From Sphingobacteriales bacterium (lineage in GTDB: Bacteria; Bacteroidota; Bacteroidia; Chitinophagales; CAIOSU01), in the NCBI GenBank assembly GCA_027483645.1, contig JAIXUD010000020.1, forward strand, positions 1 to 64,000: a DNA stretch of 64,000 nucleotides. Direction: 5' to 3'. The position numbers and the translations under genes were made by a program. Numbering within the stretch: position 1 is the first letter of the stretch; each line of letters begins with the position of its first letter. This document shows positions 1-64,000 of this stretch, one piece after another. The notes below the pieces were generated by a model that did not search any database, was not told the origin of the DNA, and saw nothing but the letters and a program-made list of their open reading frames with translations.

Positions 1-414
1 GGCGCTACTGGTGCAACCGGAATTGCAGGGGCTAACGGCGCTACTGGCGCTACTGGTGCAACCGGAATTGCAGGGGCCAACGGTGCTACTGGTGCAACAG
101 GCGCAACTGGAATCGCAGGAGCCAACGGCGCTACTGGCGCTACTGGTGCAACCGGAATTGCAGGGGCCAACGGTGCTACTGGTGCAACAGGCGCAACTGG
201 AATTGCAGGAGCCAACGGAGCCACAGGCGCAACTGGAATTGCAGGGGCTAACGGAGCAACAGGTGCTACGGGGGCAACTGGGATAGCAGGAGCGACAGGT
301 GCAACAGGCGCAACTGGAATTGCTGGAGCTAACGGAGCAACGGGCGCCACAGGGGCTACAGGAGCTGGTGTTGCTGGCCCTACTGGCGCAACAGGTGCAA
401 CAGGGCCCGCAGGT
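1..414 (+). repeat. Tandem coding repeat for Gly-X-Y collagen-like segment
   Basis: Units of about 36 bp, encoding (GAT)n-GIA-GAN, repeat with few base changes from the window edge to about 414. The array probably continues upstream. High DNA identity between units makes copy-number change by slippage or recombination likely. Alternate frames stay open across it only because of the repeat. Confidence 0.85.
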
Positions 415-2202
415 TCAGGGGGCTTTGCCAACGGCACCGCAGCGGGCAATACTACTTATTGGGATGGAAGCAGTTGGGTGGTTAACAGCAACAACATATT
501 TAACAATGGCGCTAACATAGGCATCAACAATGCTTCTCCTAATTCCAGGCTTTCCATAGGCGGCGATGTAAACTTGGTGCGCGATAGCAGCATCCGCATT
601 GCCGATACCGTGGTGTTGCGCATGCCTAGAACTTCAACCTTATTGGGTAAATTCGCTGGCAATTCGCTTACCTCAGGTACCAACAATACTTTTACAGGCT
701 ATAATGCCGGTGCGCTCAATACCTCTGCCCAAGGCAATAGTTTCTTTGGCTCGCAAGCTGGCAACAAGAGCACCGGTTCGTTCAATACTTTTCTCGGCTA
801 TTTCGCAGGCAATAATAATGCGGGTGGCAATTTCAACGTGGCTATTGGCTACCAAGCCGGTAATGCCAATACATCGGGCAACCAGGGTTTGTTTATTGGC
901 ACACAAGCAGGCTTTAGCGATGCAGCCATCTCCACGTCTACCTATATTGGCTACAGGGCAGGGTATTTTACCAATGGCGGCAATGGCAAAAATCAATTTG
1001 TGGGCTACCGGGCAGGCGATGGTAACCAAACCGGCGGCAACAATCTCTTCCAAGGCTACCAAGCTGGTTTCAGTAATACCACCGGCAGCTTCAATGTTTT
1101 TGAAGGAGGCGATGCTGGTTACAATAATAATGCCGGCGAATACAACGTGTTTGTAGGCAACAGGGCGGGCTTTGGCAATATTGCCGGTAGCAACAATACT
1201 TTTATGGGCTATCAAGCCGGCGTGGCCAACAACAGCGGTACTGATAATACGCTAATAGGTTATAATGTTGGCGGTGCTTTAACATCGGGCAGCGAAAACA
1301 CCATGATAGGAAGCAATGTTGCCACGCTCAATACAGGCTTTGGCAATACTATTGTAGGTACCAAAGCCATGGAATTTGGGATTGGCTCCACGAACGTTGC
1401 CATAGGCTACCGTACCTTACAAAACAACACATCTGTTAGCAACACCGCTGTAGGAACTTTTGCCATGTTAGGCAATATTAGTGGGCAAAGCAACGCTGCA
1501 TTAGGTTACTCGGCGCTTTCCACTAACCAAAACGGTTCAAACTTAGCAGCATTTGGTTACCTGGCAGGTTCGGCATTCCAAGTCGGAGACGGGTGTACTT
1601 TTATTGGTGCATTTAGCGATTTAAGCGGCACCGGGCTTAGCAACGCAGCCGTGCTAGGCGACAATGCAATAGTAAACGCCTCAAACAAAATACGGTTGGG
1701 CAATACTGCGGTAAACGTGGTTGAAACCCAAACGCTATTTACGGTTATTAGCGATAAACGTTTTAAGTACAACATTAAAGCGAACGTGCCAGGCCTCAAC
1801 TTTATTAACCGCCTTACGCCTGTTACCTACAACTTCGATAACCAAGCCTACCTTAATCACATCGGCCAGCTGCAGCAGATACAAGATAAGCTTGCCACCA
1901 CTAAAGATACTGCTGAGGCTTCAGCGTTATTGAGGCAGTACAACGATCTGCTGAATGACAAAAGCGAAGGGGTGCAAACTGGTTTCTTGGCGCAAGATGT
2001 AGAGGCAGCCGCCAATGCGGTAGGTTTTGATTTCAACGGCGTATATAAGCCTCAAAACGAAACCGATACCTATGCCATTGATTACAGCAAGTTGGTAGTA
2101 CCGCTCGTACAATCGGTTCAAGAACTAAACGCATTGATTAAAGCACAACAGGAATTGATACTACAGTTGCAACAAGACATTGAAGAGCTGAAGAATAAGT
2201 AA
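1..2202 (+). CDS. Collagen-like surface protein with head-type repeats and C-terminal S74 chaperone domain (5' partial)
   Basis: The frame is open from base 1 with no start in the window, so the N-terminus lies upstream; 733 codons are present. Residues 1-138 are Gly-X-Y triplets ([12 protein letters not shown]), a collagen-like stalk. About residues 215-540 carry short repeats of the type N-T-x-x-G-Y-x-A-G, like the head repeats of trimeric adhesins and tail fibres. The C-terminus has the S-D-x-R-x-K motif (Ser584 in window numbering), then an F-L-A-Q-D-V-E segment and a terminal coiled coil. This is the pattern of the Peptidase_S74 intramolecular chaperone, which cleaves itself off after trimer assembly. 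Expected role: trimeric secreted or surface fibre. Partner unknown. It converges with the next gene with a 3-bp gap. Confidence 0.85.
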
Positions 2203-2205
2203 CGC

Positions 2206-3198
2206 TCAGCTTCGAAACAACTTGGTAACCGAGATAATGGCATACCCCAGTATTGCGGGTATCACCAAGTTTATCAACCATAAGCAAAACGCGGCTGCTA
2301 CCACTTGCTGCAGTTCGTTTGTGCCTACAAAGCCCGTAAAAACAAATAAAGCCAAGTTGCCCCTGATGCCCAAATCAAATATGGCAATGGAAGGAATGGC
2401 GCTTTGAAACAAGAATATGGTGGCAATAAGTGCCGCGCCTTGCCATGGCTCAATACCCACCTCAAGCGCATATAGCAGCAGCAGAAACTGCGCCAAATAT
2501 ACACCATAGCGCAAGGCAGCCAACAGCAGCACTTGCAATAGTTCCGTGGTGCTGAAATGTATCAGCTTCACCCAGCGGTCGTGGTACTTTTGCAAGTACT
2601 TCACCCTGCCGAGCAACGACCCCAATACTTCAAGCCTAAAATATAGCAAGGTAAGAACGATAACCGTGCCCACTACAGCCGCATAAAGCACCGGCAGCAA
2701 CTCATTACTCACCCCCGCGCTATGCGATAGCCACCAAGCCATACCGCCAAGCCCGGCCAGTATAGTTACCCAAATCTGCGCAATACTGCCTAAAATAGTG
2801 GCCTGCAAGGTTTCTAACCGTAAAGGATTATTGAGGAAAATAAACCTACCACCATATTCGCCAATGCGGTTAGGGGTGAACAAGGTAAGCGTGGCACCAC
2901 TGAAAATAGCCAGATAAGACCTAAAATAACTCAGCGGCTCTGCCCTATTTATCAGCAACCACCACTTCCACGCTTCGATGCCCCAGTTAACGAACATCAT
3001 CGAAAACACTAACAAAATTAGGTTTCTATTGCGGCCAATCATCGTCAATATATCATCAAAAACCTTTCCCACATCATCCTTGCGAACAATTTGCCAATAG
3101 AGCGATGCAAAAAGTAATAGTAAAATTACTAGCTTTATGCTAAACTCAACCACTCTTTGGCGTGGCTTGGGCATGTTGCGGAATATGCTGAATGGCAT
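2206..3198 (-). CDS. Lysylphosphatidylglycerol synthase TM-region (flippase-like, UPF0104) membrane protein
   Basis: A 330-residue polytopic inner-membrane protein with about eight hydrophobic segments. The first starts near residue 21, after a basic N-terminus. The W-x-I-E-A-x-K-W stretch (residues 78-86) and the T-P-N-R-I-G-E-Y-G-G-R motif (about residues 118-128) are typical of the LPG_synthase_TM family, related to AglD, YbhN and the membrane half of MprF. No C-terminal aminoacyl-transferase domain is present, so it is not a full MprF. Family members are thought to move or modify lipids; the substrate cannot be told here. It is divergent from ruvC with 49 bp between, and convergent with the collagen-like gene. 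Confidence 0.8.
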   Translation of the reverse strand: MPFSIFRNMPKPRQRVVEFSIKLVILLLLFASLYWQIVRKDDVGKVFDDILTMIGRNRNLILLVFSMMFVNWGIEAWKWWLLINRAEPLSYFRSYLAIFSGATLTLFTPNRIGEYGGRFIFLNNPLRLETLQATILGSIAQIWVTILAGLGGMAWWLSHSAGVSNELLPVLYAAVVGTVIVLTLLYFRLEVLGSLLGRVKYLQKYHDRWVKLIHFSTTELLQVLLLAALRYGVYLAQFLLLLYALEVGIEPWQGAALIATIFLFQSAIPSIAIFDLGIRGNLALFVFTGFVGTNELQQVVAAAFCLWLINLVIPAILGYAIISVTKLFRS

Positions 3199-3247
3199 GT
3201 AGCGGAATACGTTGAATACAAATTAACGACTTTAGCCTGTAACTACC

Positions 3248-3838
3248 TTGGAAACCACTACTACAATCGCAACCGGCAAAATCATCTTAGGAATTGACCC
3301 AGGCACTAATTTTTTGGGCTATGGGGTCATCTCGGTTTCGGGGCAGCAAATAACGCTGCTCAGCTTGGGGACTATAGACCTCTCCAAACTGGAAACCCAT
3401 CAAGACAAGCTGAAGCGCATTTACGAGCGCATTAGCTATCTAATGACGGAATACAAGCCCCACGAGTGCTCCATTGAAGCGCCTTTCCAAGGCAAAAACG
3501 TACAGAGTATGCTTAAGCTGGGCCGCGCCCAAGGGGTGGCCATGGCTGCTATCATTAACCATGGCGTAGAAGTGCATGAGTATGCACCCCGTAAAATAAA
3601 GCAATCGGTAACCGGTAATGGTAACGCCAGCAAAGAGCAGGTGGCGGCCATGCTACAGCAATTGTTGAAATTTACTGAGCTACCACGCTATCAAGATGCT
3701 ACCGATGGCTTGGCCGTTGCAGTTTGCCATTTCTTTCAAAATAGACACATTACTACAGCTAGCCCTAGCAGTAAAGTAAAGAAAGCAGCAAAAGGTTGGG
3801 GTGACTTTGTAAAAGCAAATCCGGATAGGGTAAAATAA
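3248..3838 (+). CDS. ruvC: Crossover junction endodeoxyribonuclease RuvC
   Basis: RuvC resolves Holliday junctions by paired symmetric nicks, working with RuvAB. All four acidic catalytic residues are visible: Asp17 in G-I-D-P-G-T, Glu77 in S-I-E-A-P-F, and Asp150/Asp153 in D-A-T-D-G. The start is TTG at 3248: an in-frame TAG lies just upstream at 3233 and no ATG precedes the first active-site motif. At 196 residues it is slightly longer than the usual ~175, with a basic C-terminal tail (K-V-K-K-A-A-K). It is a single-gene unit convergent with the HIT gene; the 9-bp gap lies inside a hairpin. Confidence 0.95.
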   Translation: METTTTIATGKIILGIDPGTNFLGYGVISVSGQQITLLSLGTIDLSKLETHQDKLKRIYERISYLMTEYKPHECSIEAPFQGKNVQSMLKLGRAQGVAMAAIINHGVEVHEYAPRKIKQSVTGNGNASKEQVAAMLQQLLKFTELPRYQDATDGLAVAVCHFFQNRHITTASPSSKVKKAAKGWGDFVKANPDRVK

Positions 3839-3852
3839 GGGCGAACCTTATT
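3834..3852. terminator. Bidirectional hairpin across both stop codons of ruvC and the HIT gene
   Basis: AATAAGG (3834-3840) pairs with CCTTATT (3846-3852) around a 5-nt loop. It contains the ruvC stop (3836-3838) and the HIT-gene stop (3848-3850). Minus-strand transcripts meet a short T-run after the stem. The stem is short and AT-rich, so termination is plausible but unproven. Confidence 0.4.
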
Positions 3853-4243
3853 GAAAATTAGAGGTAATTTGGGAAGCCAAGGCTTTATACTCTTCTTGCG
3901 AGAACTTAGCCCGCGGTGCGCCAAAGTCCAAATCGCCTATATTATGCAGTGGCACCAAGTGGATGTGGGCATGGGGTACCTCTAAACCAATAACCGCTAC
4001 ACCAATCCGTTTGCACGGCACCGATTTCTCCACCGCCGCGCTTACCCTTTTAGCAAATGCCCAAAGGCCGGCATATGTATCGACATCCAAGTTGAAAAGA
4101 TAGTCAACTTCTTGCTTTGGTATTACTAGCGTATGGCCGGCTTGCAGTGGATTCACATCCAAGAATGCCAAAAACCGGTCATCTTCTGCTACCTTATGAG
4201 CTGGTATTTCGCCATTAACTATTCGGGTAAATATGGAAGCCAT
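3848..4243 (-). CDS. HIT family nucleotide hydrolase/transferase
   Basis: A 131-residue histidine-triad protein. The signature H-A-H-I-H lies at residues 91-95, with His93 the expected nucleophile that forms a covalent nucleotidyl intermediate. N-terminal I-F-T-R-I-V-N-G-E-I-P and the central N-P-L-Q-A-G-H-T-L-V-I-P block are typical of bacterial HinT-like members, which cleave AMP from phosphoramidates or dinucleoside polyphosphates. It follows greA by 7 bp, so the two are probably co-transcribed. The exact substrate is not deducible. Confidence 0.92.
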   Translation of the reverse strand: MASIFTRIVNGEIPAHKVAEDDRFLAFLDVNPLQAGHTLVIPKQEVDYLFNLDVDTYAGLWAFAKRVSAAVEKSVPCKRIGVAVIGLEVPHAHIHLVPLHNIGDLDFGAPRAKFSQEEYKALASQITSNFQ

Positions 4244-4250
4244 CGCTCGA

Positions 4251-4727
4251 TTATAAACGGGAAATTTTGATTACTTCAAATTGAATAGTACCAGCAGGCG
4301 TAGTTACGTCGGCAACGTCGCCCACGCTCTTGCCTAGCAAACCTTTGCCAATGGGTGAAGTAACCGATAAGCGGCCAGTCTTTAGGTCTGCCTCGTTTTC
4401 TGATACTAAAGTAAACGTCTGCACCTTGTTCACCTTCAGGTTTTTCACTTCTACCGTCGACAAAATCAGCACCTTTGATTCATCCATCTCAATATCATCC
4501 AGCAACCTGGCATTAGCCAAGCTTTCTTGCAATTTCGATATTCGGGCTTCCAACAAACCTTGTGCCTCCTTAGCCGCATCATATTCAGCATTCTCCGATA
4601 AGTCTCCTTTCTCGCGAGCTTCGGCAATCTGCTTCGATATATCCGCACGGGCGTGCGTAGTAAGGTGGTTTACTTCTTCCTTTAGTTTTTGTAGGCCTTC
4701 TGGGGTCAAATAATTGATGGTTGCCAT
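4251..4727 (-). CDS. greA: Transcription elongation factor GreA
   Basis: GreA rescues backtracked RNA polymerase by stimulating cleavage of the nascent transcript. The N-terminal coiled-coil hairpin with A-R-E-K-G-D-L-S-E-N-A-E-Y-D is diagnostic; its tip Asp/Glu residues reach the polymerase active site. The C-terminal FKBP-like domain ends with V-T-x-P-A-G-T-I-Q-F-E-V. The ATG at 4727 is preferred: the frame extends to a TTG at 4745, but the family starts near M-A-T-I-N-Y-L. The product is 158 residues, the normal length. A strong terminator separates it from the upstream T9SS operon, so it needs its own promoter, which I could not place. Confidence 0.95.
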   Translation of the reverse strand: MATINYLTPEGLQKLKEEVNHLTTHARADISKQIAEAREKGDLSENAEYDAAKEAQGLLEARISKLQESLANARLLDDIEMDESKVLILSTVEVKNLKVNKVQTFTLVSENEADLKTGRLSVTSPIGKGLLGKSVGDVADVTTPAGTIQFEVIKISRL

Positions 4728-4751
4728 AGTATGCTGTTTCTGCAATTAATT

Positions 4752-4788
4752 AAAAAAAGAAACGTCCCTGCGTACAGAAACGTTTCTT
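4752..4788 (-). terminator. Rho-independent terminator of the TonB/T9SS operon
   Basis: On the minus strand AAGAAACGT and ACGTTTCTT (plus positions 4780-4788 and 4757-4765) form a perfect 9-bp stem with a 14-nt loop. Seven T residues (plus 4752-4758) follow at once. It lies 23 bp after the barrel gene and before greA. Confidence 0.85.
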
Positions 4789-4810
4789 CTATATCTAAAA
4801 GTAATAAATT

Positions 4811-5893
4811 TTATAGGTTAATCCTAACCCCGTATGTATGCGTTCCTTTGAAAGGAGAAGTGGCGCGGTAAGAGTAATCAACCCCTAGAGTCGCACCTTC
4901 GTTTTTCTTCTTGGTAAGCGGCACTTGAACCGACATTCCAGCTGCTAGACCAGTAAAGGCAGAAGTACGGGTTTCGAATTGGGTAATGCCATCTTCGTAG
5001 CGGTATCCACCACGCACCATTACAATATTCCTCCAGCCATACTCCAAGCCACCACCAAATTGATCTTTACCAAATGAGTTGGAAGTGAAGTTTGCCATAA
5101 AGGTAAGGCGGTGATCAGGGTTCTCCTTAGCCTTGTCGATATACCAATCATAAGCAGCACCTAAGTTAAGCTGCGAAGGCAACTCAAACCTTTGTGTGCG
5201 CTGACTTTGGGTAGCGGCAAAGTCACCCTCGGTAGCGCTGCCCCTAAAGTTCAAGCCATCTCCGCTGAACTTCATAGGTGTACCAACGTTGCGTAAGGCA
5301 ATACCAAAGTGGATGTTTTCGCGCGGACCAGTTACATATTGGATACCCGCATCAATACAGAATCCAGTAGCACTTGCATCATCTATACGCTCGTTAATCA
5401 AGCGGAAAACCACTCCAGCGTAGATGCTGTTAGAAAAAGCACGCGAGTAGCCTACGCCAATATTCAAGAACCCTGGCTTGTAAGTACCTATGCCGCCTTC
5501 TGGCAGAGAGGTAGTAGTACGCTCAATTTCGCCAAAGTCCAAAGCATTGATGGTAACACCTACCACATTGCCTTTGTCTTTGCCAAACTTCTGCGCAATA
5601 CCGGCGGCGTTAATAAACACCTCGCTACCTTGCAACCAGTGGGTACGAGCAAACAATATTTCGGTCTTTTTAGTAAAAGCCAGTCCTGCTGGGTTTAGCT
5701 GCATCGCCTCCAAACCTCCAACATTCGCTGAATTCATTCCAAATACACCAGAAGTACGGCCCCAGCCGTTCATCAGTAGCTCGTAAGCACCTGCCTCGCC
5801 CGAGCGATCAGGGTTACCGGCCCAAGATTGTGGCACCGCTGCCAGTAAAGCTAAGCCTACACACGCGGCCTTGAGTAAATTGCTCATCTTCAT
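4811..5893 (-). CDS. PorV/PorQ-family outer membrane beta-barrel protein (T9SS-associated)
   Basis: The product is about 360 residues with a signal peptide ending near S-W-A-G. The N-terminal block with M-N-G-W-G-R-T-S-G-V-F-G-M-N-S-A-N and L-N-P-A-G-L-A-F marks the PorV/PorQ family, FadL-like 14-strand barrels. PorV carries T9SS cargo from the translocon to the PorU sortase. Alternating strand patterns run to a terminal T-Y-G-V-R-I-N-L. The ATG at 5893 is chosen over an in-frame TTG at 5899; a second ATG lies at 5887. It is last in an operon after the 1391-residue protein, whose stop is 6 bp upstream. Genomes usually carry several paralogues, so this copy may serve its neighbour rather than be the general PorV. 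Confidence 0.82.
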   Translation of the reverse strand: MKMSNLLKAACVGLALLAAVPQSWAGNPDRSGEAGAYELLMNGWGRTSGVFGMNSANVGGLEAMQLNPAGLAFTKKTEILFARTHWLQGSEVFINAAGIAQKFGKDKGNVVGVTINALDFGEIERTTTSLPEGGIGTYKPGFLNIGVGYSRAFSNSIYAGVVFRLINERIDDASATGFCIDAGIQYVTGPRENIHFGIALRNVGTPMKFSGDGLNFRGSATEGDFAATQSQRTQRFELPSQLNLGAAYDWYIDKAKENPDHRLTFMANFTSNSFGKDQFGGGLEYGWRNIVMVRGGYRYEDGITQFETRTSAFTGLAAGMSVQVPLTKKKNEGATLGVDYSYRATSPFKGTHTYGVRINL

Positions 5894-5899
5894 AATCAA

Positions 5900-8800
5900 T
5901 TAGAATGTACCTAAGTCAAACGGACGCATTACACCAAACCACTTAACCGTGCGTTCGCCGAGGCCTGGGGCCTCCACATGGATAAGATACACACCGCTAG
6001 ATACCGGAATGTTTTTAGTGTTTTTCAAATCCCAATCTAAAGAACTATCTAGATTGGTTTTTAAGTTAGTATTCTCACCGTAGTGCGTGTTAGGGCCCAC
6101 GTCGCGCTTAAATTGGCGGATAAGTACCCCATCAATAGAGTAAATAGTTACTGTACAAGTACCAGGTAGGTTGGTAATCTTGATTCGGTTATCCAACTCA
6201 CTGGTCTCGTAGGCAGAGTAAGCATAGTACGGATTAGGCACCACCCTAATCTGGTCAAGGTGATTTTTTGCCACATCGGTTACATCGGTTTCTACTTGGA
6301 ACCCATCGGTACTAAACTCGTATGCTGGGCGACCTTCGTTTTCATTGGTAGCCACAAAGTTACCTAAAGGCTTACGAACCCTAATTTTCACCGTTACTGC
6401 ACTTGGTACTACACCATCAGCAAGCGAAAGCAAGTCGAAGCTAGGATTAACAACTGGCATAGCAGTGTACATAATGTTTCGGTAGATAGGGTCGTTCAAT
6501 CGGCTAGTAGCCTGCACTACAGTACCGATATTTGGATATGATAATCCTGCAAGACCCCTATACTTCATCATCGTGTCGTGTATCGCTTCGCCTTCATCAT
6601 ACTTACTATCCATAATGTAGATGTAGTGGCCGCCACCAAACAATATCTGTCTCAACGGACTTAATATGTTTTTAGAAGGATTCCAAAGCATATCACGTCC
6701 GTTTTCGCCTACTGCAAATGAGTTCTCACCGAACATCATATTCAAGCGCTCACCAGTTTCTACATTAATGGCATAACCAGGGAAATAGCTACGGCCAGTG
6801 TCTCTTTCGAAAGATGGAGCAGGCTGAAACTGTTCCTCCCCATCTTTACCCTTAGATGGTGAATTACGCAACTGACCTTTAAATACGCCACCTTCATTAG
6901 TCGCAAAATCCTCACCAGTTTCCACCACTACGCAACGGGTCCATTTGCTCTTATCATTGGTAAGCACCAAGTCGATACTCATCAAGCTATCCAAGTTGTA
7001 GCTTGGCGGCAGCATATCTGAGCTTTTTGGAAGTGGACTGAATGCAGGTACACCAGTTGCCCTAGTAATCCTAAAGTTAATCAAGAAACCAGGACCATAA
7101 GTAAAGTTGGTTGACCATTGCGGATCATTAGGGTCCGTCAAAGTAGTATTCACTTTATTGGCCGCCAAAGCATATGGTGCCCAAGTACCATCTAGCACAT
7201 TATTGAATTCTTGTGTAGGGTCGTAGAAGATAATAGCATCCTCACATGGCGTATTTGGCGGTACCGCTGGCGCTTGGCAGCAATTACACCTCCAGTAGTG
7301 GTCATCAAAGAAATGCTTGTACGGAGGTACTGGATCATCCTGCTCCTTAAATTGACCTGAACGTATCCAGTTGGTAAGGTTAGGACCACCACCACCATCA
7401 GGTATAAAGTTCAACCACTGCTTGGTTGAATCTGCAAACGAGATGGAAGAAGTAATATAGCCTAAAGTATTTTGGCTGGTATCACCTACATTCGCTACCT
7501 GCTGCAGCGAAATAGAAATACCATAATCCAATATTAACTGCTCGTTCAATTGCTCCAAGCCACGGTCAGCATAATATACGCTGTCATCGGGCGAGGTTAC
7601 CACCATCCAGCGAGAGGATGGGGCTGTAAACCTGTTATAAACAGTATCAACTGCGTAGCCTACACTAAATGTGTCAGTAGGTGTATTGTAGTAAACCGTA
7701 TCAGGGAAGTACAAGCGGAATGATTGTGCACGTGCCAACATTGGGTCAACAATCTGAACCTGAATAGGGGCATTGCCACCTTTATAAACCACCTTATCAA
7801 AAACATGATCGGGACTAGCTAGAATGGCACTGATAGAAGAATCGGTCAACTCCAGATTAAAACCACCATTACCTGAACCATCGATACGGGTAACGTTCAA
7901 CAAATCGCCATACTCTGAGTTCAAGATGGTACCAGCATCAGCACCTTCGGGCTTGTGCGGTATTGCTGAGTAAATAAATTGGTTTTTACGACCTTGCAAA
8001 AACGGTGATTTCTGTTCTTGTAAAATTGGCACCTGGCCGCACTCGGTATCTTCGCTACTCACTGTACCTGTTGTATAGTAGTTGTGAGCATAGGCAACTG
8101 CTGTAAAGAAATACGTTTTATGATTAATCAAGGTGGTATTACCGGTTGCAAACAAATCTTCCCTTATACGGAATGAACGGCGTATACCTGCATCGGCACC
8201 GTCAACCAATAAGGTTGGCACCTCGCCACAAAGCTCACGATTCAATGTCTTGTTTACTATCTTGCCAATACCATCTTGCACGTCTACCTGGGCTACTATA
8301 CGAGCCAAGGTAGGATCGTTCAGGTTATCAGGGCTAATTTGGCCGTTTCTCAACTGGTACAATATGTAGCCTTGGAAGGTATAAGTAGCATCTGGAATCA
8401 ACGTTGGGAAGGTCTGTTGCAATTCGAAAGCCAACGGGTCTATTTCGTTGTAGCTGTCGTTATCATTGTTAGAACCTTCGTTTTGCAGCATGATGATCAA
8501 TTCTTGGTCAAGCTCACGTATCACCAAATCAGGTGCGTCAGGGCCATCCACCAACTTAAAGCAGTTATTGAACAAAGCCTGAGCCTTAATGTCGGCAGAA
8601 CGCAATAGGTCGATATCGGCAGCACAACTTGATTGTGAACCTTGGCGAACCCACACGGTACCTACCGTAATGTAGTTACGCGCACCAGGCTGCAAAGTAA
8701 ACGGACCCGAAGCTTGCACCCACCTGCGGTCGCCCGCTATGTTGTTGGCACTGCACTCCGACCATGTAGCCGGGAAAGCGGCTCCACCTGGATCATTAGG

Positions 8801-10075
8801 GAACATATAGTTGGTAGGTACAGAACCACCATAACCGTTAGAACGATCACTGGTAAATGGCGAGCCATCAATCCAGAAACCTGACATGTAATTATAAAAA
8901 TTAATTGCGCTCTGAGGATTACCTGTTACACTAAAGTCATTTTCATAGTAAAGGAATGTTTCCATACCCAGTTTGTCAGGTATTCCATTGGTAACGGTTC
9001 CAGAAAACGGACCTTCAAAATAATCCACCCCAACAATAGGAATGCTCACACCATATCCACGGCTTGCACAATCAGGGTCGGTACTCAATCCATTATAGAC
9101 GTAGCCTAAGCCTAGTGCAGTATCACAACCTACATAGTCGTTATTAAAACAGCCCAAGTCGGCATCTACCCACTGGCCCATGTAGAAATCATTAATTGGG
9201 GTATTAGCCTTATTCAGAATGTCGTAGCGATAAAAAGTCATGTTGTTTACTTCATCAGAAGTACGGAAAGCAAACGCCAAAGCACCTACCTGCACACCAA
9301 TAGCCTGTCCACCGGTTTCGGTGTGGATGTTACCTTTATCATTATACACCCAGAAAATCATCTGGTCTGCATAGATGCCATCGGCAACTGCACCGCAACT
9401 TGGGCTACCATTAATAACTGGGTAGTCACCATTAATAGGGTCATAAACACCATTACCATTAAAATCGAAATAAGGAGCCAGCTCGTCCAAGATAACCAAC
9501 TGCACATCGCTTTTGCCACGGGCATTCAAGTTACCTTTTGCGGGCCAATTGAATATTTCTGGGTACTTAGATTCGCAATTGCAATTGGGGAAGGTCTCGT
9601 TACGGAACGCATCTATATCCGCACCAAACACCTGCCAATGGCGGTCATAGTCTTGGCAGGTCTGTACATTAATGGTTGCCGTAGCATCCAACGGGCCTGG
9701 CCAAAAGTCGTTACCGGTTTGGCGATACGTTTGTGCAGCAATTTTCAAGTTGCCACCCGCATCTATACCACCCAACCAAACAGCACCCGCAAAAAGGGAG
9801 TGCACAGAAGGAGCTGAACCTGGCGGATCAATTTTCGGAACCTCAAATTTCGCATCGGTAAGATCCCACCACATGTCGCCACCATTCTGCAAGATGGTGC
9901 GCACGTTATTAATCTCAAGGGTTACAATAGAAGTAGCCGCAGGGCAACTAGAAGCTGCCGCTTTGTAAAAATCATTGTTTTTACCTGATGTGCCCAAATT
10001 TTCTTTCGCCAACAAGCCCATCGGAGCCAACGTAATGAGCAAGCAAGTGGCAAGGGTAAATAACTGTCTAGCCAT
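5900..10075 (-). CDS. Large secreted protein with T9SS-type C-terminal domain
   Basis: A 1391-residue exported protein with a signal peptide of about 23 residues. I recognise no enzymatic domain. The body is rich in Asn, Asp, Gly and aromatic residues and in predicted short strands. It has several D-x-N-G-N-G-x-x-D-like loops (for example near residues 200-215) that could bind calcium, and a C-N-C-C-Q cluster near residue 935. The last ~100 residues (from V-V-P-N-P-Y-Y) match the pattern of T9SS type A sorting domains: P-N-P, I-Y-S-I-D-G, then a G-V-Y-L-I-H-V strand. It ends in an unusual tail rather than the common K-x-x-K. It sits between a TonB-dependent receptor and a PorV-family barrel, which suggests surface display with these partners. 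Confidence 0.7.
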   Translation of the reverse strand: MARQLFTLATCLLITLAPMGLLAKENLGTSGKNNDFYKAAASSCPAATSIVTLEINNVRTILQNGGDMWWDLTDAKFEVPKIDPPGSAPSVHSLFAGAVWLGGIDAGGNLKIAAQTYRQTGNDFWPGPLDATATINVQTCQDYDRHWQVFGADIDAFRNETFPNCNCESKYPEIFNWPAKGNLNARGKSDVQLVILDELAPYFDFNGNGVYDPINGDYPVINGSPSCGAVADGIYADQMIFWVYNDKGNIHTETGGQAIGVQVGALAFAFRTSDEVNNMTFYRYDILNKANTPINDFYMGQWVDADLGCFNNDYVGCDTALGLGYVYNGLSTDPDCASRGYGVSIPIVGVDYFEGPFSGTVTNGIPDKLGMETFLYYENDFSVTGNPQSAINFYNYMSGFWIDGSPFTSDRSNGYGGSVPTNYMFPNDPGGAAFPATWSECSANNIAGDRRWVQASGPFTLQPGARNYITVGTVWVRQGSQSSCAADIDLLRSADIKAQALFNNCFKLVDGPDAPDLVIRELDQELIIMLQNEGSNNDNDSYNEIDPLAFELQQTFPTLIPDATYTFQGYILYQLRNGQISPDNLNDPTLARIVAQVDVQDGIGKIVNKTLNRELCGEVPTLLVDGADAGIRRSFRIREDLFATGNTTLINHKTYFFTAVAYAHNYYTTGTVSSEDTECGQVPILQEQKSPFLQGRKNQFIYSAIPHKPEGADAGTILNSEYGDLLNVTRIDGSGNGGFNLELTDSSISAILASPDHVFDKVVYKGGNAPIQVQIVDPMLARAQSFRLYFPDTVYYNTPTDTFSVGYAVDTVYNRFTAPSSRWMVVTSPDDSVYYADRGLEQLNEQLILDYGISISLQQVANVGDTSQNTLGYITSSISFADSTKQWLNFIPDGGGGPNLTNWIRSGQFKEQDDPVPPYKHFFDDHYWRCNCCQAPAVPPNTPCEDAIIFYDPTQEFNNVLDGTWAPYALAANKVNTTLTDPNDPQWSTNFTYGPGFLINFRITRATGVPAFSPLPKSSDMLPPSYNLDSLMSIDLVLTNDKSKWTRCVVVETGEDFATNEGGVFKGQLRNSPSKGKDGEEQFQPAPSFERDTGRSYFPGYAINVETGERLNMMFGENSFAVGENGRDMLWNPSKNILSPLRQILFGGGHYIYIMDSKYDEGEAIHDTMMKYRGLAGLSYPNIGTVVQATSRLNDPIYRNIMYTAMPVVNPSFDLLSLADGVVPSAVTVKIRVRKPLGNFVATNENEGRPAYEFSTDGFQVETDVTDVAKNHLDQIRVVPNPYYAYSAYETSELDNRIKITNLPGTCTVTIYSIDGVLIRQFKRDVGPNTHYGENTNLKTNLDSSLDWDLKNTKNIPVSSGVYLIHVEAPGLGERTVKWFGVMRPFDLGTF

Positions 10076-10098
10076 AATCGACTATTTAAAATTCATTA

Positions 10099-13000
10099 TT
10101 AAAAATCAAACCTAACACCCAAACGGATTACACGTGGTAAGCTATAGTTGTTAGGGTTGTCAATCCAAGCATTATACAAATCGCTGTAAGAATCAGGGTT
10201 CAACTGGTTGCCCACGTCTTGTTGGCCTAAGCTAGATGCTAGGTAACCATCGTCATCGGCGTTGCCAGTGTACGAGTAAACGTTAACAATATTGCGGGTA
10301 TCCAATAGGTTCTGAATCAATATGTATACATTGAAGTACATCTCTCTTCCAGCTTTACCGGTTTCCTTGTTGGTTGGGGTTATGTTGAAACCTTTGTCAA
10401 TACGCAAATCCAAACGGAAGCTCCAAGGCAAACGTGCGCCGTTGATTGAGCCTTTTGGTATCGGGCGCTGCGGTACGCTAGTTTTACCCTCAGCGGTTGG
10501 GTTTTGCTGTTGGGTATAAGGTGTACCCGAACGGGTACGGCCAATCAAGTTGATTCCAAAGTCAGATAGAATCTGCTTGCCTTTTTTGCTCACAGGGCCA
10601 TTGTAGTTAGCACCTGAGCCATAACGGTAGTCGGCAGTAAGGTTAATCAAGTGGCGCGCATCATAGTTCAATGGTGCAATGGTACGCAAGTTTGGTTGGC
10701 CAGAGTTTACCAAATTCAACTGGGTAATATCGTTTGAGCCAGTACCTTCAGCAAACTGCAAGGTATAGTTTAAGCGCAAGCTAAGGTTGCTCGTGCGGGT
10801 TTTACGCATATCGTAATCGATAGAGAAGCCTTTAACTGTACCAAAATCGACGTTGCCAAAAGTGGTATAATCACGTGGGAATGCAAAACGCACCTGTACA
10901 ATCTGCACCATATCGCGCATCTCGCGGTAGAAAGCCGAGAAGGTAATGGCACTGTTTTGAGTAACTAACTGGCGGAAACCAATTTGGTAGTCAATCGTTT
11001 TCTCTGGTTTCAAATTCGGGTTGTTGAAAACCGAAGTGATATTCTCGTTAAAGAAGTAGTAATCAGAAGGCGTAGCGATGATACGGCCTTGCGGGCGCTG
11101 GGTCAATATATCGTAGTGGGCAAAGAACGAGGCCTCGTCAGTAAGGTTGAACGAGAATGCCAAACGTGGCATAATGGTAATTTGCGGCACATAATCAGAG
11201 AAAGACGTGTTCGGGTCAAAATTCTCGTTCTTGATATTATCAGCCGGGTTTGCCAACAGCGGGGTTGGACGGGCACTTGGTGAGTTGGCACCAATTACGC
11301 GTGGGTCAGCAACTTCTACACCTTCGGCAGTATACCAAGTTGCTCCATCACGGAAACCTTGTACAACTGGGTTTGCTTTATTGTTATCGTCAACATACAC
11401 TTTATAGTCGCCACCAATACTGTTAGGAATAATGTAGCCCCTGTCAGCAACCTCATCAACCGTAAGGATTTTGTACAGCGAGTATTGGTCGGCCAATACT
11501 TTTTGGTTGGCATCAAAACGGTCAATACGCAAACCTACGTTAAACAACAAGTCTTTGAACTGGAATTTATCTTGTACGAAGAACGCGGTGTATATAGGTC
11601 GGAACGCACCAACGTTACGAAGGTAGTTTCCGTCAGCATCTTTCTCGGTAAAGAAATCGTTGAACGAAGGTTGGCCTTTTAACTTGTTACCCTTGTAGTC
11701 AAAACCATTATACTGCACGAATTGGTTGCCTTGGTTCAATAACTCATCAGCACTGAACATATCTAGCGTAAAGAAGTCAGGCGAAATGGTATCGATGTTG
11801 ATAATATCAAGGTTGTCAGCACCTAGGCCCAATTTTTCGCGCAACCTGCGGTCGAAATACGTTTGAGTACCGTTGTTGATTTGGCTAGTAAGGATGGTAT
11901 CATATACGCTAAATGCTGGTGCACCTGCGAAACAACGACAAGTTTGATCAAACTCGTACTCTACGCCGTCAATCAACAGGCTAAAGTCATTCAAGTTGTC
12001 CAAATCTGGGTCAACAATGTGCTGGTTCACATTTTGACGCATTAAGTTCCACAAGCCAACCGGTGCAACCGAATAGTTACGGTCAACACGTTGCTCGAAC
12101 TCAAAACCAAATTCCAAGGCATGCTTGTTACGGCTTGATGCACCTGGGCGTTGAATATCAACCGATCCAATAAAAGTAATGCGGAACTGGTCGTTATCCG
12201 ATACGCCATAGTTACCAAAGCGATCAGTATTGAGGCCGCCTAGGTTATACCATATACCGTGTACATTCTGGAAATTATCGCCATTACGCAATCCGTTATT
12301 CGATTGGATGTCGGTAAGGTTGGTGTAGTAGGTTTCGCGGTCAGTACCAGCTAGCTCATAGTAGCGGCTCATATAGTTGGCACCAACTTGGTTGCGATCT
12401 GATGGGGCAAAAGTTACCAAAGTATCTTCGGTACTGGTTTGTACATAGCCAATCAAGTTCCTTTCGTTGCCGGCTGAGTCGATATAGGTAATCTGACGGT
12501 TTTCGAAAGTAGGTTGACGGTAGATGTCATAACGGCCAAGGTAGCCATAATCGAAAGCATTGGTACCGTGGGTCTCGTCTTCGAAAGAGTTGCGAACCTT
12601 AGAGTAGTCAAACTGGATGCTGTAGTAAGCATTCTGGAAAGGACTCTTAGATGGCTCGGTTTCAGCGCCAGTGTAAGCTTTGCCAAAACGCTGGGTGTAG
12701 CGGGCAAATACCCTCCACGAAAGCTCCTTATACAAAGGATTATTTGCAGAGTTGAATAGCGTGTTACGTGGAATCCAATCATTGTAACGATTGTAGTTAA
12801 TGTTACCACCAACAATAAAGCCAATGTTATCAGTAAGTTTGAAATCCAATTTGCTTGATAGGCTATAGTTCTGGTTGGCCGTGTTATTTTTTACTTTCAC
12901 GTTCTCCAAATCATCAAAAGTTACGGTTTGAGCCGCAGAGATAAACGAGCCGCCCACCGGTGAGCGAACAATTGGGTTCTGCTCCAAATCCCTCAATACA

Positions 13001-13902
13001 TCATCCTTTACTTGGTATACGCCAACGGCTGATGGATCTGGGTCAAGCTGGTAAGTGTACTCACCCGCAACAAAGAAACCGATTTTAGCTTGGGCGGAGT
13101 CAGTGCCTTTATCCTTGATATAGATAGGGCCTGTAAGGTTAAAGTTACCAAGGTTATAGCCGAAACCATCCAAAAACTGGGAGGTAATCAACTCTATACC
13201 GCCGTTAAGCTGGCGAGATGGGCCTTTGGTTACAATGTTAATGATACCACCAGTTGCATCGCCGTAACGGGCTGGCACACCACCGGTAATTACAGTAAGC
13301 TGCTCAATGGCGTTTGCTGGCAGGTTGGTGCTACCACGTACGCGGATACCGTCAATATAGTATTCAGTTGCATTATCCCTTGAGCCTTTGATACTCAACG
13401 CAGAACCTTCATCTTCTTGAAATACACCCGCGCTGGTAGAGGCTATCGATTGGATGTTACGGGTAGGCAACGACTTGATTTCCTCCGCCGAGATGGTGGT
13501 TTTGGTAGAGTTGCTCTCCTTATCGATGAGGGGCACCTTGTAGGCAACAATTTCCACACCCTCGATCACTTTCGATTCTGGCTTCAATAGTTGGTTGAGC
13601 GTAGTAATACGGTCGGTGTTCATTTTTACGCCAGTAATAACTACGGTACCGTAGCTAAGGGACGTAAATTCTACGTCGTAAGTACCGGCATCCAACGGCT
13701 TGACGGTGTAAAAACCATCAAAATCGGCTTGCGCGCCCGTTACCAATACCCCGTTTTTCTTAACGGCAACGTTGGCAAACGGAACTCCCTCTCCATTTTC
13801 GTCGGTAACCTTGCCTGAGAGTTCACCTGTTTGGGCAAACGCTAGATTCACACCCAGGAACATTAGTACCAGGGCTGAGAAAAGCCTTATCATAACCTGC
13901 AT
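10099..13902 (-). CDS. TonB-dependent receptor with CarboxypepD_reg-like N-terminal domain
   Basis: Outer-membrane receptor of about 1267 residues. In order: signal peptide ending in F-A-Q-T; a carboxypeptidase-D regulatory-like Ig fold (G-E-L-S-G-K-V-T-D-E-N-G-E-G-V-P-F-A-N-V) over about residues 30-110; a plug domain with S-I-K-G-S-R-D-N-A-T-E-Y-Y-I-D-G-I-R-V; then a long 22-strand-type barrel ending in the aromatic pattern I-R-L-G-V-R-F-D-F. It uses TonB/ExbBD energy to import an unknown ligand. No SusD partner is present, so it is not a standard SusCD glycan pair. The start is the ATG at 13902, with AAGGA 8 nt upstream; the open frame reaches a TTG at 13920. First gene of a three-gene operon. 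Confidence 0.9.
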   Translation of the reverse strand: MQVMIRLFSALVLMFLGVNLAFAQTGELSGKVTDENGEGVPFANVAVKKNGVLVTGAQADFDGFYTVKPLDAGTYDVEFTSLSYGTVVITGVKMNTDRITTLNQLLKPESKVIEGVEIVAYKVPLIDKESNSTKTTISAEEIKSLPTRNIQSIASTSAGVFQEDEGSALSIKGSRDNATEYYIDGIRVRGSTNLPANAIEQLTVITGGVPARYGDATGGIINIVTKGPSRQLNGGIELITSQFLDGFGYNLGNFNLTGPIYIKDKGTDSAQAKIGFFVAGEYTYQLDPDPSAVGVYQVKDDVLRDLEQNPIVRSPVGGSFISAAQTVTFDDLENVKVKNNTANQNYSLSSKLDFKLTDNIGFIVGGNINYNRYNDWIPRNTLFNSANNPLYKELSWRVFARYTQRFGKAYTGAETEPSKSPFQNAYYSIQFDYSKVRNSFEDETHGTNAFDYGYLGRYDIYRQPTFENRQITYIDSAGNERNLIGYVQTSTEDTLVTFAPSDRNQVGANYMSRYYELAGTDRETYYTNLTDIQSNNGLRNGDNFQNVHGIWYNLGGLNTDRFGNYGVSDNDQFRITFIGSVDIQRPGASSRNKHALEFGFEFEQRVDRNYSVAPVGLWNLMRQNVNQHIVDPDLDNLNDFSLLIDGVEYEFDQTCRCFAGAPAFSVYDTILTSQINNGTQTYFDRRLREKLGLGADNLDIINIDTISPDFFTLDMFSADELLNQGNQFVQYNGFDYKGNKLKGQPSFNDFFTEKDADGNYLRNVGAFRPIYTAFFVQDKFQFKDLLFNVGLRIDRFDANQKVLADQYSLYKILTVDEVADRGYIIPNSIGGDYKVYVDDNNKANPVVQGFRDGATWYTAEGVEVADPRVIGANSPSARPTPLLANPADNIKNENFDPNTSFSDYVPQITIMPRLAFSFNLTDEASFFAHYDILTQRPQGRIIATPSDYYFFNENITSVFNNPNLKPEKTIDYQIGFRQLVTQNSAITFSAFYREMRDMVQIVQVRFAFPRDYTTFGNVDFGTVKGFSIDYDMRKTRTSNLSLRLNYTLQFAEGTGSNDITQLNLVNSGQPNLRTIAPLNYDARHLINLTADYRYGSGANYNGPVSKKGKQILSDFGINLIGRTRSGTPYTQQQNPTAEGKTSVPQRPIPKGSINGARLPWSFRLDLRIDKGFNITPTNKETGKAGREMYFNVYILIQNLLDTRNIVNVYSYTGNADDDGYLASSLGQQDVGNQLNPDSYSDLYNAWIDNPNNYSLPRVIRLGVRFDF

Positions 13903-13931
13903 TTTAAGTATCCTTAACAAACGATAGCCGA

Positions 13932-13939
13932 CAAAAATA
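13932..13939 (-). promoter_or_regulatory. Candidate -7 box for the TonB receptor operon
   Basis: The minus strand reads TATTTTTG, a full match to TAnnTTTG, 30 bp upstream of the chosen start. No TTTG-like -33 box lies at the right spacing, so support is partial. Confidence 0.4.
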
Positions 13940-14015
13940 GTAAAGTTTGTGAAAAATGGTTAAATAATTTGCCGTGCGGGGCATTTTTGGCACGCTATTA
14001 GCCGAATAACTTGCC

Positions 14016-14951
14016 TTAACCGATTTCTTTTACCTTGACAACCACCCATTTAGCAATCTTTTCCTTCGATTCATTTGTCCATCCAGCAATGTGCGGATTT
14101 AACATTACCCTGTTGTGTGCAATTAAAGCATCAAACCAGCGTTGTTCATCCACACTTAAGCTTCCTATCTGTTCATTCTCAAGCACATCCAGCGCCGCTC
14201 CCCTTATTTTACCTTCTTCAAGGCCCCATAGTAGGTCATCGGTGCGCACCACCTTCCCCCTTGATGTATTTATCAAGAAAAATGGTTTCGCAAATTGCTC
14301 AATAAACCCTCGGTTTACCAAGTATTGTGTTTCGGGTGTTAATTGTACGTGCAGGCTTACAATGTCAGCATGCTCGTAAATGGCATTTAGGCGGGTTTCT
14401 TCAATCGTTCCGGTACCATAGCCGGTTATATATTTATCGTAGGCCAGTATTCGCACATCAAACCCTGCTAGTCGCTGGGCAAAAGCTCTACCGGTATTGC
14501 CGAACCCTATAATCCCCACTGTTTTTCCTCCTACCTCAGTTCCCCTATTGGGTTCGCGCAGCCACTGCCCTTTTCGCACTTGTGCGTCGGCCCGGATTAT
14601 GTGGTTCATCAACCCCAGTAGCAAGCCCATGGTATGCTCAGCTACTGCGTCGCGGTTGCCTTCAGCTGTGTTAAAGTACCTGATTCCCCGGGCATCCGCA
14701 TATTGTTGGTCGATAACCTCTAATCCCGAACCAAGCCGTCCTATAAATTTTAGACGCACACCTTTGTCAATCAGTTGCACGCCCGCATATATTTTGCTGT
14801 TTATTATCAATCCGGTGTATTCCGAAATAACATTCAGCGTAGCAGCTTCAGAAATATCTGGCTGATAATCAACCTCATAACCTAGCTGTTGCAGCCCTTC
14901 GGGCAGCAGCGGGTGTACGGGGTCGGTAATCAAAATTTTTCCTTTGCTCAC
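14016..14951 (-). CDS. D-isomer-specific 2-hydroxyacid dehydrogenase family protein
   Basis: A 311-residue NAD-dependent dehydrogenase. The Rossmann signature G-I-I-G-F-G-N-T-G-R (about residues 146-155), the catalytic Arg region I-N-T-S-R-G-K-V-V, a Glu in L-E-N-E-Q, and the catalytic His in L-N-P-H-I-A-G-W identify the family. The best-known member is 3-phosphoglycerate dehydrogenase (SerA), but there is no C-terminal ACT or ASB domain and no serC neighbour, so the substrate is open. The start is GTG at 14951, whose GTGA overlaps the TGA of rsmA: translational coupling. Confidence 0.88.
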   Translation of the reverse strand: MSKGKILITDPVHPLLPEGLQQLGYEVDYQPDISEAATLNVISEYTGLIINSKIYAGVQLIDKGVRLKFIGRLGSGLEVIDQQYADARGIRYFNTAEGNRDAVAEHTMGLLLGLMNHIIRADAQVRKGQWLREPNRGTEVGGKTVGIIGFGNTGRAFAQRLAGFDVRILAYDKYITGYGTGTIEETRLNAIYEHADIVSLHVQLTPETQYLVNRGFIEQFAKPFFLINTSRGKVVRTDDLLWGLEEGKIRGAALDVLENEQIGSLSVDEQRWFDALIAHNRVMLNPHIAGWTNESKEKIAKWVVVKVKEIG

Positions 14952-15718
14952 TTCTTTTCAAGTAGTAGGGTAACTGCAAAAAAATCTTCCAAGCTCATTT
15001 GCTCGGGCCGGCGGGTAAAGTAATCCATAGCCAAGGCCTCGTCGCTTGGCTGGAAGCCCGACAAGCTGTTGCGCAGCATTTTGCGCCGCTGGTTGAAGGC
15101 AGCCTTTACCACTTGCTTAAACACGATGGGGTTACAGGGCAGTGTTTGGCGTTCATTCCGCTTCAGGTTTATCACTACCGAATCAACCTTTGGCGGCGGG
15201 CTGAAAGATTGCGGTGGTATGTGGCAAATGAGGCCCATTTGGTACCATGCAGCTAATAGCACGCTCAATATGCCGTAGTCCTTTTTGCCAGGGCCAGAGA
15301 TAACCCTTACGCCCACTTCCTTCTGGAACATACCCGTAACCTGCACTACCCTATCTTGGTGCTCCAATATCTGGAAAAGTATTTGGCTGGAGATGTTGTA
15401 TGGGAAGTTGCCCACCACTATAATATCTCCAGTAGGCAGTGCATCCCACTTGAACTTCAAAAAATCTTGGTGTACCAACCTATTGCCCAGCTGCGGGAAC
15501 TGCGCCTGCAAAATGGGTATCAAGTCATCATCCACCTCTACGGCATAAAAGCGCTCGCCATAGCGCTCCAGCAAGGGCGCGGTGAGCACGCCACGGCCTG
15601 GACCGATCTCTACCACGGTAAAGTTGCCGGGCTCTGGTAGGGTCGCGACGGTTTGGCGCACCACATCCATATCCTTTAAAAAGTGTTGCCCGAAGGCTTT
15701 TTTGGCTTTATGATCCAT
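14948..15718 (-). CDS. rsmA: 16S rRNA (adenine1518-N6/adenine1519-N6)-dimethyltransferase RsmA (KsgA)
   Basis: RsmA dimethylates two adjacent adenines in the loop of helix 45 of 16S rRNA, a late step in 30S maturation. It has K-K-A-F-G-Q-H-F-L, the SAM-binding E-I-G-P-G-R-G-V-L-T, acidic motif V-E-V-D-D-D, and the catalytic N-F-P-Y-N-I-S-S (motif IV). The C-terminal domain has P-P-P-K-V-D-S and F-N-Q-R-R-K-M-L-R. Length 256 is normal. It overlaps the following dehydrogenase gene by 4 bp. Upstream lies a dispersed repeat (15722-15750) and a candidate promoter. Confidence 0.97.
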   Translation of the reverse strand: MDHKAKKAFGQHFLKDMDVVRQTVATLPEPGNFTVVEIGPGRGVLTAPLLERYGERFYAVEVDDDLIPILQAQFPQLGNRLVHQDFLKFKWDALPTGDIIVVGNFPYNISSQILFQILEHQDRVVQVTGMFQKEVGVRVISGPGKKDYGILSVLLAAWYQMGLICHIPPQSFSPPPKVDSVVINLKRNERQTLPCNPIVFKQVVKAAFNQRRKMLRNSLSGFQPSDEALAMDYFTRRPEQMSLEDFFAVTLLLEKK

Positions 15719-15721
15719 TTT

Positions 15722-15750
15722 GGTCGACGGTCCACGGTCGACAGACCACG
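15722..15750. repeat. Dispersed GTCGAC/GGTCCACGG-type intergenic repeat
   Basis: Short palindromic words (GTCGAC, GGTCCACGGTC) abut the rsmA start. Related GGTCCATGG/GACGATGGACC words occur at 18364-18396, 28284-28300 and 46833-46857, always between genes. Confidence 0.55.
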
Positions 15751-15779
15751 GATAAAAAGTAAATTAGGTGAAGTAATGC

Positions 15780-15805
15780 TACCTTTGCAGTAGTGCACAA
15801 AGGTA
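15780..15805. promoter_or_regulatory. Face-to-face TACCTTTG boxes between rsmA and the rluA-type gene
   Basis: TACCTTTG on the plus strand (15780-15787) and the same octamer on the minus strand (15805-15798) form a perfect 8-bp inverted repeat 10 bp apart. Each fits the TAnnTTTG -7 consensus and points at a flanking gene. Good -33 boxes are lacking. It could be overlapping divergent promoters, or an operator. Confidence 0.42.
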
Positions 15806-15844
15806 CACAACACAATTGTACATCTTACTTTGTGCCTTGCTTTT

Positions 15845-15874
15845 GTCTTGATACTTGATACTTACTACTTGATA
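15845..15874 (+). repeat. Start-proximal dispersed repeat, copy 1
   Basis: A 30-bp sequence built on CTTGATACTTGATACT-x-ACTACTTGATA. Copies also occur on the minus strand at 56977-57004 and 63914-63943; this one differs from the last at one base in 30. In all three it reads in the same direction as the gene that follows and ends within about 0-20 bp of its start. Confidence 0.75.
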
Positions 15875-16552
15875 CTGAAAGACCAAATACTCTACGAAGA
15901 CAACCACCTACTGGTAGTAAACAAACTGGCTGGCCAGCTTTCGCAAGGCGACGAAACGGGCGACCCGTCGCTTGCCGACGACCTGAAGGTATACATAAAG
16001 GAGAAGTACAACAAGCCAGGCGAGGTGTTCCTAGGTGTGGTGCATCGCTTGGATAGGCCCACCAGCGGCGTAATATTATATGCCCGTACCAGCAAGGCCC
16101 TGGTGCGCCTTAACGAGATGCTGCGCGAGCGCACCGTGAAGAAAACCTATTGGGCATTGGTAGCTAACCGCCCCCAGCAAGAGGATGCCACGCTAAAGCA
16201 CTGGCTGCTGAAACAGGGCAGTAACAACACCAGCGTGGTAGTATCGCCCAAGCATAAATTGGGCAAGGAAGCCACCTTGCACTATACCCTTATAAAAAGC
16301 CTGAAAGAGCGCCACCTGCTGGAGGTAAACTTGGAAACGGGCCGCCACCATCAGATACGGGTGCAGCTCAACAGCATCGGCAGCCCCATCGTAGGCGACC
16401 TGAAGTATGGCTACCGAACTGCCAACGCCGATAAGAGCATCTGCCTACACGCCCGCCGTATTGAATTCATACACCCCGTGCAAAAAACTAAAATGACCTT
16501 TACGGCACCGCTGCCCAAATTGGATGTTTGGCGCGAGTTTGAGGGGGCTTAG
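15869..16552 (+). CDS. RluA-family 23S rRNA/tRNA pseudouridine synthase
   Basis: The family converts uridine to pseudouridine in rRNA or tRNA. The catalytic motif H-R-L-D-R-P-T-S-G holds the essential Asp (residue 62 from this start), and L-x-T-G-R-x-H-Q-I-R-V-Q-L is the second family motif. There is no S4 domain, as in short single-domain members. The start is uncertain: there is no ATG, the frame opens from a TTG at 15830, and residues before L-K-D-Q-I-L-Y-E-D-N-H are encoded by a dispersed repeat. I place the start at the TTG at 15869, which gives 227 residues. The target uridine cannot be told. Confidence 0.85.
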   Translation: MILKDQILYEDNHLLVVNKLAGQLSQGDETGDPSLADDLKVYIKEKYNKPGEVFLGVVHRLDRPTSGVILYARTSKALVRLNEMLRERTVKKTYWALVANRPQQEDATLKHWLLKQGSNNTSVVVSPKHKLGKEATLHYTLIKSLKERHLLEVNLETGRHHQIRVQLNSIGSPIVGDLKYGYRTANADKSICLHARRIEFIHPVQKTKMTFTAPLPKLDVWREFEGA

Positions 16553-16597
16553 ACAGGCAAACACTCAAGGAACGTCTTTGTGAAAACCCAAAAACAC

Positions 16598-16705
16598 GCG
16601 TCATTGCGAAGGCCTACATGATGTTGCGGTTACCAATGCCTTGCAATGGCCTGTGGCTACTTTTCTCACTGCTTGCAGTAATCCCCTGCGACGAAGAATG
16701 ATATT
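16598..16705 (+). repeat. CGTCATTGCGAAGGCCTAC repeat, copy A (diverged)
   Basis: It shares its start (GCGTCATTGCGAAGGCCTAC), its middle (CAATGGCCTGTGGC) and its end (AATCCCCTGC-x-ACGAAGAAT) with copies B and C, but has an extra ~20 bp inside. It lies between the rluA-type gene and copy B. Confidence 0.75.
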
Positions 16706-16742
16706 CCCTAACCGATATATGATTACCATCCCCACACAATGC

Positions 16743-16826
16743 GCGTCATTGCGAAGGCCTACTTAGTCTCGCCATTATGTGATGCCCTTCAATGGCCTGT
16801 GGCAATCCCCTGCCACGAAGAATAAT
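16743..16826 (+). repeat. CGTCATTGCGAAGGCCTAC repeat, copy B
   Basis: It ends 55 bp before the GIY-YIG start. It contains a GTGGCA/TGCCAC stem and matches the reverse complement of copy C at nearly every position. Confidence 0.85.
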
Positions 16827-16880
16827 ATGCACGAGTCCGACCCCCTATTTCATTATTTTGAAAATTACTAATTTCAGTTG

Positions 16881-17186
16881 ATGAAAAAAGGCGGATACGT
16901 TTACATCCTCACCAATGAACACCACACAACGCGATACATAGGTGTTACTGCAAGTTTGAAAAGACGAGTTTACGAACACAGAGAAAAAATAGACCCAAAC
17001 AGTTTTACTGCGCGTTACCACATTAGCAAGTTGGTCTATTACGAGGGATTTCACTCCATAGAAGATGCTATTGCCAGAGAGAAACAGCTAAAAGCAGGTA
17101 CTAGAAGGAAAAAAGAACTATTGATTAGGTCTAAAAATGCCGCATGGAATGACTTATGGGAAGAGATACAGGATTTTCTTGACTGA
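16881..17186 (+). CDS. Small GIY-YIG nuclease-domain protein
   Basis: A 101-residue protein made only of a GIY-YIG fold. G-Y-V-Y-I-L-T (the GIY-like strand) is followed by T-R-Y-I-G-V-T (the YIG-like strand); an Arg in L-K-R-R-V-Y-E-H and a Glu in E-D-A-I-A-R-E-K-Q-L-K complete the pattern of the YhbQ/UPF0213-type group. The ATG at 16881 follows an in-frame TTG at 16878. Such stand-alone proteins are numerous in Bacteroidota and their function is mostly unknown; the fold is that of homing and repair nucleases. The gene is bracketed by inverted copies of a dispersed repeat, so it may be cargo or the actor of a small mobile unit. Confidence 0.88.
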   Translation: MKKGGYVYILTNEHHTTRYIGVTASLKRRVYEHREKIDPNSFTARYHISKLVYYEGFHSIEDAIAREKQLKAGTRRKKELLIRSKNAAWNDLWEEIQDFLD

Positions 17187-17217
17187 TGTTGTGAAATGGC
17201 TCATCGGTTGTGGTAAA

Positions 17218-17302
17218 TCATCCTTCGTGGCAGGGGATTGCCACAGGCCATTGTAGGGCATCACAAATTGCGAGACCGAGTAGGCCTTCGCAATGACGTA
17301 CG
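17218..17302 (-). repeat. CGTCATTGCGAAGGCCTAC repeat, copy C (inverted)
   Basis: The minus strand reads CGTCATTGCGAAGGCCTAC to CCCCTGCCACGAAGGAT, the inverted partner of copy B. It begins 32 bp after the GIY-YIG stop and ends 24 bp before the rpmF terminator. Confidence 0.85.
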
Positions 17303-17325
17303 TTTGGTAGGTTGAGACCAAACAC

Positions 17326-17367
17326 AAAAAGAGGAAACGGCAGCACATGGCACTGCCGTTTCCTCTT
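17326..17367 (-). terminator. Rho-independent terminator of the yceD-rpmF operon
   Basis: On the minus strand AAGAGGAAACGGCAG pairs with CTGCCGTTTCCTCTT in a 15-bp perfect stem, followed by TTTTT. It lies about 60 bp past the rpmF stop. Confidence 0.9.
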
Positions 17368-17427
17368 ATATAATAAAGTATGCCGAAACAAGCCGGCAAA
17401 CCAAAAATTAAAATACGGGGACTAAAA

Positions 17428-17619
17428 TTACGCCGTTGCCTTAGCAGCAACAATCACACGGCCCTTGTAGTAAAGGTCACCGTTAATGGTGTATGCACGG
17501 TGAAACAAGTGCGGTGCACCGGTTTCTTTGCAGATGCTCACGTTAGGTGCTTCTGCTTTGTAGTGTGTACGACGTTTGTCGCGGCGCGTTTTGGAGATCT
17601 TTCGCTTAGGATGTGCCAT
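17428..17619 (-). CDS. rpmF: 50S ribosomal protein L32
   Basis: A 63-residue basic protein starting [17 protein letters not shown], the universal L32 N-terminus. Only one Cys (C-K-E-T) is left where zinc-binding L32 forms have four, so this is a zinc-independent type. It lies 14 bp after yceD, the classical yceD-rpmF pair, and is followed by a strong terminator. Confidence 0.97.
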
Positions 17620-17633
17620 GGCTCAATTATAAT

Positions 17634-18212
17634 TTATTTCAGTTTCTTTAATGCCGACCATCGCTGGTCTATATCTTCGTCATTGTTATTATCGTCGTCA
17701 TTCTCGTTCTCTCCATCGCCTTCCTTGCCTTCGGCAAAGTAGCCCAGCTTCTCTAGCACCACTTTATTGCAACCAGGGCCACCAATCTCTTCAGGCTTGC
17801 AGCCTTTCTGTAGCGGTATGCTCAAGTTTACGAACTCATACACCAGATGCCCTACATCCAAGTGGGTTTCGTTGGTTGGCAAGAAGATAACATCCTCTTC
17901 CTCATCCATCCCGTCGGCATCTTGGCTGAATTTTACGAAAACCGTAAACTCATCCAACAGCTCTTGGTCCATCTCGTTTAAGCAGCGGTCGCAAGTGGCC
18001 TTAATGGTGCCTTGCACATAAAATGTGAGCACTATCATGGTGGTGCGTTTATCAAGCACCATTTCCACTTCTACATTGCTGCCCGTAATGAGCTCGCTAC
18101 CTTCAAAATACGTAAAGAACTTATCCTCTATATGGAACTTGAAGCTCGTTTCCCCCAACTTTAACCCTATAAAAGGGATGACAAATTCACGAAGGGCAAC
18201 AGCACGAGACAC
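17634..18212 (-). CDS. yceD: YceD family protein (DUF177)
   Basis: A 192-residue cytosolic protein. The C-D-R-C-L-N-E motif (about residues 78-84) and the following acidic segment mark DUF177/YceD, a family linked to 23S rRNA accumulation and co-transcribed with rpmF in most bacteria. A later C-K-P-E-E-x-G-G-P-G-C-N pair of Cys is also typical. The tail is very acidic with Asp/Asn runs. The start is GTG at 18212; no ATG lies upstream in frame. A TATCTTTG promoter box sits 24 bp upstream. Confidence 0.88.
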   Translation of the reverse strand: MSRAVALREFVIPFIGLKLGETSFKFHIEDKFFTYFEGSELITGSNVEVEMVLDKRTTMIVLTFYVQGTIKATCDRCLNEMDQELLDEFTVFVKFSQDADGMDEEEDVIFLPTNETHLDVGHLVYEFVNLSIPLQKGCKPEEIGGPGCNKVVLEKLGYFAEGKEGDGENENDDDNNNDEDIDQRWSALKKLK

Positions 18213-18235
18213 GGCAACAAGATTTTAAAGGACTG

Positions 18236-18243
18236 CAAAGATA
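18236..18243 (-). promoter_or_regulatory. Candidate promoter of yceD-rpmF
   Basis: The minus strand reads TATCTTTG, a full match to TAnnTTTG, 24 bp before the yceD GTG. The same octamer precedes atpB. No clear -33 box. Confidence 0.45.
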
Positions 18244-18285
18244 AGGCAGAAAACGGAAATGTGGAAATCTTTTTTTCGATTGTTA

Positions 18286-18327
18286 GTCTGAATCAGAATT
18301 TACAGAATTAAAGAATTTCAGAATCAA
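18286..18327. repeat. GTCTGAATCAGAATT repeat, copy 1
   Basis: GTCTGAATCAGAATT is followed by AGAATTAAAGAATTTCAGAAT. A close copy lies at 28358-28399. Both are intergenic and AT-rich. Confidence 0.65.
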
Positions 18328-18328
18328 C

Positions 18329-18396
18329 TCGCAACCCGAAACTCGTAACTCGTAACCGCAGCATCCATGGTCTTTCGTCCATGGTCCATCGACCAA
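18329..18396. repeat. Composite of two intergenic repeats (CTCGTAAC-type and GGTCCATGG-type)
   Basis: 18329-18358 holds CGCAACCCGAAACTCGTAAC words like those near 32505-32525. 18364-18396 holds CCATGGTC...CCATGGTCCATCGACC words related to those at 15722, 28284 and 46833. It fills the gap between pdxA and yceD. Confidence 0.5.
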
Positions 18397-18397
18397 C

Positions 18398-19456
18398 TCA
18401 CTCGCTCCGCTTCTCCTTAAACACTAGCGGGCTGGCGTGGGTTTCGTCATATACTTTACGGTTACGGAGAGTATCGATACCGGCGTAGATGGCCTCGCGA
18501 AGGGAGTTCTCGTCTGCTTGATCTTTACCAGCGATATCGTAAGCCGTGCCATGGTCGGGCGAGGTGCGAATAACCGGCAGGCCTGCGGTGTAATTAACAC
18601 CATTACCAAAGCCCATGGATTTAAACGCTACCAATCCTTGATCGTGGTACATGGCCAATACCGCATCAAACTTCCTATATGCCCCTGATCCAAAGAAACC
18701 ATCGGCAGGGTAAGGACCAAAGGCCATTATCCTCGCATCTTGCGCCTTATTGATGGCGGGGATGATTACATCTTTCTCTTCTTTGCCAATCAGACCATTA
18801 TCGCCTGCATGTGGGTTGAGGCCCAACACGGCAATCTTCGGCCTATCGATGGCGAAATCGCGCGCTAGCGAGTGGTTCATTATCTCCAGCTTCTGCAAAA
18901 TAAGCTTAGTGGTCAACTTGGTAGCCACATCTTTAATAGGAATGTGGTTGGTAACCAAACCCACGCGCAGGTTGTCGTTTACCAGAAACATCATACTCTC
19001 CTGCACACCAAAGTAGCGGGTAATGTACTCCGTATGGCCGGTAAACTCTACCCCTTCTACCTTTATGTTATGCTTATTAAGCGGGGCGGTAACCAATATT
19101 TCAATATAGCCGTCTTTCAAGTCGGCCAAAGCCTCATCCAATAGCGTAATGGCGGCCTTGCCAGCATCGGCAGTATCTTCGCCCGGCTGCACCTCAAACT
19201 CATCATCCAAGCAATTTACGATATTCAGCCCTTTAGGGTTAAGCAGTTTCGGGTCTTTGCTCTTCAATATCTGGTGTTGCAACTTATCCAGCGCGAACAA
19301 GTGCTTATAATGGTTGATGATTTTCGGCGAGGCATACACCACGGGCACACACTGCTCAAACAGGCGGCTGTCGTTGAAAGCCTTTAAAACAACCTCCGGA
19401 CCGATGCCATTGTAATCGCCTATGGTGATGCCTATTCTGGGGAGTTCTTTTTTCAT
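18398..19456 (-). CDS. pdxA: 4-hydroxythreonine-4-phosphate dehydrogenase PdxA
   Basis: PdxA oxidises 4-phosphohydroxy-L-threonine in DXP-dependent pyridoxal 5'-phosphate synthesis, upstream of PdxJ. Recognisable blocks: I-G-I-T-I-G-D-Y-N-G-I-G-P-E at the start, T-A-P-L-N-K, the metal-site His in F-T-G-H-T-E-Y, G-L-N-P-H-A-G-D, F-G-P-Y-P-A-D-G-F-F, and M-Y-H-D-Q-G. A conserved substrate-site segment R-T-S-P-D-H-G-T-A-Y-D lies near the C-terminus. Length 352 is typical. It is upstream of yceD-rpmF, as in many Bacteroidota, but separated by repeats. Its start codon touches the inverted-repeat arm of the adjacent S23 unit. Confidence 0.96.
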   Translation of the reverse strand: MKKELPRIGITIGDYNGIGPEVVLKAFNDSRLFEQCVPVVYASPKIINHYKHLFALDKLQHQILKSKDPKLLNPKGLNIVNCLDDEFEVQPGEDTADAGKAAITLLDEALADLKDGYIEILVTAPLNKHNIKVEGVEFTGHTEYITRYFGVQESMMFLVNDNLRVGLVTNHIPIKDVATKLTTKLILQKLEIMNHSLARDFAIDRPKIAVLGLNPHAGDNGLIGKEEKDVIIPAINKAQDARIMAFGPYPADGFFGSGAYRKFDAVLAMYHDQGLVAFKSMGFGNGVNYTAGLPVIRTSPDHGTAYDIAGKDQADENSLREAIYAGIDTLRNRKVYDETHASPLVFKEKRSE

Positions 19457-19458
19457 TT

Positions 19459-19493
19459 GGTTGACTGGTTAATTGGTTGATTGGTTGATTGGT
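19459..19493 (+). repeat. GGTTGATTGGTTAATT repeat, left arm
   Basis: A 35-bp array of GGTTGA/GGTTAATT units. It is the inverted counterpart of 19929-19963, matching at about 28 of 35 positions; a further copy lies at 28634-28668. It abuts the pdxA start. Confidence 0.75.
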
Positions 19494-19512
19494 AAAACAC
19501 TAATCTACCATG

Positions 19513-19908
19513 TTAAGCACTTTGTTTTTTGGTTTTTAAATGCTTAACGAAACCGTTTATTTTCTTGTTCAAGGAGTCAATTTTTGCACTAAAAAGGTCA
19601 AACGACTCTTTGCTAATATATGCACAATCTAAAGCACAAATAAGGTGCTCTTTGGTTTCATGCAATGAACCACGGGAATGTCGACAAAATTGAATAAACT
19701 CTTGGTAATGGTATCGTCCAAATCCCTCTGCAATATTTGCGCTTATCGATCTACTACTTCGAACCACCTGATCAACTAATTTATATTTCTCTTCGACGGG
19801 GAATTGTCTTGTCAAGTTATAAATGTCATTTCTCAATTGTCTGGCCTCTTGCCAAATCAGTAAATCCTCAAAAGACAATACCCCTTTATAATTAGACGAT
19901 GAATCCAT
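19513..19908 (-). CDS. Four-helix-bundle protein of the S23/intervening-sequence (bAvd-like) family
   Basis: A 131-residue helical protein. L-S-F-E-D-L-L-I-W-Q-E-A, then V-V-R-S-S-R-S-I-S-A-N-I-A-E-G-F-G-R (about residues 55-72) and E-F-I-Q-F-C-R-H-S-R-G-S are diagnostic. The family was first seen in intervening sequences of 23S rRNA genes and shares its fold with the Avd protein of diversity-generating retroelements. Here there is no rRNA, reverse transcriptase or template repeat nearby. Its role is unknown. The ATG at 19908 is preferred to a TTG at 19917. It sits alone between inverted 35-bp repeats and looks inserted between pepA and pdxA. Confidence 0.9.
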   Translation of the reverse strand: MDSSSNYKGVLSFEDLLIWQEARQLRNDIYNLTRQFPVEEKYKLVDQVVRSSRSISANIAEGFGRYHYQEFIQFCRHSRGSLHETKEHLICALDCAYISKESFDLFSAKIDSLNKKINGFVKHLKTKKQSA

Positions 19909-19928
19909 AAAGACCAATGACGTAATAC

Positions 19929-19963
19929 ACCAATTAACTAGTTAACCAATTAACTAATCAACC
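19929..19963 (-). repeat. GGTTGATTGGTTAATT repeat, right arm (inverted)
   Basis: The inverted partner of 19459-19493. It supplies the stop codon and the last codons (R-L-I-S) of the leucyl aminopeptidase gene. Confidence 0.75.
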
Positions 19964-21389
19964 TTTTTTTAAGGAAATCGTAAAGTAAACGAACCCCATA
20001 CCCGCTACCATACTTCGGCCTATAGGCTTCAGCACGGTCAAGGAAGGCAGGGCCTGCAATGTCGATATGCATCCAAGGATAGTTGGTAAAGCGCCTTAAA
20101 AACATACCCGCAGTAGTGGCACCAGCCAGTGCGCCACCAACATTTTTGATATCCGCCACATCCGATTTTATCATCTCATCGTACTCTTCCCACAGCGGGA
20201 ATTCCACCAAGCGCTCGTAAACGGCATTGCCGCTATCTACTAGTTTCTTGCGAGTAGCCTCATCGGCACTGCCCATAAACACGGCACCTTGGTGGCCAAT
20301 GGCGCGCATAGCGGCACCGGTAAGGGTCGCAAGGTCAATTACCAGTTCTGGTTTGTATTGCTGCGCATAGCTTAAGGCATCGCCCAACAGCAGGCGGCCT
20401 TCGGCATCGGTATTCAATACTTCAACTGTCAAGCCGCTGTGCATGGTAATTACATCGCCGGGCACATAAGCATTACCGCCAGGGCGGTTGTCGGTAGCCG
20501 GTATAAGGCCTATAACGTGCAGGGGCAACTCGTTCTTAGCCAATGCATAGAAAGCACCTGCCACGGCTGCGGCGCCTGCCATATCGCACTTCATTTGGTC
20601 CATGCTACCGGGGGTCGGCTTCAGGCTAAGGCCGCCGGTATCATACACCACACCTTTACCCACCAATACTATCGGTGCTTTATTCACCGCTTTTTTAGGC
20701 TTATACTCCAATACGCTAAACGTAGGCGGATCGACACTGCCAATGTTTACAGCCAGCAGTCCACCCATTTTCAGGCTTTCAATCTGCTTTTTATCAAATA
20801 CCTCCACGGTAAAACCGGCTTCCTTGCCCAGCTTCTTCAGTTCTTTGCCCAACTGGACCGCGGTAAGGAAGGATAAAGGCTCATTTACCAAGTCGCGGGC
20901 AATCAGGTTCGCATCGGTTACGGTCTCCAGCTCTTTCAGGGCTTCCTTGCTGATGCTACCATCCAGCAATACCAGCTCTTTCACCGTGCCGTTGCCATTC
21001 TCAAGTGTCTTGTATTTTTTGAACTTGTAATTGGCCAGCACAAAACCTTCTGCCACCAGTACCAAGGCATCTGTACTGTTGGTCGTGTTTACCAGTGTTA
21101 CGCTGTCCAGCTTAAACTGGCTGGCCGTAGCCTGTGCCTTCGCGCCAAGTTTGCGCCACTTTTCGCTATTCGCGTCGTTATTTTCAATGCTATCAACTAA
21201 TATGAAATTGTACGCACCGTCAGCTACTATCACTACTGGGCTTATCTTTTTGCCCAATTCTTCCTTTATCAGTTTTGCCGACGCGGCATTGAAACCTTGC
21301 TGTTCCCAGTTGGTATCTTTAGTGCCGATGATTATTTTATGGGCTAGTTTGGCAGGTTTGGCCGCCGTTTTCAGTGCGGTAGTGTGCAT
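19950..21389 (-). CDS. pepA: Leucyl aminopeptidase (M17 family)
   Basis: A cytosolic dinuclear-metal exopeptidase that removes N-terminal residues, normally as a hexamer. The C-terminal catalytic domain has G-K-G-V-V-Y-D-T-G-G-L-S-L-K (metal ligands Lys and Asp plus an active-site Lys), M-K-C-D-M-A-G-A-A, and the family signature N-T-D-A-E-G-R-L-L-L. The N-terminal ~170 residues are the regulatory macro-like domain. Length 479 is typical. The final R-L-I-S and the stop lie in a dispersed repeat, so the native C-terminus was probably altered by repeat insertion. It appears monocistronic. Confidence 0.95.
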   Translation of the reverse strand: MHTTALKTAAKPAKLAHKIIIGTKDTNWEQQGFNAASAKLIKEELGKKISPVVIVADGAYNFILVDSIENNDANSEKWRKLGAKAQATASQFKLDSVTLVNTTNSTDALVLVAEGFVLANYKFKKYKTLENGNGTVKELVLLDGSISKEALKELETVTDANLIARDLVNEPLSFLTAVQLGKELKKLGKEAGFTVEVFDKKQIESLKMGGLLAVNIGSVDPPTFSVLEYKPKKAVNKAPIVLVGKGVVYDTGGLSLKPTPGSMDQMKCDMAGAAAVAGAFYALAKNELPLHVIGLIPATDNRPGGNAYVPGDVITMHSGLTVEVLNTDAEGRLLLGDALSYAQQYKPELVIDLATLTGAAMRAIGHQGAVFMGSADEATRKKLVDSGNAVYERLVEFPLWEEYDEMIKSDVADIKNVGGALAGATTAGMFLRRFTNYPWMHIDIAGPAFLDRAEAYRPKYGSGYGVRLLYDFLKKRLIS

Positions 21390-21506
21390 ATAGAGAAGTT
21401 CAATGAAAGAAACAGTTTGGCGAATTTAACGATTTACTATCAAGATGTGGGTATGAGGGAATAATACAATCTAAAGACAAATGGAAATAGGCTCTGAATA
21501 AGTGCT

Positions 21507-21760
21507 AAGGCGGTCAGACGGCTACGGTGCTAAAAGTACTAAAGTTGATTATTCGAGTTGCCTGCATTTAGATTGCCGTCCGACCGCCTCAGCCGAGCGG
21601 TCTTTGCCACAAGAATGGACTCTACTATAAATACCTTTCTAATTTGGACCGAGGATAACGTTGAGCCTCCGCATGTTAGCGGTCGGACGCCGTTCTCCGA
21701 ATATAATTCTCTCCAAACAGCAAGTTTACCACCCACATTAGCGTAGTCGTCTGACCGCTT
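21507..21760. repeat. 254-bp element with nested inverted repeats (GCGGTCNGACG family)
   Basis: The outer arms CGGTCAGACGGCTACGGTGCTAA (from 21511) and TTAGCGTAGTCGTCTGACCG (21738-21757) are inverted. The inner arms CGTCCGACCGC (21576-21586) and GCGGTCGGACG (21679-21689) form a perfect 11-bp inverted pair. A related element lies at 58582-58711. The gap from 21390 to 21845 holds no supportable gene; an open frame on the minus strand here only reads through the repeat. Confidence 0.65.
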
Positions 21761-21845
21761 CCAAATGCTTCTAATCCGACAACGAAATAATACGCACAAT
21801 ACCTTTTCACGGAATTTTGCGTTAGCTTTATGAGGTTCTATTATC

Positions 21846-23318
21846 ATGAAGCACTTCGCATCTATATTTCTGGTTTTGTTAGCCATTTTATTGGGCTCTA
21901 GGCTTGCCATCGCCCAAGAGGTGGTAACCAGCGAGGCTCAAAAGCTTTCTACCAAAACCCCCAACCTGCGCATTCTCGGCAAAAACAACGAGGGCATAAT
22001 CATCTATAAATTTGGCAAAGGGGTGGACATTGTGGAGGCCTACAACAGCAACCTGATGCTGAAATGGAGCCAAAACCTGAGCATCAAGCAAGAAAACTCA
22101 AGCATCGACGAGATTTTCCTTTATCCCGATTACTCGTTGGCTTTCTTCAAAACCCAAGAAAAGAACAATACCATAGTATTTGCGCAGCGCCTGTCATCCA
22201 AGTTTAAAGGCGACGGCAGCTTTACGGTAATGGACACGCTTTTCTATACCAGTGCCGATGTAAACGGCCGTATGAAAATCATCCATTCGCAGGACAAGAG
22301 CCACGTGGCCATGTACTTCCCCATCATCAGCGGCAGCGGCCAACTAGAGCGGGTGCGGGTAGTGGGTGTTGATAATGAGCTAAAAGTACTTTACCGCCAA
22401 GATGTAACCTTCCCTAGCGTTACCGAAGATTTTAGTTTGGTGAGCGTGAAGGCCATTAATGAGAACCAATTAGTGTTCCTGTTTGAGAACTACAACCGCG
22501 ACAAAAAGAAGTTCGGCGGCGAAAAGGAGTACTTGATTTATCAATACGACGGCAATACGGGTTTTGTTAGCCCTATCGGTTTCAATCTCTCAAAACCTGT
22601 ATTTGGCTTGTTGAGGATGGAAGTAGATAACCTAAACAACCAGCTTACCATTGCCAGTTTCTATACCGATGAGGAGCGAAACGAAGCACTGGGATACTTT
22701 GTGGAAAGCTGGAACCTGGAAAGCAAAAGTATAACCACCCAACAATACCAAGCATTCACCCCTGAAATACTGCGCCAAGTGGTTGGCGGAGACACCACGA
22801 AAGTAATAACTGGCCTATCATCGTTTCAGCCCAAAGAGCTCATCTTAAGGTTTGATGGCGGCGTAGTAATTGTGGCCGAATCAGAATACAGCAGTATGGA
22901 AAGCGAGAACATGCCAACGTTTATGCCATCGGCAGGGCCAAGCTTCCGCACGGTGAACGTGTACTACTTTAATGATATCCTCGTAATTTCCACTAAGCCC
23001 GATGGTGCCATTGACTGGAGCAACGTGCTGCGCAAAAAGCAGGTAAGCGAAGATGACGAGGGCTTTTTCTCTTCCTACAGCATATTGGCTATGGATGGAA
23101 AGTTGCGCTTTGTTTACAACGAAGAAATTTTCTACAAAACCAATGTAAACGAATACATTGTTGACGCCAAAGGCATATCGGGCCGCAGCTTCCTCTTTAA
23201 TGCGGGCACTAAGGAGCTCATGCTGGCACCGGGTATTGCCAAACAAATTTCCGGCCGGGAGCTATTAATACCAAGTTTCCGCAACCGTTCCATTAAATTT
23301 GTGAAAATAACCTTCTAG
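21846..23318 (+). CDS. Secreted protein of unknown function
   Basis: 490 residues starting with a clean signal peptide (M-K-H-F-A-S-I-F-L-V-L-L-A, cleavage near A-I-A-Q-E). I recognise no family. The mature part alternates short hydrophobic strands with Gly/Asn/Asp turns and has no Cys-rich or catalytic motif, suggesting a beta-propeller-like or beta-sandwich periplasmic protein. There is no lipobox or T9SS tail. It is first in a same-strand run with a DUF6427-like membrane protein 13 bp downstream, so the two may act together at the envelope. Confidence 0.75.
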   Translation: MKHFASIFLVLLAILLGSRLAIAQEVVTSEAQKLSTKTPNLRILGKNNEGIIIYKFGKGVDIVEAYNSNLMLKWSQNLSIKQENSSIDEIFLYPDYSLAFFKTQEKNNTIVFAQRLSSKFKGDGSFTVMDTLFYTSADVNGRMKIIHSQDKSHVAMYFPIISGSGQLERVRVVGVDNELKVLYRQDVTFPSVTEDFSLVSVKAINENQLVFLFENYNRDKKKFGGEKEYLIYQYDGNTGFVSPIGFNLSKPVFGLLRMEVDNLNNQLTIASFYTDEERNEALGYFVESWNLESKSITTQQYQAFTPEILRQVVGGDTTKVITGLSSFQPKELILRFDGGVVIVAESEYSSMESENMPTFMPSAGPSFRTVNVYYFNDILVISTKPDGAIDWSNVLRKKQVSEDDEGFFSSYSILAMDGKLRFVYNEEIFYKTNVNEYIVDAKGISGRSFLFNAGTKELMLAPGIAKQISGRELLIPSFRNRSIKFVKITF

Positions 23319-23331
23319 CCCCGTCGCATCC

Positions 23332-24327
23332 ATGCTCATTGGCACCTTCAACGCCAACAAACCACTACTTATACCGCTGCTGCTTATCGTAGCCGCAGTA
23401 CTATATATGCCGGCCATACTAGATGCGGGCTCCTTTCCAGTTATTACTGATAGTGCCCCGCTAAGCAAGTGGCTACTTCAAATCATCTATTGGGATAAGT
23501 TTGTGGCTATGGGTATAGGGATGTCGCTGGTCATCCTGCAAGGTCTATTGATTAATAGGCTGCTCAACCGCATCAAGTTTTTCCAGCGCATCAGCTTTGT
23601 ACCTGCCCTCATGTTTGTAGTAGTAAGCGGCATGTTCGGGGAGTTTTTGATGCCTGGCCCGCAAATGCTGGCCAACGTGTTTATCATCTTGGTGCTAGGC
23701 CGCCTCTTCGATATTTATAAGAGTAACAAGTGCTATGTAGAGATTTTCGATGTGGGTTTCCTCATTGCCATCGCTTCCCTATTCAGCTTGCCGGCACTTT
23801 CGCTATCGGTATTGTTGTTTATCGGCCTAGCCTCCTTAAGGGCATTCAACCCCCGTGAGTGGATGATTGGTCTCTTAGGCATCCTCACCCCATACTTCCT
23901 TATCGGCACTTATTATTTCTGGATTGGACACCTCTCCAGCTTTATTACCGAGCACTTTGGTAGCGTAGCTTTGCAAACCCAGCTGCCCCGGGGCTTCGGG
24001 TTGGCGTTTCAGGTTATTGGTGCCTATGTACTACTTATGCTGCTGGCAGGGGCGTGGTATCTGCAGGCCAACTACCTAAAAAGCAACATACAGGTGCGAA
24101 AATACATAGTACTCATCATGTGGTGCATGGTGTTGCTGGGCGCCAGTTTCGTGCTCGATGATGGCATCACAATCAAGCATTTCACAATTATTAACGTACC
24201 TTTGTCAATAATTCTGAGTTACTTTATGTTGCACATTAAGATACGCAAAGTGGCCGAGTATATTTTCGCCTTTTTCTTGCTCCTTATCTTGGTGGGACAG
24301 TATTTACCCAAGTACCTAAACTTATAA
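23332..24327 (+). CDS. Polytopic membrane protein, DUF6427-like
   Basis: 331 residues with about nine hydrophobic segments spread evenly to the C-terminus. The N-terminus (I-G-T-F-N-A-N-K-P-L-L-I-P-L) and the F-N-P-R-E-W segment in a mid loop resemble the Bacteroidota-specific DUF6427 family; I assign this by recall of the pattern, not by search. Function unknown. It ends 6 bp before purQ, so it is probably co-transcribed. In related bacteria such proteins lie near nucleotide-metabolism genes, which does not define a role. Confidence 0.7.
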   Translation: MLIGTFNANKPLLIPLLLIVAAVLYMPAILDAGSFPVITDSAPLSKWLLQIIYWDKFVAMGIGMSLVILQGLLINRLLNRIKFFQRISFVPALMFVVVSGMFGEFLMPGPQMLANVFIILVLGRLFDIYKSNKCYVEIFDVGFLIAIASLFSLPALSLSVLLFIGLASLRAFNPREWMIGLLGILTPYFLIGTYYFWIGHLSSFITEHFGSVALQTQLPRGFGLAFQVIGAYVLLMLLAGAWYLQANYLKSNIQVRKYIVLIMWCMVLLGASFVLDDGITIKHFTIINVPLSIILSYFMLHIKIRKVAEYIFAFFLLLILVGQYLPKYLNL

Positions 24328-24333
24328 TTACCG

Positions 24334-25041
24334 ATGAAATTTGGCGTTGTAGTTTTCCCCGGCTCTAATTGCGACCGCGACACTGTGCATGTATTGCAGC
24401 ACGTAATGGGCTTCGAGACCCGCACTATTTTCCACAAAGAAACCAGCCTTGAGGGCTTTAAGCCCGGCGATTGCATTGTGCTGCCAGGCGGCTTTTCTTA
24501 TGGCGATTACCTGCGCAGCGGCGCTATCGCACGCTTCTCCCCAGTAATGGAGGCGGTAATTAAGTTTGCCAACGAGGGCGGCTACGTAATGGGTATCTGC
24601 AACGGTTTTCAAGTACTGTGCGAGGCGGGTTTGTTGCCAGGTGCTTTGTTGCGCAACCGTAACCAGCAGTTTATTTGCCAGAATATACATATGCGTACCG
24701 AAACCACTCATAGCGCAGTTACCAACGCGCTGGAAGTAGGCCAAGTATTACAAATACCGATAGCCCACGCCGAAGGCCGCTACTACGCTGATGCCGATAC
24801 GCTGGCTACCATACAGAAAAACGACCAAGTGCTGTTTCGCTACAGTGATGCGAATGGCCTAGTAAACGATAGCACCAACATCAACGGCGCTATTGATAAC
24901 ATTGCCGGTATTACCAACGCTACCCGCAACGTGTTCGGTATGATGCCGCACCCGGAGCGCGCCAGCGAAAGTGTATTGGGCAACACCGATGGCCGTGGCA
25001 TTTTCGAATCGTTGAAAGCCACTGTGCTGCAAGCGGTTTAA
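24334..25041 (+). CDS. purQ: Phosphoribosylformylglycinamidine synthase subunit PurQ
   Basis: Glutaminase subunit of the FGAR amidotransferase, step four of purine synthesis: it hydrolyses Gln and passes ammonia to PurL with Pur[10 protein letters not shown] at the N-terminus, [15 protein letters not shown], the nucleophile Cys89 in G-I-C-N-G-F-Q, and the His/Glu pair in M-P-H-P-E-R are all present. Length 235 is normal. PurL and PurS are not in this window. Start ATG at 24334, 6 bp after the preceding stop. Confidence 0.97.
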
Positions 25042-25067
25042 TTTAATTTCATTACTTCAATAGTGTA

Positions 25068-27053
25068 ATGATGAAGTTGTTCCGCATATTTTTATTGGTA
25101 TTGGGCTCTTTGGCGTTCATAAATTGTAATGTGAATGCCCAAGATGACAATGAAATACTAGACCCTACCGATTGGTCGGTTGAGATCGAACAGACCGCCC
25201 CTGATGAGTACAAGCTTATCTTTAAATCAGTTATTGATAAGGACTGGTATATTTATAGCTCGTTTTTAGACCCCGCAGTGGGCCCAGTGCCAACAGCATT
25301 CTATTTTGACGACACTACCCAAACGCAATATGTTCTAGTAGGCGACCGAGAAGAAACTGCCACCAAAATAAGCGAGGGTTTTGATGATATTTGGGGAGCA
25401 GAGGTTAAGAAACTATACACTACTGCCATATTTACTCAAAAAGTAAAAGCAATAAACCCCAATGCTATCGTAAAAGGCGCATTTGAGTTTATGACCTGCA
25501 AGGAAGTGTGCCTGCCACCTGACTATGTGGAGTTTGAATTTGACTTGGGCAAAAAAACTGCCATGCTGGAAGGTGTGGTACTACCGCCCCCTACAGACAG
25601 TACAGATGCGAGCACATTCGGCGACCCCTTAGCGCAATGTGGTGAGAGCCAAAATGCGGAAGGATTGCTCACCATATTCTTCCTCGGTTTCTTGGGTGGC
25701 TTGGTAGCGCTGGTTACCCCATGTGTGTTCCCTATGATACCGCTTACGGTTACCTTTTTTACCAAAGGCGGAAAAAGTGGCAAAAAGGGCATTTTTGATG
25801 CCGTGTTTTATGGGTTTTGCATCGTGCTCATTTACTTTCTGTTCAGCGTGCCTTTCTTAGTATTCGATATTCCGCCGGATATACTCAATGCCTTTGCTAC
25901 CAACCCATGGGTAAACTTGGTTTTCTTTGTGGTGTTTGTGGTGTTTGCCATTTCCTTCTTTGGCTATTTCGAAATCACGCTACCGTCATCTATTGCCAAC
26001 CGTGCCGACAAAGCATCGGACCTTGGTGGATTGATTGGTATCTTCTTTATGGCTGTTACCTTGGTAATTGTATCGTTCTCATGCACAGGTCCTATTTTGG
26101 GCAGCTTGCTGGTAGGTGCCGCCACTAGCGATGGTGGCCAATATAACCTTGTGGCAGGTATGTTGGGCTTTGGCTTTGCTTTGGCTTTCCCGTTCGCACT
26201 TTTTGCCATGTTCCCAGGCTTTTTGGCCAAGTTACCGAAGTCGGGTGGCTGGTTGGGTACTGTGAAGCACGTGCTGGGTTTTGTGGAAGTGGCTTTTGCT
26301 ATCAAGTTCCTTTCTAATGCCGATTTGGTGTGGCAATTAGGATTTATCAAACGGGAGCTGTTCCTTATCCTGTGGATTTTAGTAGGTATCACCGCGGTGC
26401 TATATCTATTTGGATTAATACCGATGCCACACGAGCCCAAGCCCGAAAAAGTAGGCAATGGCAGAAAATTAACGGGAGCTCTGTTTTTGGCATTCACCAT
26501 CTACTTGGTACCTGGCCTATGGGGTACCAATTTGAAGCTATTGAGCGGTTTCCCTCCGCCGATGTTTTATAGCTGGATGGATCATAGCGACAACCACTTG
26601 GAAACCATAATGAATGATTATGATGCTGCCGTGGTTAGAGCAAAAGCAGAAGGCAAACCCCTATTGATTGATTTTACTGGCTGGGCCTGTGTAAACTGCC
26701 GTAAGATGGAAGAAACCGTATGGGTGGAACCGGAGATACGCAAGTTGATAGAGGAGAAGTACGTGTTGGTATCGTTGTATGTTGATGAAAAGGTAACACT
26801 ACCAGAGGCGGACCAATATGTTTCACCTACTACTGGCAGGAAAATACGTACCGTAGGCAACCTTTGGAGCGATATGCAGATACGAGAATTCAAGGCCAAC
26901 GCCCAGCCGTACTATGTGTTGATCAGTCCCGACCAGCAGTTGCTTTCTACGCCTATCGGTTCTACCGATACCGAAACTTATGAAGGTTATCTGCGCTGCG
27001 GCTTGAACGCATTCGAAAAGCATAAAAGCGCGTTAAGCGCTTCGGCCAAATAA
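25068..27053 (+). CDS. dsbD: Thiol:disulfide interchange protein DsbD
   Basis: DsbD passes electrons from cytoplasmic thioredoxin across the inner membrane to periplasmic thiol pathways and cytochrome c maturation. In order: signal peptide; an N-terminal alpha domain with C-K-E-V-C (about residues 145-149); an eight-helix membrane domain with the redox Cys pair in T-P-C-V-F-P-M-I-P and S-F-S-C-T-G-P; and a C-terminal thioredoxin-like gamma domain with W-A-C-V-N-C-R-K-M. Length 661 is typical of the Bacteroidota form. lhgO starts 1 bp after the stop. Confidence 0.95.
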   Translation: MMKLFRIFLLVLGSLAFINCNVNAQDDNEILDPTDWSVEIEQTAPDEYKLIFKSVIDKDWYIYSSFLDPAVGPVPTAFYFDDTTQTQYVLVGDREETATKISEGFDDIWGAEVKKLYTTAIFTQKVKAINPNAIVKGAFEFMTCKEVCLPPDYVEFEFDLGKKTAMLEGVVLPPPTDSTDASTFGDPLAQCGESQNAEGLLTIFFLGFLGGLVALVTPCVFPMIPLTVTFFTKGGKSGKKGIFDAVFYGFCIVLIYFLFSVPFLVFDIPPDILNAFATNPWVNLVFFVVFVVFAISFFGYFEITLPSSIANRADKASDLGGLIGIFFMAVTLVIVSFSCTGPILGSLLVGAATSDGGQYNLVAGMLGFGFALAFPFALFAMFPGFLAKLPKSGGWLGTVKHVLGFVEVAFAIKFLSNADLVWQLGFIKRELFLILWILVGITAVLYLFGLIPMPHEPKPEKVGNGRKLTGALFLAFTIYLVPGLWGTNLKLLSGFPPPMFYSWMDHSDNHLETIMNDYDAAVVRAKAEGKPLLIDFTGWACVNCRKMEETVWVEPEIRKLIEEKYVLVSLYVDEKVTLPEADQYVSPTTGRKIRTVGNLWSDMQIREFKANAQPYYVLISPDQQLLSTPIGSTDTETYEGYLRCGLNAFEKHKSALSASAK

Positions 27054-27054
27054 C

Positions 27055-28269
27055 ATGCCCACCATCACCATTATCGGCGGCGGCATTACGGGGCTGGCAA
27101 CGGCCTACCAGTTGCTGCGCCAACGGCCCCATTTGCAGGTAACCGTATTAGAAAAAGAAGCCGAGGTAGCTCAGCACCAAACGGGCCACAACAGCGGTGT
27201 AATCCACTCTGGTATTTATTATGCTCCCGGCAGCTTGAAGGCGCAGAATTGCATCAGGGGTTACCACCAACTTATTGAGTTTTGTGAGGAGCACCAGGTG
27301 CCATATGAGCTATGCGGTAAAATCATTGTAGCCACCACCGAAGCCGAGCTGCCCCGATTGCAAGCACTATATGAGCGCGGCCCGCAAAATGGCTTAGAAG
27401 GCATAAAATGGCTTACTGCAGCCGAGATTACCCAACATGAACCGCACGTAAAGGGTATTGCGGGCATACACGTGCCGCAAACGGGCATTGTGGACTATAA
27501 AACCGTTGCCAAAAAGCTGCAAGTATCCATTGAAAAAATGGGCGGGAAGGTGCTTACGGGGCAACAGGTAGTTAAAATACAATCTGTTGATAATCAACAA
27601 GTAATTTACACGACAAAACTACAAACCACCACTGATTTACTCATCAACTGCGCTGGCCTCTATTGCGACAAAATAGCCGCCATGGCGGGGCTACAACCCG
27701 AGGTGCAAATCATCCCTTTCCGTGGCGAATATTGGTTGGTAAAGCCTGATAAAGAGCACCTTATACGCCACTTGGTCTACCCTGTTCCCGACCCGGCATT
27801 CCCGTTCTTGGGGGTACACTTCACGCGCATGGTGGGCGGTGGGCTGGAAGCTGGCCCCAATGCAGTACTTGCTTTCAGGCGAGAAGGCTATACCCGCACC
27901 GCCTTCAAGGGCAGTGAGTTCTGGGAAACCCTACGCTGGCCCGGGCTGCGCAGCATAGTGGCCCGCTACTGGCGCACCGGCATGGGCGAAATGTACCGCT
28001 CGTGGAGCAAAGCCGCCTTTACCAAGGCATTACAAAAACTAGTACCCGATATCCGCGAAGACGACCTATTGCCAGGCGGTGCCGGCGTTCGTGCCCAAGC
28101 ATGCAGCAAGGATGGCAAACTGCTGGACGACTTCTACATACAAGAGCAGCCCTACGCCATCCACCTGCTCAATGCACCCTCGCCTGCGGCTACTTCTTGC
28201 CTTTCCATTGGGCAGACGCTAGCGGAGATGGCGATTGGGAAATTGGACCATAGCCTGCCCCGCATTTGA
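27055..28269 (+). CDS. lhgO: L-2-hydroxyglutarate oxidase LhgO
   Basis: FAD-dependent oxidoreductase of the DAO family that oxidises L-2-hydroxyglutarate to 2-oxoglutarate, a metabolite-repair step. The N-terminal dinucleotide fold I-I-G-G-G-I-T-G-L-A-T-A-Y and the segment H-Q-T-G-H-N-S-G-V-I-H-S-G-I-Y-Y are hallmarks of LhgO/YgaF. Further family marks are L-I-N-C-A-G-L-Y-C-D and P-F-R-G-E-Y-W, and the C-terminal G-G-A-G-V-R-A-Q. Length 404 is normal. Last gene of the plus-strand run; repeats follow. Confidence 0.93.
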   Translation: MPTITIIGGGITGLATAYQLLRQRPHLQVTVLEKEAEVAQHQTGHNSGVIHSGIYYAPGSLKAQNCIRGYHQLIEFCEEHQVPYELCGKIIVATTEAELPRLQALYERGPQNGLEGIKWLTAAEITQHEPHVKGIAGIHVPQTGIVDYKTVAKKLQVSIEKMGGKVLTGQQVVKIQSVDNQQVIYTTKLQTTTDLLINCAGLYCDKIAAMAGLQPEVQIIPFRGEYWLVKPDKEHLIRHLVYPVPDPAFPFLGVHFTRMVGGGLEAGPNAVLAFRREGYTRTAFKGSEFWETLRWPGLRSIVARYWRTGMGEMYRSWSKAAFTKALQKLVPDIREDDLLPGGAGVRAQACSKDGKLLDDFYIQEQPYAIHLLNAPSPAATSCLSIGQTLAEMAIGKLDHSLPRI

Positions 28270-28283
28270 GCGAGGGACAATAG

Positions 28284-28300
28284 ACGATGGACCATGGATG
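28284..28300. repeat. GACGATGGACCATGG-type repeat
   Basis: Short intergenic copy 15 bp after lhgO. It shares GACGATGGACC with 46833-46857 and, inverted, GGTCCATGG with 18364-18396. Confidence 0.5.
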
Positions 28301-28305
28301 CGGCT

Positions 28306-28344
28306 ACAACCCTCATGTAACCTCACTTCGTGGACGACAAAACC
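28306..28344 (+). repeat. CACTTCGTGGACGACAAAACC repeat, copy 1
   Basis: ACAACCCTCAT is followed by CACTTCGTGGACGACAAAACC. Copies 2 (28561-28599) and 3 (28681-28712) lie in the same orientation. Confidence 0.8.
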
Positions 28345-28357
28345 GGCGTTTCTATTT

Positions 28358-28399
28358 GTCTGAATCAGAATTGCCAGAATTTAAGAATTAGAGAATTCA
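28358..28399. repeat. GTCTGAATCAGAATT repeat, copy 2
   Basis: Matches 18286-18327 over the first 15 bases, followed by similar AGAATT words. Confidence 0.65.
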
Positions 28400-28560
28400 T
28401 TTCGAGGAAAGTATTCAGAAACACCCTGAACTCGTCCTTGTCTTTTTGACGAGGATGAAACGGACATTGCGTCTCCAGACGCCCACATAATGTAAGAACT
28501 TTAAAGCGTTGCATCCGTTGCGGATATTTTCTTTGCTTTCGTTGCGGTTAAAACCGACCC

Positions 28561-28599
28561 ACAACCCTCATCAAACCCCACTTCGTGGACGACAAAACC
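28561..28599 (+). repeat. CACTTCGTGGACGACAAAACC repeat, copy 2
   Basis: Matches copy 1 over 39 bp with about four differences. The interval 28270-28690 is made mostly of such repeats plus a GACGAGGATGAAACGGACATTGCGTCTCCAGACGC-like segment at 28449-28483; it holds no gene. Confidence 0.8.
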
Positions 28600-28633
28600 A
28601 TATTTAAATGACGGGGTTGGGCATCGGGCAAAA

Positions 28634-28668
28634 ACCAATCAACAAATCAACTGATTAACCAATCAACC
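28634..28668 (-). repeat. GGTTGATTGGTTAATT repeat, third copy
   Basis: The plus strand has ACCAATCAACAAATCAACTGATTAACC, the same family as the arms around the S23 gene (19459-19963), here without a gene between arms. Confidence 0.7.
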
Positions 28669-28680
28669 AACCCAAAACCC

Positions 28681-28712
28681 AAATCAAACCTCACTTCGTG
28701 GACGACAAAACC
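28681..28712 (+). repeat. CACTTCGTGGACGACAAAACC repeat, copy 3 (inside a gene end)
   Basis: Same core as copies 1 and 2. The minus-strand membrane-protein gene ends inside it. Confidence 0.8.
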
Positions 28713-29356
28713 CCTTTCCTTTCCGCCACCAAAGAGCAGGCAAAAAACAGCAAGAACGATAGGTTAAAAGCTGCCGGCATCAACACGTTGCCAACTGGCG
28801 GTATCAACAAATAGCTTATGGCGATAACGACGTAGAATGTACCCGGGTTGGCAAAGGCAATCCACTTGGGGTAAAGTGTTGGTTTCTTAATAACGATATA
28901 CATAAATATACCCGCCACCGCCAAGCCACCCACCGCCAGTGCCGCGCCTACGGGCTCGGAGAGGAGGCGCATATGCTCCATCAAACCTGCGTCGGCCGTA
29001 CCTTGCGTAACCAGCGTATGTATAAACGCTACCATGCCATGGTAAGCCACCCCAGGGTAACCTACAAACAGTGCCCCCATAACAACGGCCCACGGCATCC
29101 AACCACCTGCTGGCTTTATGCAACGGTAGATGTGAAACAACCCTAACATCTCCAAGGGTATAAACAGGATGCCGAGATAATGGCCAACGATAATGCGGTT
29201 GGTACTGATTTCCTTTAAAAATTGGTAGTCGCCCGTTTCGTAGCCGCCATTGGGGCTGTAGAGCAGCAGCAAATCGGCCACGGCACCCAACAGGGCGGCG
29301 GCTATAGCTACTTTCGCCGCGAGGCGCGGATAATCGGTGGTGGTAGAAGTGGCCAT
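28691..29356 (-). CDS. Polytopic membrane protein of unknown function
   Basis: 221 residues with six to seven hydrophobic segments. The N-terminus, with A-A-A-L-L-G-A-V-A-D-L-L-L-L-Y-S-P, and the Y-P-G-V-A-Y-H-G loop are distinctive, but I cannot assign a family with confidence; DUF6796 is one possibility. Its last seven residues (G-V-L-S-S-T-K) and the stop codon are encoded by a dispersed repeat, so the native C-terminus may have been replaced. It is divergent from the symporter gene. Confidence 0.75.
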   Translation of the reverse strand: MATSTTTDYPRLAAKVAIAAALLGAVADLLLLYSPNGGYETGDYQFLKEISTNRIIVGHYLGILFIPLEMLGLFHIYRCIKPAGGWMPWAVVMGALFVGYPGVAYHGMVAFIHTLVTQGTADAGLMEHMRLLSEPVGAALAVGGLAVAGIFMYIVIKKPTLYPKWIAFANPGTFYVVIAISYLLIPPVGNVLMPAAFNLSFLLFFACSLVAERKGVLSSTK

Positions 29357-29462
29357 AAGCGTGGTTTTGGCTTTAATAGTATTGTATCCAGCGTCAACTG
29401 TTAATATCTGCTTAAAGATGATAAATATTAAGCGTTAATTTTAGCGCAAATCCCGCCATTCC

Positions 29463-31298
29463 ATGCTCGAACTACTCGATTGGATTATCATTGCCGCCTT
29501 CCTTCTGGTCTCCTTAGCTATTGGCCTTTACTATCGTAAACGCGCTGAAGGGGGCATGACGGACTTCTTTCTAGGTGGCCGAAACCTACCTTGGTACATC
29601 GCTGGCTTAAGTATGGTAGCCACTACTTTTGCTGCCGATACCCCATTGGCTGTTACAGGCCTAGTAGCCAAAAACGGCATTAGCGGCAACTGGATTTGGT
29701 GGAATATGTTGGCAGGTGGTATGCTTACTACCTTCTTCTTCGCTAGGCTTTGGCGGCGCTCGGGGGTTATTACCGAAGTAGAACTAATTGAACTGCGCTA
29801 CAGCGGCAAAGAAGCCGCCTTTTTGCGAGGTTTGAAGGCCGTATACCTCGGCCTGTTTATGAATGTGCTGGTCATCGGTTGGGTAAATGTAGCCCTCAAG
29901 AGCATACTCATAGGTATGTTCGGCATTAGCGAAGCAGAGGTGCTCTGGTATGTTGGCGGCGCCATGGTATTGGCGGCTGGCTACACTGCCATATCGGGTC
30001 TTTGGGGCGTGGCCGTAACCGATGTGGTACAGTTCGTAATAGCCATGACGGGGTGTATTGTATTGGCCTTTGTGGTAGTCAACTCCGAGGAGATAGGCGG
30101 CATCAGTGGCTTGCAAGAAAAACTTGCCGACAAGCCGTGGGCATTTGAGTTCTTCCCCTCCATCGGCAGCTCAGCTACCGATGTTGGCGCTACGCTTACC
30201 ATCAGCGTTGGGGCATTCCTAGCGTTTATCGGCGTGCAATGGTGGAGCAGTTGGTACCCCGGTGCCGAGCCAGGTGGCGGTGGCTACGTGGCTCAGCGCA
30301 TGATGAGTGCCAAAAGTGAGAATGATGCCCTATATGCCACCCTCTTGTTTCAAGTAGCACACTATGCGCTGCGCCCTTGGCCATGGATACTGGTAGGCCT
30401 GTGCACACTGGTACTTTACCCAGGTTTAGAAAACCCAGGCATGGGCTACATATATGCTATGAACGAGTTTCTGCCCGTAGGGTTAAAGGGGTTGCTAGTT
30501 GTAGCTTTCTTGGCAGCATATATGAGCACGATATCTACCCAGCTCAATTGGGGAGCAGGGTATTTGGTGAATGACTTGTACAAGCGTTTTAGCGAAGGGA
30601 AAGAAACCCAAAACGATGCTGATGGCCAACGCAGCGGCAACGCCAAGATATTGGATGACAACCTTAAAAAATCGAAGACTAAAAAAAGCGATCGCGAGCT
30701 GGTAATCGCTTCCCGTTTGGCAACCTTGTTACTTTGCGTACTAGGCATAGCGGTTACACCATATATTACCAGTATTGAAGGTACTTGGCAGTTTATTATG
30801 GAATGCGGTGCCGGTTTGGGCTTGGTATTGATTTTGCGCTGGTATTGGTGGCGCATTAATGCTTGGAGCGAGATTGCTGCAACACTGGCACCCTTTGTAG
30901 GCTTTGCCATCAGCCGTTTTTTATTGCCCGAGTTATGGCCAGCAGTAAATTGGGCGTTCCCGAACGGTTTCTTCTTTACCGTAGGTTTTACCACGGTAAC
31001 CTGGCTAATTGTTACTTTCCTTACCCAACCCACCAACTACTCCACGCTCCAAAACTTTTACAATAAAGTACAGCCCGGCGGTTGGTGGAAACCTATCAGC
31101 GCCACGCAACCCGAAGGCTTTAAGCCTGGCTACTTAGCCTTGTGTTGGCTATCGAGCATCACCTTTACCTACAGCATGCTTTTCGGAAGCGGTAAGCTCA
31201 TTTTCGGTGATTATACTGCCGCAGGTATTTGGTTTGCAGTCGGGCTTGTAGGCCTGGTACTACTGCGTTTCGGAATGGGGAAGACGAAGGTATTGTAA
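29463..31298 (+). CDS. Sodium:solute symporter family (SSF) transporter
   Basis: A 611-residue inner-membrane transporter with about 13-14 hydrophobic segments. It begins with an outside N-terminus and L-D-W-I-I-I-A-A-F. F-F-L-G-G-R-N-L-P-W-Y-I-A-G-L-S-M-V-A-T-T-F-A-A-D-T-P is the conserved SSF region around the first sodium site, and A-A-Y-M-S-T-I-S-T-Q-L-N-W-G-A lies near the second. A charged cytoplasmic loop (about residues 380-410, rich in Lys, Asp and Asn) is longer than usual. The solute is not identifiable; relatives carry sugars, amino acids or acetate-like compounds. It converges with alkB. Confidence 0.92.
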   Translation: MLELLDWIIIAAFLLVSLAIGLYYRKRAEGGMTDFFLGGRNLPWYIAGLSMVATTFAADTPLAVTGLVAKNGISGNWIWWNMLAGGMLTTFFFARLWRRSGVITEVELIELRYSGKEAAFLRGLKAVYLGLFMNVLVIGWVNVALKSILIGMFGISEAEVLWYVGGAMVLAAGYTAISGLWGVAVTDVVQFVIAMTGCIVLAFVVVNSEEIGGISGLQEKLADKPWAFEFFPSIGSSATDVGATLTISVGAFLAFIGVQWWSSWYPGAEPGGGGYVAQRMMSAKSENDALYATLLFQVAHYALRPWPWILVGLCTLVLYPGLENPGMGYIYAMNEFLPVGLKGLLVVAFLAAYMSTISTQLNWGAGYLVNDLYKRFSEGKETQNDADGQRSGNAKILDDNLKKSKTKKSDRELVIASRLATLLLCVLGIAVTPYITSIEGTWQFIMECGAGLGLVLILRWYWWRINAWSEIAATLAPFVGFAISRFLLPELWPAVNWAFPNGFFFTVGFTTVTWLIVTFLTQPTNYSTLQNFYNKVQPGGWWKPISATQPEGFKPGYLALCWLSSITFTYSMLFGSGKLIFGDYTAAGIWFAVGLVGLVLLRFGMGKTKVL

Positions 31299-31306
31299 GC
31301 TACATA

Positions 31307-32416
31307 TTATGCTGTCACCATCCCAAACTCCTCTTTAATTTTTGGGTGTGCACCTTTTTCAATTTTGGCAATCTTAGGGTGCATATAGTTAAACCATAAT
31401 GGCGGGAAAAACGATAGCACAATGGCTGCAGGGTAACCGATGGGCAACTGAGGGCTATCCTCAAAGTGGCGCAGCACTTGGTATTTGCGGCCAGCTAGGT
31501 AGTGGTGGTCGCTGTGGCGGGTAAGGTCGTAAAGCATAATGCGGCCGAAGGTATGGTCGCTGTTCCAGCTATGCCAAGGCATGCATTTCTCGAACCGCCC
31601 GGGCGCAATCTCTTGCCTACGCAAGCCGTAGTGCTCAATATAGTTTACCGACTCAAGCAGGAAGTACCCACCAGCGGCAGCAGCAATAAAAGCGGCCACG
31701 CCCAACCAACCGAAAAACCAATAAACCGTTGCCACAGCAGCTATTTCGTAAATATGAAAGCGTACCATCTCATTTTTTAAGCTAAATAGCCATTGACCGG
31801 CTTTACGCAAGCGGTCAAACTCAAGTTTCCAAGCACCTATGTAGGATCCTACAATAGAGCGTGGTATAAAGAAATAAATAGGTTCGCCGTAGCGTGCCGA
31901 AGCAGGATCAAGGTCGGTAGCCACATTTTTATGGTGGCCACGGTTGTGCTCGATGAAGAAGTGCATGTACAGGCTGCTCAGCAACAAGGCTTTCGCCATC
32001 CACTGCTCATACCATTTGCGGCGGTGGCCCAGCTCGTGCGCCACATTGATGCCCAAGATGCCACAACACATGCCAGCACTTGTTATCATGCCTACCATTT
32101 CATAAGTTTCAAGGCCGCCGCCAGTAACCCTAAACAGCATATAGATAATTATGCCCCACTGTATAGGCACATTGATATACAGCATAGCATCAAATAGCCA
32201 CTTGCTTTTGGCGGTTTCCTCTTCTTCTTTGCTGAAATTTTTATCAGTACCCGTAAAGTAAAACTCTAGGATGGGTATAAAAACGAACATGATAAATGGC
32301 GTAAGAAAAGAAAGGATACCGCCTATGTAAATGGCACAAATAGCTGATAAAGGGGCCAAATAGCCGATGGCATATTTCAAATCTTGCCAATGAACGGAGG
32401 ATGTGTAGGTACCCAT
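31307..32416 (-). CDS. alkB: Alkane 1-monooxygenase AlkB
   Basis: Membrane di-iron hydroxylase that inserts oxygen at the terminal carbon of n-alkanes, taking electrons from rubredoxin. All histidine boxes are visible: H-E-L-G-H-R, E-H-N-R-G-H-H and L-T-R-H-S-D-H-H, plus the AlkB-specific N-Y-I-E-H-Y-G-L-R-R. Six hydrophobic segments fit the family. Length 369 is normal. No rubredoxin or rubredoxin reductase is adjacent, so electron partners must be elsewhere. It is divergent from a TetR regulator, with an operator placed over its -33 region, so it is probably repressed without inducer. Confidence 0.95.
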   Translation of the reverse strand: MGTYTSSVHWQDLKYAIGYLAPLSAICAIYIGGILSFLTPFIMFVFIPILEFYFTGTDKNFSKEEEETAKSKWLFDAMLYINVPIQWGIIIYMLFRVTGGGLETYEMVGMITSAGMCCGILGINVAHELGHRRKWYEQWMAKALLLSSLYMHFFIEHNRGHHKNVATDLDPASARYGEPIYFFIPRSIVGSYIGAWKLEFDRLRKAGQWLFSLKNEMVRFHIYEIAAVATVYWFFGWLGVAAFIAAAAGGYFLLESVNYIEHYGLRRQEIAPGRFEKCMPWHSWNSDHTFGRIMLYDLTRHSDHHYLAGRKYQVLRHFEDSPQLPIGYPAAIVLSFFPPLWFNYMHPKIAKIEKGAHPKIKEEFGMVTA

Positions 32417-32433
32417 AGCGCAGTAGTTTAAAC

Positions 32434-32464
32434 CAAACTTAGCAAATTATTTTCAAAAAGTAAA
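32434..32464 (-). promoter_or_regulatory. Promoter of alkB
   Basis: The minus strand has TTTA (plus 32461-32464), exactly 19 bp, then TAAGTTTG (plus 32441-32434). This fits the Bacteroidota TTTG-N19-TAnnTTTG consensus at 11 of 12 fixed or spaced positions. It lies 18 bp before the alkB ATG. Confidence 0.7.
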
Positions 32465-32487
32465 CTATAAACGTGAAAATAGTTTAC
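32460..32487. promoter_or_regulatory. Operator between alkB and the TetR-family gene
   Basis: GTAAACTAT (32460-32468) and ATAGTTTAC (32479-32487) form a perfect 9-bp inverted repeat with a 10-bp spacer. The left arm covers the alkB -33 box. Size and place suit a TetR dimer pair blocking alkB transcription. Confidence 0.75.
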
Positions 32488-32505
32488 AACAAATGTCAAT
32501 TTCCA

Positions 32506-32536
32506 GTTGCGGGTTACGCGTAACGGGTTAAATTTG
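32506..32536 (+). promoter_or_regulatory. Promoter of the TetR-family gene
   Basis: GTTG (32506-32509), 19 bp, then TAAATTTG (32529-32536): a full TAnnTTTG match with 3 of 4 at -33. The spacer holds a perfect 12-bp palindrome, GTTACGCGTAAC (32513-32524). The words resemble the CTCGTAAC intergenic repeat at 18329. Confidence 0.6.
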
Positions 32537-32556
32537 CACTACAACTTAGATAAGCC

Positions 32557-33219
32557 GTGGGCAGGAAGCCAGTAACAAAAGAACGTAGGGAAGACCCGCA
32601 GCAAAAGGAGGCGTGGGCTAGGATACTGTTGCCTATCTACATAAAAAACGGGCTGCAAAAATTCTCGATGGATGAGGTGGCGCAACAGTTGAACATTAGC
32701 AAAGCTACCCTGTACAAGCACTTCCGCAGCCGAGAGGAAATTATTGAAACGGCATTGATAGTGAAGCTTAACGATATTGGCTCCTTTAAGGAAATGCTGT
32801 TTGATGAAAGCCAACCATATCTTGACCGTTACTTCAATTCCATCCACTTATTTTTTGCAGAGATATCGGGCATCTCCACCGAGTTTTTGTTCGATTTAAA
32901 GAAGCTATACCCCGAAATTTGGAAACGGGTTGAGTTCTTCAGGGAATACGCGGCCACCATGCTCAAGGCATTTTATCAAAAAGGCATTGAGTCTGCCATA
33001 TTTAATGATGTCGACCCGGCGATACTGGTACTGAACGATAAAATGTTTTTCGATGCTATATCCGACCCTGACTTCTTGATACAAAACGGATTAAGCCTTC
33101 AAAAAGCCTTTAGAGACTACTTTACACTGCGCACCCAAGGGCTTTTTAAGCTCGATGTGCCCGATTTAGGAATAAAAATCGATGATTTTATAGGTGGCGT
33201 AACGATTCCGAAAGAATAG
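32557..33219 (+). CDS. TetR/AcrR family transcriptional regulator
   Basis: 220 residues. The N-terminal helix-turn-helix has G-L-Q-K-F-S-M-D-E-V-A-Q-Q-L-N-I-S-K-A-T-L-Y-K-H-F (about residues 32-56), the standard TetR DNA-binding module. The remainder is a helical ligand/dimer domain. The start is GTG at 32557, supported by a promoter box 20 bp upstream. Divergence from alkB and the shared operator suggest it controls alkane oxidation, probably sensing an alkane, alcohol or fatty acid; the ligand is inferred, not seen. Confidence 0.9.
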   Translation: MGRKPVTKERREDPQQKEAWARILLPIYIKNGLQKFSMDEVAQQLNISKATLYKHFRSREEIIETALIVKLNDIGSFKEMLFDESQPYLDRYFNSIHLFFAEISGISTEFLFDLKKLYPEIWKRVEFFREYAATMLKAFYQKGIESAIFNDVDPAILVLNDKMFFDAISDPDFLIQNGLSLQKAFRDYFTLRTQGLFKLDVPDLGIKIDDFIGGVTIPKE

Positions 33220-33297
33220 ACTTAATTTTAAAGCATTAACAACAATCACCCATTCAATACTTGTATTAAGTTCTCCCCAAAAATCACCTCGGGAATA

Positions 33298-36200
33298 GTG
33301 CGCCACAACCTGCTACATGCTTTAACTATTTGCTGCTTAGTACTCATGGTGCTAAATAACAATAAGCTTTATGCGCAACCAAAGGAGCAGCGGTTTAAGC
33401 GCATCACCATCGATAATGGGCTGTCGCAAAGTACCGTAGTGGCCATCAGTCAAGATAGTATGGGCTTTTTATGGTTTGGCACCAAAGATGGGCTGAACCT
33501 TTACGATGGCCACAATTTCTCATACTACAAGCACGATAGAAACGATAGCAACTCCATTGGCGGTAGCAACATACGCTCGCTTATAACGGATAAAGAGGGC
33601 AACTTGTGGGCGGGCACGCGCAACGGTACACTGAATAGATACAGCCGCGAAAAGCAGAAATTTGTAAAATATGCGCTTACTTCTGTACCCGGCGAGGGCC
33701 GCACAGTAAGCAGTATTGATGCGCTAATACAAGATGAGGAAGGCACTATATGGATAGGTACCGTAGCCGATGGGGTATACAAGCTAGACCCTAAGACCGG
33801 CAACTTTCACCATTATTTCCATGAGCCGAAAAACGGGAATAGCTTACCATCCAACGAAACAACCAGCTTAATGTACAACCCTGCCAATGGCGGGGAAATA
33901 TGGGTAGGCACCTTAAAAGATGGTATTGGGGTGCTCAATATTGCTACCGGAAAAGTGGCTAGATTGAACAGCACCTCAACCCCTAAGTTGCCCGACCAGA
34001 GGGTTTATAAGCTGTATTTGGATAAAAGGGGACAAATTTGGATAGGCCATTACCAAGGTGGCTGTGTGTACACCCCGGGTAACGATACCATGGCCAACGT
34101 AGCCATCAACCCAATGAGTAACCAAGTACCTACTTTCAATGCCTTTGCCCAAACCGACGAGCGATACTTATGGATAGCCATTTATAGGCAGGGCTTGGTT
34201 AAGCTAGATTTGGATACCAGGGAATTCGAGCACTTCCACAATGACCCGTTCAACCTCAACTCGCTAAGCCACGACGATGTAAGGGCGCTACTAATAGACA
34301 AAACAGGCAACCTATGGCTGGGCACCAACGGCGGGGGGCTTAATAAGCTTTTGGCCATTAACAACTTTAACGTATACCGCCACATACCGGGCAACCCCAA
34401 CAGCCTTAGCAGTAATAGCGTGCGCTCTATATTAGAAGACCATAACGGCAACCTATACATCGGTTCGTATACGGGATTGATGTATGTTGATAGAGCAAAC
34501 AAAACCACCAAACACACCTATGCTAGTAATGAAAAGACCGACTTGGCCAACCTAGCTGTATACTGCCTACTGGAAGATGAGGACAAAAACATCTGGGTAG
34601 GGCTTGAAGGGGGAGGATTGCAAATGCTAAACCCCAAAACGGGCCTCTATAAACATTATACTGATGTTGAGGGAGATTCTACCACATTGATAAGCAACCA
34701 AATACTATCATTACTTATTGATTCGGAGGAGCGGCTTTGGGTTGGTTCGCACTCGGGCTTATCGCTGTTAGATAGGGAAACCGATAAATTCACGCATTAC
34801 CTTAAATCGGAGCAGCTCATTTCTGGGCCCTATTTGAGGAGCATTGTAGAAGAAAAACCGGGCTTTCTATGGCTAGCAACCGACCAAGGGTTGGCCCACT
34901 TTAATATAGCAACCAGAAAGCCGACCTACTTTCCTGATTTGGGTGGGGTAGCGGTAAAGTCGCAACCTATTGGCATCAATAATATTTACAAAGAAAATGA
35001 CACCACCTATTGGCTTGCCACCCAGGGCAGTGGGCTATACAGGTTGAGCTACAACAGCGCTGCCAGCGGTACCGACAAGTATCAATTTGAGTGTATGTGC
35101 CCCACCCGCCAGTTGTCGCAGCTTATTATATATGGCATACTGAGCGATAACAACCACTACCTCTGGTTCAGTACCGATGAAGGGCTGTATAGATACAATA
35201 AGCGCTCGTCCGAATTCAAAAAATTTACTCGGAGCGATGGATTGCAGAGCAATGAGTTTAATAGCAATGCCTTCTACAAATCTACCCTTGATGGGCGCAT
35301 GTACTTTGGCGGCATTGATGGCCTTACCGACTTTTACCCAGAGATGCTCACCTATAATGAGGTGCCGCCACCAGTGGTACTTACGGGCTTTAAGATTTTC
35401 AACAAGCCCTATGCCCTACCCTACCATATAGCCATTATGAAGGAAGTAGTGCTAGACCATACTCAAAACTACCTTACCTTCGAGTTTGCCGCGCTGGATT
35501 TTACCGCACCCGAAAGAAATGAATACGCCTATCAATTAGTTGGCTTTGATGAAGATTGGGTATACCCCGGTGCCATTAGGAAAGTTACCTACAGCAACCT
35601 TTCTCCAGGGGAGTACACCTTTAAGGTAAAAGCATCTAACAACGATGGCTATTGGAACGAAGAAGGCGTATCGGTAAGTGTTATTATCACCCCAGCCATT
35701 TGGAGTACTTGGTGGTTTAGGTTATTAATCATTGCCGTTATTGCCTTAATATTACTAATCATTTTCAGGGCGCGCATTGCGGGCTATAGGGAGCGCCAGA
35801 AGTTACTAGAAGAGCAATTGAAAACGCAATCGCAAAAACTACAGCTAGAAAAGCTAAAAACCGAGTATGCCGTAACGCAGGCCTTGATTGATGGCCAAAA
35901 CCAAGAGCAAAAGCGTATATCAGAAGATTTGCACGATGGCCTAGGGCAGACCCTTACCGCTGCCAGCCTTAACCTTATGGCGCTTGATGCGGCCTTTAAG
36001 GGTAACAAGGAAGATAAAACGGAAGAGTACCTAGCCAACTTACAATTGCTAATGAATAGCGCCATACAAGAGGTGCGCAACATATCACATAACCTAATGC
36101 CTTACTTGCTGGCAGAGGAAGGCTTGCAGGCTGCGCTAGATGAGATGGGCCACCGGGCCATGAAATCGAGCAACTTGAAAATCAATTTACAGATTACCGG

Positions 36201-36513
36201 GCTGGATGAACGCATTGGAGAATCGAACGAGATAAACCTATATCGCATTGCGCAAGAAGTAATAAGCAATACCCAAAAGCACTCAGGGGCTAATAATCTA
36301 TTGATAAGATATACGGTTGGGCCAGATGCCATTACCTGGCTATCAGAAGATGACGGTATAGGATTCGACCCCAAATATCTTCAAAGCAGCCGCAATACCG
36401 GCCTGGGCCTTAAAAACATTCAGGTGAGGGTACAGCTAATGAAAGGTAAAATAAACATAGCCACCAAACCCGGCAAAGGCGTAAGAATAGAGATTGAAGT
36501 ACCTAGAAACTAG
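33298..36513 (+). CDS. Sensor histidine kinase with Reg_prop propeller and Y_Y_Y domain
   Basis: A 1071-residue membrane kinase. Signal peptide (1-26); two-propeller Reg_prop sensor region (about 40-690) with repeated L-W-x-G-T/S-x-x-G-L words; Y_Y_Y Ig-like domain (about 715-795); one transmembrane helix (about 803-823); a coiled coil; a HisKA_3 dimerisation domain with phospho-acceptor His879 in D-L-H-D-G-L-G-Q; and a HATPase_c domain with N-T-Q-K-H-S-G-A and D-D-G-I-G-F. It has no receiver or AraC domain, unlike hybrid systems of this phylum. GTG start at 33298. The convergent LytTR regulator is the likely partner. The signal is unknown; glycan-responsive relatives exist. Confidence 0.9.
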   Translation: MRHNLLHALTICCLVLMVLNNNKLYAQPKEQRFKRITIDNGLSQSTVVAISQDSMGFLWFGTKDGLNLYDGHNFSYYKHDRNDSNSIGGSNIRSLITDKEGNLWAGTRNGTLNRYSREKQKFVKYALTSVPGEGRTVSSIDALIQDEEGTIWIGTVADGVYKLDPKTGNFHHYFHEPKNGNSLPSNETTSLMYNPANGGEIWVGTLKDGIGVLNIATGKVARLNSTSTPKLPDQRVYKLYLDKRGQIWIGHYQGGCVYTPGNDTMANVAINPMSNQVPTFNAFAQTDERYLWIAIYRQGLVKLDLDTREFEHFHNDPFNLNSLSHDDVRALLIDKTGNLWLGTNGGGLNKLLAINNFNVYRHIPGNPNSLSSNSVRSILEDHNGNLYIGSYTGLMYVDRANKTTKHTYASNEKTDLANLAVYCLLEDEDKNIWVGLEGGGLQMLNPKTGLYKHYTDVEGDSTTLISNQILSLLIDSEERLWVGSHSGLSLLDRETDKFTHYLKSEQLISGPYLRSIVEEKPGFLWLATDQGLAHFNIATRKPTYFPDLGGVAVKSQPIGINNIYKENDTTYWLATQGSGLYRLSYNSAASGTDKYQFECMCPTRQLSQLIIYGILSDNNHYLWFSTDEGLYRYNKRSSEFKKFTRSDGLQSNEFNSNAFYKSTLDGRMYFGGIDGLTDFYPEMLTYNEVPPPVVLTGFKIFNKPYALPYHIAIMKEVVLDHTQNYLTFEFAALDFTAPERNEYAYQLVGFDEDWVYPGAIRKVTYSNLSPGEYTFKVKASNNDGYWNEEGVSVSVIITPAIWSTWWFRLLIIAVIALILLIIFRARIAGYRERQKLLEEQLKTQSQKLQLEKLKTEYAVTQALIDGQNQEQKRISEDLHDGLGQTLTAASLNLMALDAAFKGNKEDKTEEYLANLQLLMNSAIQEVRNISHNLMPYLLAEEGLQAALDEMGHRAMKSSNLKINLQITGLDERIGESNEINLYRIAQEVISNTQKHSGANNLLIRYTVGPDAITWLSEDDGIGFDPKYLQSSRNTGLGLKNIQVRVQLMKGKINIATKPGKGVRIEIEVPRN

Positions 36514-36524
36514 GCGGAGGGTGC

Positions 36525-37211
36525 TTACACTATATTCAACCGATCCATCAAAGCTTTCCTGTGCGATTTACCAATAGGTACTAGCTTTTTACCTACTACG
36601 AGCAGGTTACCATCTAGGTTGTTTATCTTATCCACCCTTACAATAAAGGAACGGTGCACGCGCATAAACTCGGTAGGCGGTAGCTTGCTTTCCATACTTT
36701 TCATGGTGGTAAGCACTGTATGTTTCTTGTCGGTAAGGTGTATGGTCACATAGTCGCCTAGGGCTTCAATCCAAACAATATCGGCCAGGGGTACATTTAC
36801 CAGCACACTATCTTCCTTAATGTAAAGGTGCTTAGGAGCAGTAGCGCCTTTTTGGCGTACCTCGTATAAGTCGCGGGCTTTGTTTACCGCCTGTAAGAAT
36901 CGGGAGTATCCGGTAGGTTTCAATAGATAGTCGGCAACTTGGTACTCAAATGCCTCGATGGCATAGTCGCTTTTGGAAGTAATGAGGATAATTTGGGGCT
37001 TGCGCTCCATGCTTTTGATAAGCTCAAGGCCAGTCATACCAGGCATCTCAACATCTAGAAAGATGAGGTCAACAGGTTCTCGGCTTAGGGTATTGGATGC
37101 TTTAATGGCACTAGTAAAAGTACCCGCCAAATCGAGAAAGTCGGTTTGGCTAATGTATTCGGCAATTAACCTAATCGAAAGCTCATCATCATCAACTATT
37201 GCACATCTCAT
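36525..37211 (-). CDS. LytTR-family response regulator
   Basis: 228 residues: a receiver domain with D-D-D at residues 7-9, phospho-acceptor Asp53 in L-I-F-L-D-V-E-M-P-G, and Lys in L-L-K-P-T. A LytTR DNA-binding domain (about 125-228) follows, with M-R-V-H-R-S-F-I-V-R-V-D-K-I and an ending typical of the family. LytTR proteins bind direct repeats upstream of targets. It converges with the Reg_prop kinase (11 bp between) and lies 73 bp downstream of the Hpt gene on the same strand. A promoter box lies 28 bp upstream. Confidence 0.93.
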   Translation of the reverse strand: MRCAIVDDDELSIRLIAEYISQTDFLDLAGTFTSAIKASNTLSREPVDLIFLDVEMPGMTGLELIKSMERKPQIILITSKSDYAIEAFEYQVADYLLKPTGYSRFLQAVNKARDLYEVRQKGATAPKHLYIKEDSVLVNVPLADIVWIEALGDYVTIHLTDKKHTVLTTMKSMESKLPPTEFMRVHRSFIVRVDKINNLDGNLLVVGKKLVPIGKSHRKALMDRLNIV

Positions 37212-37238
37212 CTATTGCACTATTAAAAAGGGCTCACA

Positions 37239-37269
37239 CAAATATATTACAACTCCCTTTTATAAAAAA
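37239..37269 (-). promoter_or_regulatory. Promoter of the LytTR response regulator
   Basis: The minus strand reads TTTT (plus 37269-37266), 19 bp, then TATATTTG (plus 37246-37239). This is a full TAnnTTTG match with a near -33 box, 28 bp before the ATG. Confidence 0.6.
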
Positions 37270-37284
37270 CCTTTTCGGCAATTT

Positions 37285-37644
37285 TTATACATTTTCTGTC
37301 AATTGCAGCTCATTTTCCACCTCTAGCACGGCAACGTGGCAATTGTGGTAAACAAATTCCATAATATTATTGAAATGCGCTGGATTCATTTGAACCAAAT
37401 CGCCATGCTCAACCTCATCCAACACTGCATACACGCTATCAAGCCCAACCGATTGTACGTTCGATTTAAGCTTATGGGCTATCTTGCCCAATTGCTCCAA
37501 ATCACCCACTAATATGGCATCTTGCATTTGCGAAACCATTACAGGGGTTGTTCGGGCAAATATGGCCAGCAACTCCCTATATAGCCCTCTATCGCCAAAG
37601 GAGTTCTGTTCGAAAAATGAGAAATTGGTAATACGGTGTCTCAT
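37285..37644 (-). CDS. Stand-alone histidine phosphotransfer (Hpt) protein
   Basis: 119 residues, all helical. His57 in I-A-H-K-L-K-S-N is the expected phospho-acceptor of the Hpt four-helix bundle, which shuttles phosphate between receiver domains in multistep relays. No hybrid kinase is visible here to feed it. It is upstream of the LytTR regulator on the same strand, so it could relay to that receiver. Confidence 0.85.
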   Translation of the reverse strand: MRHRITNFSFFEQNSFGDRGLYRELLAIFARTTPVMVSQMQDAILVGDLEQLGKIAHKLKSNVQSVGLDSVYAVLDEVEHGDLVQMNPAHFNNIMEFVYHNCHVAVLEVENELQLTENV

Positions 37645-37752
37645 GGTAATACCTTATTACTGATGGTAAAGGTATTAAAAAATAAACTTCTAAATGCTAT
37701 TGGTAAGTAAACCATCGGATAAGCAGGGTGTTTATCCATATTAACACTCAAG

Positions 37753-37792
37753 CTAGTGCCCAAATGAGGATAATTATTTATTTTGGCACTAG
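37753..37792. promoter_or_regulatory. Inverted repeat upstream of the membrane-protein gene at 37810
   Basis: CTAGTGCCCAAA (37753-37764) and TTTTGGCACTAG (37781-37792) are inverted with one mismatch. They flank an AT-rich 16-bp centre and end 17 bp before the start codon. A candidate operator; the regulator is unknown. Confidence 0.4.
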
Positions 37793-37809
37793 TTAAAAAG
37801 TTGACGTGA

Positions 37810-38733
37810 ATGGATAGGGATTACTACGAAGATATTGTAGATCAGGTAGAAGAGTTGCCAGGCAACAACCTATACAGCAATGTTTACCGGTTTGTTACCT
37901 CTATAATGATATACTTTGCATCCTACAATGTAATGTATATACTTGGGGGCATGTTTATGGCCTTTATGGCATCGTGGGTGGGTTTTGAGCCCGAGTATAA
38001 GTTTATGGGTGTTTATGGTTTGCCTAGCAAATCGCAAGATTGGCACCGTTGGCTAGTACTGGCAGTATACTGCGCTATACCATTATTTGGCTTAGTATTC
38101 GGGCTGTTTATCTACTGGTTCAACTTCTTGCTTTGGCAATACAACACCATTATCAAAGTTTTCTTTTTGTGGATGGCAGTGCACGGGTTTACCTTCTTTG
38201 GCAGCTATGCAGTGGCATCGGTAGTTGGCACAGGCGACTATGATTCGCCATTCTACTATGGTATTGCATCAGCAGCTAGCTGGTTTCATTTGGACAAACC
38301 TTTCTTAATGCCCGTTACCTTAGCTGGTATATTATTCATGATTGGCTGCGGCTTGTTCTTCATCCGTGGGTTTATTAACCTAGCCTATGCACGCAAAGTA
38401 GCCATAAACTACAATACCCGTCGCAAATTTCTATGGCAAGTACTTATTGGCCCCTGGATAGTAGGTACCGTGCTCTGCATCATGACTATATTGCTTCTAC
38501 GGCCCGATACTTATGATTTTAATAGAATTAAAGTACTCATGCCACATTTGGTACACCATGCCTGCATCCTGTTTTTAATAGTGGGCACCATTTTCAGGCT
38601 CGATTATATCGTGGGCGGCATTGAAGTGCACTCATTTGATGTTTTCAAAGGGCGCATATGGGCTGGGGCACTAGGCCTGCTATTTATTTCGGGGATGATA
38701 TATGTGCTGCAGCATTACTCGCTTCACTTTTAG
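37810..38733 (+). CDS. Polytopic membrane protein of unknown function
   Basis: 307 residues with seven or so hydrophobic segments and many aromatic residues (Trp, Tyr, Phe). An acidic N-terminus (M-D-R-D-Y-Y-E-D-I-V-D) precedes the first helix. The L-M-P-H-L-V-H-H-A-C segment near residues 243-252 has three His, but I recognise no family. Its last 50 bp overlap the end of the convergent exosortase gene, which suggests the two end positions are fixed by selection or are recent extensions. Confidence 0.75.
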   Translation: MDRDYYEDIVDQVEELPGNNLYSNVYRFVTSIMIYFASYNVMYILGGMFMAFMASWVGFEPEYKFMGVYGLPSKSQDWHRWLVLAVYCAIPLFGLVFGLFIYWFNFLLWQYNTIIKVFFLWMAVHGFTFFGSYAVASVVGTGDYDSPFYYGIASAASWFHLDKPFLMPVTLAGILFMIGCGLFFIRGFINLAYARKVAINYNTRRKFLWQVLIGPWIVGTVLCIMTILLLRPDTYDFNRIKVLMPHLVHHACILFLIVGTIFRLDYIVGGIEVHSFDVFKGRIWAGALGLLFISGMIYVLQHYSLHF

Positions 38734-39310
38734 CGGCAGCCAGCTTAATGTACCACAAGTATACTAACAGCATAAACAGGAAAACAATAATGCGGAAAGT
38801 AAAGTGGTGGTTAAAGTCGGTATACTCCGGTAGATAAACCGTCATCAAATTAAGTAGTGCTACGCGCAGCATGTTTACCAGGTGTATCATTACCAAGCCC
38901 CCGCTTATTACCCAAAGCTTTAGCTTAAGCGGTGCGGGGTAAGTAGCTACTAGTGTAACAAACAGCACCATCAACTCTACAGCCAGGCAATAGTTACCTA
39001 TCTCCACGCCCGATGACCCTTGTATTTTCACCATGTTGCTGTTCATTATCTCGGGCTGATAGCCAAATAGGCTTAACAACCAGGCACTGCCCTGTGCCAA
39101 CGATACTTTGAGCAGATAGTTGAACCACTCAAAGCCTGCTGAGAGCCAAGGGATGAACCGTTCATTAATGGGTTGAGCCTCTGGCCCTACTAACAACGAG
39201 AAACAGCGCCACAGAAAGTAGACCAGTAGCAGTTTAAATATAAACACGAGTACCTCCCTAATGGGAGCCGACTTATTGAACGATTGTAAAGTAGGGCTAA
39301 GGCTACTCAT
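38684..39310 (-). CDS. Exosortase/archaeosortase family protein
   Basis: About 208 residues with six hydrophobic segments. The three catalytic marks of the family are in order: Cys in G-N-Y-C-L-A-V-E (about residue 107), Arg in N-M-L-R-V-A-L-L-N, and His in F-N-H-H-F-T-F-R. Exosortases are membrane transpeptidase-like enzymes that cut short C-terminal signals (PEP-CTERM and relatives) and attach proteins to the envelope. The start is the ATG at 39310, whose ATGA overlaps the stop of the upstream gene; the frame runs to 39328. No protein with a PEP-CTERM-like tail is visible in the window. I cannot name the subtype. Confidence 0.87.
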   Translation of the reverse strand: MSSLSPTLQSFNKSAPIREVLVFIFKLLLVYFLWRCFSLLVGPEAQPINERFIPWLSAGFEWFNYLLKVSLAQGSAWLLSLFGYQPEIMNSNMVKIQGSSGVEIGNYCLAVELMVLFVTLVATYPAPLKLKLWVISGGLVMIHLVNMLRVALLNLMTVYLPEYTDFNHHFTFRIIVFLFMLLVYLWYIKLAAAKSEASNAAAHISSPK

Positions 39311-40350
39311 GGTTTGATGGGTTTCCACCGGCCGTATACGTGGCTGCCGATACCCGCAATGCTACGGTAATTGAGCGGAAACTCCAAAAATACGTGCAAC
39401 ATGCTCAGCATAAATATGGATAGCAGGCCAGTTTTAAAATCTATTAAATACAAAGCTACAAACCCTACCCACATAGCCACAATGGCAAACGCCCAAGTAC
39501 GAGGCATTTGGTGCCAATTGATAATGTTGGTTTTGGAGAACCAGTTAAGGTAATGGTAAGTATAACTGAAAGCGATAAACTGCTGTATGCGTATGCCCCA
39601 TGGAGAGTAAAGAGTTTCTTCCACGCTATTAAACTTATTACCGCTTAGGTCGGCCAGTATATCGTTTACAGCTAAAAACAATCCCTCTTGTAGGTTTTGT
39701 AGTACCTGGGGGTTGATATCATATGCCTCAATACCCCAGTCGGTAACAAAAAACGAGACGCTGCAAAGCAGAAACACTCCAACGGAGAGGTAGCCTGAAA
39801 AGCTATTAGCTTTTAAAGCGCCAAAAACGATAAATGCCAATAAGAAGATGCAGGTATGCACAATGGTAGGTATTAATATACCTAGCGCAATAAGCAGCTC
39901 TCGGTAGGGGTTTAGCACCAGCAGCACTGCAGTAAGCAAGCAAATGAGCAGTACCCGCCACCACTTATCTTTTACTGCCACCAGCACCATGGCAATGATA
40001 AATGCCAGTAACACAAAGTTGAGCACCCAATTGAGAAACAACGACTCCCACCAGGCATAGTTGGGGCTAGTGGTGGATACCACATGGGGCAGTATGAAGT
40101 TGGCCAAATAAAAAACAATAACCCCCACCCCGCAACCGGCCAGCAGCCACCACGCACGGCTAGCATCAACAAAATACTTGCGCTGGTGCAGCCATGCCAT
40201 TTCGGTAAGGTAGTGCAGCGGGCCCAGCACCACATACGAAAACATGAAGAGCTCAAATGGGAGCACAAATGCCAATACCGCCGAAAGCACCATCAACCCA
40301 ATGTTGAGGTAGTTAACTTGATTGAGGTTCAAGGTAAATGGTGACGGCAT
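39307..40350 (-). CDS. Polytopic membrane protein coupled to the exosortase
   Basis: 347 residues from the ATG at 40350, with about nine hydrophobic segments. Conserved-looking polar motifs sit at membrane edges: G-P-L-H-Y-L-T-E-M-A-W-L-H (about residues 41-53), Y-T-Y-H-Y-L-N-W-F-S-K-T and M-L-H-V-F-L-E-F-P. Such His/Glu placement recalls membrane di-iron or carotenoid-cleaving (Brp/Blh-like) proteins, but that is only a resemblance. The 4-bp overlap with the exosortase gene implies translational coupling and a shared process. The frame extends to 40404 without better support. Confidence 0.75.
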   Translation of the reverse strand: MPSPFTLNLNQVNYLNIGLMVLSAVLAFVLPFELFMFSYVVLGPLHYLTEMAWLHQRKYFVDASRAWWLLAGCGVGVIVFYLANFILPHVVSTTSPNYAWWESLFLNWVLNFVLLAFIIAMVLVAVKDKWWRVLLICLLTAVLLVLNPYRELLIALGILIPTIVHTCIFLLAFIVFGALKANSFSGYLSVGVFLLCSVSFFVTDWGIEAYDINPQVLQNLQEGLFLAVNDILADLSGNKFNSVEETLYSPWGIRIQQFIAFSYTYHYLNWFSKTNIINWHQMPRTWAFAIVAMWVGFVALYLIDFKTGLLSIFMLSMLHVFLEFPLNYRSIAGIGSHVYGRWKPIKP

Positions 40351-40593
40351 GTATACAAAGATAACGTGTTTTTCGGGTCGATGGTTTACGCTTGTATAGC
40401 GCACCTATTGCCATTTGGCCATCTAGTTGCTTTGTAACGATGTTGCACACTTTTATGTTAGTTGTAGTTAACTCTTGTAATACCCATCTAACAGCAACGA
40501 ACGCAACGAAGATGGAAGTCGCATTCGCGGTCTACCGGTATTGTACACCAAGTACTTTACAGGAAACGATTGATCTGACGGCTGTACATCCAA
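40351..40593. other. Gene-free spacer before the exosortase pair
   Basis: I see no gene or clear repeat. A TATCTTTG octamer on the minus strand (40363-40356) matches the -7 consensus but lies only 6 bp from the ATG at 40350, which would mean a leaderless transcript or a longer protein; I leave it open. Confidence 0.4.
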
Positions 40594-40635
40594 TAAAAAA
40601 GTACAGCGCCCTATCGCTATAAAACGATAGGGCGC
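40594..40635 (-). terminator. Rho-independent terminator of the large adhesin gene
   Basis: GCGCCCTATCG (40606-40616) and CGATAGGGCGC (40625-40635) form a perfect 11-bp stem with an 8-nt loop. The minus strand continues into TTTTTT (plus 40595-40600). It is 26 bp past the stop. Confidence 0.9.
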
Positions 40636-40660
40636 CGCCGCTGTTAGTATTCGTAAGCTT

Positions 40661-43600
40661 TTATTTTACTTGCATTATGTTTATGGTTTTGGTTATTACC
40701 TCGCCATTGGCATTGGTGGCAACTATGCGGCAAATGTATGCGCCCGCACCTTGGCCATTCCACTGTATGGTTTGCTTACCATTCAGCTCTTCGCCATCTA
40801 CCAATGTATCAACTTTGCGGCCCAACAGGTCATATACCTCAAGGGTAACCTTCATGCTTACAGGCAATTCAAAAGTGATGTTGGTAGTTGCATCAAACGG
40901 GTTAGGATAGTTGCCAAAAGCATTCAGCTCCATCGCTACTTCCTGCATACCTACAGTACCTTCAGCCTCGCGGTTTGCTATAGCTGTTGGCCTTAGGCGG
41001 ATAAGGGTAGCAGATGTTAAACTTGCAACTGCAGTACCCACTTGGCGATTCGCTATCACGTTCAGCGTGTAAACTGCATCAGCAGAGAACGACACACCAT
41101 CGAAAGCACTAAAGGTAAAGTCATCCACACCTACATATCCAAGCATTGGGCTGTAAGTCATGCTGCTCAATTCGGCTACCAAAATGGTTTGGCCTACTAC
41201 CAGTGGCACATTGTTGTGCAACAAATCTCCACTGGTTGGCAAAGAAGCAATCTTGATGTACTGCAACGTGCGGCCTTCTTCTTGGCTATAACCGTTGTAG
41301 AACTCACGAGTAGCAAATGGTGCAGGGGTGTTGCGGAAGATAACTTTAGTAAAATTGGTCATTACCGGTGCATCAATCTTATCATTGATGGTGATGGTAA
41401 ATACCTCCTCGTATTGTAAGCCACCCAAATCGGTGCTGCTTACGCGGATGCTGTAACTGTTCTTCGCTTCAAAGTTGTAAGAAGCGTTGGCTATCAACAT
41501 GTTGCCACTAATATAGAACGCTGCATTGTCGCTGTCGCCAGCACCGGTTGCAAAATCGTACACATGGCTATCGGCATTATCTTGATCAACAGTGCTCAGG
41601 GTACCGATGATGGCGCCGGCTGGCATGTTTTCGTCAATTGATACTGCAGATAGGGTAATGGCCGATGGGGTTTCGTTTACATCATTGATGCTTACTACCA
41701 AGTACTTCTCAACAAAAGCTCCAGCGTTATCAGTAGCACGCAAGCGCACTTCATAGCTGCTCTTCTGCTCAAAGTTTGGCGCTACGCCAAGTTGTAGTTT
41801 ATTGGCAGCTATCGTGAATTGACCATTGTCAACCCCACCAAAACCAGGAGCCAAGGTGAACGTGTGCGAATCAAGCAAATCAGCATCAATGGCATTGATA
41901 AAGCCTACAGCAGTTCCGATAGGAGTATTTTCGTCCACACCAATTACGGTAACAGTAACATCGGTAGGGCTATCGTTCTTATCGTTGATGGAGATAGCAA
42001 ATACCTCTTCAGTGTAGCCGCCGATATTGTCCACCGAGCGTACACGAACGGTGTAGCTGCTCTTCGCTTCAAAATTGAAAGATGTAGTGCTAACCAAGCC
42101 GCTGCCAGATATGGCAAACGAACCGTTGTCGTCGCTACCTGCGCCAGCTACCAAGCTATATACATGGCCGCCGGTTTGATCAGGGTCATTAGTGCTGATG
42201 GTACCTACCAAAGTACCCGCTGGCAGATTCTCATCAATGCTAGTAGCAGTCATGGTGATACCTACTGGGGCATCGGTAGCATCCAATACTGTGATAACAA
42301 AAACCTCTTCGGTATGGGCACCTACTTTGTCGGTAGCACGCACACGAACCGTGTAAGAAGACTTCGTTTCAAAATCGAATACCATAGCAGCATTCAAGTC
42401 ATTATTTAGTATGCTGAAGCTTGCGTTGTCGTCATCGCCAGCACCGCTTACCAGTGCATAGGTGTGTGTATCGCCAGCATCCACATCAGCAGTTGCAAAG
42501 TAGCCCACCAAGCGACCAATCAAATTATTCTCTGCAATTACCGCATTGCTTAGGGTAATGCCAGTAGGCGCTTGGTTGATGTCGCTAAGATTAATAATGA
42601 AAACCTCTTCGACAATTGCACCAGCAGCATCAGTAGAACTTACGCGGATGGTGTATTGCACTTGGGTGTTGAAGTCTAGCACCGCGTTAGTAGTCAATAC
42701 ATTGTTTACCAAAGCAAACAAGGCATTATCAGCATCGCCAGCACCGCTTACCAAAGCTAGGGTATGGCTGTCGCCGTTATCCTCATCGGCAGTATTAATA
42801 ATACCTACAAAGGTGCCAGCAGGCTGCTGTTCGTTAACGGTATTGTTGCTAAGCGTTAAAGTATTGGGCGCATCGTTCTTATCGTTCACACCCAGCACCA
42901 ACACTCGTTCAAACGTTTCGCCAGCTTGGTCAACGGTTTGCAAACGAACGCTCAATTGCGTTGTCGCTTCATAGTTAATGTTGTTGGCAACTACCAGTTG
43001 GTCGCCAGCTATATTAAAGTATACGTTGCCAGTAGAACCAATACCAGATATTAGCTGGTAGTAGTGGCTGTCGCCAGCATCTACATCAGTAGTGTTAAGG
43101 GTGGTAACCGCAATACCTGGTGCTGAGTTTTCATCAACACTAGCGTTGCTTGAACCCACCGCCAAAGGTGCGTCATTAACCGAACGAATGGTGATGGAGG
43201 CAGTACCATTGGCAGCAGCAAAATCGTTGCCATCGGTGGCGTTCCATACAAAGCTATCCGCTCCATGATAGTCAGTACTTGGTATATAGGTAAGGCTGCT
43301 TAGGTTTGCGTCGCTTACTAAATCGCCATTTGCAATTACTTGACCATTAACTGATAGTACACCATTCGAAGGAACTTGTACAATTTGGAAATTCACCAAG
43401 TCATCATTTTCAACATCGGTATAGGTGGTAGGGGTTGAGAAGTCAACAATCATGATTGATTGGTCTTCGTTGGTTGCCATTATCAAATTTTCCAATACCG
43501 GTGCGTCGTTTACGGCAGTTATATTTACAGTAATGTCTGCCGCATTAGCAGCCCATACTTGGCCGTCATTAGCTTCAATGCTAAATCCGTCGGTGCCATT

Positions 43601-44860
43601 AAAATCGGCATCAGGCACATATGTAGCACCGTAGTAAGCATAGATGTCATACAATTCACCAATAATAGCGGGAGCAAAGTCAATTATAATGGTGCCATTT
43701 GTAGGCAACGCAGTAAACCTAATATCTACCGCCTCATCGCCATCTGCATCACTAAACAAATTCGGATTAGCGGCATCAATGGCGGTAGCAATATTAGTAA
43801 CTGCATCCTCATTGATGGTAATGGTAGCATTGCTCAATACTGGTGCCGAGTTGTTAACAAAACCATTAACGGTAAGCACCATGTTGTCAGCCACTTGCAC
43901 AGTAGGGTCGCCGGGCATGCCGCCATACTCTACTATATAATAGCCCACAAAACCATCACCATCCGGATAGTCGTTCCAATCGGCACTGCCGCCAATAAAG
44001 TGAGCCACATCTTCGTCGCCTCCACAATCGTTTGGCTCTCCTGGCGCCCAATTAGCGTAATAGCCATTGATACCGGGGGCTTGGTCGCCAGAGCAGCCAC
44101 CAACACCACCTGTCAAAAACTGCTCAGAAAACTGACGGCCAAGGCCACTATTTTCCAAACCCTCAGGGCCTGATACCCAGCGCCAAACACCTTCGGTGTG
44201 CTTATCGCTCGCACCCATCCAGGTATCGGAGTTAACTTTCTGTGATAAGAATGCATTTTCTTCAAGGGAAGTAACCGTAACCAAATAGCCTTGCAAGCCA
44301 TAGAAGCTCTTGCCTTCAGCTAGAGACTTTGCAGTTGTCCAGCTTGGCCAGTTGTAATCTTCTATTAGCTCATAAAAGTGGCCATTGTCTTCGCTATACA
44401 AAGCATCACCAATCGAAAAGTTGATGGTGCGGTTGGTAGTATTGGTATTGCTTACATCGTTGTTGCGAAACATAACCGAGCGGAATGCATCTTGATACTC
44501 GGCTGCGGTGCCCGCACCGGTAAGGAACAAGGTACCCGCTGCGGCATCATAACTACCAGTAATGCCATGTACTTGCGTGTATAGCAATTCATCGGAGGCA
44601 TCATAACCTGCGCCGATGGATACCTTTCCAGCAGTAAATACTTCGCTAGGGTTGGCAGTAAGAGTAACTGATGGATTAACCACCGTAGCGGCTGCGCCAA
44701 CGGAATAGGAATTGTTAGTAGATGCCGTGAGGTACGGTGCGATAGGTGCCGGAGTAGGCCCAGCGACGGTAACGCCAGTGGAGCCTAACAACAAACATGA
44801 CGCGAGCATGTAAGCCCTTATTCTTGCCAGTTTTGCAAGATTTGTTTTGATAGATTTCAT
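40661..44860 (-). CDS. Cadherin-repeat/C-type-lectin adhesin with T9SS type A sorting domain
   Basis: 1399 residues from the ATG at 44860 (the frame runs to 44920). Signal peptide ending in V-A-G-P; a first beta domain; a C-type-lectin fold (about residues 155-305) with W-M-G-A-S-D, N-W-A-P-G-E-P-N-D and a W-N-D-Y-P-D calcium-site-like end; two to three cadherin-like domains of the E-D-x-S type; six cadherin repeats (about 575-1190) each starting near D-E-N-x-P-x-G and closing with I-N-D-x-N-D; a further beta domain; and a C-terminal sorting domain with N-Y-P-N-P-F-D and G-A-Y-I-C-R-I. It should be a calcium-dependent, sugar-binding surface protein exported by T9SS. Strong terminator downstream. 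Confidence 0.9.
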   Translation of the reverse strand: MKSIKTNLAKLARIRAYMLASCLLLGSTGVTVAGPTPAPIAPYLTASTNNSYSVGAAATVVNPSVTLTANPSEVFTAGKVSIGAGYDASDELLYTQVHGITGSYDAAAGTLFLTGAGTAAEYQDAFRSVMFRNNDVSNTNTTNRTINFSIGDALYSEDNGHFYELIEDYNWPSWTTAKSLAEGKSFYGLQGYLVTVTSLEENAFLSQKVNSDTWMGASDKHTEGVWRWVSGPEGLENSGLGRQFSEQFLTGGVGGCSGDQAPGINGYYANWAPGEPNDCGGDEDVAHFIGGSADWNDYPDGDGFVGYYIVEYGGMPGDPTVQVADNMVLTVNGFVNNSAPVLSNATITINEDAVTNIATAIDAANPNLFSDADGDEAVDIRFTALPTNGTIIIDFAPAIIGELYDIYAYYGATYVPDADFNGTDGFSIEANDGQVWAANAADITVNITAVNDAPVLENLIMATNEDQSIMIVDFSTPTTYTDVENDDLVNFQIVQVPSNGVLSVNGQVIANGDLVSDANLSSLTYIPSTDYHGADSFVWNATDGNDFAAANGTASITIRSVNDAPLAVGSSNASVDENSAPGIAVTTLNTTDVDAGDSHYYQLISGIGSTGNVYFNIAGDQLVVANNINYEATTQLSVRLQTVDQAGETFERVLVLGVNDKNDAPNTLTLSNNTVNEQQPAGTFVGIINTADEDNGDSHTLALVSGAGDADNALFALVNNVLTTNAVLDFNTQVQYTIRVSSTDAAGAIVEEVFIINLSDINQAPTGITLSNAVIAENNLIGRLVGYFATADVDAGDTHTYALVSGAGDDDNASFSILNNDLNAAMVFDFETKSSYTVRVRATDKVGAHTEEVFVITVLDATDAPVGITMTATSIDENLPAGTLVGTISTNDPDQTGGHVYSLVAGAGSDDNGSFAISGSGLVSTTSFNFEAKSSYTVRVRSVDNIGGYTEEVFAISINDKNDSPTDVTVTVIGVDENTPIGTAVGFINAIDADLLDSHTFTLAPGFGGVDNGQFTIAANKLQLGVAPNFEQKSSYEVRLRATDNAGAFVEKYLVVSINDVNETPSAITLSAVSIDENMPAGAIIGTLSTVDQDNADSHVYDFATGAGDSDNAAFYISGNMLIANASYNFEAKNSYSIRVSSTDLGGLQYEEVFTITINDKIDAPVMTNFTKVIFRNTPAPFATREFYNGYSQEEGRTLQYIKIASLPTSGDLLHNNVPLVVGQTILVAELSSMTYSPMLGYVGVDDFTFSAFDGVSFSADAVYTLNVIANRQVGTAVASLTSATLIRLRPTAIANREAEGTVGMQEVAMELNAFGNYPNPFDATTNITFELPVSMKVTLEVYDLLGRKVDTLVDGEELNGKQTIQWNGQGAGAYICRIVATNANGEVITKTINIMQVK

Positions 44861-45415
44861 TTTGCTTGAGGTTGGGTTAAATAAACTTGAGTAGTTGCTT
44901 CTACGCAGGTCTTTTACCAAAGTTTCGCTGTAGGACTATTTTAGCGAACCTCAATGCATTAATTGCAACAATTATAGCCCTTAGTATAAACAATTGCAAT
45001 CTGTATCCAACACAAAGTGTTGATTTACTATGTAGTTATGCTTTAAGCAAACCTATATTTCCAGCAACTATTGAGATTTATACTTCCTGTATTTACTTTC
45101 ATTTTTAAACAAAAACCAATGGCTTGCCTGTAAATAAAGCCTCCGGTGTAATTACCATGATATCTCTATGATGGTCTACCTTCATTTACCATCTTTGGGT
45201 ATTCATTGCCTATATTCTATTGTGGTATCATTTATTCATTTTTTTAACTACGCTCGAGCATAGTTCTAATACCATTTAGATATTTAAACCATTCTCATTG
45301 TGTAGTATAGGTAACCACCAAGCGCGCGAAGAAAAAGAGCCATAAAGTACAGTAAGGAATACAACATTTCCTTGTGTTCTTTCTGAATTTCCTCAGTGGT
45401 CTTTGTGGTTTATAA
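44861..45415. other. Gene-free AT-rich spacer between the two adhesin genes
   Basis: No gene seen. A TAGGTTTG octamer on the minus strand (45055-45048) fits the -7 box for the large adhesin and would give a leader of about 190 nt. 45371-45412 carries TTCTGAATTTCCTCAGTGGTCTTTGTGGTT-like words of the AACCACAAAG repeat family also seen at 53072-53196. Confidence 0.35.
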
Positions 45416-45449
45416 ATAAAAAGCGGGACCCCTTTTCAGGAGTCCCGCT
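45416..45449 (-). terminator. Rho-independent terminator of the small adhesin gene
   Basis: AGCGGGACCCC (45422-45432) pairs with GGAGTCCCGCT (45439-45449) with one mismatch, and the minus strand continues into TTTTT. It lies 26 bp past the stop at 45476. Confidence 0.88.
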
Positions 45450-45475
45450 ATTATATACTTCGGTTACGTAGATTT

Positions 45476-46744
45476 TTACTTTATTTTTACCAAGCTACCA
45501 GTTTTGTAAATTGATGGCTGGCCATCGGTACCAGTAACCCTTACGGTGTAAATGTATGAACCGTTGCTCAAGTCGTTGCCAACTGATACCGAGTTAACAC
45601 CTGCCGGTTGCATACCGCTTACCAGTTGTTTTACCATAGCACCCATGTAGTTGTACACGTTTACTTCTACAGTTGCAGCCTCTGGCAAGGTAAACCTCAG
45701 TTCGGCAGCGCTAGTAAATGGATTAGGGAATGCGGTAATATTCAAATCAATTTGTTCATTTGAGCCAATACCCAATACTTCATCGGTCATTTTTGAAATA
45801 ACGCGGTTGGTATCTACTATTGCACCGCCGATTGGGCGAATACCACCAGTGCCAGAACCAGCCCTTAACGAATCCGTTAAAGTACCTGGGCGCGTTCCAA
45901 TAATTGTGAAGCCGCCTAAGTTAAATGATGGTAATATTCGTGAAGTATCTAAAGTAGCCGATCCTGAACGCGGAACATATATTTTAAGATAGAATTCCTT
46001 CTCAATATCGGCAAACTCAGCACCATCTTCGGCATTCCACAAAAAGCTGGCAATACCTATCATATTCGCTGGCGCATCGTAAGTAAGGTTATCGCAGTCA
46101 GCAGCGCTCAAAATGTCGCCAGCTAAAACTGGTGCACCGCTTAAATAAAGCGTACCATAATCAGGCAAAGTAGCAATTTGTACTTTATCTAAAGCGTTGC
46201 CATCTTCATCGCCAAAAGCATCTTCAAAAAATGCACGCTCAATAGTTAATGTTGTACCATGCAATACCGATTTGCTGAAGGCGGTAACGGTTGGTTTGTC
46301 ATTAATATCACCGATAGTGATAGTAAACTCTTTTTCAAACGATAGACCATCATCATCACCCGTTGCAGCTATACGTACAAAATAAGTGCCCTTTACTTCA
46401 TGGTTGAAGATTTCAGCACTTTGCAATTTATTTGCAACAATGCTAAATGCCGCGTTATCAGCGTCACCACTACCCGCTACCAAAGTATAGGTATGCGTTT
46501 CGGGGTCAATATCAATTGCAAGCAAGTCGCCCACTGCGGTACCTATTACCGAATTTTCGTTAATTACAAGGTTGTTGAGGTCGATGTCTGTTGGGGCAGT
46601 GCCCGGTGCAGCATGCGCATCGAAGCTCAAGCCCATAAAAGCCACGACTGTAGCAGCAGGCAATATGTAGCGTATTGCGCCACCGAGTCTGTTGTAGAAC
46701 TCCTCTGCCGCGCCTAATCCTGTAATAGCTTTCACTGTTCTCAT
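45476..46744 (-). CDS. Small cadherin-like adhesin with T9SS type A sorting domain
   Basis: 422 residues. Signal region with a late hydrophobic segment (about 27-45) ending A-H-A-A-P. One cadherin repeat (about 50-150) of the same D-E/I-N-E-N-S-V-I-G type as in the large adhesin; then the same post-repeat beta domain (T-V-T-A-F-S-K-S-V-L-H-G-T and Q-I-A-T-L-P-D-Y-G-T-L-Y); a Gly/Thr/Arg-rich linker; and a sorting domain with A-F-P-N-P-F-T and G-S-Y-I-Y-T-V. Domain order matches the C-terminal third of the neighbouring 1399-residue protein, so the two are probably duplicates differing in repeat number. Confidence 0.88.
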   Translation of the reverse strand: MRTVKAITGLGAAEEFYNRLGGAIRYILPAATVVAFMGLSFDAHAAPGTAPTDIDLNNLVINENSVIGTAVGDLLAIDIDPETHTYTLVAGSGDADNAAFSIVANKLQSAEIFNHEVKGTYFVRIAATGDDDGLSFEKEFTITIGDINDKPTVTAFSKSVLHGTTLTIERAFFEDAFGDEDGNALDKVQIATLPDYGTLYLSGAPVLAGDILSAADCDNLTYDAPANMIGIASFLWNAEDGAEFADIEKEFYLKIYVPRSGSATLDTSRILPSFNLGGFTIIGTRPGTLTDSLRAGSGTGGIRPIGGAIVDTNRVISKMTDEVLGIGSNEQIDLNITAFPNPFTSAAELRFTLPEAATVEVNVYNYMGAMVKQLVSGMQPAGVNSVSVGNDLSNGSYIYTVRVTGTDGQPSIYKTGSLVKIK

Positions 46745-46832
46745 GATATTGTGTTTAGATTGTTTTAAGTCTTATAACACGTTGTACGGCATCCCTTTTA
46801 AAAGGTTACGGCACCCATAAGAGTTTTTTCTT

Positions 46833-46857
46833 GGACGATGGACCAAAGACGATGGAC
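46833..46857. repeat. GACGATGGACC repeat, two tandem words
   Basis: GGACGATGGACC and GACGATGGACA occur in tandem, 24 bp in all, between the small adhesin and the TPR kinase. Related to 28284-28300. Confidence 0.5.
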
Positions 46858-46950
46858 ACGGGCTATGAAATGAGGTGAGGACAACGGCTTTAAGGGATTT
46901 GGAAGCCTTAAAGGTACTGGAGTTGAGTGAACCGTGTTACATTATACTAT

Positions 46951-48888
46951 CTACGCCGCAGGTACCAGTACCTGTATATTGGTGCCTACGCCAGGGCTGG
47001 AGTTCATGTCGATGATACCATTAATCAACTCCACGCGCGAGTAAATGTTTTTCCAACCAATACCGCGGCTGTGCTTTATGAGTTGCAAATCTAGCCCTTG
47101 TCCGTCATCCTTAACACTCAATTGCAAAGAGCCCTGTACTTTTTCTATGCGCACCACAATCTCGCTGGCCTTTGAGTGTTTAATGGCGTTGTTGAGCACT
47201 TCTTGTATCACTCTATATAAGGTTATCTCCACAGCCTCATCCAATCGGGTGTCCATGCCCTCAGTTTCCAGCTTCACCGCTACCTTGCCCGCATGGTTTA
47301 TCTTGCTTATCTGCTCCCTAAGGGCGGCCACTAGGCCCAACCGAATTAGGGCGCTGGGCATCATATTGTGCGATACGTTGCGCACCTCCTGTACCGATTC
47401 GTCAATCAGCTCCAACGCGTTGTGCCATATCTTTTCGCTTTCAAGGTCAGTATTGTCCAAGCTATCCTCTAATGCGCTCACATTGAGGCGTGCGGTTGAT
47501 AGCAGCTGGCCCAGTCCATCGTGCAGGTCTTGTGCTATGCGCTTGCGCTCTTGCTCTTGTGCATCTATCACCGCTTTAAATCGTCCCTTTTGCTCCCTAG
47601 CAATAGCTTCTTGTATTTCTGCTTTCTGCTTTATGCGGGTAAGCCTAAAGAACAAAGCACCAGCAATCAATAAAAAAACCACCACTACACCAAAGCCAGC
47701 CATCTGAAACTTGTTAATCTCTTGTTGGCGTTGTATCTCTATCTCTTTAAGCAATATCTCTTGCTCCTTTTGGGCAGTTTCAAACTCGGCCATTAGCTCG
47801 GCAATGCGCTGGTTGGTTTCTTCATTCACTACACTATCCTTGGCCGCCTCGTACATAGTTCTTGCTTCATAAGCTTGTTTGTAGTTCCCTTGCAAGGCAT
47901 AAACTTCTGATAGCGATTGGTACATGTCGCGCATCAGTGTAAACAATCCCTCCTCTTCTGCCATCGGCAATGCCTCTAGAAACAACGCTTTCGCCTCATC
48001 TTGCTTGCCCTCTGCCAATCGTACCATTCCCTTTCCACCAAGGGCATTACCTAGGCCATACTTATCCCCAGCTTTTTGATAAAGCTCAATGGCCAAGTCA
48101 TAAAATTCTGCTGCTTCTCTGTACTGGTTTAGCTTTAAATATATCGACCCAATAGTAGAATAGCTACCCGCTATTCCCCGCTCATAACCCAAACTTTTCT
48201 TCAACTCCAATGACTGGAAGCTGTACGCAAGGGCTTCCTGATACTTACCTTGATCTTTATACACCAGCGATATGTTGTTATATAATACTGCTAGCCCGTT
48301 TGGGGCCATCTTGTCTTTAAGTGCTACCCCTTTAAAATAGTATTCCAACGTTTTCTCGTAATCTTCCTGCTCATGGAAAATGGAGCCTATGTTTACGTAT
48401 AGGTTGGCCAGTTGCTTACTGTCTTTAACAGCGGCCAGATAAGGTTGTGCTTTGAGGTATAGCGTTAATGCCTTGTTCAAATTTCCCTTATCTGCCGATA
48501 CGTTTCCGAGGTCGATGTATGCTTTGCCAAGTTCTAAACTGTCTTTCAATTCCTCCCATATCGGCAGTGCCAATAAATGGTAGTATTCTGCCGAATCGAG
48601 CGTGGTGGTATAGTATGATAGTATGCCCAGCAGGCCATAGGCATCGCCTATGCCTCTTTCATACCCAAGCTCCTGGCCCTCTACCAGTGCCCGATCGGCA
48701 TATTTTCGGGCATTCTCCATATCATATTTGCGCAGCAATAAGCCGGTCAACACCATTTCATCAACCCGCTCAGTACCTGCAGGTAAGGTTTCAATGCGCT
48801 TAATGAGGCTATCTACTTGGGGTTTATCTGATTGTGCAGACAAGACTATGGTGGCACATAGTAGTATGGCGGTAATGAGGAGTCTCAT
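46951..48888 (-). CDS. TPR-containing sensor histidine kinase
   Basis: 645 residues from the ATG at 48888, which gives a proper signal peptide (M-R-L-L-I-T-A-I-L-L to L-S-A-Q-S); the frame runs to 48918. Periplasmic tetratricopeptide repeats (about residues 60-360, with repeated A-L-x-Y/L and G-x-x-Y/L-G-I words) are followed by a coiled coil, one transmembrane helix (about 395-415), a second coiled coil, HisKA_3 with His456 in D-L-H-D-G-L-G-Q, and HATPase_c with N-N-A-I-K-H-S and D-D-G-Q-G-L. The catalytic half resembles the Reg_prop kinase in this window. No response regulator is adjacent, so it is an orphan. Confidence 0.92.
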   Translation of the reverse strand: MRLLITAILLCATIVLSAQSDKPQVDSLIKRIETLPAGTERVDEMVLTGLLLRKYDMENARKYADRALVEGQELGYERGIGDAYGLLGILSYYTTTLDSAEYYHLLALPIWEELKDSLELGKAYIDLGNVSADKGNLNKALTLYLKAQPYLAAVKDSKQLANLYVNIGSIFHEQEDYEKTLEYYFKGVALKDKMAPNGLAVLYNNISLVYKDQGKYQEALAYSFQSLELKKSLGYERGIAGSYSTIGSIYLKLNQYREAAEFYDLAIELYQKAGDKYGLGNALGGKGMVRLAEGKQDEAKALFLEALPMAEEEGLFTLMRDMYQSLSEVYALQGNYKQAYEARTMYEAAKDSVVNEETNQRIAELMAEFETAQKEQEILLKEIEIQRQQEINKFQMAGFGVVVVFLLIAGALFFRLTRIKQKAEIQEAIAREQKGRFKAVIDAQEQERKRIAQDLHDGLGQLLSTARLNVSALEDSLDNTDLESEKIWHNALELIDESVQEVRNVSHNMMPSALIRLGLVAALREQISKINHAGKVAVKLETEGMDTRLDEAVEITLYRVIQEVLNNAIKHSKASEIVVRIEKVQGSLQLSVKDDGQGLDLQLIKHSRGIGWKNIYSRVELINGIIDMNSSPGVGTNIQVLVPAA

Positions 48889-48980
48889 AGTTAATGGCTT
48901 GTGAAAATAGCTACGCAAATTAACTATAATATGGCAACACTTCGTACGTCAGGCGGTGCCCGACGCTAGCATTCTTATGC

Positions 48981-49243
48981 TCCGCCTCAGAGACTGTTTA
49001 TAATTATCTGAATATTCGATTTGTCTGCCAGATTATGCTTTGTGTTTTGTCCCTCACCCAACCTCTCCCAGAGGGAGAGGAGCTTGGTACACCTCGTCTT
49101 CGACTCGTTATAAACAATGATTTGGACTAAAAATTCTTGCCGTAGGCAAGGAGGCAGAAGTCCCTCTCCCCCTGGGAGAGGCTAGGTGAGGGACCCGTAA
49201 CATGTATTTTTATTTTGTCATTTTAAACACTCTCTGAGGCGGA
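48981..49243. mobile_element. MITE-like 263-bp element with nested inverted repeats
   Basis: Outer arms TCCGCCTCAGAGACTGTTTA (48981-49000) and its inverted match (49224-49243) differ at one base. Inner arms start with TCCCTCACCCAACCTCTCCC (49050-49080) and are inverted at 49161-49194 with about 29 of 33 matches; each inner arm is itself a GGGAGAGG/CCTCTCCC hairpin. There is no coding potential. The whole gap 48889-49286 has no gene. Confidence 0.6.
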
Positions 49244-49286
49244 TATTGTACGTAACACATTTCGAGAAATGAATGTGAAGAAAACG

Positions 49287-51179
49287 CTACTCCACCCCTA
49301 CCACAATCTTTTGCGTTGCGATTGGCCGCTCATTGCCGGTAATGCGAAGTATATATGTACCCGCCGATAGCCGTGATACCGAGAAGCTGAACTGGTTTTT
49401 ACCAGGCTTTACCTCATCGCGGATAAAGGTTTTCACCAGTTGGCCGCTAAGGCTGTAAAGGGCAATATCCACCCACTTGTCCTTGGGGCTTTCAAAATCG
49501 ATGTAAACCTTATCGGTCGTGGGGTTGGGGTATGCCTGAATATTGGAGGGAGCATCCACCATCTGGGCTGATGACAAATCGGGACTGGTGAGCTCGGCTA
49601 TCCAAGTAGCATTAACATTCCGTGGAACTACTTGACTGCGCAACAAACCATAAAAGCCAGAAATCCAGACAGTACCTGGCTGATTGTATTTTCTTTGATT
49701 GCCGCTATAATCACCCCACCGCTCATAACTTCCTGAAATAACGTTCACAAAACTGGTGCCTGCTTTAATGGTTAACCTATCTGAATACGACTGGGTAGCA
49801 CCATCGTAATAAACAGCAGAAACCCCCGGAAAGCTATCAACAGAGCAGTAATTGAAACTGATGATGGCCTCATCATCATAAACCGATTTACCGGTATGGC
49901 TAATGGCAGGGTAAGCGAAATTAAGGTTGTAGTCGCCGATTATTTTTCCAGTAAAATCATAAGAGCCATTCCCAACATTTACTTGGCCATGATACACCCC
50001 GCAAAGGGCACTATCGGGCAATATAGTGTTGCCCACAAAATGGATAACACCATACTCTATATACCCATCCAACACTCGAGAATCGTTTACTTGCAGAAAG
50101 AGTGTATTGCTTTGTTTCGCATCTGGGGCCAATCCATAGGGCACATCTGCCACTACTACCTGCACCTGTATAGCAGTAGCGGGGTTATTATATAGCCCCG
50201 TTACTTTCAGTACAAAGAACGTATCGTTCACTACATCAAAGTTGCGGTTGCTAACCAAATAAAACTCTGGCCCTACCGTAGTACTACCGCCCTGTATTGG
50301 GCATAGATTGCGTATGGGGGCATTGTTGTATCGGATGTTGGTATAGAACTTAAACTTAAGCGAATCGCCCTGGTAACCGCTGTTTTTGTCTATTTGCCAG
50401 ATAAGGCTCTCTTTAAACAGGTACTTCCAGCTATCGGAAGTGTTTATAGAATCGTTCACCAATGCATTACCGGTGAGTATAAATTCGTTGTCGGTAATAG
50501 CAATCATTGGGTAATCCGTCCAAGTTTGGCCATCGAGCATATCACCGGGTATGTAGTATAGGTTCCAGTCTCCTGCTGGGTCGTTGGTTTCAGAAAAGGC
50601 CAGCACAATGTTACTAGTGCTATCGGAGTTTCCGCTGAGCCACACCAATATAAATTTATCTTCTTTAGGGTCGTATGCCGCTCGCGGGTCATACATGCTA
50701 GCGGTAAGGCCCAAAGTATCGGCAAACGTGAACAAGTCAATAGTAAACATGAGGGTATCAGCCACCACATCATACGCTGCCATTTCCGAGTTAATAACCG
50801 TAATAAGCTTACCGCCATTAGAAATGGCCACATCGTTATCGTTGGGTGCGCCCCCGAAGTTGTTGCCATTAAAACTGCTGCCCAAAGCAGGTTGGGGTGC
50901 CGAGTTTTTGTAGGTACCATTCACTAAGGTAGTATTGCCCTTGCCACTAGGCTGCGCTTGCTCTTTTTGCCGCATCAAGAACGATTGGTAGCTGCTGCCC
51001 CCAGGTGCTGGTGCCTCCAAGTGCTGTAGCTTGGTGCCCCATTTCTGGGTGATAGCTGATGGGCGAACCTTTACGGGTGGCGCAATGGCCCGCACGCTCG
51101 ACTCGTTATAGGTTAAATTTTGGGCATCAACATGCTGAACTAACAATACAGCAAAAACTAAATACACTAAACGCGTCAT
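49287..51179 (-). CDS. Secreted protein with T9SS type A sorting domain
   Basis: 630 residues from the ATG at 51179, which opens a signal peptide (M-T-R-L-V-Y-L-V-F-A-V-L-L to V-D-A-Q-N); the frame runs to 51251. The middle has D-N-D-V-A-I-S-N-G-G, D-P-R-A-A-Y-D-P-K-E-D-K-F and S-F-N-Y-C-S-V words that suggest a beta-propeller-like fold, but no catalytic family is clear. The C-terminal domain has A-Y-P-N-P-T-T-D-K-V-Y-I-D-F and G-T-Y-I-L-R-I-T, the standard T9SS type A signal. Expected on the cell surface or released. It is downstream of the DUF418-type gene on the same strand. Confidence 0.85.
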   Translation of the reverse strand: MTRLVYLVFAVLLVQHVDAQNLTYNESSVRAIAPPVKVRPSAITQKWGTKLQHLEAPAPGGSSYQSFLMRQKEQAQPSGKGNTTLVNGTYKNSAPQPALGSSFNGNNFGGAPNDNDVAISNGGKLITVINSEMAAYDVVADTLMFTIDLFTFADTLGLTASMYDPRAAYDPKEDKFILVWLSGNSDSTSNIVLAFSETNDPAGDWNLYYIPGDMLDGQTWTDYPMIAITDNEFILTGNALVNDSINTSDSWKYLFKESLIWQIDKNSGYQGDSLKFKFYTNIRYNNAPIRNLCPIQGGSTTVGPEFYLVSNRNFDVVNDTFFVLKVTGLYNNPATAIQVQVVVADVPYGLAPDAKQSNTLFLQVNDSRVLDGYIEYGVIHFVGNTILPDSALCGVYHGQVNVGNGSYDFTGKIIGDYNLNFAYPAISHTGKSVYDDEAIISFNYCSVDSFPGVSAVYYDGATQSYSDRLTIKAGTSFVNVISGSYERWGDYSGNQRKYNQPGTVWISGFYGLLRSQVVPRNVNATWIAELTSPDLSSAQMVDAPSNIQAYPNPTTDKVYIDFESPKDKWVDIALYSLSGQLVKTFIRDEVKPGKNQFSFSVSRLSAGTYILRITGNERPIATQKIVVGVE

Positions 51180-51278
51180 ACAGCACAGGTTAAAGTTTTG
51201 GAAAACTCTACCGAAAGATAAGGAATTAAGGCGTTTAGGGCAAGACACCAATACAGAAAGAAGGCTAAACGGTGATCA

Positions 51279-52355
51279 TCACCCAGAAATCTTACGCATC
51301 AAGGTTTCCAGCGGACCATTAGAAAATTTCTTTAGCCATAGGTGGCTTAACAGGCAGCTTACCATAAAATAGCCAATAGCAAACAAGAGAATGACCACAG
51401 GCGGGGTGTCTGGCAGTTCCATAATTTGCTCATCCAAGGGTTTGCCAGTAATGATGGCCAAGAATATAAAACCGATGGTGATGTGCGATACGTAATGGGT
51501 TAAGGTAAGTTTACCCATGGTTGCTAACACTTTCGCAATGCGGTACTCAGCCACCTTTTCGCCTATTCTCATACTGATGCCTATTACTACCATCCCAAAG
51601 CCCATGGTGCTAAGCATAAATGGCAAAAACGGGGGCAGGTAATCTGCCTGTATGTATTGAAGCACATCACTGTTGCTGGTTATCAATGGGGCATAGTGCT
51701 GTAGTAACTGGGTTGGCAACAGCAATAGCAAGCCAATGACAATGGTGTTTCTCACGGTAACACTATTTTGCCAGTTGAGGCGGCCCAGGTATTGCCCTAC
51801 AAAAAAGTAAGCTACCCATGGAAAGATGGGGTTCCAGCCGTTGTAGAAGGTATTGCGTAAAAAGCCTTCAATGGTCAAAAAATCAGCGTATTGAAAAGTC
51901 TCAAAGTTCCAGCCTGTATCAAACGGTACCAATACAAACAACAGGTGAAACACCGCAATGGCAAGCCCAGCCGCTACCAAATAATATCGCTTGGGCACAA
52001 ACAATATTAGCGCAGCCAAATGCATGTACCCGCCATAGAAGTGTAGTATATCGGCCGGCCACCATAAATAAAACAACAATCCAAAGAAAAACAAGAACCA
52101 CGAGCGCTTCAAGATGATGCCGCGCTGGCTGGTGCGCAAATCCAATTGGGATAATCCTTTTGTTGTAAACAGCGAAACGCCCATACCCGCCAACATCACG
52201 AAAATGGTGCTGGAGTTTCCATTGAAGAGGTTTAAAAACCCGCTCAGGCCCTCCTTGTCGGTAAGGCTACCGAACACGGTATTGAAATTGACGATGAACA
52301 TGCCTAGGATAGCGTATGCCCTTGCTAAATCAAACCCTATAATCCGCTGTTTCAT
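51279..52355 (-). CDS. DUF418/HGSNAT-like membrane acyltransferase-type protein
   Basis: 358 residues with about ten hydrophobic segments. The N-terminus R-I-I-G-F-D-L-A-R-A-Y-A-I-L-G-M-F-I-V-N is typical of the heparan-alpha-glucosaminide N-acetyltransferase-like (DUF1624) catalytic start, and the C-terminal half (about 230-350, with G-K-L-T-L-T-H-Y-V-S-H) fits DUF418. These proteins are thought to move acyl groups across the membrane to sugars or lipids; the substrate is unknown. An FNR-like palindrome 45 bp upstream, just past the Crp/Fnr gene, suggests control by that regulator. Confidence 0.82.
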   Translation of the reverse strand: MKQRIIGFDLARAYAILGMFIVNFNTVFGSLTDKEGLSGFLNLFNGNSSTIFVMLAGMGVSLFTTKGLSQLDLRTSQRGIILKRSWFLFFFGLLFYLWWPADILHFYGGYMHLAALILFVPKRYYLVAAGLAIAVFHLLFVLVPFDTGWNFETFQYADFLTIEGFLRNTFYNGWNPIFPWVAYFFVGQYLGRLNWQNSVTVRNTIVIGLLLLLPTQLLQHYAPLITSNSDVLQYIQADYLPPFLPFMLSTMGFGMVVIGISMRIGEKVAEYRIAKVLATMGKLTLTHYVSHITIGFIFLAIITGKPLDEQIMELPDTPPVVILLFAIGYFMVSCLLSHLWLKKFSNGPLETLMRKISG

Positions 52356-52399
52356 GGCGATGTTTTACTTGCCCCAAAGATGGGATAAGTTGCAACAGT

Positions 52400-52423
52400 A
52401 TTATTTGACAAAGGTCAAATAAT
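52400..52423. promoter_or_regulatory. FNR-like operator upstream of the DUF418-type gene
   Basis: ATTATTTGAC (52400-52409) and GTCAAATAAT (52414-52423) are perfect 10-bp inverted arms with a 4-bp spacer. The core TTGAC-N4-GTCAA matches the form bound by Fnr-type regulators. It lies between the Crp/Fnr gene (ends 52432) and the DUF418-type start (52355). Confidence 0.8.
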
Positions 52424-52431
52424 AACCAGGC

Positions 52432-52977
52432 TTACCTTTTAGCACGGATTCTGCTTAAAGTCTCTAACGAGATGCCCAGATAAGAGGCCACAATACCAAG
52501 CGGTACGTGCTGTACCACATACGGGCTTTGTTTCAATATTAGGTCATATCTTGCTTTGGCACCCAGCGTTCTCAGTTGCAGCATCCGTTCTTCTATCCAT
52601 AGGCCATAATATTCCAGTAGCATTATATCCAGCTCCATCAATTTGGGGTACTTAGCCTTGGCTTCTTGAAACGCATGATAGTTGATGGCCGAAACATTTA
52701 AGTCGGTAAGTGCTTCAAGGCATTCGGTGCTTGGGTTTTGCAACGCATAGCTACCAAACGAAATGGCTAAATCACCAGTAAAATATAGCTCGGTGGTAAT
52801 CTGCTTACCTTCGCTTAGGTAATACTTTCGGGCTATGCCTTCCAATACTTGGTAGCTCCAATGGCATACCTCTCCTGCTTTTAGAATAAGCGCACCTTTC
52901 TTAAAACTTTGGTGAATTGAGATCGCTTCGAGTGCCTCCATAGTTTCGCCATCGAGGCTACCTAAGAAACGCTCCAT
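52432..52977 (-). CDS. Crp/Fnr family transcriptional regulator
   Basis: 181 residues from the ATG at 52977; the frame reaches a TTG at 53058. A cyclic-nucleotide-binding-type beta roll (about residues 20-110) has F-K-K-G-A-L-I-L-K-A-G-E-V, followed by a dimer helix and a winged helix-turn-helix ending in V-A-S-Y-L-G-I-S-L-E-T-L-S-R-I-R. The recognition helix has E-x-x-S-R as in Fnr, which reads TTGA half-sites. It lacks the N-terminal Cys cluster of oxygen-sensing Fnr, so its effector is unknown. The FNR-like palindrome just downstream is the likely target. Confidence 0.9.
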   Translation of the reverse strand: MERFLGSLDGETMEALEAISIHQSFKKGALILKAGEVCHWSYQVLEGIARKYYLSEGKQITTELYFTGDLAISFGSYALQNPSTECLEALTDLNVSAINYHAFQEAKAKYPKLMELDIMLLEYYGLWIEERMLQLRTLGAKARYDLILKQSPYVVQHVPLGIVASYLGISLETLSRIRAKR

Positions 52978-53071
52978 TTTAGCGCCGTAAAGCTCCAGGT
53001 TACTCTTCAATGACGGGTGGTTATGTTGTAATAGGTAAAGGTACTTGTTGCAACTCAAAATATTGAGCGCA

Positions 53072-53196
53072 TTTAACCACGAAGAACACTAAGAAAAAGG
53101 CACGAAGTTCACTAAGTACCATAATACGGGCTTTGTGTTCATGCCTGCCTCGCCTTGGGCGATGGTAACTTCCTTTGTGCACTTTGTGTTTAAAGG
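53072..53196. repeat. Inverted pair of AACCACAAAG-type intergenic repeats
   Basis: TTTAACCACGAAGAACACTAAG (53072-53093), extended by GGCACGAAGTTCACTAAG, and the inverted CTTCCTTTGTGCACTTTGTGTTTAAAGG (53169-53196) flank ~75 bp. Another copy is at 45371-45412. The gap 52978-53316 otherwise holds only the atp terminator. Confidence 0.55.
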
Positions 53197-53232
53197 TAAG
53201 CATGTCCATAGCAAATGGTAATTCCAAAAGTA

Positions 53233-53267
53233 TAAAAACAACAAAGCCATCCTTCTGGGTGGCTTTG
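53233..53267 (-). terminator. Rho-independent terminator of the atp operon
   Basis: The minus strand has CAAAGCCA (plus 53267-53260), a 10-nt loop, then TGGCTTTG (plus 53249-53242), followed by TTGTTTTTA. It is 50 bp past the atpG stop. Confidence 0.75.
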
Positions 53268-53316
53268 AAAATATTCCCTGAAACAAGTCTTGTGTCTTGT
53301 GTCTATAATCTTGTGT

Positions 53317-54204
53317 CTAGTTCGCTTCCAACGCTGCGGCACCGCTCACAATCTCTGTAAGCTCGGTAGTGATGGCGGCTTGGCGGGCACGGTTGTAGCT
53401 GATGCCAAGTTCCTTCAACAACTCCTGTGCGTTCTCGGTAGCCTTGTCCATAGCGGTCATACGGGCACCGTGCTGCGAAGCATTGGTATCCAATAGGGCC
53501 TTATAGAACTGGGTCTTCAAAATCTTCGGTATCAACACCTCCACAATCTCGTCTTGGTTTGGCTCAAAGATAAAGTCGGCTACATTGGTTGTAGCAGCTA
53601 AATCGGTAGGCTGTTTCACCAAAGGCAAGAACGGCTCGGCTAAAAAGTACTGTACACCGGCGTTCTTAAAATGTGAATATACCAATTCCACTACATCAAA
53701 TTGGCCACTGGTAAAGGCATCGATAGCAAAATCGGCAGCTTTGGCAGTTTCCTCAAAGGTAATGTTGTTCAACAGGTTTACGTAGCGGGCATCAACGGTG
53801 CAGGCCTGTTTGCTAAAGAACACGTTGCTCTTTTTGCCAATGGTCATTACGTGAATATTCGCTGCGCCAAGGTGGCTGTATTTGGTACGCATTACTTCAA
53901 CACCTTTCTTAATTACGTTGGCATTAAAAGCTCCGCACAAGCCACGGTCGGCAGTAAACACTACCAGCAACACATTCTTTACCTCGCGCTCTTCTGCTAG
54001 GTCCAGCTTAAGGTTTCCCTCTTGGCTGATGATGATGTTGTTGAGTATCTCGGATAGTTTATTGGAATACGGGCGCATCTGCTGGATGGCTTCCGTTGCA
54101 CGGCGCAACTTCGCCGCCGAAACCATTTTCATGGCTTTGGTGATCTGTTGCGTCGATTTTACGGACTTCATCCGTTCGCGTACTTCCTTTAGTTTACCTG
54201 ACAT
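53317..54204 (-). CDS. atpG: ATP synthase gamma subunit AtpG
   Basis: 295 residues. Central rotor shaft of F1. The N-terminal helix L-K-E-V-R-E-R-M-K-S-V-K-S-T-Q-Q-I-T-K-A-M-K-M-V and the C-terminal helix M-D-K-A-T-E-N-A-Q-E-L with N-R-A-R-Q-A-A-I-T-T-E-L-T-E-I form the antiparallel coiled coil inside the alpha3beta3 ring. D-R-G-L-C-G-A-F-N marks the Rossmann-like middle. Last gene of the cluster; a terminator follows. Confidence 0.97.
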   Translation of the reverse strand: MSGKLKEVRERMKSVKSTQQITKAMKMVSAAKLRRATEAIQQMRPYSNKLSEILNNIIISQEGNLKLDLAEEREVKNVLLVVFTADRGLCGAFNANVIKKGVEVMRTKYSHLGAANIHVMTIGKKSNVFFSKQACTVDARYVNLLNNITFEETAKAADFAIDAFTSGQFDVVELVYSHFKNAGVQYFLAEPFLPLVKQPTDLAATTNVADFIFEPNQDEIVEVLIPKILKTQFYKALLDTNASQHGARMTAMDKATENAQELLKELGISYNRARQAAITTELTEIVSGAAALEAN

Positions 54205-54270
54205 GTTAAATTAAATAAGAAATGACAGATGACAAATATGAAACGTTACATTAGGCCGTAGCCGTCATGC

Positions 54271-55848
54271 TTATTTATACAACAATGAAACCTCTTTCGA
54301 TACTTCTACCAAAGTTTTCTCCACTTCGTCCGTCAGTTTACCGGCTTTCAATTCGGCCAATACGTTAGGGAAACGGGTCTCCAATTGCGTAAGGTATTCG
54401 CTCTCGAAAGATTTCACCTTGCTTACAGGCACGTCTTTCAACAAGCCTTTGGTACCAGCGTAGATGATAGCAATCTGCTTCTCAACCGTTAGTGGAGAGT
54501 GCAAACCTTGCTTCAGGATTTCTACGTTTTTAGCACCTTTATCCAAGATAGATTTGGTAGCGGCATCCAAATCAGAACCGAACTTAGAGAACGCTTCCAA
54601 CTCGCGGTACTGGGCTTGGTCAAGCTTCAGGGTACCAGCTACTTTCTTCATCGATTTAATCTGGGCGTTACCACCTACACGGCTTACCGAGATACCTACG
54701 TTGATAGCTGGGCGCACACCTGAGTTAAACAAGTTGGCTTCCAAGAAAATCTGTCCGTCGGTAATAGAGATTACGTTGGTAGGGATGTAGGCTGATACGT
54801 CGCCTGCTTGGGTCTCGATGATTGGCAATGCGGTCAAAGAACCACCGCCTTTCACGATACCTTTCAAAGACTCCGGTAGGTCGTTCATGCTTGCGGCAAT
54901 CTCGTCGTTGGCGATAACCTTAGCGGCACGCTCCAGCAAACGGCTGTGCAAGTAGAATACGTCACCAGGGTAAGCCTCACGGCCCGGAGGGCGTTTCAAT
55001 AGCAATGATACCTCACGGTAAGCCACGGCTTGTTTCGACAAGTCATCATATACAATCAGTGCAGGGCGACCAGTGTCACGGAAGAACTCACCGATGGCAA
55101 CACCGGCAAATGGTGCGTAAAACTGCATCGGCGCCGGATCGGCAGCAGATGATGCCACGATAACGGTATATGGCATAGCGCCTCGCTCTTCAAGCGTACG
55201 GGCTACGTTGGCCACAGTAGAGGCTTTCTGGCCGCATGCTACATAAATGCAGAATACAGGCTCGCCGCGGTCATAAAATTCTTTCTGGTTGATGATGGTA
55301 TCCAGGGCAATGGCGGTTTTGCCAGTCTGGCGGTCACCAATGATCAATTCACGTTGGCCACGGCCTACAGGAATCATCGCATCGATAGACTTGATGCCGG
55401 TTTGCAACGGCTCGTTTACCGGCTGACGGTAGATAACGCCTGGGGCTTTGCGCTCCAATGGCATCTCGTACAGTTCGCCAGCTATTGGGCCTTTGCCGTC
55501 GATAGGCTCACCAAGGGTGTTTACCACGCGGCCAACCATACCATCACCTACTTTGATAGAGGCAATTTTGCTAGTACGGCGCACGGTGTCACCTTCTTTG
55601 ATAGACTCCCAGCTACCCATCAATACCACACCCACGTTATCTTCTTCTAGGTTCAGGGCGATGGCGCGAACACCATTTTCGAACTCTACAAGCTCACCGG
55701 CCCTTACTTGGCTCAATCCGTATACACGGGCAATACCGTCGCCTACTTGTAGTACGGTACCTACTTGTTCCAGTTCAGCTTCGGTTTTGAAGTTTGACAG
55801 TTGCTCCCTTAGGATAGCACTGATTTCGTCTGGTTTTACCTCAACCAT
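54271..55848 (-). CDS. atpA: ATP synthase alpha subunit AtpA
   Basis: 525 residues. Non-catalytic nucleotide-binding subunit of F1. It has the Walker A loop [11 protein letters not shown], the arginine finger region [10 protein letters not shown], and [23 protein letters not shown]. The N-terminal segment [17 protein letters not shown] binds delta. The start is 51 bp after the atpH stop. Confidence 0.98.
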
Positions 55849-55899
55849 TGGTAATTTTATTTTATTGGGGTTAAATGCTTTGTTCTTCTCTTATGCTAA

Positions 55900-56460
55900 T
55901 CAAAATGTCTTTACAAACGGGTTGTTGCTGAAGTTTTTGTCCAGCAATTCCAGTTTGCGGCTTACGCTTGCATCGTACAGTGTATCGCCATATTGCAATA
56001 CAAAGCCGCCTATCAGGCTCTCGTCAACTTCTACCTTAATCTGTGGGTTTTGGATACCGGTTTTAGCCTGCAATTTGTCAATCAAATCATCGGTAAACGC
56101 TTTATCAAAAGCCACGGCAGTAGTCAACTTAACCGGGGTAATATCTTTATTAATGTTGTATTGCAGGATAAAAGCCTTGGCAATATCCAGCAAATACGGC
56201 TCGCGGCCTTTCTTTACCATCAGGTCCAAGAAAGCCTTGGTAATGTAGTTAGAATCTTTGCCAAAGATAGCCTCTACCACTTTCTGCTTCTTCTCAGCAT
56301 TTATGATGGGGTTCTTTAGCATTACCGCAAGCTCACGGCTGGCTTCAATCACCGCCTTCACTGCCTTCATATCTGTAAACACCTCCTCCAATTGGCCTTT
56401 CTCGATAGACAGGTCCAACAACGATTTGGCGTAGCGTGATGCTAAACGAATAGCTGACAT
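55900..56460 (-). CDS. atpH: ATP synthase delta subunit AtpH
   Basis: 186 residues. Links F1 to the peripheral b-subunit stalk (OSCP-type). The N-terminal A-S-R-Y-A-K-S-L-L-D-L-S helix bundle and the C-terminal V-D-E-S-L-I-G-G-F-V-L-Q-Y-G-D-x-L-Y-D-A-S-V are typical. It begins 1 bp after the atpF stop. Confidence 0.95.
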   Translation of the reverse strand: MSAIRLASRYAKSLLDLSIEKGQLEEVFTDMKAVKAVIEASRELAVMLKNPIINAEKKQKVVEAIFGKDSNYITKAFLDLMVKKGREPYLLDIAKAFILQYNINKDITPVKLTTAVAFDKAFTDDLIDKLQAKTGIQNPQIKVEVDESLIGGFVLQYGDTLYDASVSRKLELLDKNFSNNPFVKTF

Positions 56461-56461
56461 A

Positions 56462-56956
56462 TTAGTTCAGTTTCAGGTCATCAACCAGCTCAGATGCATA
56501 ACGCTCCTGCTTGTTGCGGTCAGAAAATTCTTTCTTCAACACCTTCTCGGCAATATCCAATGCCATTTGGCCGGCATAGTTTTTCACTTCGGTAAGGGCA
56601 GCCATTTTTTGGTTCTCAATTTCGCGAGAGGCATCAGCCACTTTCTTATTGAATTCCACACCGGCTTTCTCTTTAGCATCGGCAATCAGCTTATCGCCAA
56701 CGGCCTTAGCTTCTTTGATGATGATGGCGCGCTCTTCGCGGGCCTCATTCAGCAAGCGCTCATTGTTGGCGCTAAGGGCAGCCATTTCAGCACGGGCTTT
56801 CTCGGCTTGCATCACGGCATCGGTAATGCGATGCTCACGCTCTTTTACCGAAGTAAGAATGGGTTTCCAAGCCATCTTGCGCAACAAGAACAACAAGATC
56901 AAGAAGGACACTGTTGTCCAGAAGATCAAACCTATCGAGGGGGTTAATAAAGCCAT
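56462..56956 (-). CDS. atpF: ATP synthase b subunit AtpF
   Basis: 164 residues. N-terminal membrane anchor (T-P-S-I-G-L-I-F-W-T-T-V-S-F-L-I-L-L-F-L-L) followed by a long charged helix, about residues 28-160, that dimerises as the peripheral stalk. Its 5' leader contains a dispersed repeat (56977-57004) and is separated from atpE by a hairpin. Confidence 0.96.
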   Translation of the reverse strand: MALLTPSIGLIFWTTVSFLILLFLLRKMAWKPILTSVKEREHRITDAVMQAEKARAEMAALSANNERLLNEAREERAIIIKEAKAVGDKLIADAKEKAGVEFNKKVADASREIENQKMAALTEVKNYAGQMALDIAEKVLKKEFSDRNKQERYASELVDDLKLN

Positions 56957-56976
56957 TTCCTATTTAGTATTTATAG

Positions 56977-57004
56977 TATCAAGTAGTGAATATCAAGTAT
57001 CAAG
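56977..57004 (-). repeat. Start-proximal dispersed repeat, copy 2
   Basis: The minus strand reads CTTGATACTTGATATTCACTACTTGATA and ends 20 bp before the atpF ATG, in the same sense as the gene. Confidence 0.7.
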
Positions 57005-57029
57005 TACTATTACATTGTACAGTACAAAA

Positions 57030-57061
57030 GTGGGGGTGCTGCAACCAACCGTTGCAGCACC
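57030..57061 (-). terminator. Hairpin between atpE and atpF (attenuator or processing site)
   Basis: The minus strand has GGTGCTGCAAC (plus 57061-57051), a 5-nt loop, then GTTGCAGCACC (plus 57045-57035), followed by CCCACTTTTG. The stem is perfect at 11 bp but the T-run is short and delayed, so partial termination or 3'-end protection of atpE mRNA is likely. Confidence 0.65.
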
Positions 57062-57075
57062 ATCACCGTTTTTGA

Positions 57076-57327
<252 letters not shown>

Positions 57328-58410
57328 CTAGTGATGCGCCTCGTGCCCGTGCTCGTGGCCATGGTCGTGCTCAGCAACGGCCATACCGATAAACAAGGCA
57401 GAAAGCAAAGTAAATATATATGCCTGCAATGCTGCTACCAGCAACTCCAACATGCTCATAAATACTACGAACGGTATAGAAACTGCCGACATGAAATAAG
57501 TCTTGAACATAAATATCAAAGCTATCAAAGCCAATACTAAGATGTGGCCTGCTGCAATGTTAGCGAACAAACGCATCATCAAGGCAAAAGGCTTAGTAAG
57601 GGTACCGATAAGCTCAATAACTGCCAATATTGGGCGGATGGCTACTGGTACACCAGGCATCCAGAAAATGTGCATCCAGTAATCCTTATTGCCACTTACA
57701 GTAGTAATAAGGTAAGTAATAATAGCCAATACGAAGGTAACCGAGATGTTGCCGGTTACGTTAGAACCGCCCGGGAAGAAAGGCACCAAGCCCAAAAGGT
57801 TGGCCACCCATATAAAGAAGAAGACGGTAAGTAGGTAAGGTAAAAACTTAGCGTATTTCTTCTCTCCAATGTTCGGTATGGCAATTTCATCACGAACAAA
57901 TATAACAAGTGGCTCTAAGAAAGAACCGATGCCACGTGCAACACCGTTGCTGTCGTAAGAGCGGGCAACCGCACTAAACAGCGCTACCAATATAATAATA
58001 GTAATAAAAATAGAAGCTACGTTGCGGGTAATGCTGAAATCGAGTGGAGCAACGTTGGTGGCGTGGCCAGCTTCATCAAATTCCAATTCCCCTTTTTCGT
58101 CTGCCAAGTAAATGTGCCCATGTTGCTTAAGATAAGTACCCTTAGCCAACACTTCCGCATTATCGTCATGATGAAACTCGCTGGACATAAAGAAATCAAA
58201 ACCAGCTTCTTTAGAGTAGAGAATTACCGGAAGTGGAATAGATAAGTCGCCTGCCACGTGCCAATCATGCGAATCCTGGATGTGGTGCATGATCATTTCC
58301 TTGGCATCAAAAGGCCCATCAGAGCTTCCGCCAGCCTTGGCAGTATTGATATTGACAAGGCTAAAAACAGCCAAAAGGAGCGTAAATACTGAAAAGTTCT
58401 GGTTATTCAT
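57328..58410 (-). CDS. atpB: ATP synthase a subunit AtpB
   Basis: 360 residues from the ATG at 58410; a longer frame to 58488 would start upstream of the promoter box. The protein has a signal-peptide-like N-terminus (F-T-L-L-L-A-V-F-S-L-V to T-A-K-A-G) and a ~100-residue periplasmic extension, as in other Bacteroidota. Then come the proton-channel helices with the essential Arg in A-L-M-M-R-L-F-A-N-I-A-A-G-H. The C-terminus is His-rich (H-D-H-G-H-E-H-G-H-E-A-H-H). First gene of the atp operon. atpD and atpC are absent here, as expected for the split arrangement in this phylum. Confidence 0.95.
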   Translation of the reverse strand: MNNQNFSVFTLLLAVFSLVNINTAKAGGSSDGPFDAKEMIMHHIQDSHDWHVAGDLSIPLPVILYSKEAGFDFFMSSEFHHDDNAEVLAKGTYLKQHGHIYLADEKGELEFDEAGHATNVAPLDFSITRNVASIFITIIILVALFSAVARSYDSNGVARGIGSFLEPLVIFVRDEIAIPNIGEKKYAKFLPYLLTVFFFIWVANLLGLVPFFPGGSNVTGNISVTFVLAIITYLITTVSGNKDYWMHIFWMPGVPVAIRPILAVIELIGTLTKPFALMMRLFANIAAGHILVLALIALIFMFKTYFMSAVSIPFVVFMSMLELLVAALQAYIFTLLSALFIGMAVAEHDHGHEHGHEAHH

Positions 58411-58445
58411 CACGAAACCGGAAGTGCGTTTTCTTAATTCCGCTG

Positions 58446-58476
58446 CAAAGATAGTGACTTTTCGGGTATGGAAAAA
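58446..58476 (-). promoter_or_regulatory. Promoter of the atp operon
   Basis: The minus strand reads TTTT (plus 58476-58473), 19 bp, then TATCTTTG (plus 58453-58446). This is a full -7 match at exact spacing, 35 bp before the atpB ATG. Confidence 0.62.
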
Positions 58477-58581
58477 ACTATTTTCCAATTGGTTAGCGAC
58501 AAATAGATGTTAATACCGAAGGCACGGTATTGCGTAGTCCTTCGGGTAATGCGATGAAGTCATGGATGCTAGGAATTCGCT

Positions 58582-58711
58582 GAGCGGTCTGACGACTTCG
58601 GTGCGATGAACAGGAAACTCCAATGTTACCAATGATTATACCTCAAAAAGTCGTCCGAACGCTTCCTCTAGACACCTCCAATGTGCACGAAAAATAGTGT
58701 TCGGACGGCAC
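58582..58711. repeat. GCGGTCNGACG-family element, second copy
   Basis: GAGCGGTCTGACGACTTCGGTGC (58582-58604) is inverted against AAGTCGTCCGAACGC (58648-58662) with 13 of 15 matches; GTTCGGACGGCAC (58699-58711) ends it. It resembles 21507-21760. The rest of the gap 58477-58979 holds no gene. Confidence 0.55.
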
Positions 58712-58951
58712 TTTTGGCAAAATCATTAAAGTAATTGCAAATTCATGATTCTACTCGACAAAGCCTTCAGACCACTCATTATCTGAAAAGCATTTTTTGA
58801 ACTTAATTTAATGTCATCACCTATCAGACCAGTGAAAACCTTTCCTAAATTCTCCAATAATAAGCTTATATTGTAAGAAAATTGGATAAAAACACAAGCG
58901 GCTTGTGGATATCAATTTAGCGGACATTGGGTTGGGAACCATCAATAAAGC

Positions 58952-58959
58952 TATTTTTG
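58952..58959 (+). promoter_or_regulatory. Candidate -7 box for the OmpA-family gene
   Basis: TATTTTTG fits TAnnTTTG and lies 20 bp before the ATG at 58980. GTTG at 58931-58934 is a weak -33 at 17 bp. It supports the downstream start. Confidence 0.42.
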
Positions 58960-58979
58960 ACTCACCAAAACCATTTACT

Positions 58980-61280
58980 ATGAAGAAACGTCTACTATTG
59001 ACTTTTCGTGTGTTTACCCTAATCATGATATTGGCCGCGGCCAATACCCTCAAAGCGCAGCAATACTTGGGCTTTGCCAACAGCAACTACTCTGGTGTAC
59101 ACGGCACCCTGTTGCAACCGGCATCCATTGTTGATAACCGGATGAAATTTGATCTTAACCTGGTTAGCTTCCAAGGCACCTTTTGGAACAATTATGTAAG
59201 TATTCGTGCCAAAGAAATTCGGAAGAATTACGACTCCGACTTGGATTTTCAAGATACCTATCTCAACATCAAGGAAAACTCCAACAACAAGTACGTGTAT
59301 GCAAACGTGGACATCCTCGGGCCATCGTTCCAGTTCAACATTGGTCGTAAAAATGCACTAGGTTTTAGCTCGCGCATGCGTACCACTGTAAACCTGGATA
59401 ACGTAACGCCAGAGCTGGCCCGCCTATCATGGGAAGGGCTTGACTACCCCGAACTATGGGGCCTTAACCTAAACAACGAACGCCTGAGCGCGCAAATGAT
59501 GAGCTGGGTAGAATATGGCGCCACTTATGGCCGCGAGGTATTTGAAATAAACGACCGCCACTACCTAAAAGCCGCTGTAACCGTAAAGCTGTTGCAAGGC
59601 CTAGGTGCTGCTTACTTGTTTGTAGATGACTTGGATTACAACTTCACCAATGATGATACCCTATCGCTTTTCAATAGCGATGTAAAGTATGGCCACAGTA
59701 CCAACTTCGATTTTGACGATGTCGACAACATTCAATACGAATTCATATCAGACCCTACCGTGGGCCTTGACTTGGGCTTTGTATACGAATGGCGCAAAGA
59801 CAAGGAAGAGTACACCTACGATATGGACGGCGAAACTGGCCTGTACCGTAAAGATAAAAACAAGTACAAGCTGAAAGTAGGCCTATCTATTTTGGATATT
59901 GGTAGGGTAAGGTTCCAAAAGGGCGACATCAGCGCCAACTTCTTAGCAGATATCAACGATTACTACATCGGCGATTTTGAGTTGGGCTCGGTAGAAGATT
60001 TTAACGATACGTTGGAAAAGAACTTCAACTTTACCCAAACCAGTGGCGAGTACTTTACCATGAAACTGCCTACCAGCATGAGCTTGCAGGTTGATTACAA
60101 CATCTGGAGGGGCTTTTATGCCAACTTTACCGCTTTTGGCTCTTTCCGCCGCAACAACGCTGAAAGCAAACTACGCCAGCAGAGCACCTTTAGCATTGCG
60201 CCACGCTATGAGCACAAGTGGTTCGATTTGGCAGTGCCTATTATCTTCAATACCGATGGCATGTTTATGCTGGGTAGCTCCATCCGCTTGGGTGTGCTGT
60301 TTGTGGGTACCAACAATGTATTGTCGTTTGCTAGAAACGACGTGTATGGTGCTGATGTATATGCAGGTATAAAAGTGCCTATCCCGTATGGCAAGCCTAA
60401 GGATAGGGATAAAGACAAAGTGAGCAACCGTAAAGATAACTGCCCTAAAGAACCAGGACTGTGGGAGTTTGCCGGCTGCCCCGATACCGATTTGGACGGA
60501 CTGCCTGATGACCAAGACGAGTGCCCGAAAGAATTCGGACCGAAAGACAACAAAGGTTGCCCATATCCTGACTTAGATGGCGACGGTATAGTGAATGCTG
60601 AGGATGGTTGCCCGAATGAATTTGGACCTAAAGAAAACAAAGGTTGCCCATGGGGTGATAAAGACGGCGATGGCCTGACAGACAACGTGGACAATTGCCC
60701 TGATGTAGCTGGCCCACGTGAAAACGTTGGTTGCCCTTGGGGAGACCGCGATAAAGATACTGTGCTTGATAACGTAGACAATTGCCCTGACGAAGCTGGT
60801 GCCGTAGAAAACAAAGGTTGCCCTTGGGGAGACTTTGATGGCGATGGCGTGAAGGATAACGTAGACGAATGCCCACGTACCCCAGGCCCTGCCGATAACA
60901 ACGGTTGCCCTAAATTGCAAAGGGAGCAGGCTGAAATAGTGGAGCGTGCCTTTGATAACCTACAGTTTGAGACAGGCAAAGCCGTTATTAAGCAATCATC
61001 TTATGCAACGCTTACCGACTTGGCCAAACTGTTGATTGACAACCCCACTTATACCTTGATTATTGCCGGCCATACTGATAACGTGGGTGCCGATGATATG
61101 AACATGAAGCTGAGCAAAGAACGCGCAGAAGCAGTGGTGAAAGCCATGACCGACCGCGGCGTGAAACCAGAGCAGTTTATAGTGGAGTACTATGGCGAAA
61201 CCAAGCCAATAGCCACCAACGCTACTGCCGCCGGCCGTACCACCAACCGTAGGGTGGAGATGACGATTAAGTTTCAGTAA
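58980..61280 (+). CDS. DUF5723 / thrombospondin type 3 / OmpA-family outer membrane protein
   Basis: 766 residues from the ATG at 58980, which opens a signal peptide ending L-K-A-Q-Q; the frame also runs upstream to 58905. An N-terminal beta-barrel-like region of the DUF5723 type (Y-S-G-V-H-G-T-L-L-Q-P-A-S-I-V-D-N-R-M-K-F) covers about residues 25-465. Six calcium-binding thrombospondin type 3 repeats follow (about 475-645; D-x-D-x-D-G-x-x-D...C-P words). The C-terminal OmpA domain (about 655-766) has I-I-A-G-H-T-D-N-V-G and R-T-T-N-R-R-V-E, which bind peptidoglycan. It should link the outer membrane to the cell wall. A terminator lies 78 bp downstream. Confidence 0.93.
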   Translation: MKKRLLLTFRVFTLIMILAAANTLKAQQYLGFANSNYSGVHGTLLQPASIVDNRMKFDLNLVSFQGTFWNNYVSIRAKEIRKNYDSDLDFQDTYLNIKENSNNKYVYANVDILGPSFQFNIGRKNALGFSSRMRTTVNLDNVTPELARLSWEGLDYPELWGLNLNNERLSAQMMSWVEYGATYGREVFEINDRHYLKAAVTVKLLQGLGAAYLFVDDLDYNFTNDDTLSLFNSDVKYGHSTNFDFDDVDNIQYEFISDPTVGLDLGFVYEWRKDKEEYTYDMDGETGLYRKDKNKYKLKVGLSILDIGRVRFQKGDISANFLADINDYYIGDFELGSVEDFNDTLEKNFNFTQTSGEYFTMKLPTSMSLQVDYNIWRGFYANFTAFGSFRRNNAESKLRQQSTFSIAPRYEHKWFDLAVPIIFNTDGMFMLGSSIRLGVLFVGTNNVLSFARNDVYGADVYAGIKVPIPYGKPKDRDKDKVSNRKDNCPKEPGLWEFAGCPDTDLDGLPDDQDECPKEFGPKDNKGCPYPDLDGDGIVNAEDGCPNEFGPKENKGCPWGDKDGDGLTDNVDNCPDVAGPRENVGCPWGDRDKDTVLDNVDNCPDEAGAVENKGCPWGDFDGDGVKDNVDECPRTPGPADNNGCPKLQREQAEIVERAFDNLQFETGKAVIKQSSYATLTDLAKLLIDNPTYTLIIAGHTDNVGADDMNMKLSKERAEAVVKAMTDRGVKPEQFIVEYYGETKPIATNATAAGRTTNRRVEMTIKFQ

Positions 61281-61357
61281 TACTTGTCTGAATTCGGATG
61301 ACGCTACGCGTGAGAGAGTTCGTCTGATTTCTGGATTTATGGGATTAAATACGGAAG

Positions 61358-61388
61358 GGCTTCAGCTTAATTGTTGGAGCCTTTTTTT
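61358..61388 (+). terminator. Rho-independent terminator of the OmpA-family gene
   Basis: GGCTTCAGC (61358-61366) and GTTGGAGCC (61373-61381) pair over 9 bp with two G-U pairs and a 6-nt loop, followed by seven T. Confidence 0.82.
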
Positions 61389-61442
61389 ATTTGGGAGCAA
61401 AACGCAATTAACAGTTGATGATAAAATTTGTATTATTACAAG

Positions 61443-61905
61443 ATGAGGCAAAGGTTTTACTTTGACACATCGGTTTTTGGAGGTATCCATGATGCAGAAT
61501 TTCAAGTGGAAACGGCAATGCTTTTTGAAATGGTTAGAAAAGGACAAATCATTTGTGTTTATTTAGACTTAACAGAAGCGGAGCTAAGCAGGGCCCCCAG
61601 AACGAGTTCAAGCGTATTTTTTAAGTTTACCTAACGAATACTTAGAAAAAATCTCCGTAACGGAAGAAGCATATAATTTAGCCGATGAGTACGTTAAGGA
61701 AAAAGTAGTTGGGGAGATGAGCATTGAAGATTGTAGACATATAGCTGCCGCAACGCTTTCAAAAGTAGATTATTTAGTGAGTTGGAACTTTAAACACATT
61801 TTAAATGTGTTTAGAATAAGAGGTTACAATGCAGTAAATATCAAAAATGGGTATGTGCAACTTGATATCCGATCACCTAAAGACATAATATCAGATGGAA
61901 ATTAA
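61443..61905 (+). pseudogene. Frameshifted PIN-domain (VapC-like) toxin gene
   Basis: Frame 1 runs from the ATG at 61443 (M-R-Q-R-F-Y-F-D-T-S-V-F-G-G) to E-L-S-R-A-P and then into nonsense ending at 61634. The continuation is in the next frame from about 61600: P-E-R-V-Q-A-Y-F-L-S-L-P to D-I-I-S-D-G-N at 61905. The break is at a run of five C (GGGCCCCCAG); four C would restore one 153-residue protein of normal PIN length. Both acidic clusters survive on paper: Asp in F-D-T-S, Glu in T-E-A-E-L, Asp in I-E-D-C-R-H, and the late Y-L-V-S-W-N-F-K-H. PIN toxins cut RNA. The break may be a real mutation, a phase-variable tract or a sequencing error. Confidence 0.8.
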
Positions 61906-62044
61906 GAAAAAAGAGGAAAAGACATTTGACACCGTCAAGTTTTTTAGAGGTGTCAAAGAGCAAATTGCCGCTGAAACGAAAGGGATGAGCTTTGCTGAGT
62001 TCAAGGAATACCTGAACAAAAACAGAATTAGCACAGCTAAATAG
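61895..62044 (+). CDS. Small antitoxin-like protein paired with the PIN gene
   Basis: 49 residues: M-E-I-K-K-K-E-E-K-T-F-D-T-V-K-F-F-R, then K-E-Q-I-A-A-E and M-S-F-A-E-F-K-E-Y-L. The F-D-T-V-K-x-x-R...I...E-x-x-x-M-S-F-x-E-x-x-x-Y-L pattern matches short proteins often found beside PIN toxins, acting as the binding half of the antitoxin. Its ATG lies 11 bp inside the PIN gene end (61903-61905 stop), so the pair is translationally coupled, with toxin first and antitoxin second. Short, but overlap and sequence support it. Confidence 0.7.
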   Translation: MEIKKKEEKTFDTVKFFRGVKEQIAAETKGMSFAEFKEYLNKNRISTAK

Positions 62045-62066
62045 TCACATCAAGACCTATTACGCC

Positions 62067-62702
62067 CTACAACCTAACCTGGTGATTAATTACTGGCCTG
62101 AAGGCCGTTGTATCAAATAGGTGGGTGTATTTCAGCAATTCGGTGGTAGGCAGTTTCAGGGTAATGGGGAAGATGTTTACCCCGTATGTTTCTTGGTAAA
62201 TATGCTGCAATAGCTCGCTGCAATAGAATTTGCTGGGTTCGCCGGCATCAAAGCCCAAGTCGAAAGGGATGTTTTGTTTCATGTAATGGTGCATGCGCTC
62301 CACCATCATCGGCGTTCTATCCTCACTGTTTTTATACCTTACTACTATTATGGAGCCTGGGCGGCTCTCGGCAACAAACTGCTCTAGCTCTTGGGCAAAG
62401 ATGCCATCTAGGTCTCGCTGTTTATCTTGCAGGGTGTGTACTACATACAGCTTACCCTTTTCTTGCAGCACCAGCCCGCAATGCGTTACATCAAAGGGCT
62501 CCTGCAGCATTTCGGCAATTTTATCGCTCACCATACCATCGCCGCGGCGCATGATGATATCGCCCGTAAACAAAAGACGCTTCTCATCACCGGTTAAGGT
62601 GTAAGAAGCGTCTTTCTTATTATTGGGATACGCAGTGGGTTTAAGTAGAAAACTACCTACCAACAGCGTAATGATTGCAATTATCGGCCACGCCCGTTTC
62701 AT
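62067..62702 (-). CDS. YiiX/YebB-like NlpC/P60-superfamily cysteine hydrolase
   Basis: 211 residues from the ATG at 62702 (a TTG frame reaches 62711). An N-terminal membrane or signal segment (about residues 3-20) is followed by a permuted papain-like fold: F-T-G-D-I-I-M-R-R-G, the catalytic His in V-T-H-C-G-L-V, and the catalytic Cys in K-F-Y-C-S-E-L-L. Family members hydrolyse amide or ester bonds in peptidoglycan or lipids; the exact bond here is unknown. The nucleophile comes after the His in sequence, as expected for the permuted group. Confidence 0.85.
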   Translation of the reverse strand: MKRAWPIIAIITLLVGSFLLKPTAYPNNKKDASYTLTGDEKRLLFTGDIIMRRGDGMVSDKIAEMLQEPFDVTHCGLVLQEKGKLYVVHTLQDKQRDLDGIFAQELEQFVAESRPGSIIVVRYKNSEDRTPMMVERMHHYMKQNIPFDLGFDAGEPSKFYCSELLQHIYQETYGVNIFPITLKLPTTELLKYTHLFDTTAFRPVINHQVRL

Positions 62703-62753
62703 ATTCAACAATACAATTTAATCGGTGTATTGCCAAAGGCGAAGCCGCATTTA

Positions 62754-63236
62754 TTACATACCGCCTTCAGTGGCAGTAGTATCAACACCACCAGTGGTAT
62801 CAATTTCTTCGATGATTGGCTCTTCTTCTTCAAGACCTTCAAGGCCTTCGCCGCCTTCGCCACCCATCAACGATTCTTTGCTCATGTCAGCTTTCCATTC
62901 GCCGTTCACTTGCACTACCGCCAAAGTTGATTCAGCACCTTGCTCGTCGCAGCAGTAGCTGCAAGTACCTTTTTCGCCTTCAACTTTGCATTCTTTTACT
63001 TTTTTAGGCTCAGGCTTAGGGGCATCAGCAGGCATTTGGCTAGCAAAACCTTTGATAAGGTCAAGCATTTGGTGGGTACCTTCGGTGCTTAAGGTTTTAG
63101 CTTTGTCGTAGTCTTTAGCGTCAACAGCAGCCAAAAATTCTTCTGCAACAGCTTCAGGTGTTTTCTTTGTTTCACCACAGCCTACCGCGGCGAATACCAA
63201 TGCTACCAAGCAAAGGAACAATGCATTTTTTTTCAT
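62754..63236 (-). CDS. DUF4878-type lipoprotein
   Basis: 160 residues. The signal peptide ends in a lipobox (A-A-V-G-C, Cys20), so it is lipid-anchored. K-T-P-E-A-V-A-E-E-F-L-A-A-V-D-A-K-D-Y-D-K-A-K-T-L opens a small NTF2/cystatin-like domain of the DUF4878 type. A C-S-Y-C-C cluster lies near residues 92-96. The tail is acidic with Glu/Gly runs (E-G-G-E-G-L-E-G-L-E-E-E-E) and ends in a Thr-rich stretch. Role unknown. A promoter box lies 31 bp upstream. Confidence 0.82.
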   Translation of the reverse strand: MKKNALFLCLVALVFAAVGCGETKKTPEAVAEEFLAAVDAKDYDKAKTLSTEGTHQMLDLIKGFASQMPADAPKPEPKKVKECKVEGEKGTCSYCCDEQGAESTLAVVQVNGEWKADMSKESLMGGEGGEGLEGLEEEEPIIEEIDTTGGVDTTATEGGM

Positions 63237-63266
63237 AATGGAAGTTGGTTAAGAGGTTTGTGGAAG

Positions 63267-63299
63267 CAAAGGTACATTTTTATTCTTTAAACCAACAAA
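63267..63299 (-). promoter_or_regulatory. Promoter of the DUF4878-type lipoprotein
   Basis: The minus strand reads TTTG (plus 63299-63296), 21 bp, then TACCTTTG (plus 63274-63267). The -7 box is a full match; spacing is 2 bp over the optimum. Confidence 0.5.
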
Positions 63300-63378
63300 T
63301 AGCAATAAGGCAGAATTTATGAAATACCATGGAAATAATTAATTGACAGCCACAGCATGGTGGATAAATACCTATAAA

Positions 63379-63906
63379 CTATTGAAGCTTATCTAAAAAC
63401 AGACTTAGTTTTACCTCAAGGCTATCATTGGCGACCTTAGCATTTTCAAGCTTTAGCAGGGCTTGGGTAGTATATCCGCCCCTTATGTTGCCATCAGGCA
63501 ATTGCACCATCCAGTCAATAATGCGGCCGGTTGATAACTCCCGTTCCGGATTGCTGTTTTTTTCGGTGAGGTATTTAGGTTGAATCTGGATTTTCACAAA
63601 ACCAGGCCCAAGATCAATTACCTGAGCCCACACATCTTCTTGAAACCCACTGGCGCCTTCATTGCTAAACTTTACAAAAGCACCGGTAGGGTATTGCGGG
63701 TAAAGGCTGTACAGCGTGTCGATGCTAGTTTTTGACTGTTCTTTGGCGCGGTTCCAAAGGTCGTTGTTAGGATCTACGAATTGCAGGTGGGCAGTATCGC
63801 GTTCGTATTGCAGTGTGGCCATATACCAAGAGAAACCGCCGATAAGCACGATAAAAACCGTCATAATCAGCAGTACTCGGAAGGGGGCGGAGGAAAGGAG
63901 GCTCAT
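63379..63906 (-). CDS. Membrane-anchored DUF2314-like protein
   Basis: 175 residues with one N-terminal transmembrane helix (about 9-29). The soluble part has F-V-K-F-S-N-E-G-A-S-G-F-Q-E-D-V-W-A-Q-V and, later, G-R-I-I-D-W-M-V with G-G-Y-T-T-Q-A-L-L-K-L, the pattern of DUF2314, usually a cytosolic or secreted domain of unknown function. A membrane-anchored version is less usual. A dispersed repeat copy (63914-63943) lies 8 bp before the start. No partner gene is evident. Confidence 0.68.
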   Translation of the reverse strand: MSLLSSAPFRVLLIMTVFIVLIGGFSWYMATLQYERDTAHLQFVDPNNDLWNRAKEQSKTSIDTLYSLYPQYPTGAFVKFSNEGASGFQEDVWAQVIDLGPGFVKIQIQPKYLTEKNSNPERELSTGRIIDWMVQLPDGNIRGGYTTQALLKLENAKVANDSLEVKLSLFLDKLQ

Positions 63907-63913
63907 TTATCAG

Positions 63914-63943
63914 TATCAAGTAGTGAGTATCAAGTATCAAGAC
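63914..63943 (-). repeat. Start-proximal dispersed repeat, copy 3
   Basis: The minus strand reads GTCTTGATACTTGATACTCACTACTTGATA, one base different from copy 1, and ends 7 bp before the DUF2314 start, in sense with the gene. 63944-64000 shows no gene. Confidence 0.78.
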
Positions 63944-64000
63944 TTTATAGTACAAGATAGAATATTGATTTTTATCAAAAATCACATTCCCGTCCATGTT

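Follow-up and report, generated by a model that had tools for sequence, protein, structure and literature searches.

A gene for a 101-residue GIY-YIG nuclease, enclosed on its own by two inverted REP palindromes, is probably a minimal mobile element whose only protein spreads both itself and its cognate REPs. This reading builds on what we observed, i.e., the association of such genes with such repeats, the specificity of their pairing, the presence or absence of whole units, internal sequence shared with gene-less repeat pairs, purifying selection on the gene, and the GIY-YIG fold of its product; recognition, cleavage, mobilization, and repair-based insertion are inferred.

A single nuclease gene between inverted palindromes

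The window, i.e., the whole 64-kb stretch of DNA that was analyzed, contains only three members of the repeat (copies A, B, and C; Table 1), and all of them lie around the GIY-YIG gene, so that the pairing of repeat and gene at this locus is more than chance. Copies B and C, each ~83 bp long, are inverted and around 91% to 92% identical, with ~390 nt separating their arms and the 101-residue GIY-YIG ORF as the sole gene between them, while copy A is 79% to 82% identical to copy B. The initial annotation had described inverted repeats of about 90% identity enclosing nothing but this gene as well as a diverged third copy just upstream, and both descriptions proved correct. The inner GTGGCA/TGCCAC hairpin that it had described for each copy does fold, with copy C doing so better than shuffled sequences (z -2.3), although copy B alone folds no better than its shuffles (z -1.1). 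What defines the repeat is an outer hairpin of the form CGTC-ATTGCGAAGGCC...GGCC-x-GCAAT-C. The same B-gene-C architecture is also found in L032, L033, and many other genomes, and a search of Rfam with the window locus gave no match to a known RNA family.

Table 1. Features of the locus, in window coordinates.
Feature	Position	Strand	Remarks
Proposed mobile unit (REP copy B, GIY-YIG gene, REP copy C)	16744..17298	+	~555 bp; CGTC tags form both outer ends
101-aa GIY-YIG nuclease gene (PF01541)	16881..17186	+	Pfam GIY-YIG E 1.5e-13
REP copy B	16744..16826	+	Outer CGTC tag at 16744
REP copy C	17217..17298	-	Outer CGTC tag ending at 17298
REP copy A, diverged tandem copy upstream	16599..16716	+	Tag at 16599; then conserved linker AAGAATGATATTC..AACCGAT
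Left internal linker, REP B to start codon	16811..16880	+	Like centers of gene-less pairs: 5.7 bits, above all 300 shuffles, weakly
Right internal linker, stop codon to REP C	17187..17230	-	Like centers of gene-less pairs: 16.3 bits, above all 300 shuffles
rluA-like pseudouridine synthase gene, left neighbor	15872..16552	+	Syntenic in three congeners
rpmF (L32), right neighbor	17428..17619	-	Syntenic in three congeners
yceD	17634..18212	-	Anchor for finding orthologous loci in congeners

Elsewhere in the window (19513-19917), directly downstream of pdxA, a gene for a 23S rRNA-intervening-sequence (four-helix bundle) protein has flanks with a low-complexity inverted repeat (GGTTGATTGGTT type).

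The repeat is a long-loop variant of the CGTC-tagged REPs

Copy B has 57 matches across the window's genome, where sequence searches gave 119 GTCATTGCGA tags as compared to 13 for the reversed pattern, and most genomic copies occur as inverted pairs (+ / -) that contain no gene and are ~220 bp long (range about 184-243 bp). The repeat is therefore genome-wide, which rules out that it is private to the GIY-YIG gene.

The CGTC-tagged REP superfamily has been described as high-copy palindromes with an unpaired terminal CGTC or TGTC (or CCTC) tag, a stem of 8-9 bp that starts with AT, a loop of 4-5 bp, a C-rich tail, and an arrangement in inverted (HH) dimers; its listed groups include Azospirillum, Sinorhizobium, Neisseria (with dRS3 as a member), and Novosphingobium, and in 2013 these groups were said to “lack a dedicated transposase” (Di Nocera 2013, PMC3733652). 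The window repeat fits this superfamily and meets most of the description: CGTC forms the outer end of copies A, B, and C, the stem starts with A-T pairs (CGTC-ATTGC...GCAAT), and the 119 tags, mostly in + / - pairs, satisfy the requirements of high copy number and inverted dimers. Only the lengths of stem and loop do not agree, with the window copies having a long internal loop (about 67-bp hairpin), so that they are a long-loop variant of the CGTC REPs. Compact hairpin forms are present in Proteobacteria and in other repeat types.

GIY-YIG genes of this subfamily are flanked by outward-tagged hairpins

We compared 199 relatives of the window gene with 466 other genes of the same stretches using a detector that requires a GTC-A(T/C) hairpin with outward-pointing tag on both sides of a gene and has the AT/AC stem start built in. 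Such hairpins flanked 121 of the 199 GIY-YIG genes (60.8%) and 17 of the 466 controls (3.6%; OR 41), and 1.2% of mono-shuffled flanks passed the two-sided test. The p-value of about 1e-59 is only nominal because the relatives were gathered by their similarity to the window protein, and genomes are shared among some of them, so that they are not phylogenetically independent. When no stem was required, k-mer enrichment also yielded GTCATT, CGTCAT, and TTGCGA, and in 197 of the 242 repeats beside GIY-YIG genes, GTC was preceded by C or T. Inverted repeats in the flanks reached a score of at least 30 for 42.7% of GIY-YIG genes versus 1.7% of controls, of at least 40 for 25.6% versus 0.4%, and of at least 50 for 12.6% versus no controls. 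Two-sided hairpins were likewise present at 50 of 75 genes when only named genomes were considered and at 11 of 15 named non-Bacteroidota loci. The strict two-sided test was failed by 39% of the sampled GIY-YIG genes, and among distant GIY-YIG proteins (profile E>1e-15) none of 8 had two-sided hairpins; this fading of the signal indicates that the association belongs to the window protein's subfamily.

One outcome that had been named beforehand as refuting the proposed pairing, a repeat spread genome-wide without enrichment at GIY-YIG genes, materialized in its first half only, since such repeats are genome-wide but very strongly enriched at these genes (61% versus 3.6%). The RAYT-like partnership of a GIY-YIG enzyme with a palindrome, as it had been suggested for this locus, is supported as an association, also by repeat types that follow the enzyme clade (see below) and by its occurrence in many phyla, and its mechanism is inferred. 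In the open-access PMC literature, we found no paper tying GIY-YIG proteins to REPs, RAYTs, REPINs, or mobile palindromic repeats, though this absence is no proof.

Loci from named organisms came from plasmid-collection records, some of which are chromosomes filed there. CGTC REPs enclose GIY-YIG genes in Shinella, Rhizobium CIAT894, Sphingobium, Azospirillum lipoferum 4B, and Neisseria gonorrhoeae, where the REP is of the dRS3 type (GTCATTCCCGCGCAGGCGGGAATC), and a near-intact REP pair does so in S. meliloti Ak57. In Novosphingobium aromaticivorans the gene is enclosed by CGTCGCCCC-type inverted repeats and in Planktothrix by GTCATTCTGAG/GTCATCCTGAA hairpins; in Aeromonas and Photobacterium it is flanked on one side only. 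The pairing of enzyme and repeat recurs across many bacterial phyla, Proteobacteria included, and is broader than the initial annotation saw, spanning many repeat types.

Two further observations were made in this survey. A 61-bp repeat beside the GIY-YIG gene of Sinorhizobium K101 (L263 flanks) occurs at no fewer than 40 places per chromosome record and about 29 on the megaplasmid; it may correspond to the rhizobial mosaic repeat RIME. At G240:C1:2899253-2900422, four small, distant GIY-YIG genes (weak matches) lie in tandem with ~320-bp spacing.

Repeat type follows the enzyme clade

Left and right repeats of one gene shared their stem in 50 cases versus 17.5 expected by permutation, and stem sharing between genes became more frequent with protein identity, being 8% at 35-45% and 78% at 65-80%. 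Repeat type correlated with enzyme phylogeny (Mantel r 0.447, permutation maximum 0.141), also when the commonest type was left out (r 0.211 versus a maximum of 0.080). Pairs from related genomes add to this Mantel signal, a problem from which the contrast of paralogs within one genome is free. In the window's genome, two further close paralogs (79% and 65% identity) both lie between copies of this tag that are oriented as at the window gene, and all three close paralogs including the window gene carry the ATTGCG type, whereas diverged paralogs are enclosed by other inverted repeats of the same design, e.g., TGTCATCCCGAG... or GTCACCCTGAG....

These data bear on the possibility that gene and repeat are mere passengers, with REPs serving only as terminators or boundaries and gathering alongside small GIY-YIG genes in tolerant intergenic spots. 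Both are indeed intergenic, and unrelated small nuclease genes (DUF559) occupy such spots as well, e.g., between sufB and sufC. However, control genes of the same stretches are rarely flanked, small ones included (3.6% and 6.4%, respectively), and neither the consistent polarity nor repeat types that match on both sides and follow the enzyme clade would be expected of passengers, which makes simple co-localization very unlikely.

The standalone DUF559 (Vsr-like) nuclease genes of the same phylum had two-sided GTCA REPs in 0 of 14 cases. Inverted repeats with a score of at least 30 were found at 7 of these 14 Bacteroidota genes, and DUF559 loci are L313:1442-1852 as well as L322, L323, L325, L329, L330, L335, and L338. 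Several of the repeats that flank DUF559 genes are C-rich, e.g., CCTCTCCTTGAGGAGAGG or, by eye, CCCCTCCCCTTCAGGGGAGGGG in Sphingomonas, and DUF559 with its C-rich repeat may be a second, independent pairing of nuclease and palindrome.

Whole units are present or absent at orthologous loci

One unit of the window's genome stands between rsmI and lnt, and three congeners have these genes adjacent without it; no repeat is left in the rsmI-lnt gap of G001 and G002. Similarly, A. lipoferum 4B carries a unit between sufB and sufC that is absent from A. ramasamyi, A. oryzae, and B510 despite flanks of 95-97% identity, and the gap of A. ramasamyi and A. oryzae contains no REP. Two Sinorhizobium loci are polymorphic for the unit in opposite directions, and G129 has two identical GIY-YIG genes within a common unit of ~0.66 kb whose right edge falls at the outer tag, while its left edge is complicated by surrounding REP arrays. 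A target-site duplication could not be delimited because the intergenic sequences of the empty sites have diverged too far.

The sufB-sufC gap was found occupied more than once (L262, L313, L314), by GIY-YIG units in A. lipoferum and Shinella PSBB067 and by a DUF559 unit in Sphingomonas, which suggests that insertions are tolerated at this point within the suf operon.

These empty sites matter for the main rival to a mobile element, a homing endonuclease gene that parasitizes existing REP pairs by cutting them and copying itself in through break repair, with the REPs spreading otherwise. In its favor, the GIY-YIG fold occurs among homing nucleases, the model of group I intron endonucleases gives weak matches to 28 of 41 relatives, and the gene sits exactly inside a repeat pair with linker sequence that is common to empty pairs. 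Yet under homing, an empty site should still hold a REP pair without the gene and not be free of repeats like the rsmI-lnt and sufB-sufC gaps described above, where it looks as though gene and repeats had arrived or disappeared jointly. In most of the genus, moreover, the number of repeats goes with the gene. Given the repeat-free empty sites, we disfavor homing and hold it to be unlikely, but it is not excluded.

Unlike these two loci, three others, i.e., that of the window and two in Sinorhizobium, have empty alleles in which a joined-ends hairpin persists. The initial annotation had proposed comparing orthologous rpmF-rluA loci for empty sites; in all three congeners the unit is missing and only its joined outer ends are kept, as CGTCATTGCAATGACG or a one-base variant that is nearly unique in those genomes. 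The outcome that would have spoken against the proposal, relatives with the gene at this locus but without the repeats, did not occur, as the congeners lack both. Comparable joined-ends hairpins are kept at the loci of Sinorhizobium K101 and S. meliloti Ak57. Such scars suggest the former presence of a unit or repeat pair and may go back to excision or to slippage, which could make them because inverted palindromes contain direct repeats; we do not claim that the enzyme made them. The joined-ends palindrome GTCATTGCAATGAC was rejected as a common excision scar, as only 4 of 61 genomes have it, each at a single site, and for two of these genomes the site is the window locus.

Repeat abundance and gene-less derivatives

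In the genus, tags number 119 and 39 in the two genomes that carry the cognate gene, and 8 and 7, i.e., background, in G002 and G003, which lack it; in G004 (78% complete), we counted 50 tags and did not find the cognate gene. Across the phylum sample, at least 5 copies of GTCATTGCGARG were present in 32 of 89 genomes with the gene versus 5 of 109 without (p 2e-8). A strict dependence of the repeats on the gene is ruled out by G062 of the same class, which has 582 copies of GTCATTGCGARG but no detected GIY-YIG relative. Repeat maintenance thus needs no resident gene, and the repeats of G062 are either orphans or depend on a different enzyme.

When the linkers of gene-bearing units were scored with a model of the centers of gene-less pairs, 6 of 7 surpassed all 300 shuffles, albeit weakly for copy B. 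Since gene-less pairs thereby share unit sequence beyond the arms, they look MITE-like, and as far as sequence comparison can tell, gene units appear to relate to gene-less pairs as IS elements relate to MITEs. S. meliloti Ak57 even has a mini-unit (L257:2110-2300) consisting of the left REP, the 3' end of the GIY-YIG ORF, and the right REP beside a full unit.

The enzyme and a proposed mechanism

PF01541 was found in 41 of 41 relatives, with Y8, Y19, R29, H33, E67, and N86 as invariant residues, and the domain with its catalytic Tyr, Tyr, Arg, and Glu (Y8, Y19, R29, E67) meets the criterion of the GIY-YIG superfamily. An AF2 model of the window protein (pLDDT 94) has UPF0213 protein BH0048 (1zg2) as its nearest fold, followed with weaker E-values by Slx1 and the UvrC N-domain. 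Slx1 is a branched-DNA nuclease, and the Slx1-like fold predicted by the model would be compatible with hairpin processing without proving it. The gene is under strong purifying selection, with pN/pS values of 0.13-0.25 relative to paralogs at near-saturated synonymous sites.

Strong purifying selection and the structure-specific repair nucleases Slx1 and UvrC as closest folds could also be expected of a domesticated housekeeping enzyme that acts on REP cruciforms by trimming or resolving them and has stayed close to this substrate, any spread being incidental or ancient, and the joined-ends scars would fit such hairpin removal. That the presence of the unit varies between close relatives and that up to 9 diverse GIY-YIG copies occur per genome argues against this idea, which we consider highly improbable.

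For the mobile element that we favor, i.e., one small GIY-YIG gene between inverted REP palindromes that belong to the (C/T)GTC-A(T/C) superfamily, we propose that the nuclease would recognize its own cognate REP hairpins when they are exposed during replication and cut at or near the tag, upon which host repair or replication would copy or join the unit elsewhere without the strand transfer of a classical transposase. Gene-less inverted pairs with the same ends (REPIN/MITE-like) may be moved in trans. GIY-YIG enzymes hydrolyze DNA without a covalent intermediate, so that insertion would most likely be completed by host repair or replication. We count against the mobile-element reading that G062 and G004 have repeats without the gene, that a sizable share of genes fails the two-sided test, that sampling was not independent, that no target-site duplication was delimited, that slippage is an alternative for the scars, and that hydrolytic nucleases alone cannot join DNA.

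Significance and comparison with known systems

CGTC REPs are widespread, their enzyme was reported missing in 2013, and a named, cloneable candidate is now available in well-studied genera; we regard the GIY-YIG enzymes of this subfamily as the strongest candidates so far for the unidentified enzyme that moves (C/T)GTC REPs. It seems to us an evenly balanced question whether they represent a new class of prokaryotic mobile element with a hydrolytic GIY-YIG nuclease as sole protein that drives itself and the whole (C/T)GTC REP superfamily via host repair, a principle that may be general (DUF559, Vsr-like nucleases with unrelated palindromes). If so, repair-dependent movement by a nuclease of ~100 residues would rank with the smallest known autonomous mobile systems, and palindromic repeat populations would have recruited unrelated enzyme classes more than once.

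By sequence and fold, the nearest solved structures are UPF0213 and other small stand-alone GIY-YIG proteins (1zg2, 1ywl), entries from structural genomics whose function is unknown. Free-standing GIY-YIG homing endonucleases (phage seg, intron-encoded) share the catalytic domain and the nature of a small selfish nuclease gene, whereas our unit carries its own inverted REP ends, has a genome-wide gene-less family, and is missing together with its repeats from the empty sites of two loci. Like IS elements with their MITEs, it has a gene between inverted repeats, gene-less copies with the same ends, and an internally deleted intermediate (Ak57), but no transposase of known type and no identified target duplication, its sole protein being the GIY-YIG nuclease. 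With the CGTC REP superfamily, the repeats share tag, AT stem start, C-rich tail, inverted dimers, and occurrence in species listed in PMC3733652, which gives no dedicated enzyme, whereas here they enclose a GIY-YIG gene. The parts and the logic of a REP-plus-enzyme system have precedents, above all in the REPtron (RAYT/TnpA_REP, GTAG REPs, REPINs), where short, tagged intergenic palindromes mostly in inverted pairs similarly flank a nuclease-type gene and are matched to their enzyme by type. The REPtron enzyme is an HUH-Y1 transposase and its tag GTAG, while the enzyme here is a metal-dependent GIY-YIG nuclease and the tag (C/T)GTC, so that our unit does not belong to the RAYT family, and it further differs by several gene copies per genome and by whole units that are polymorphic between relatives.
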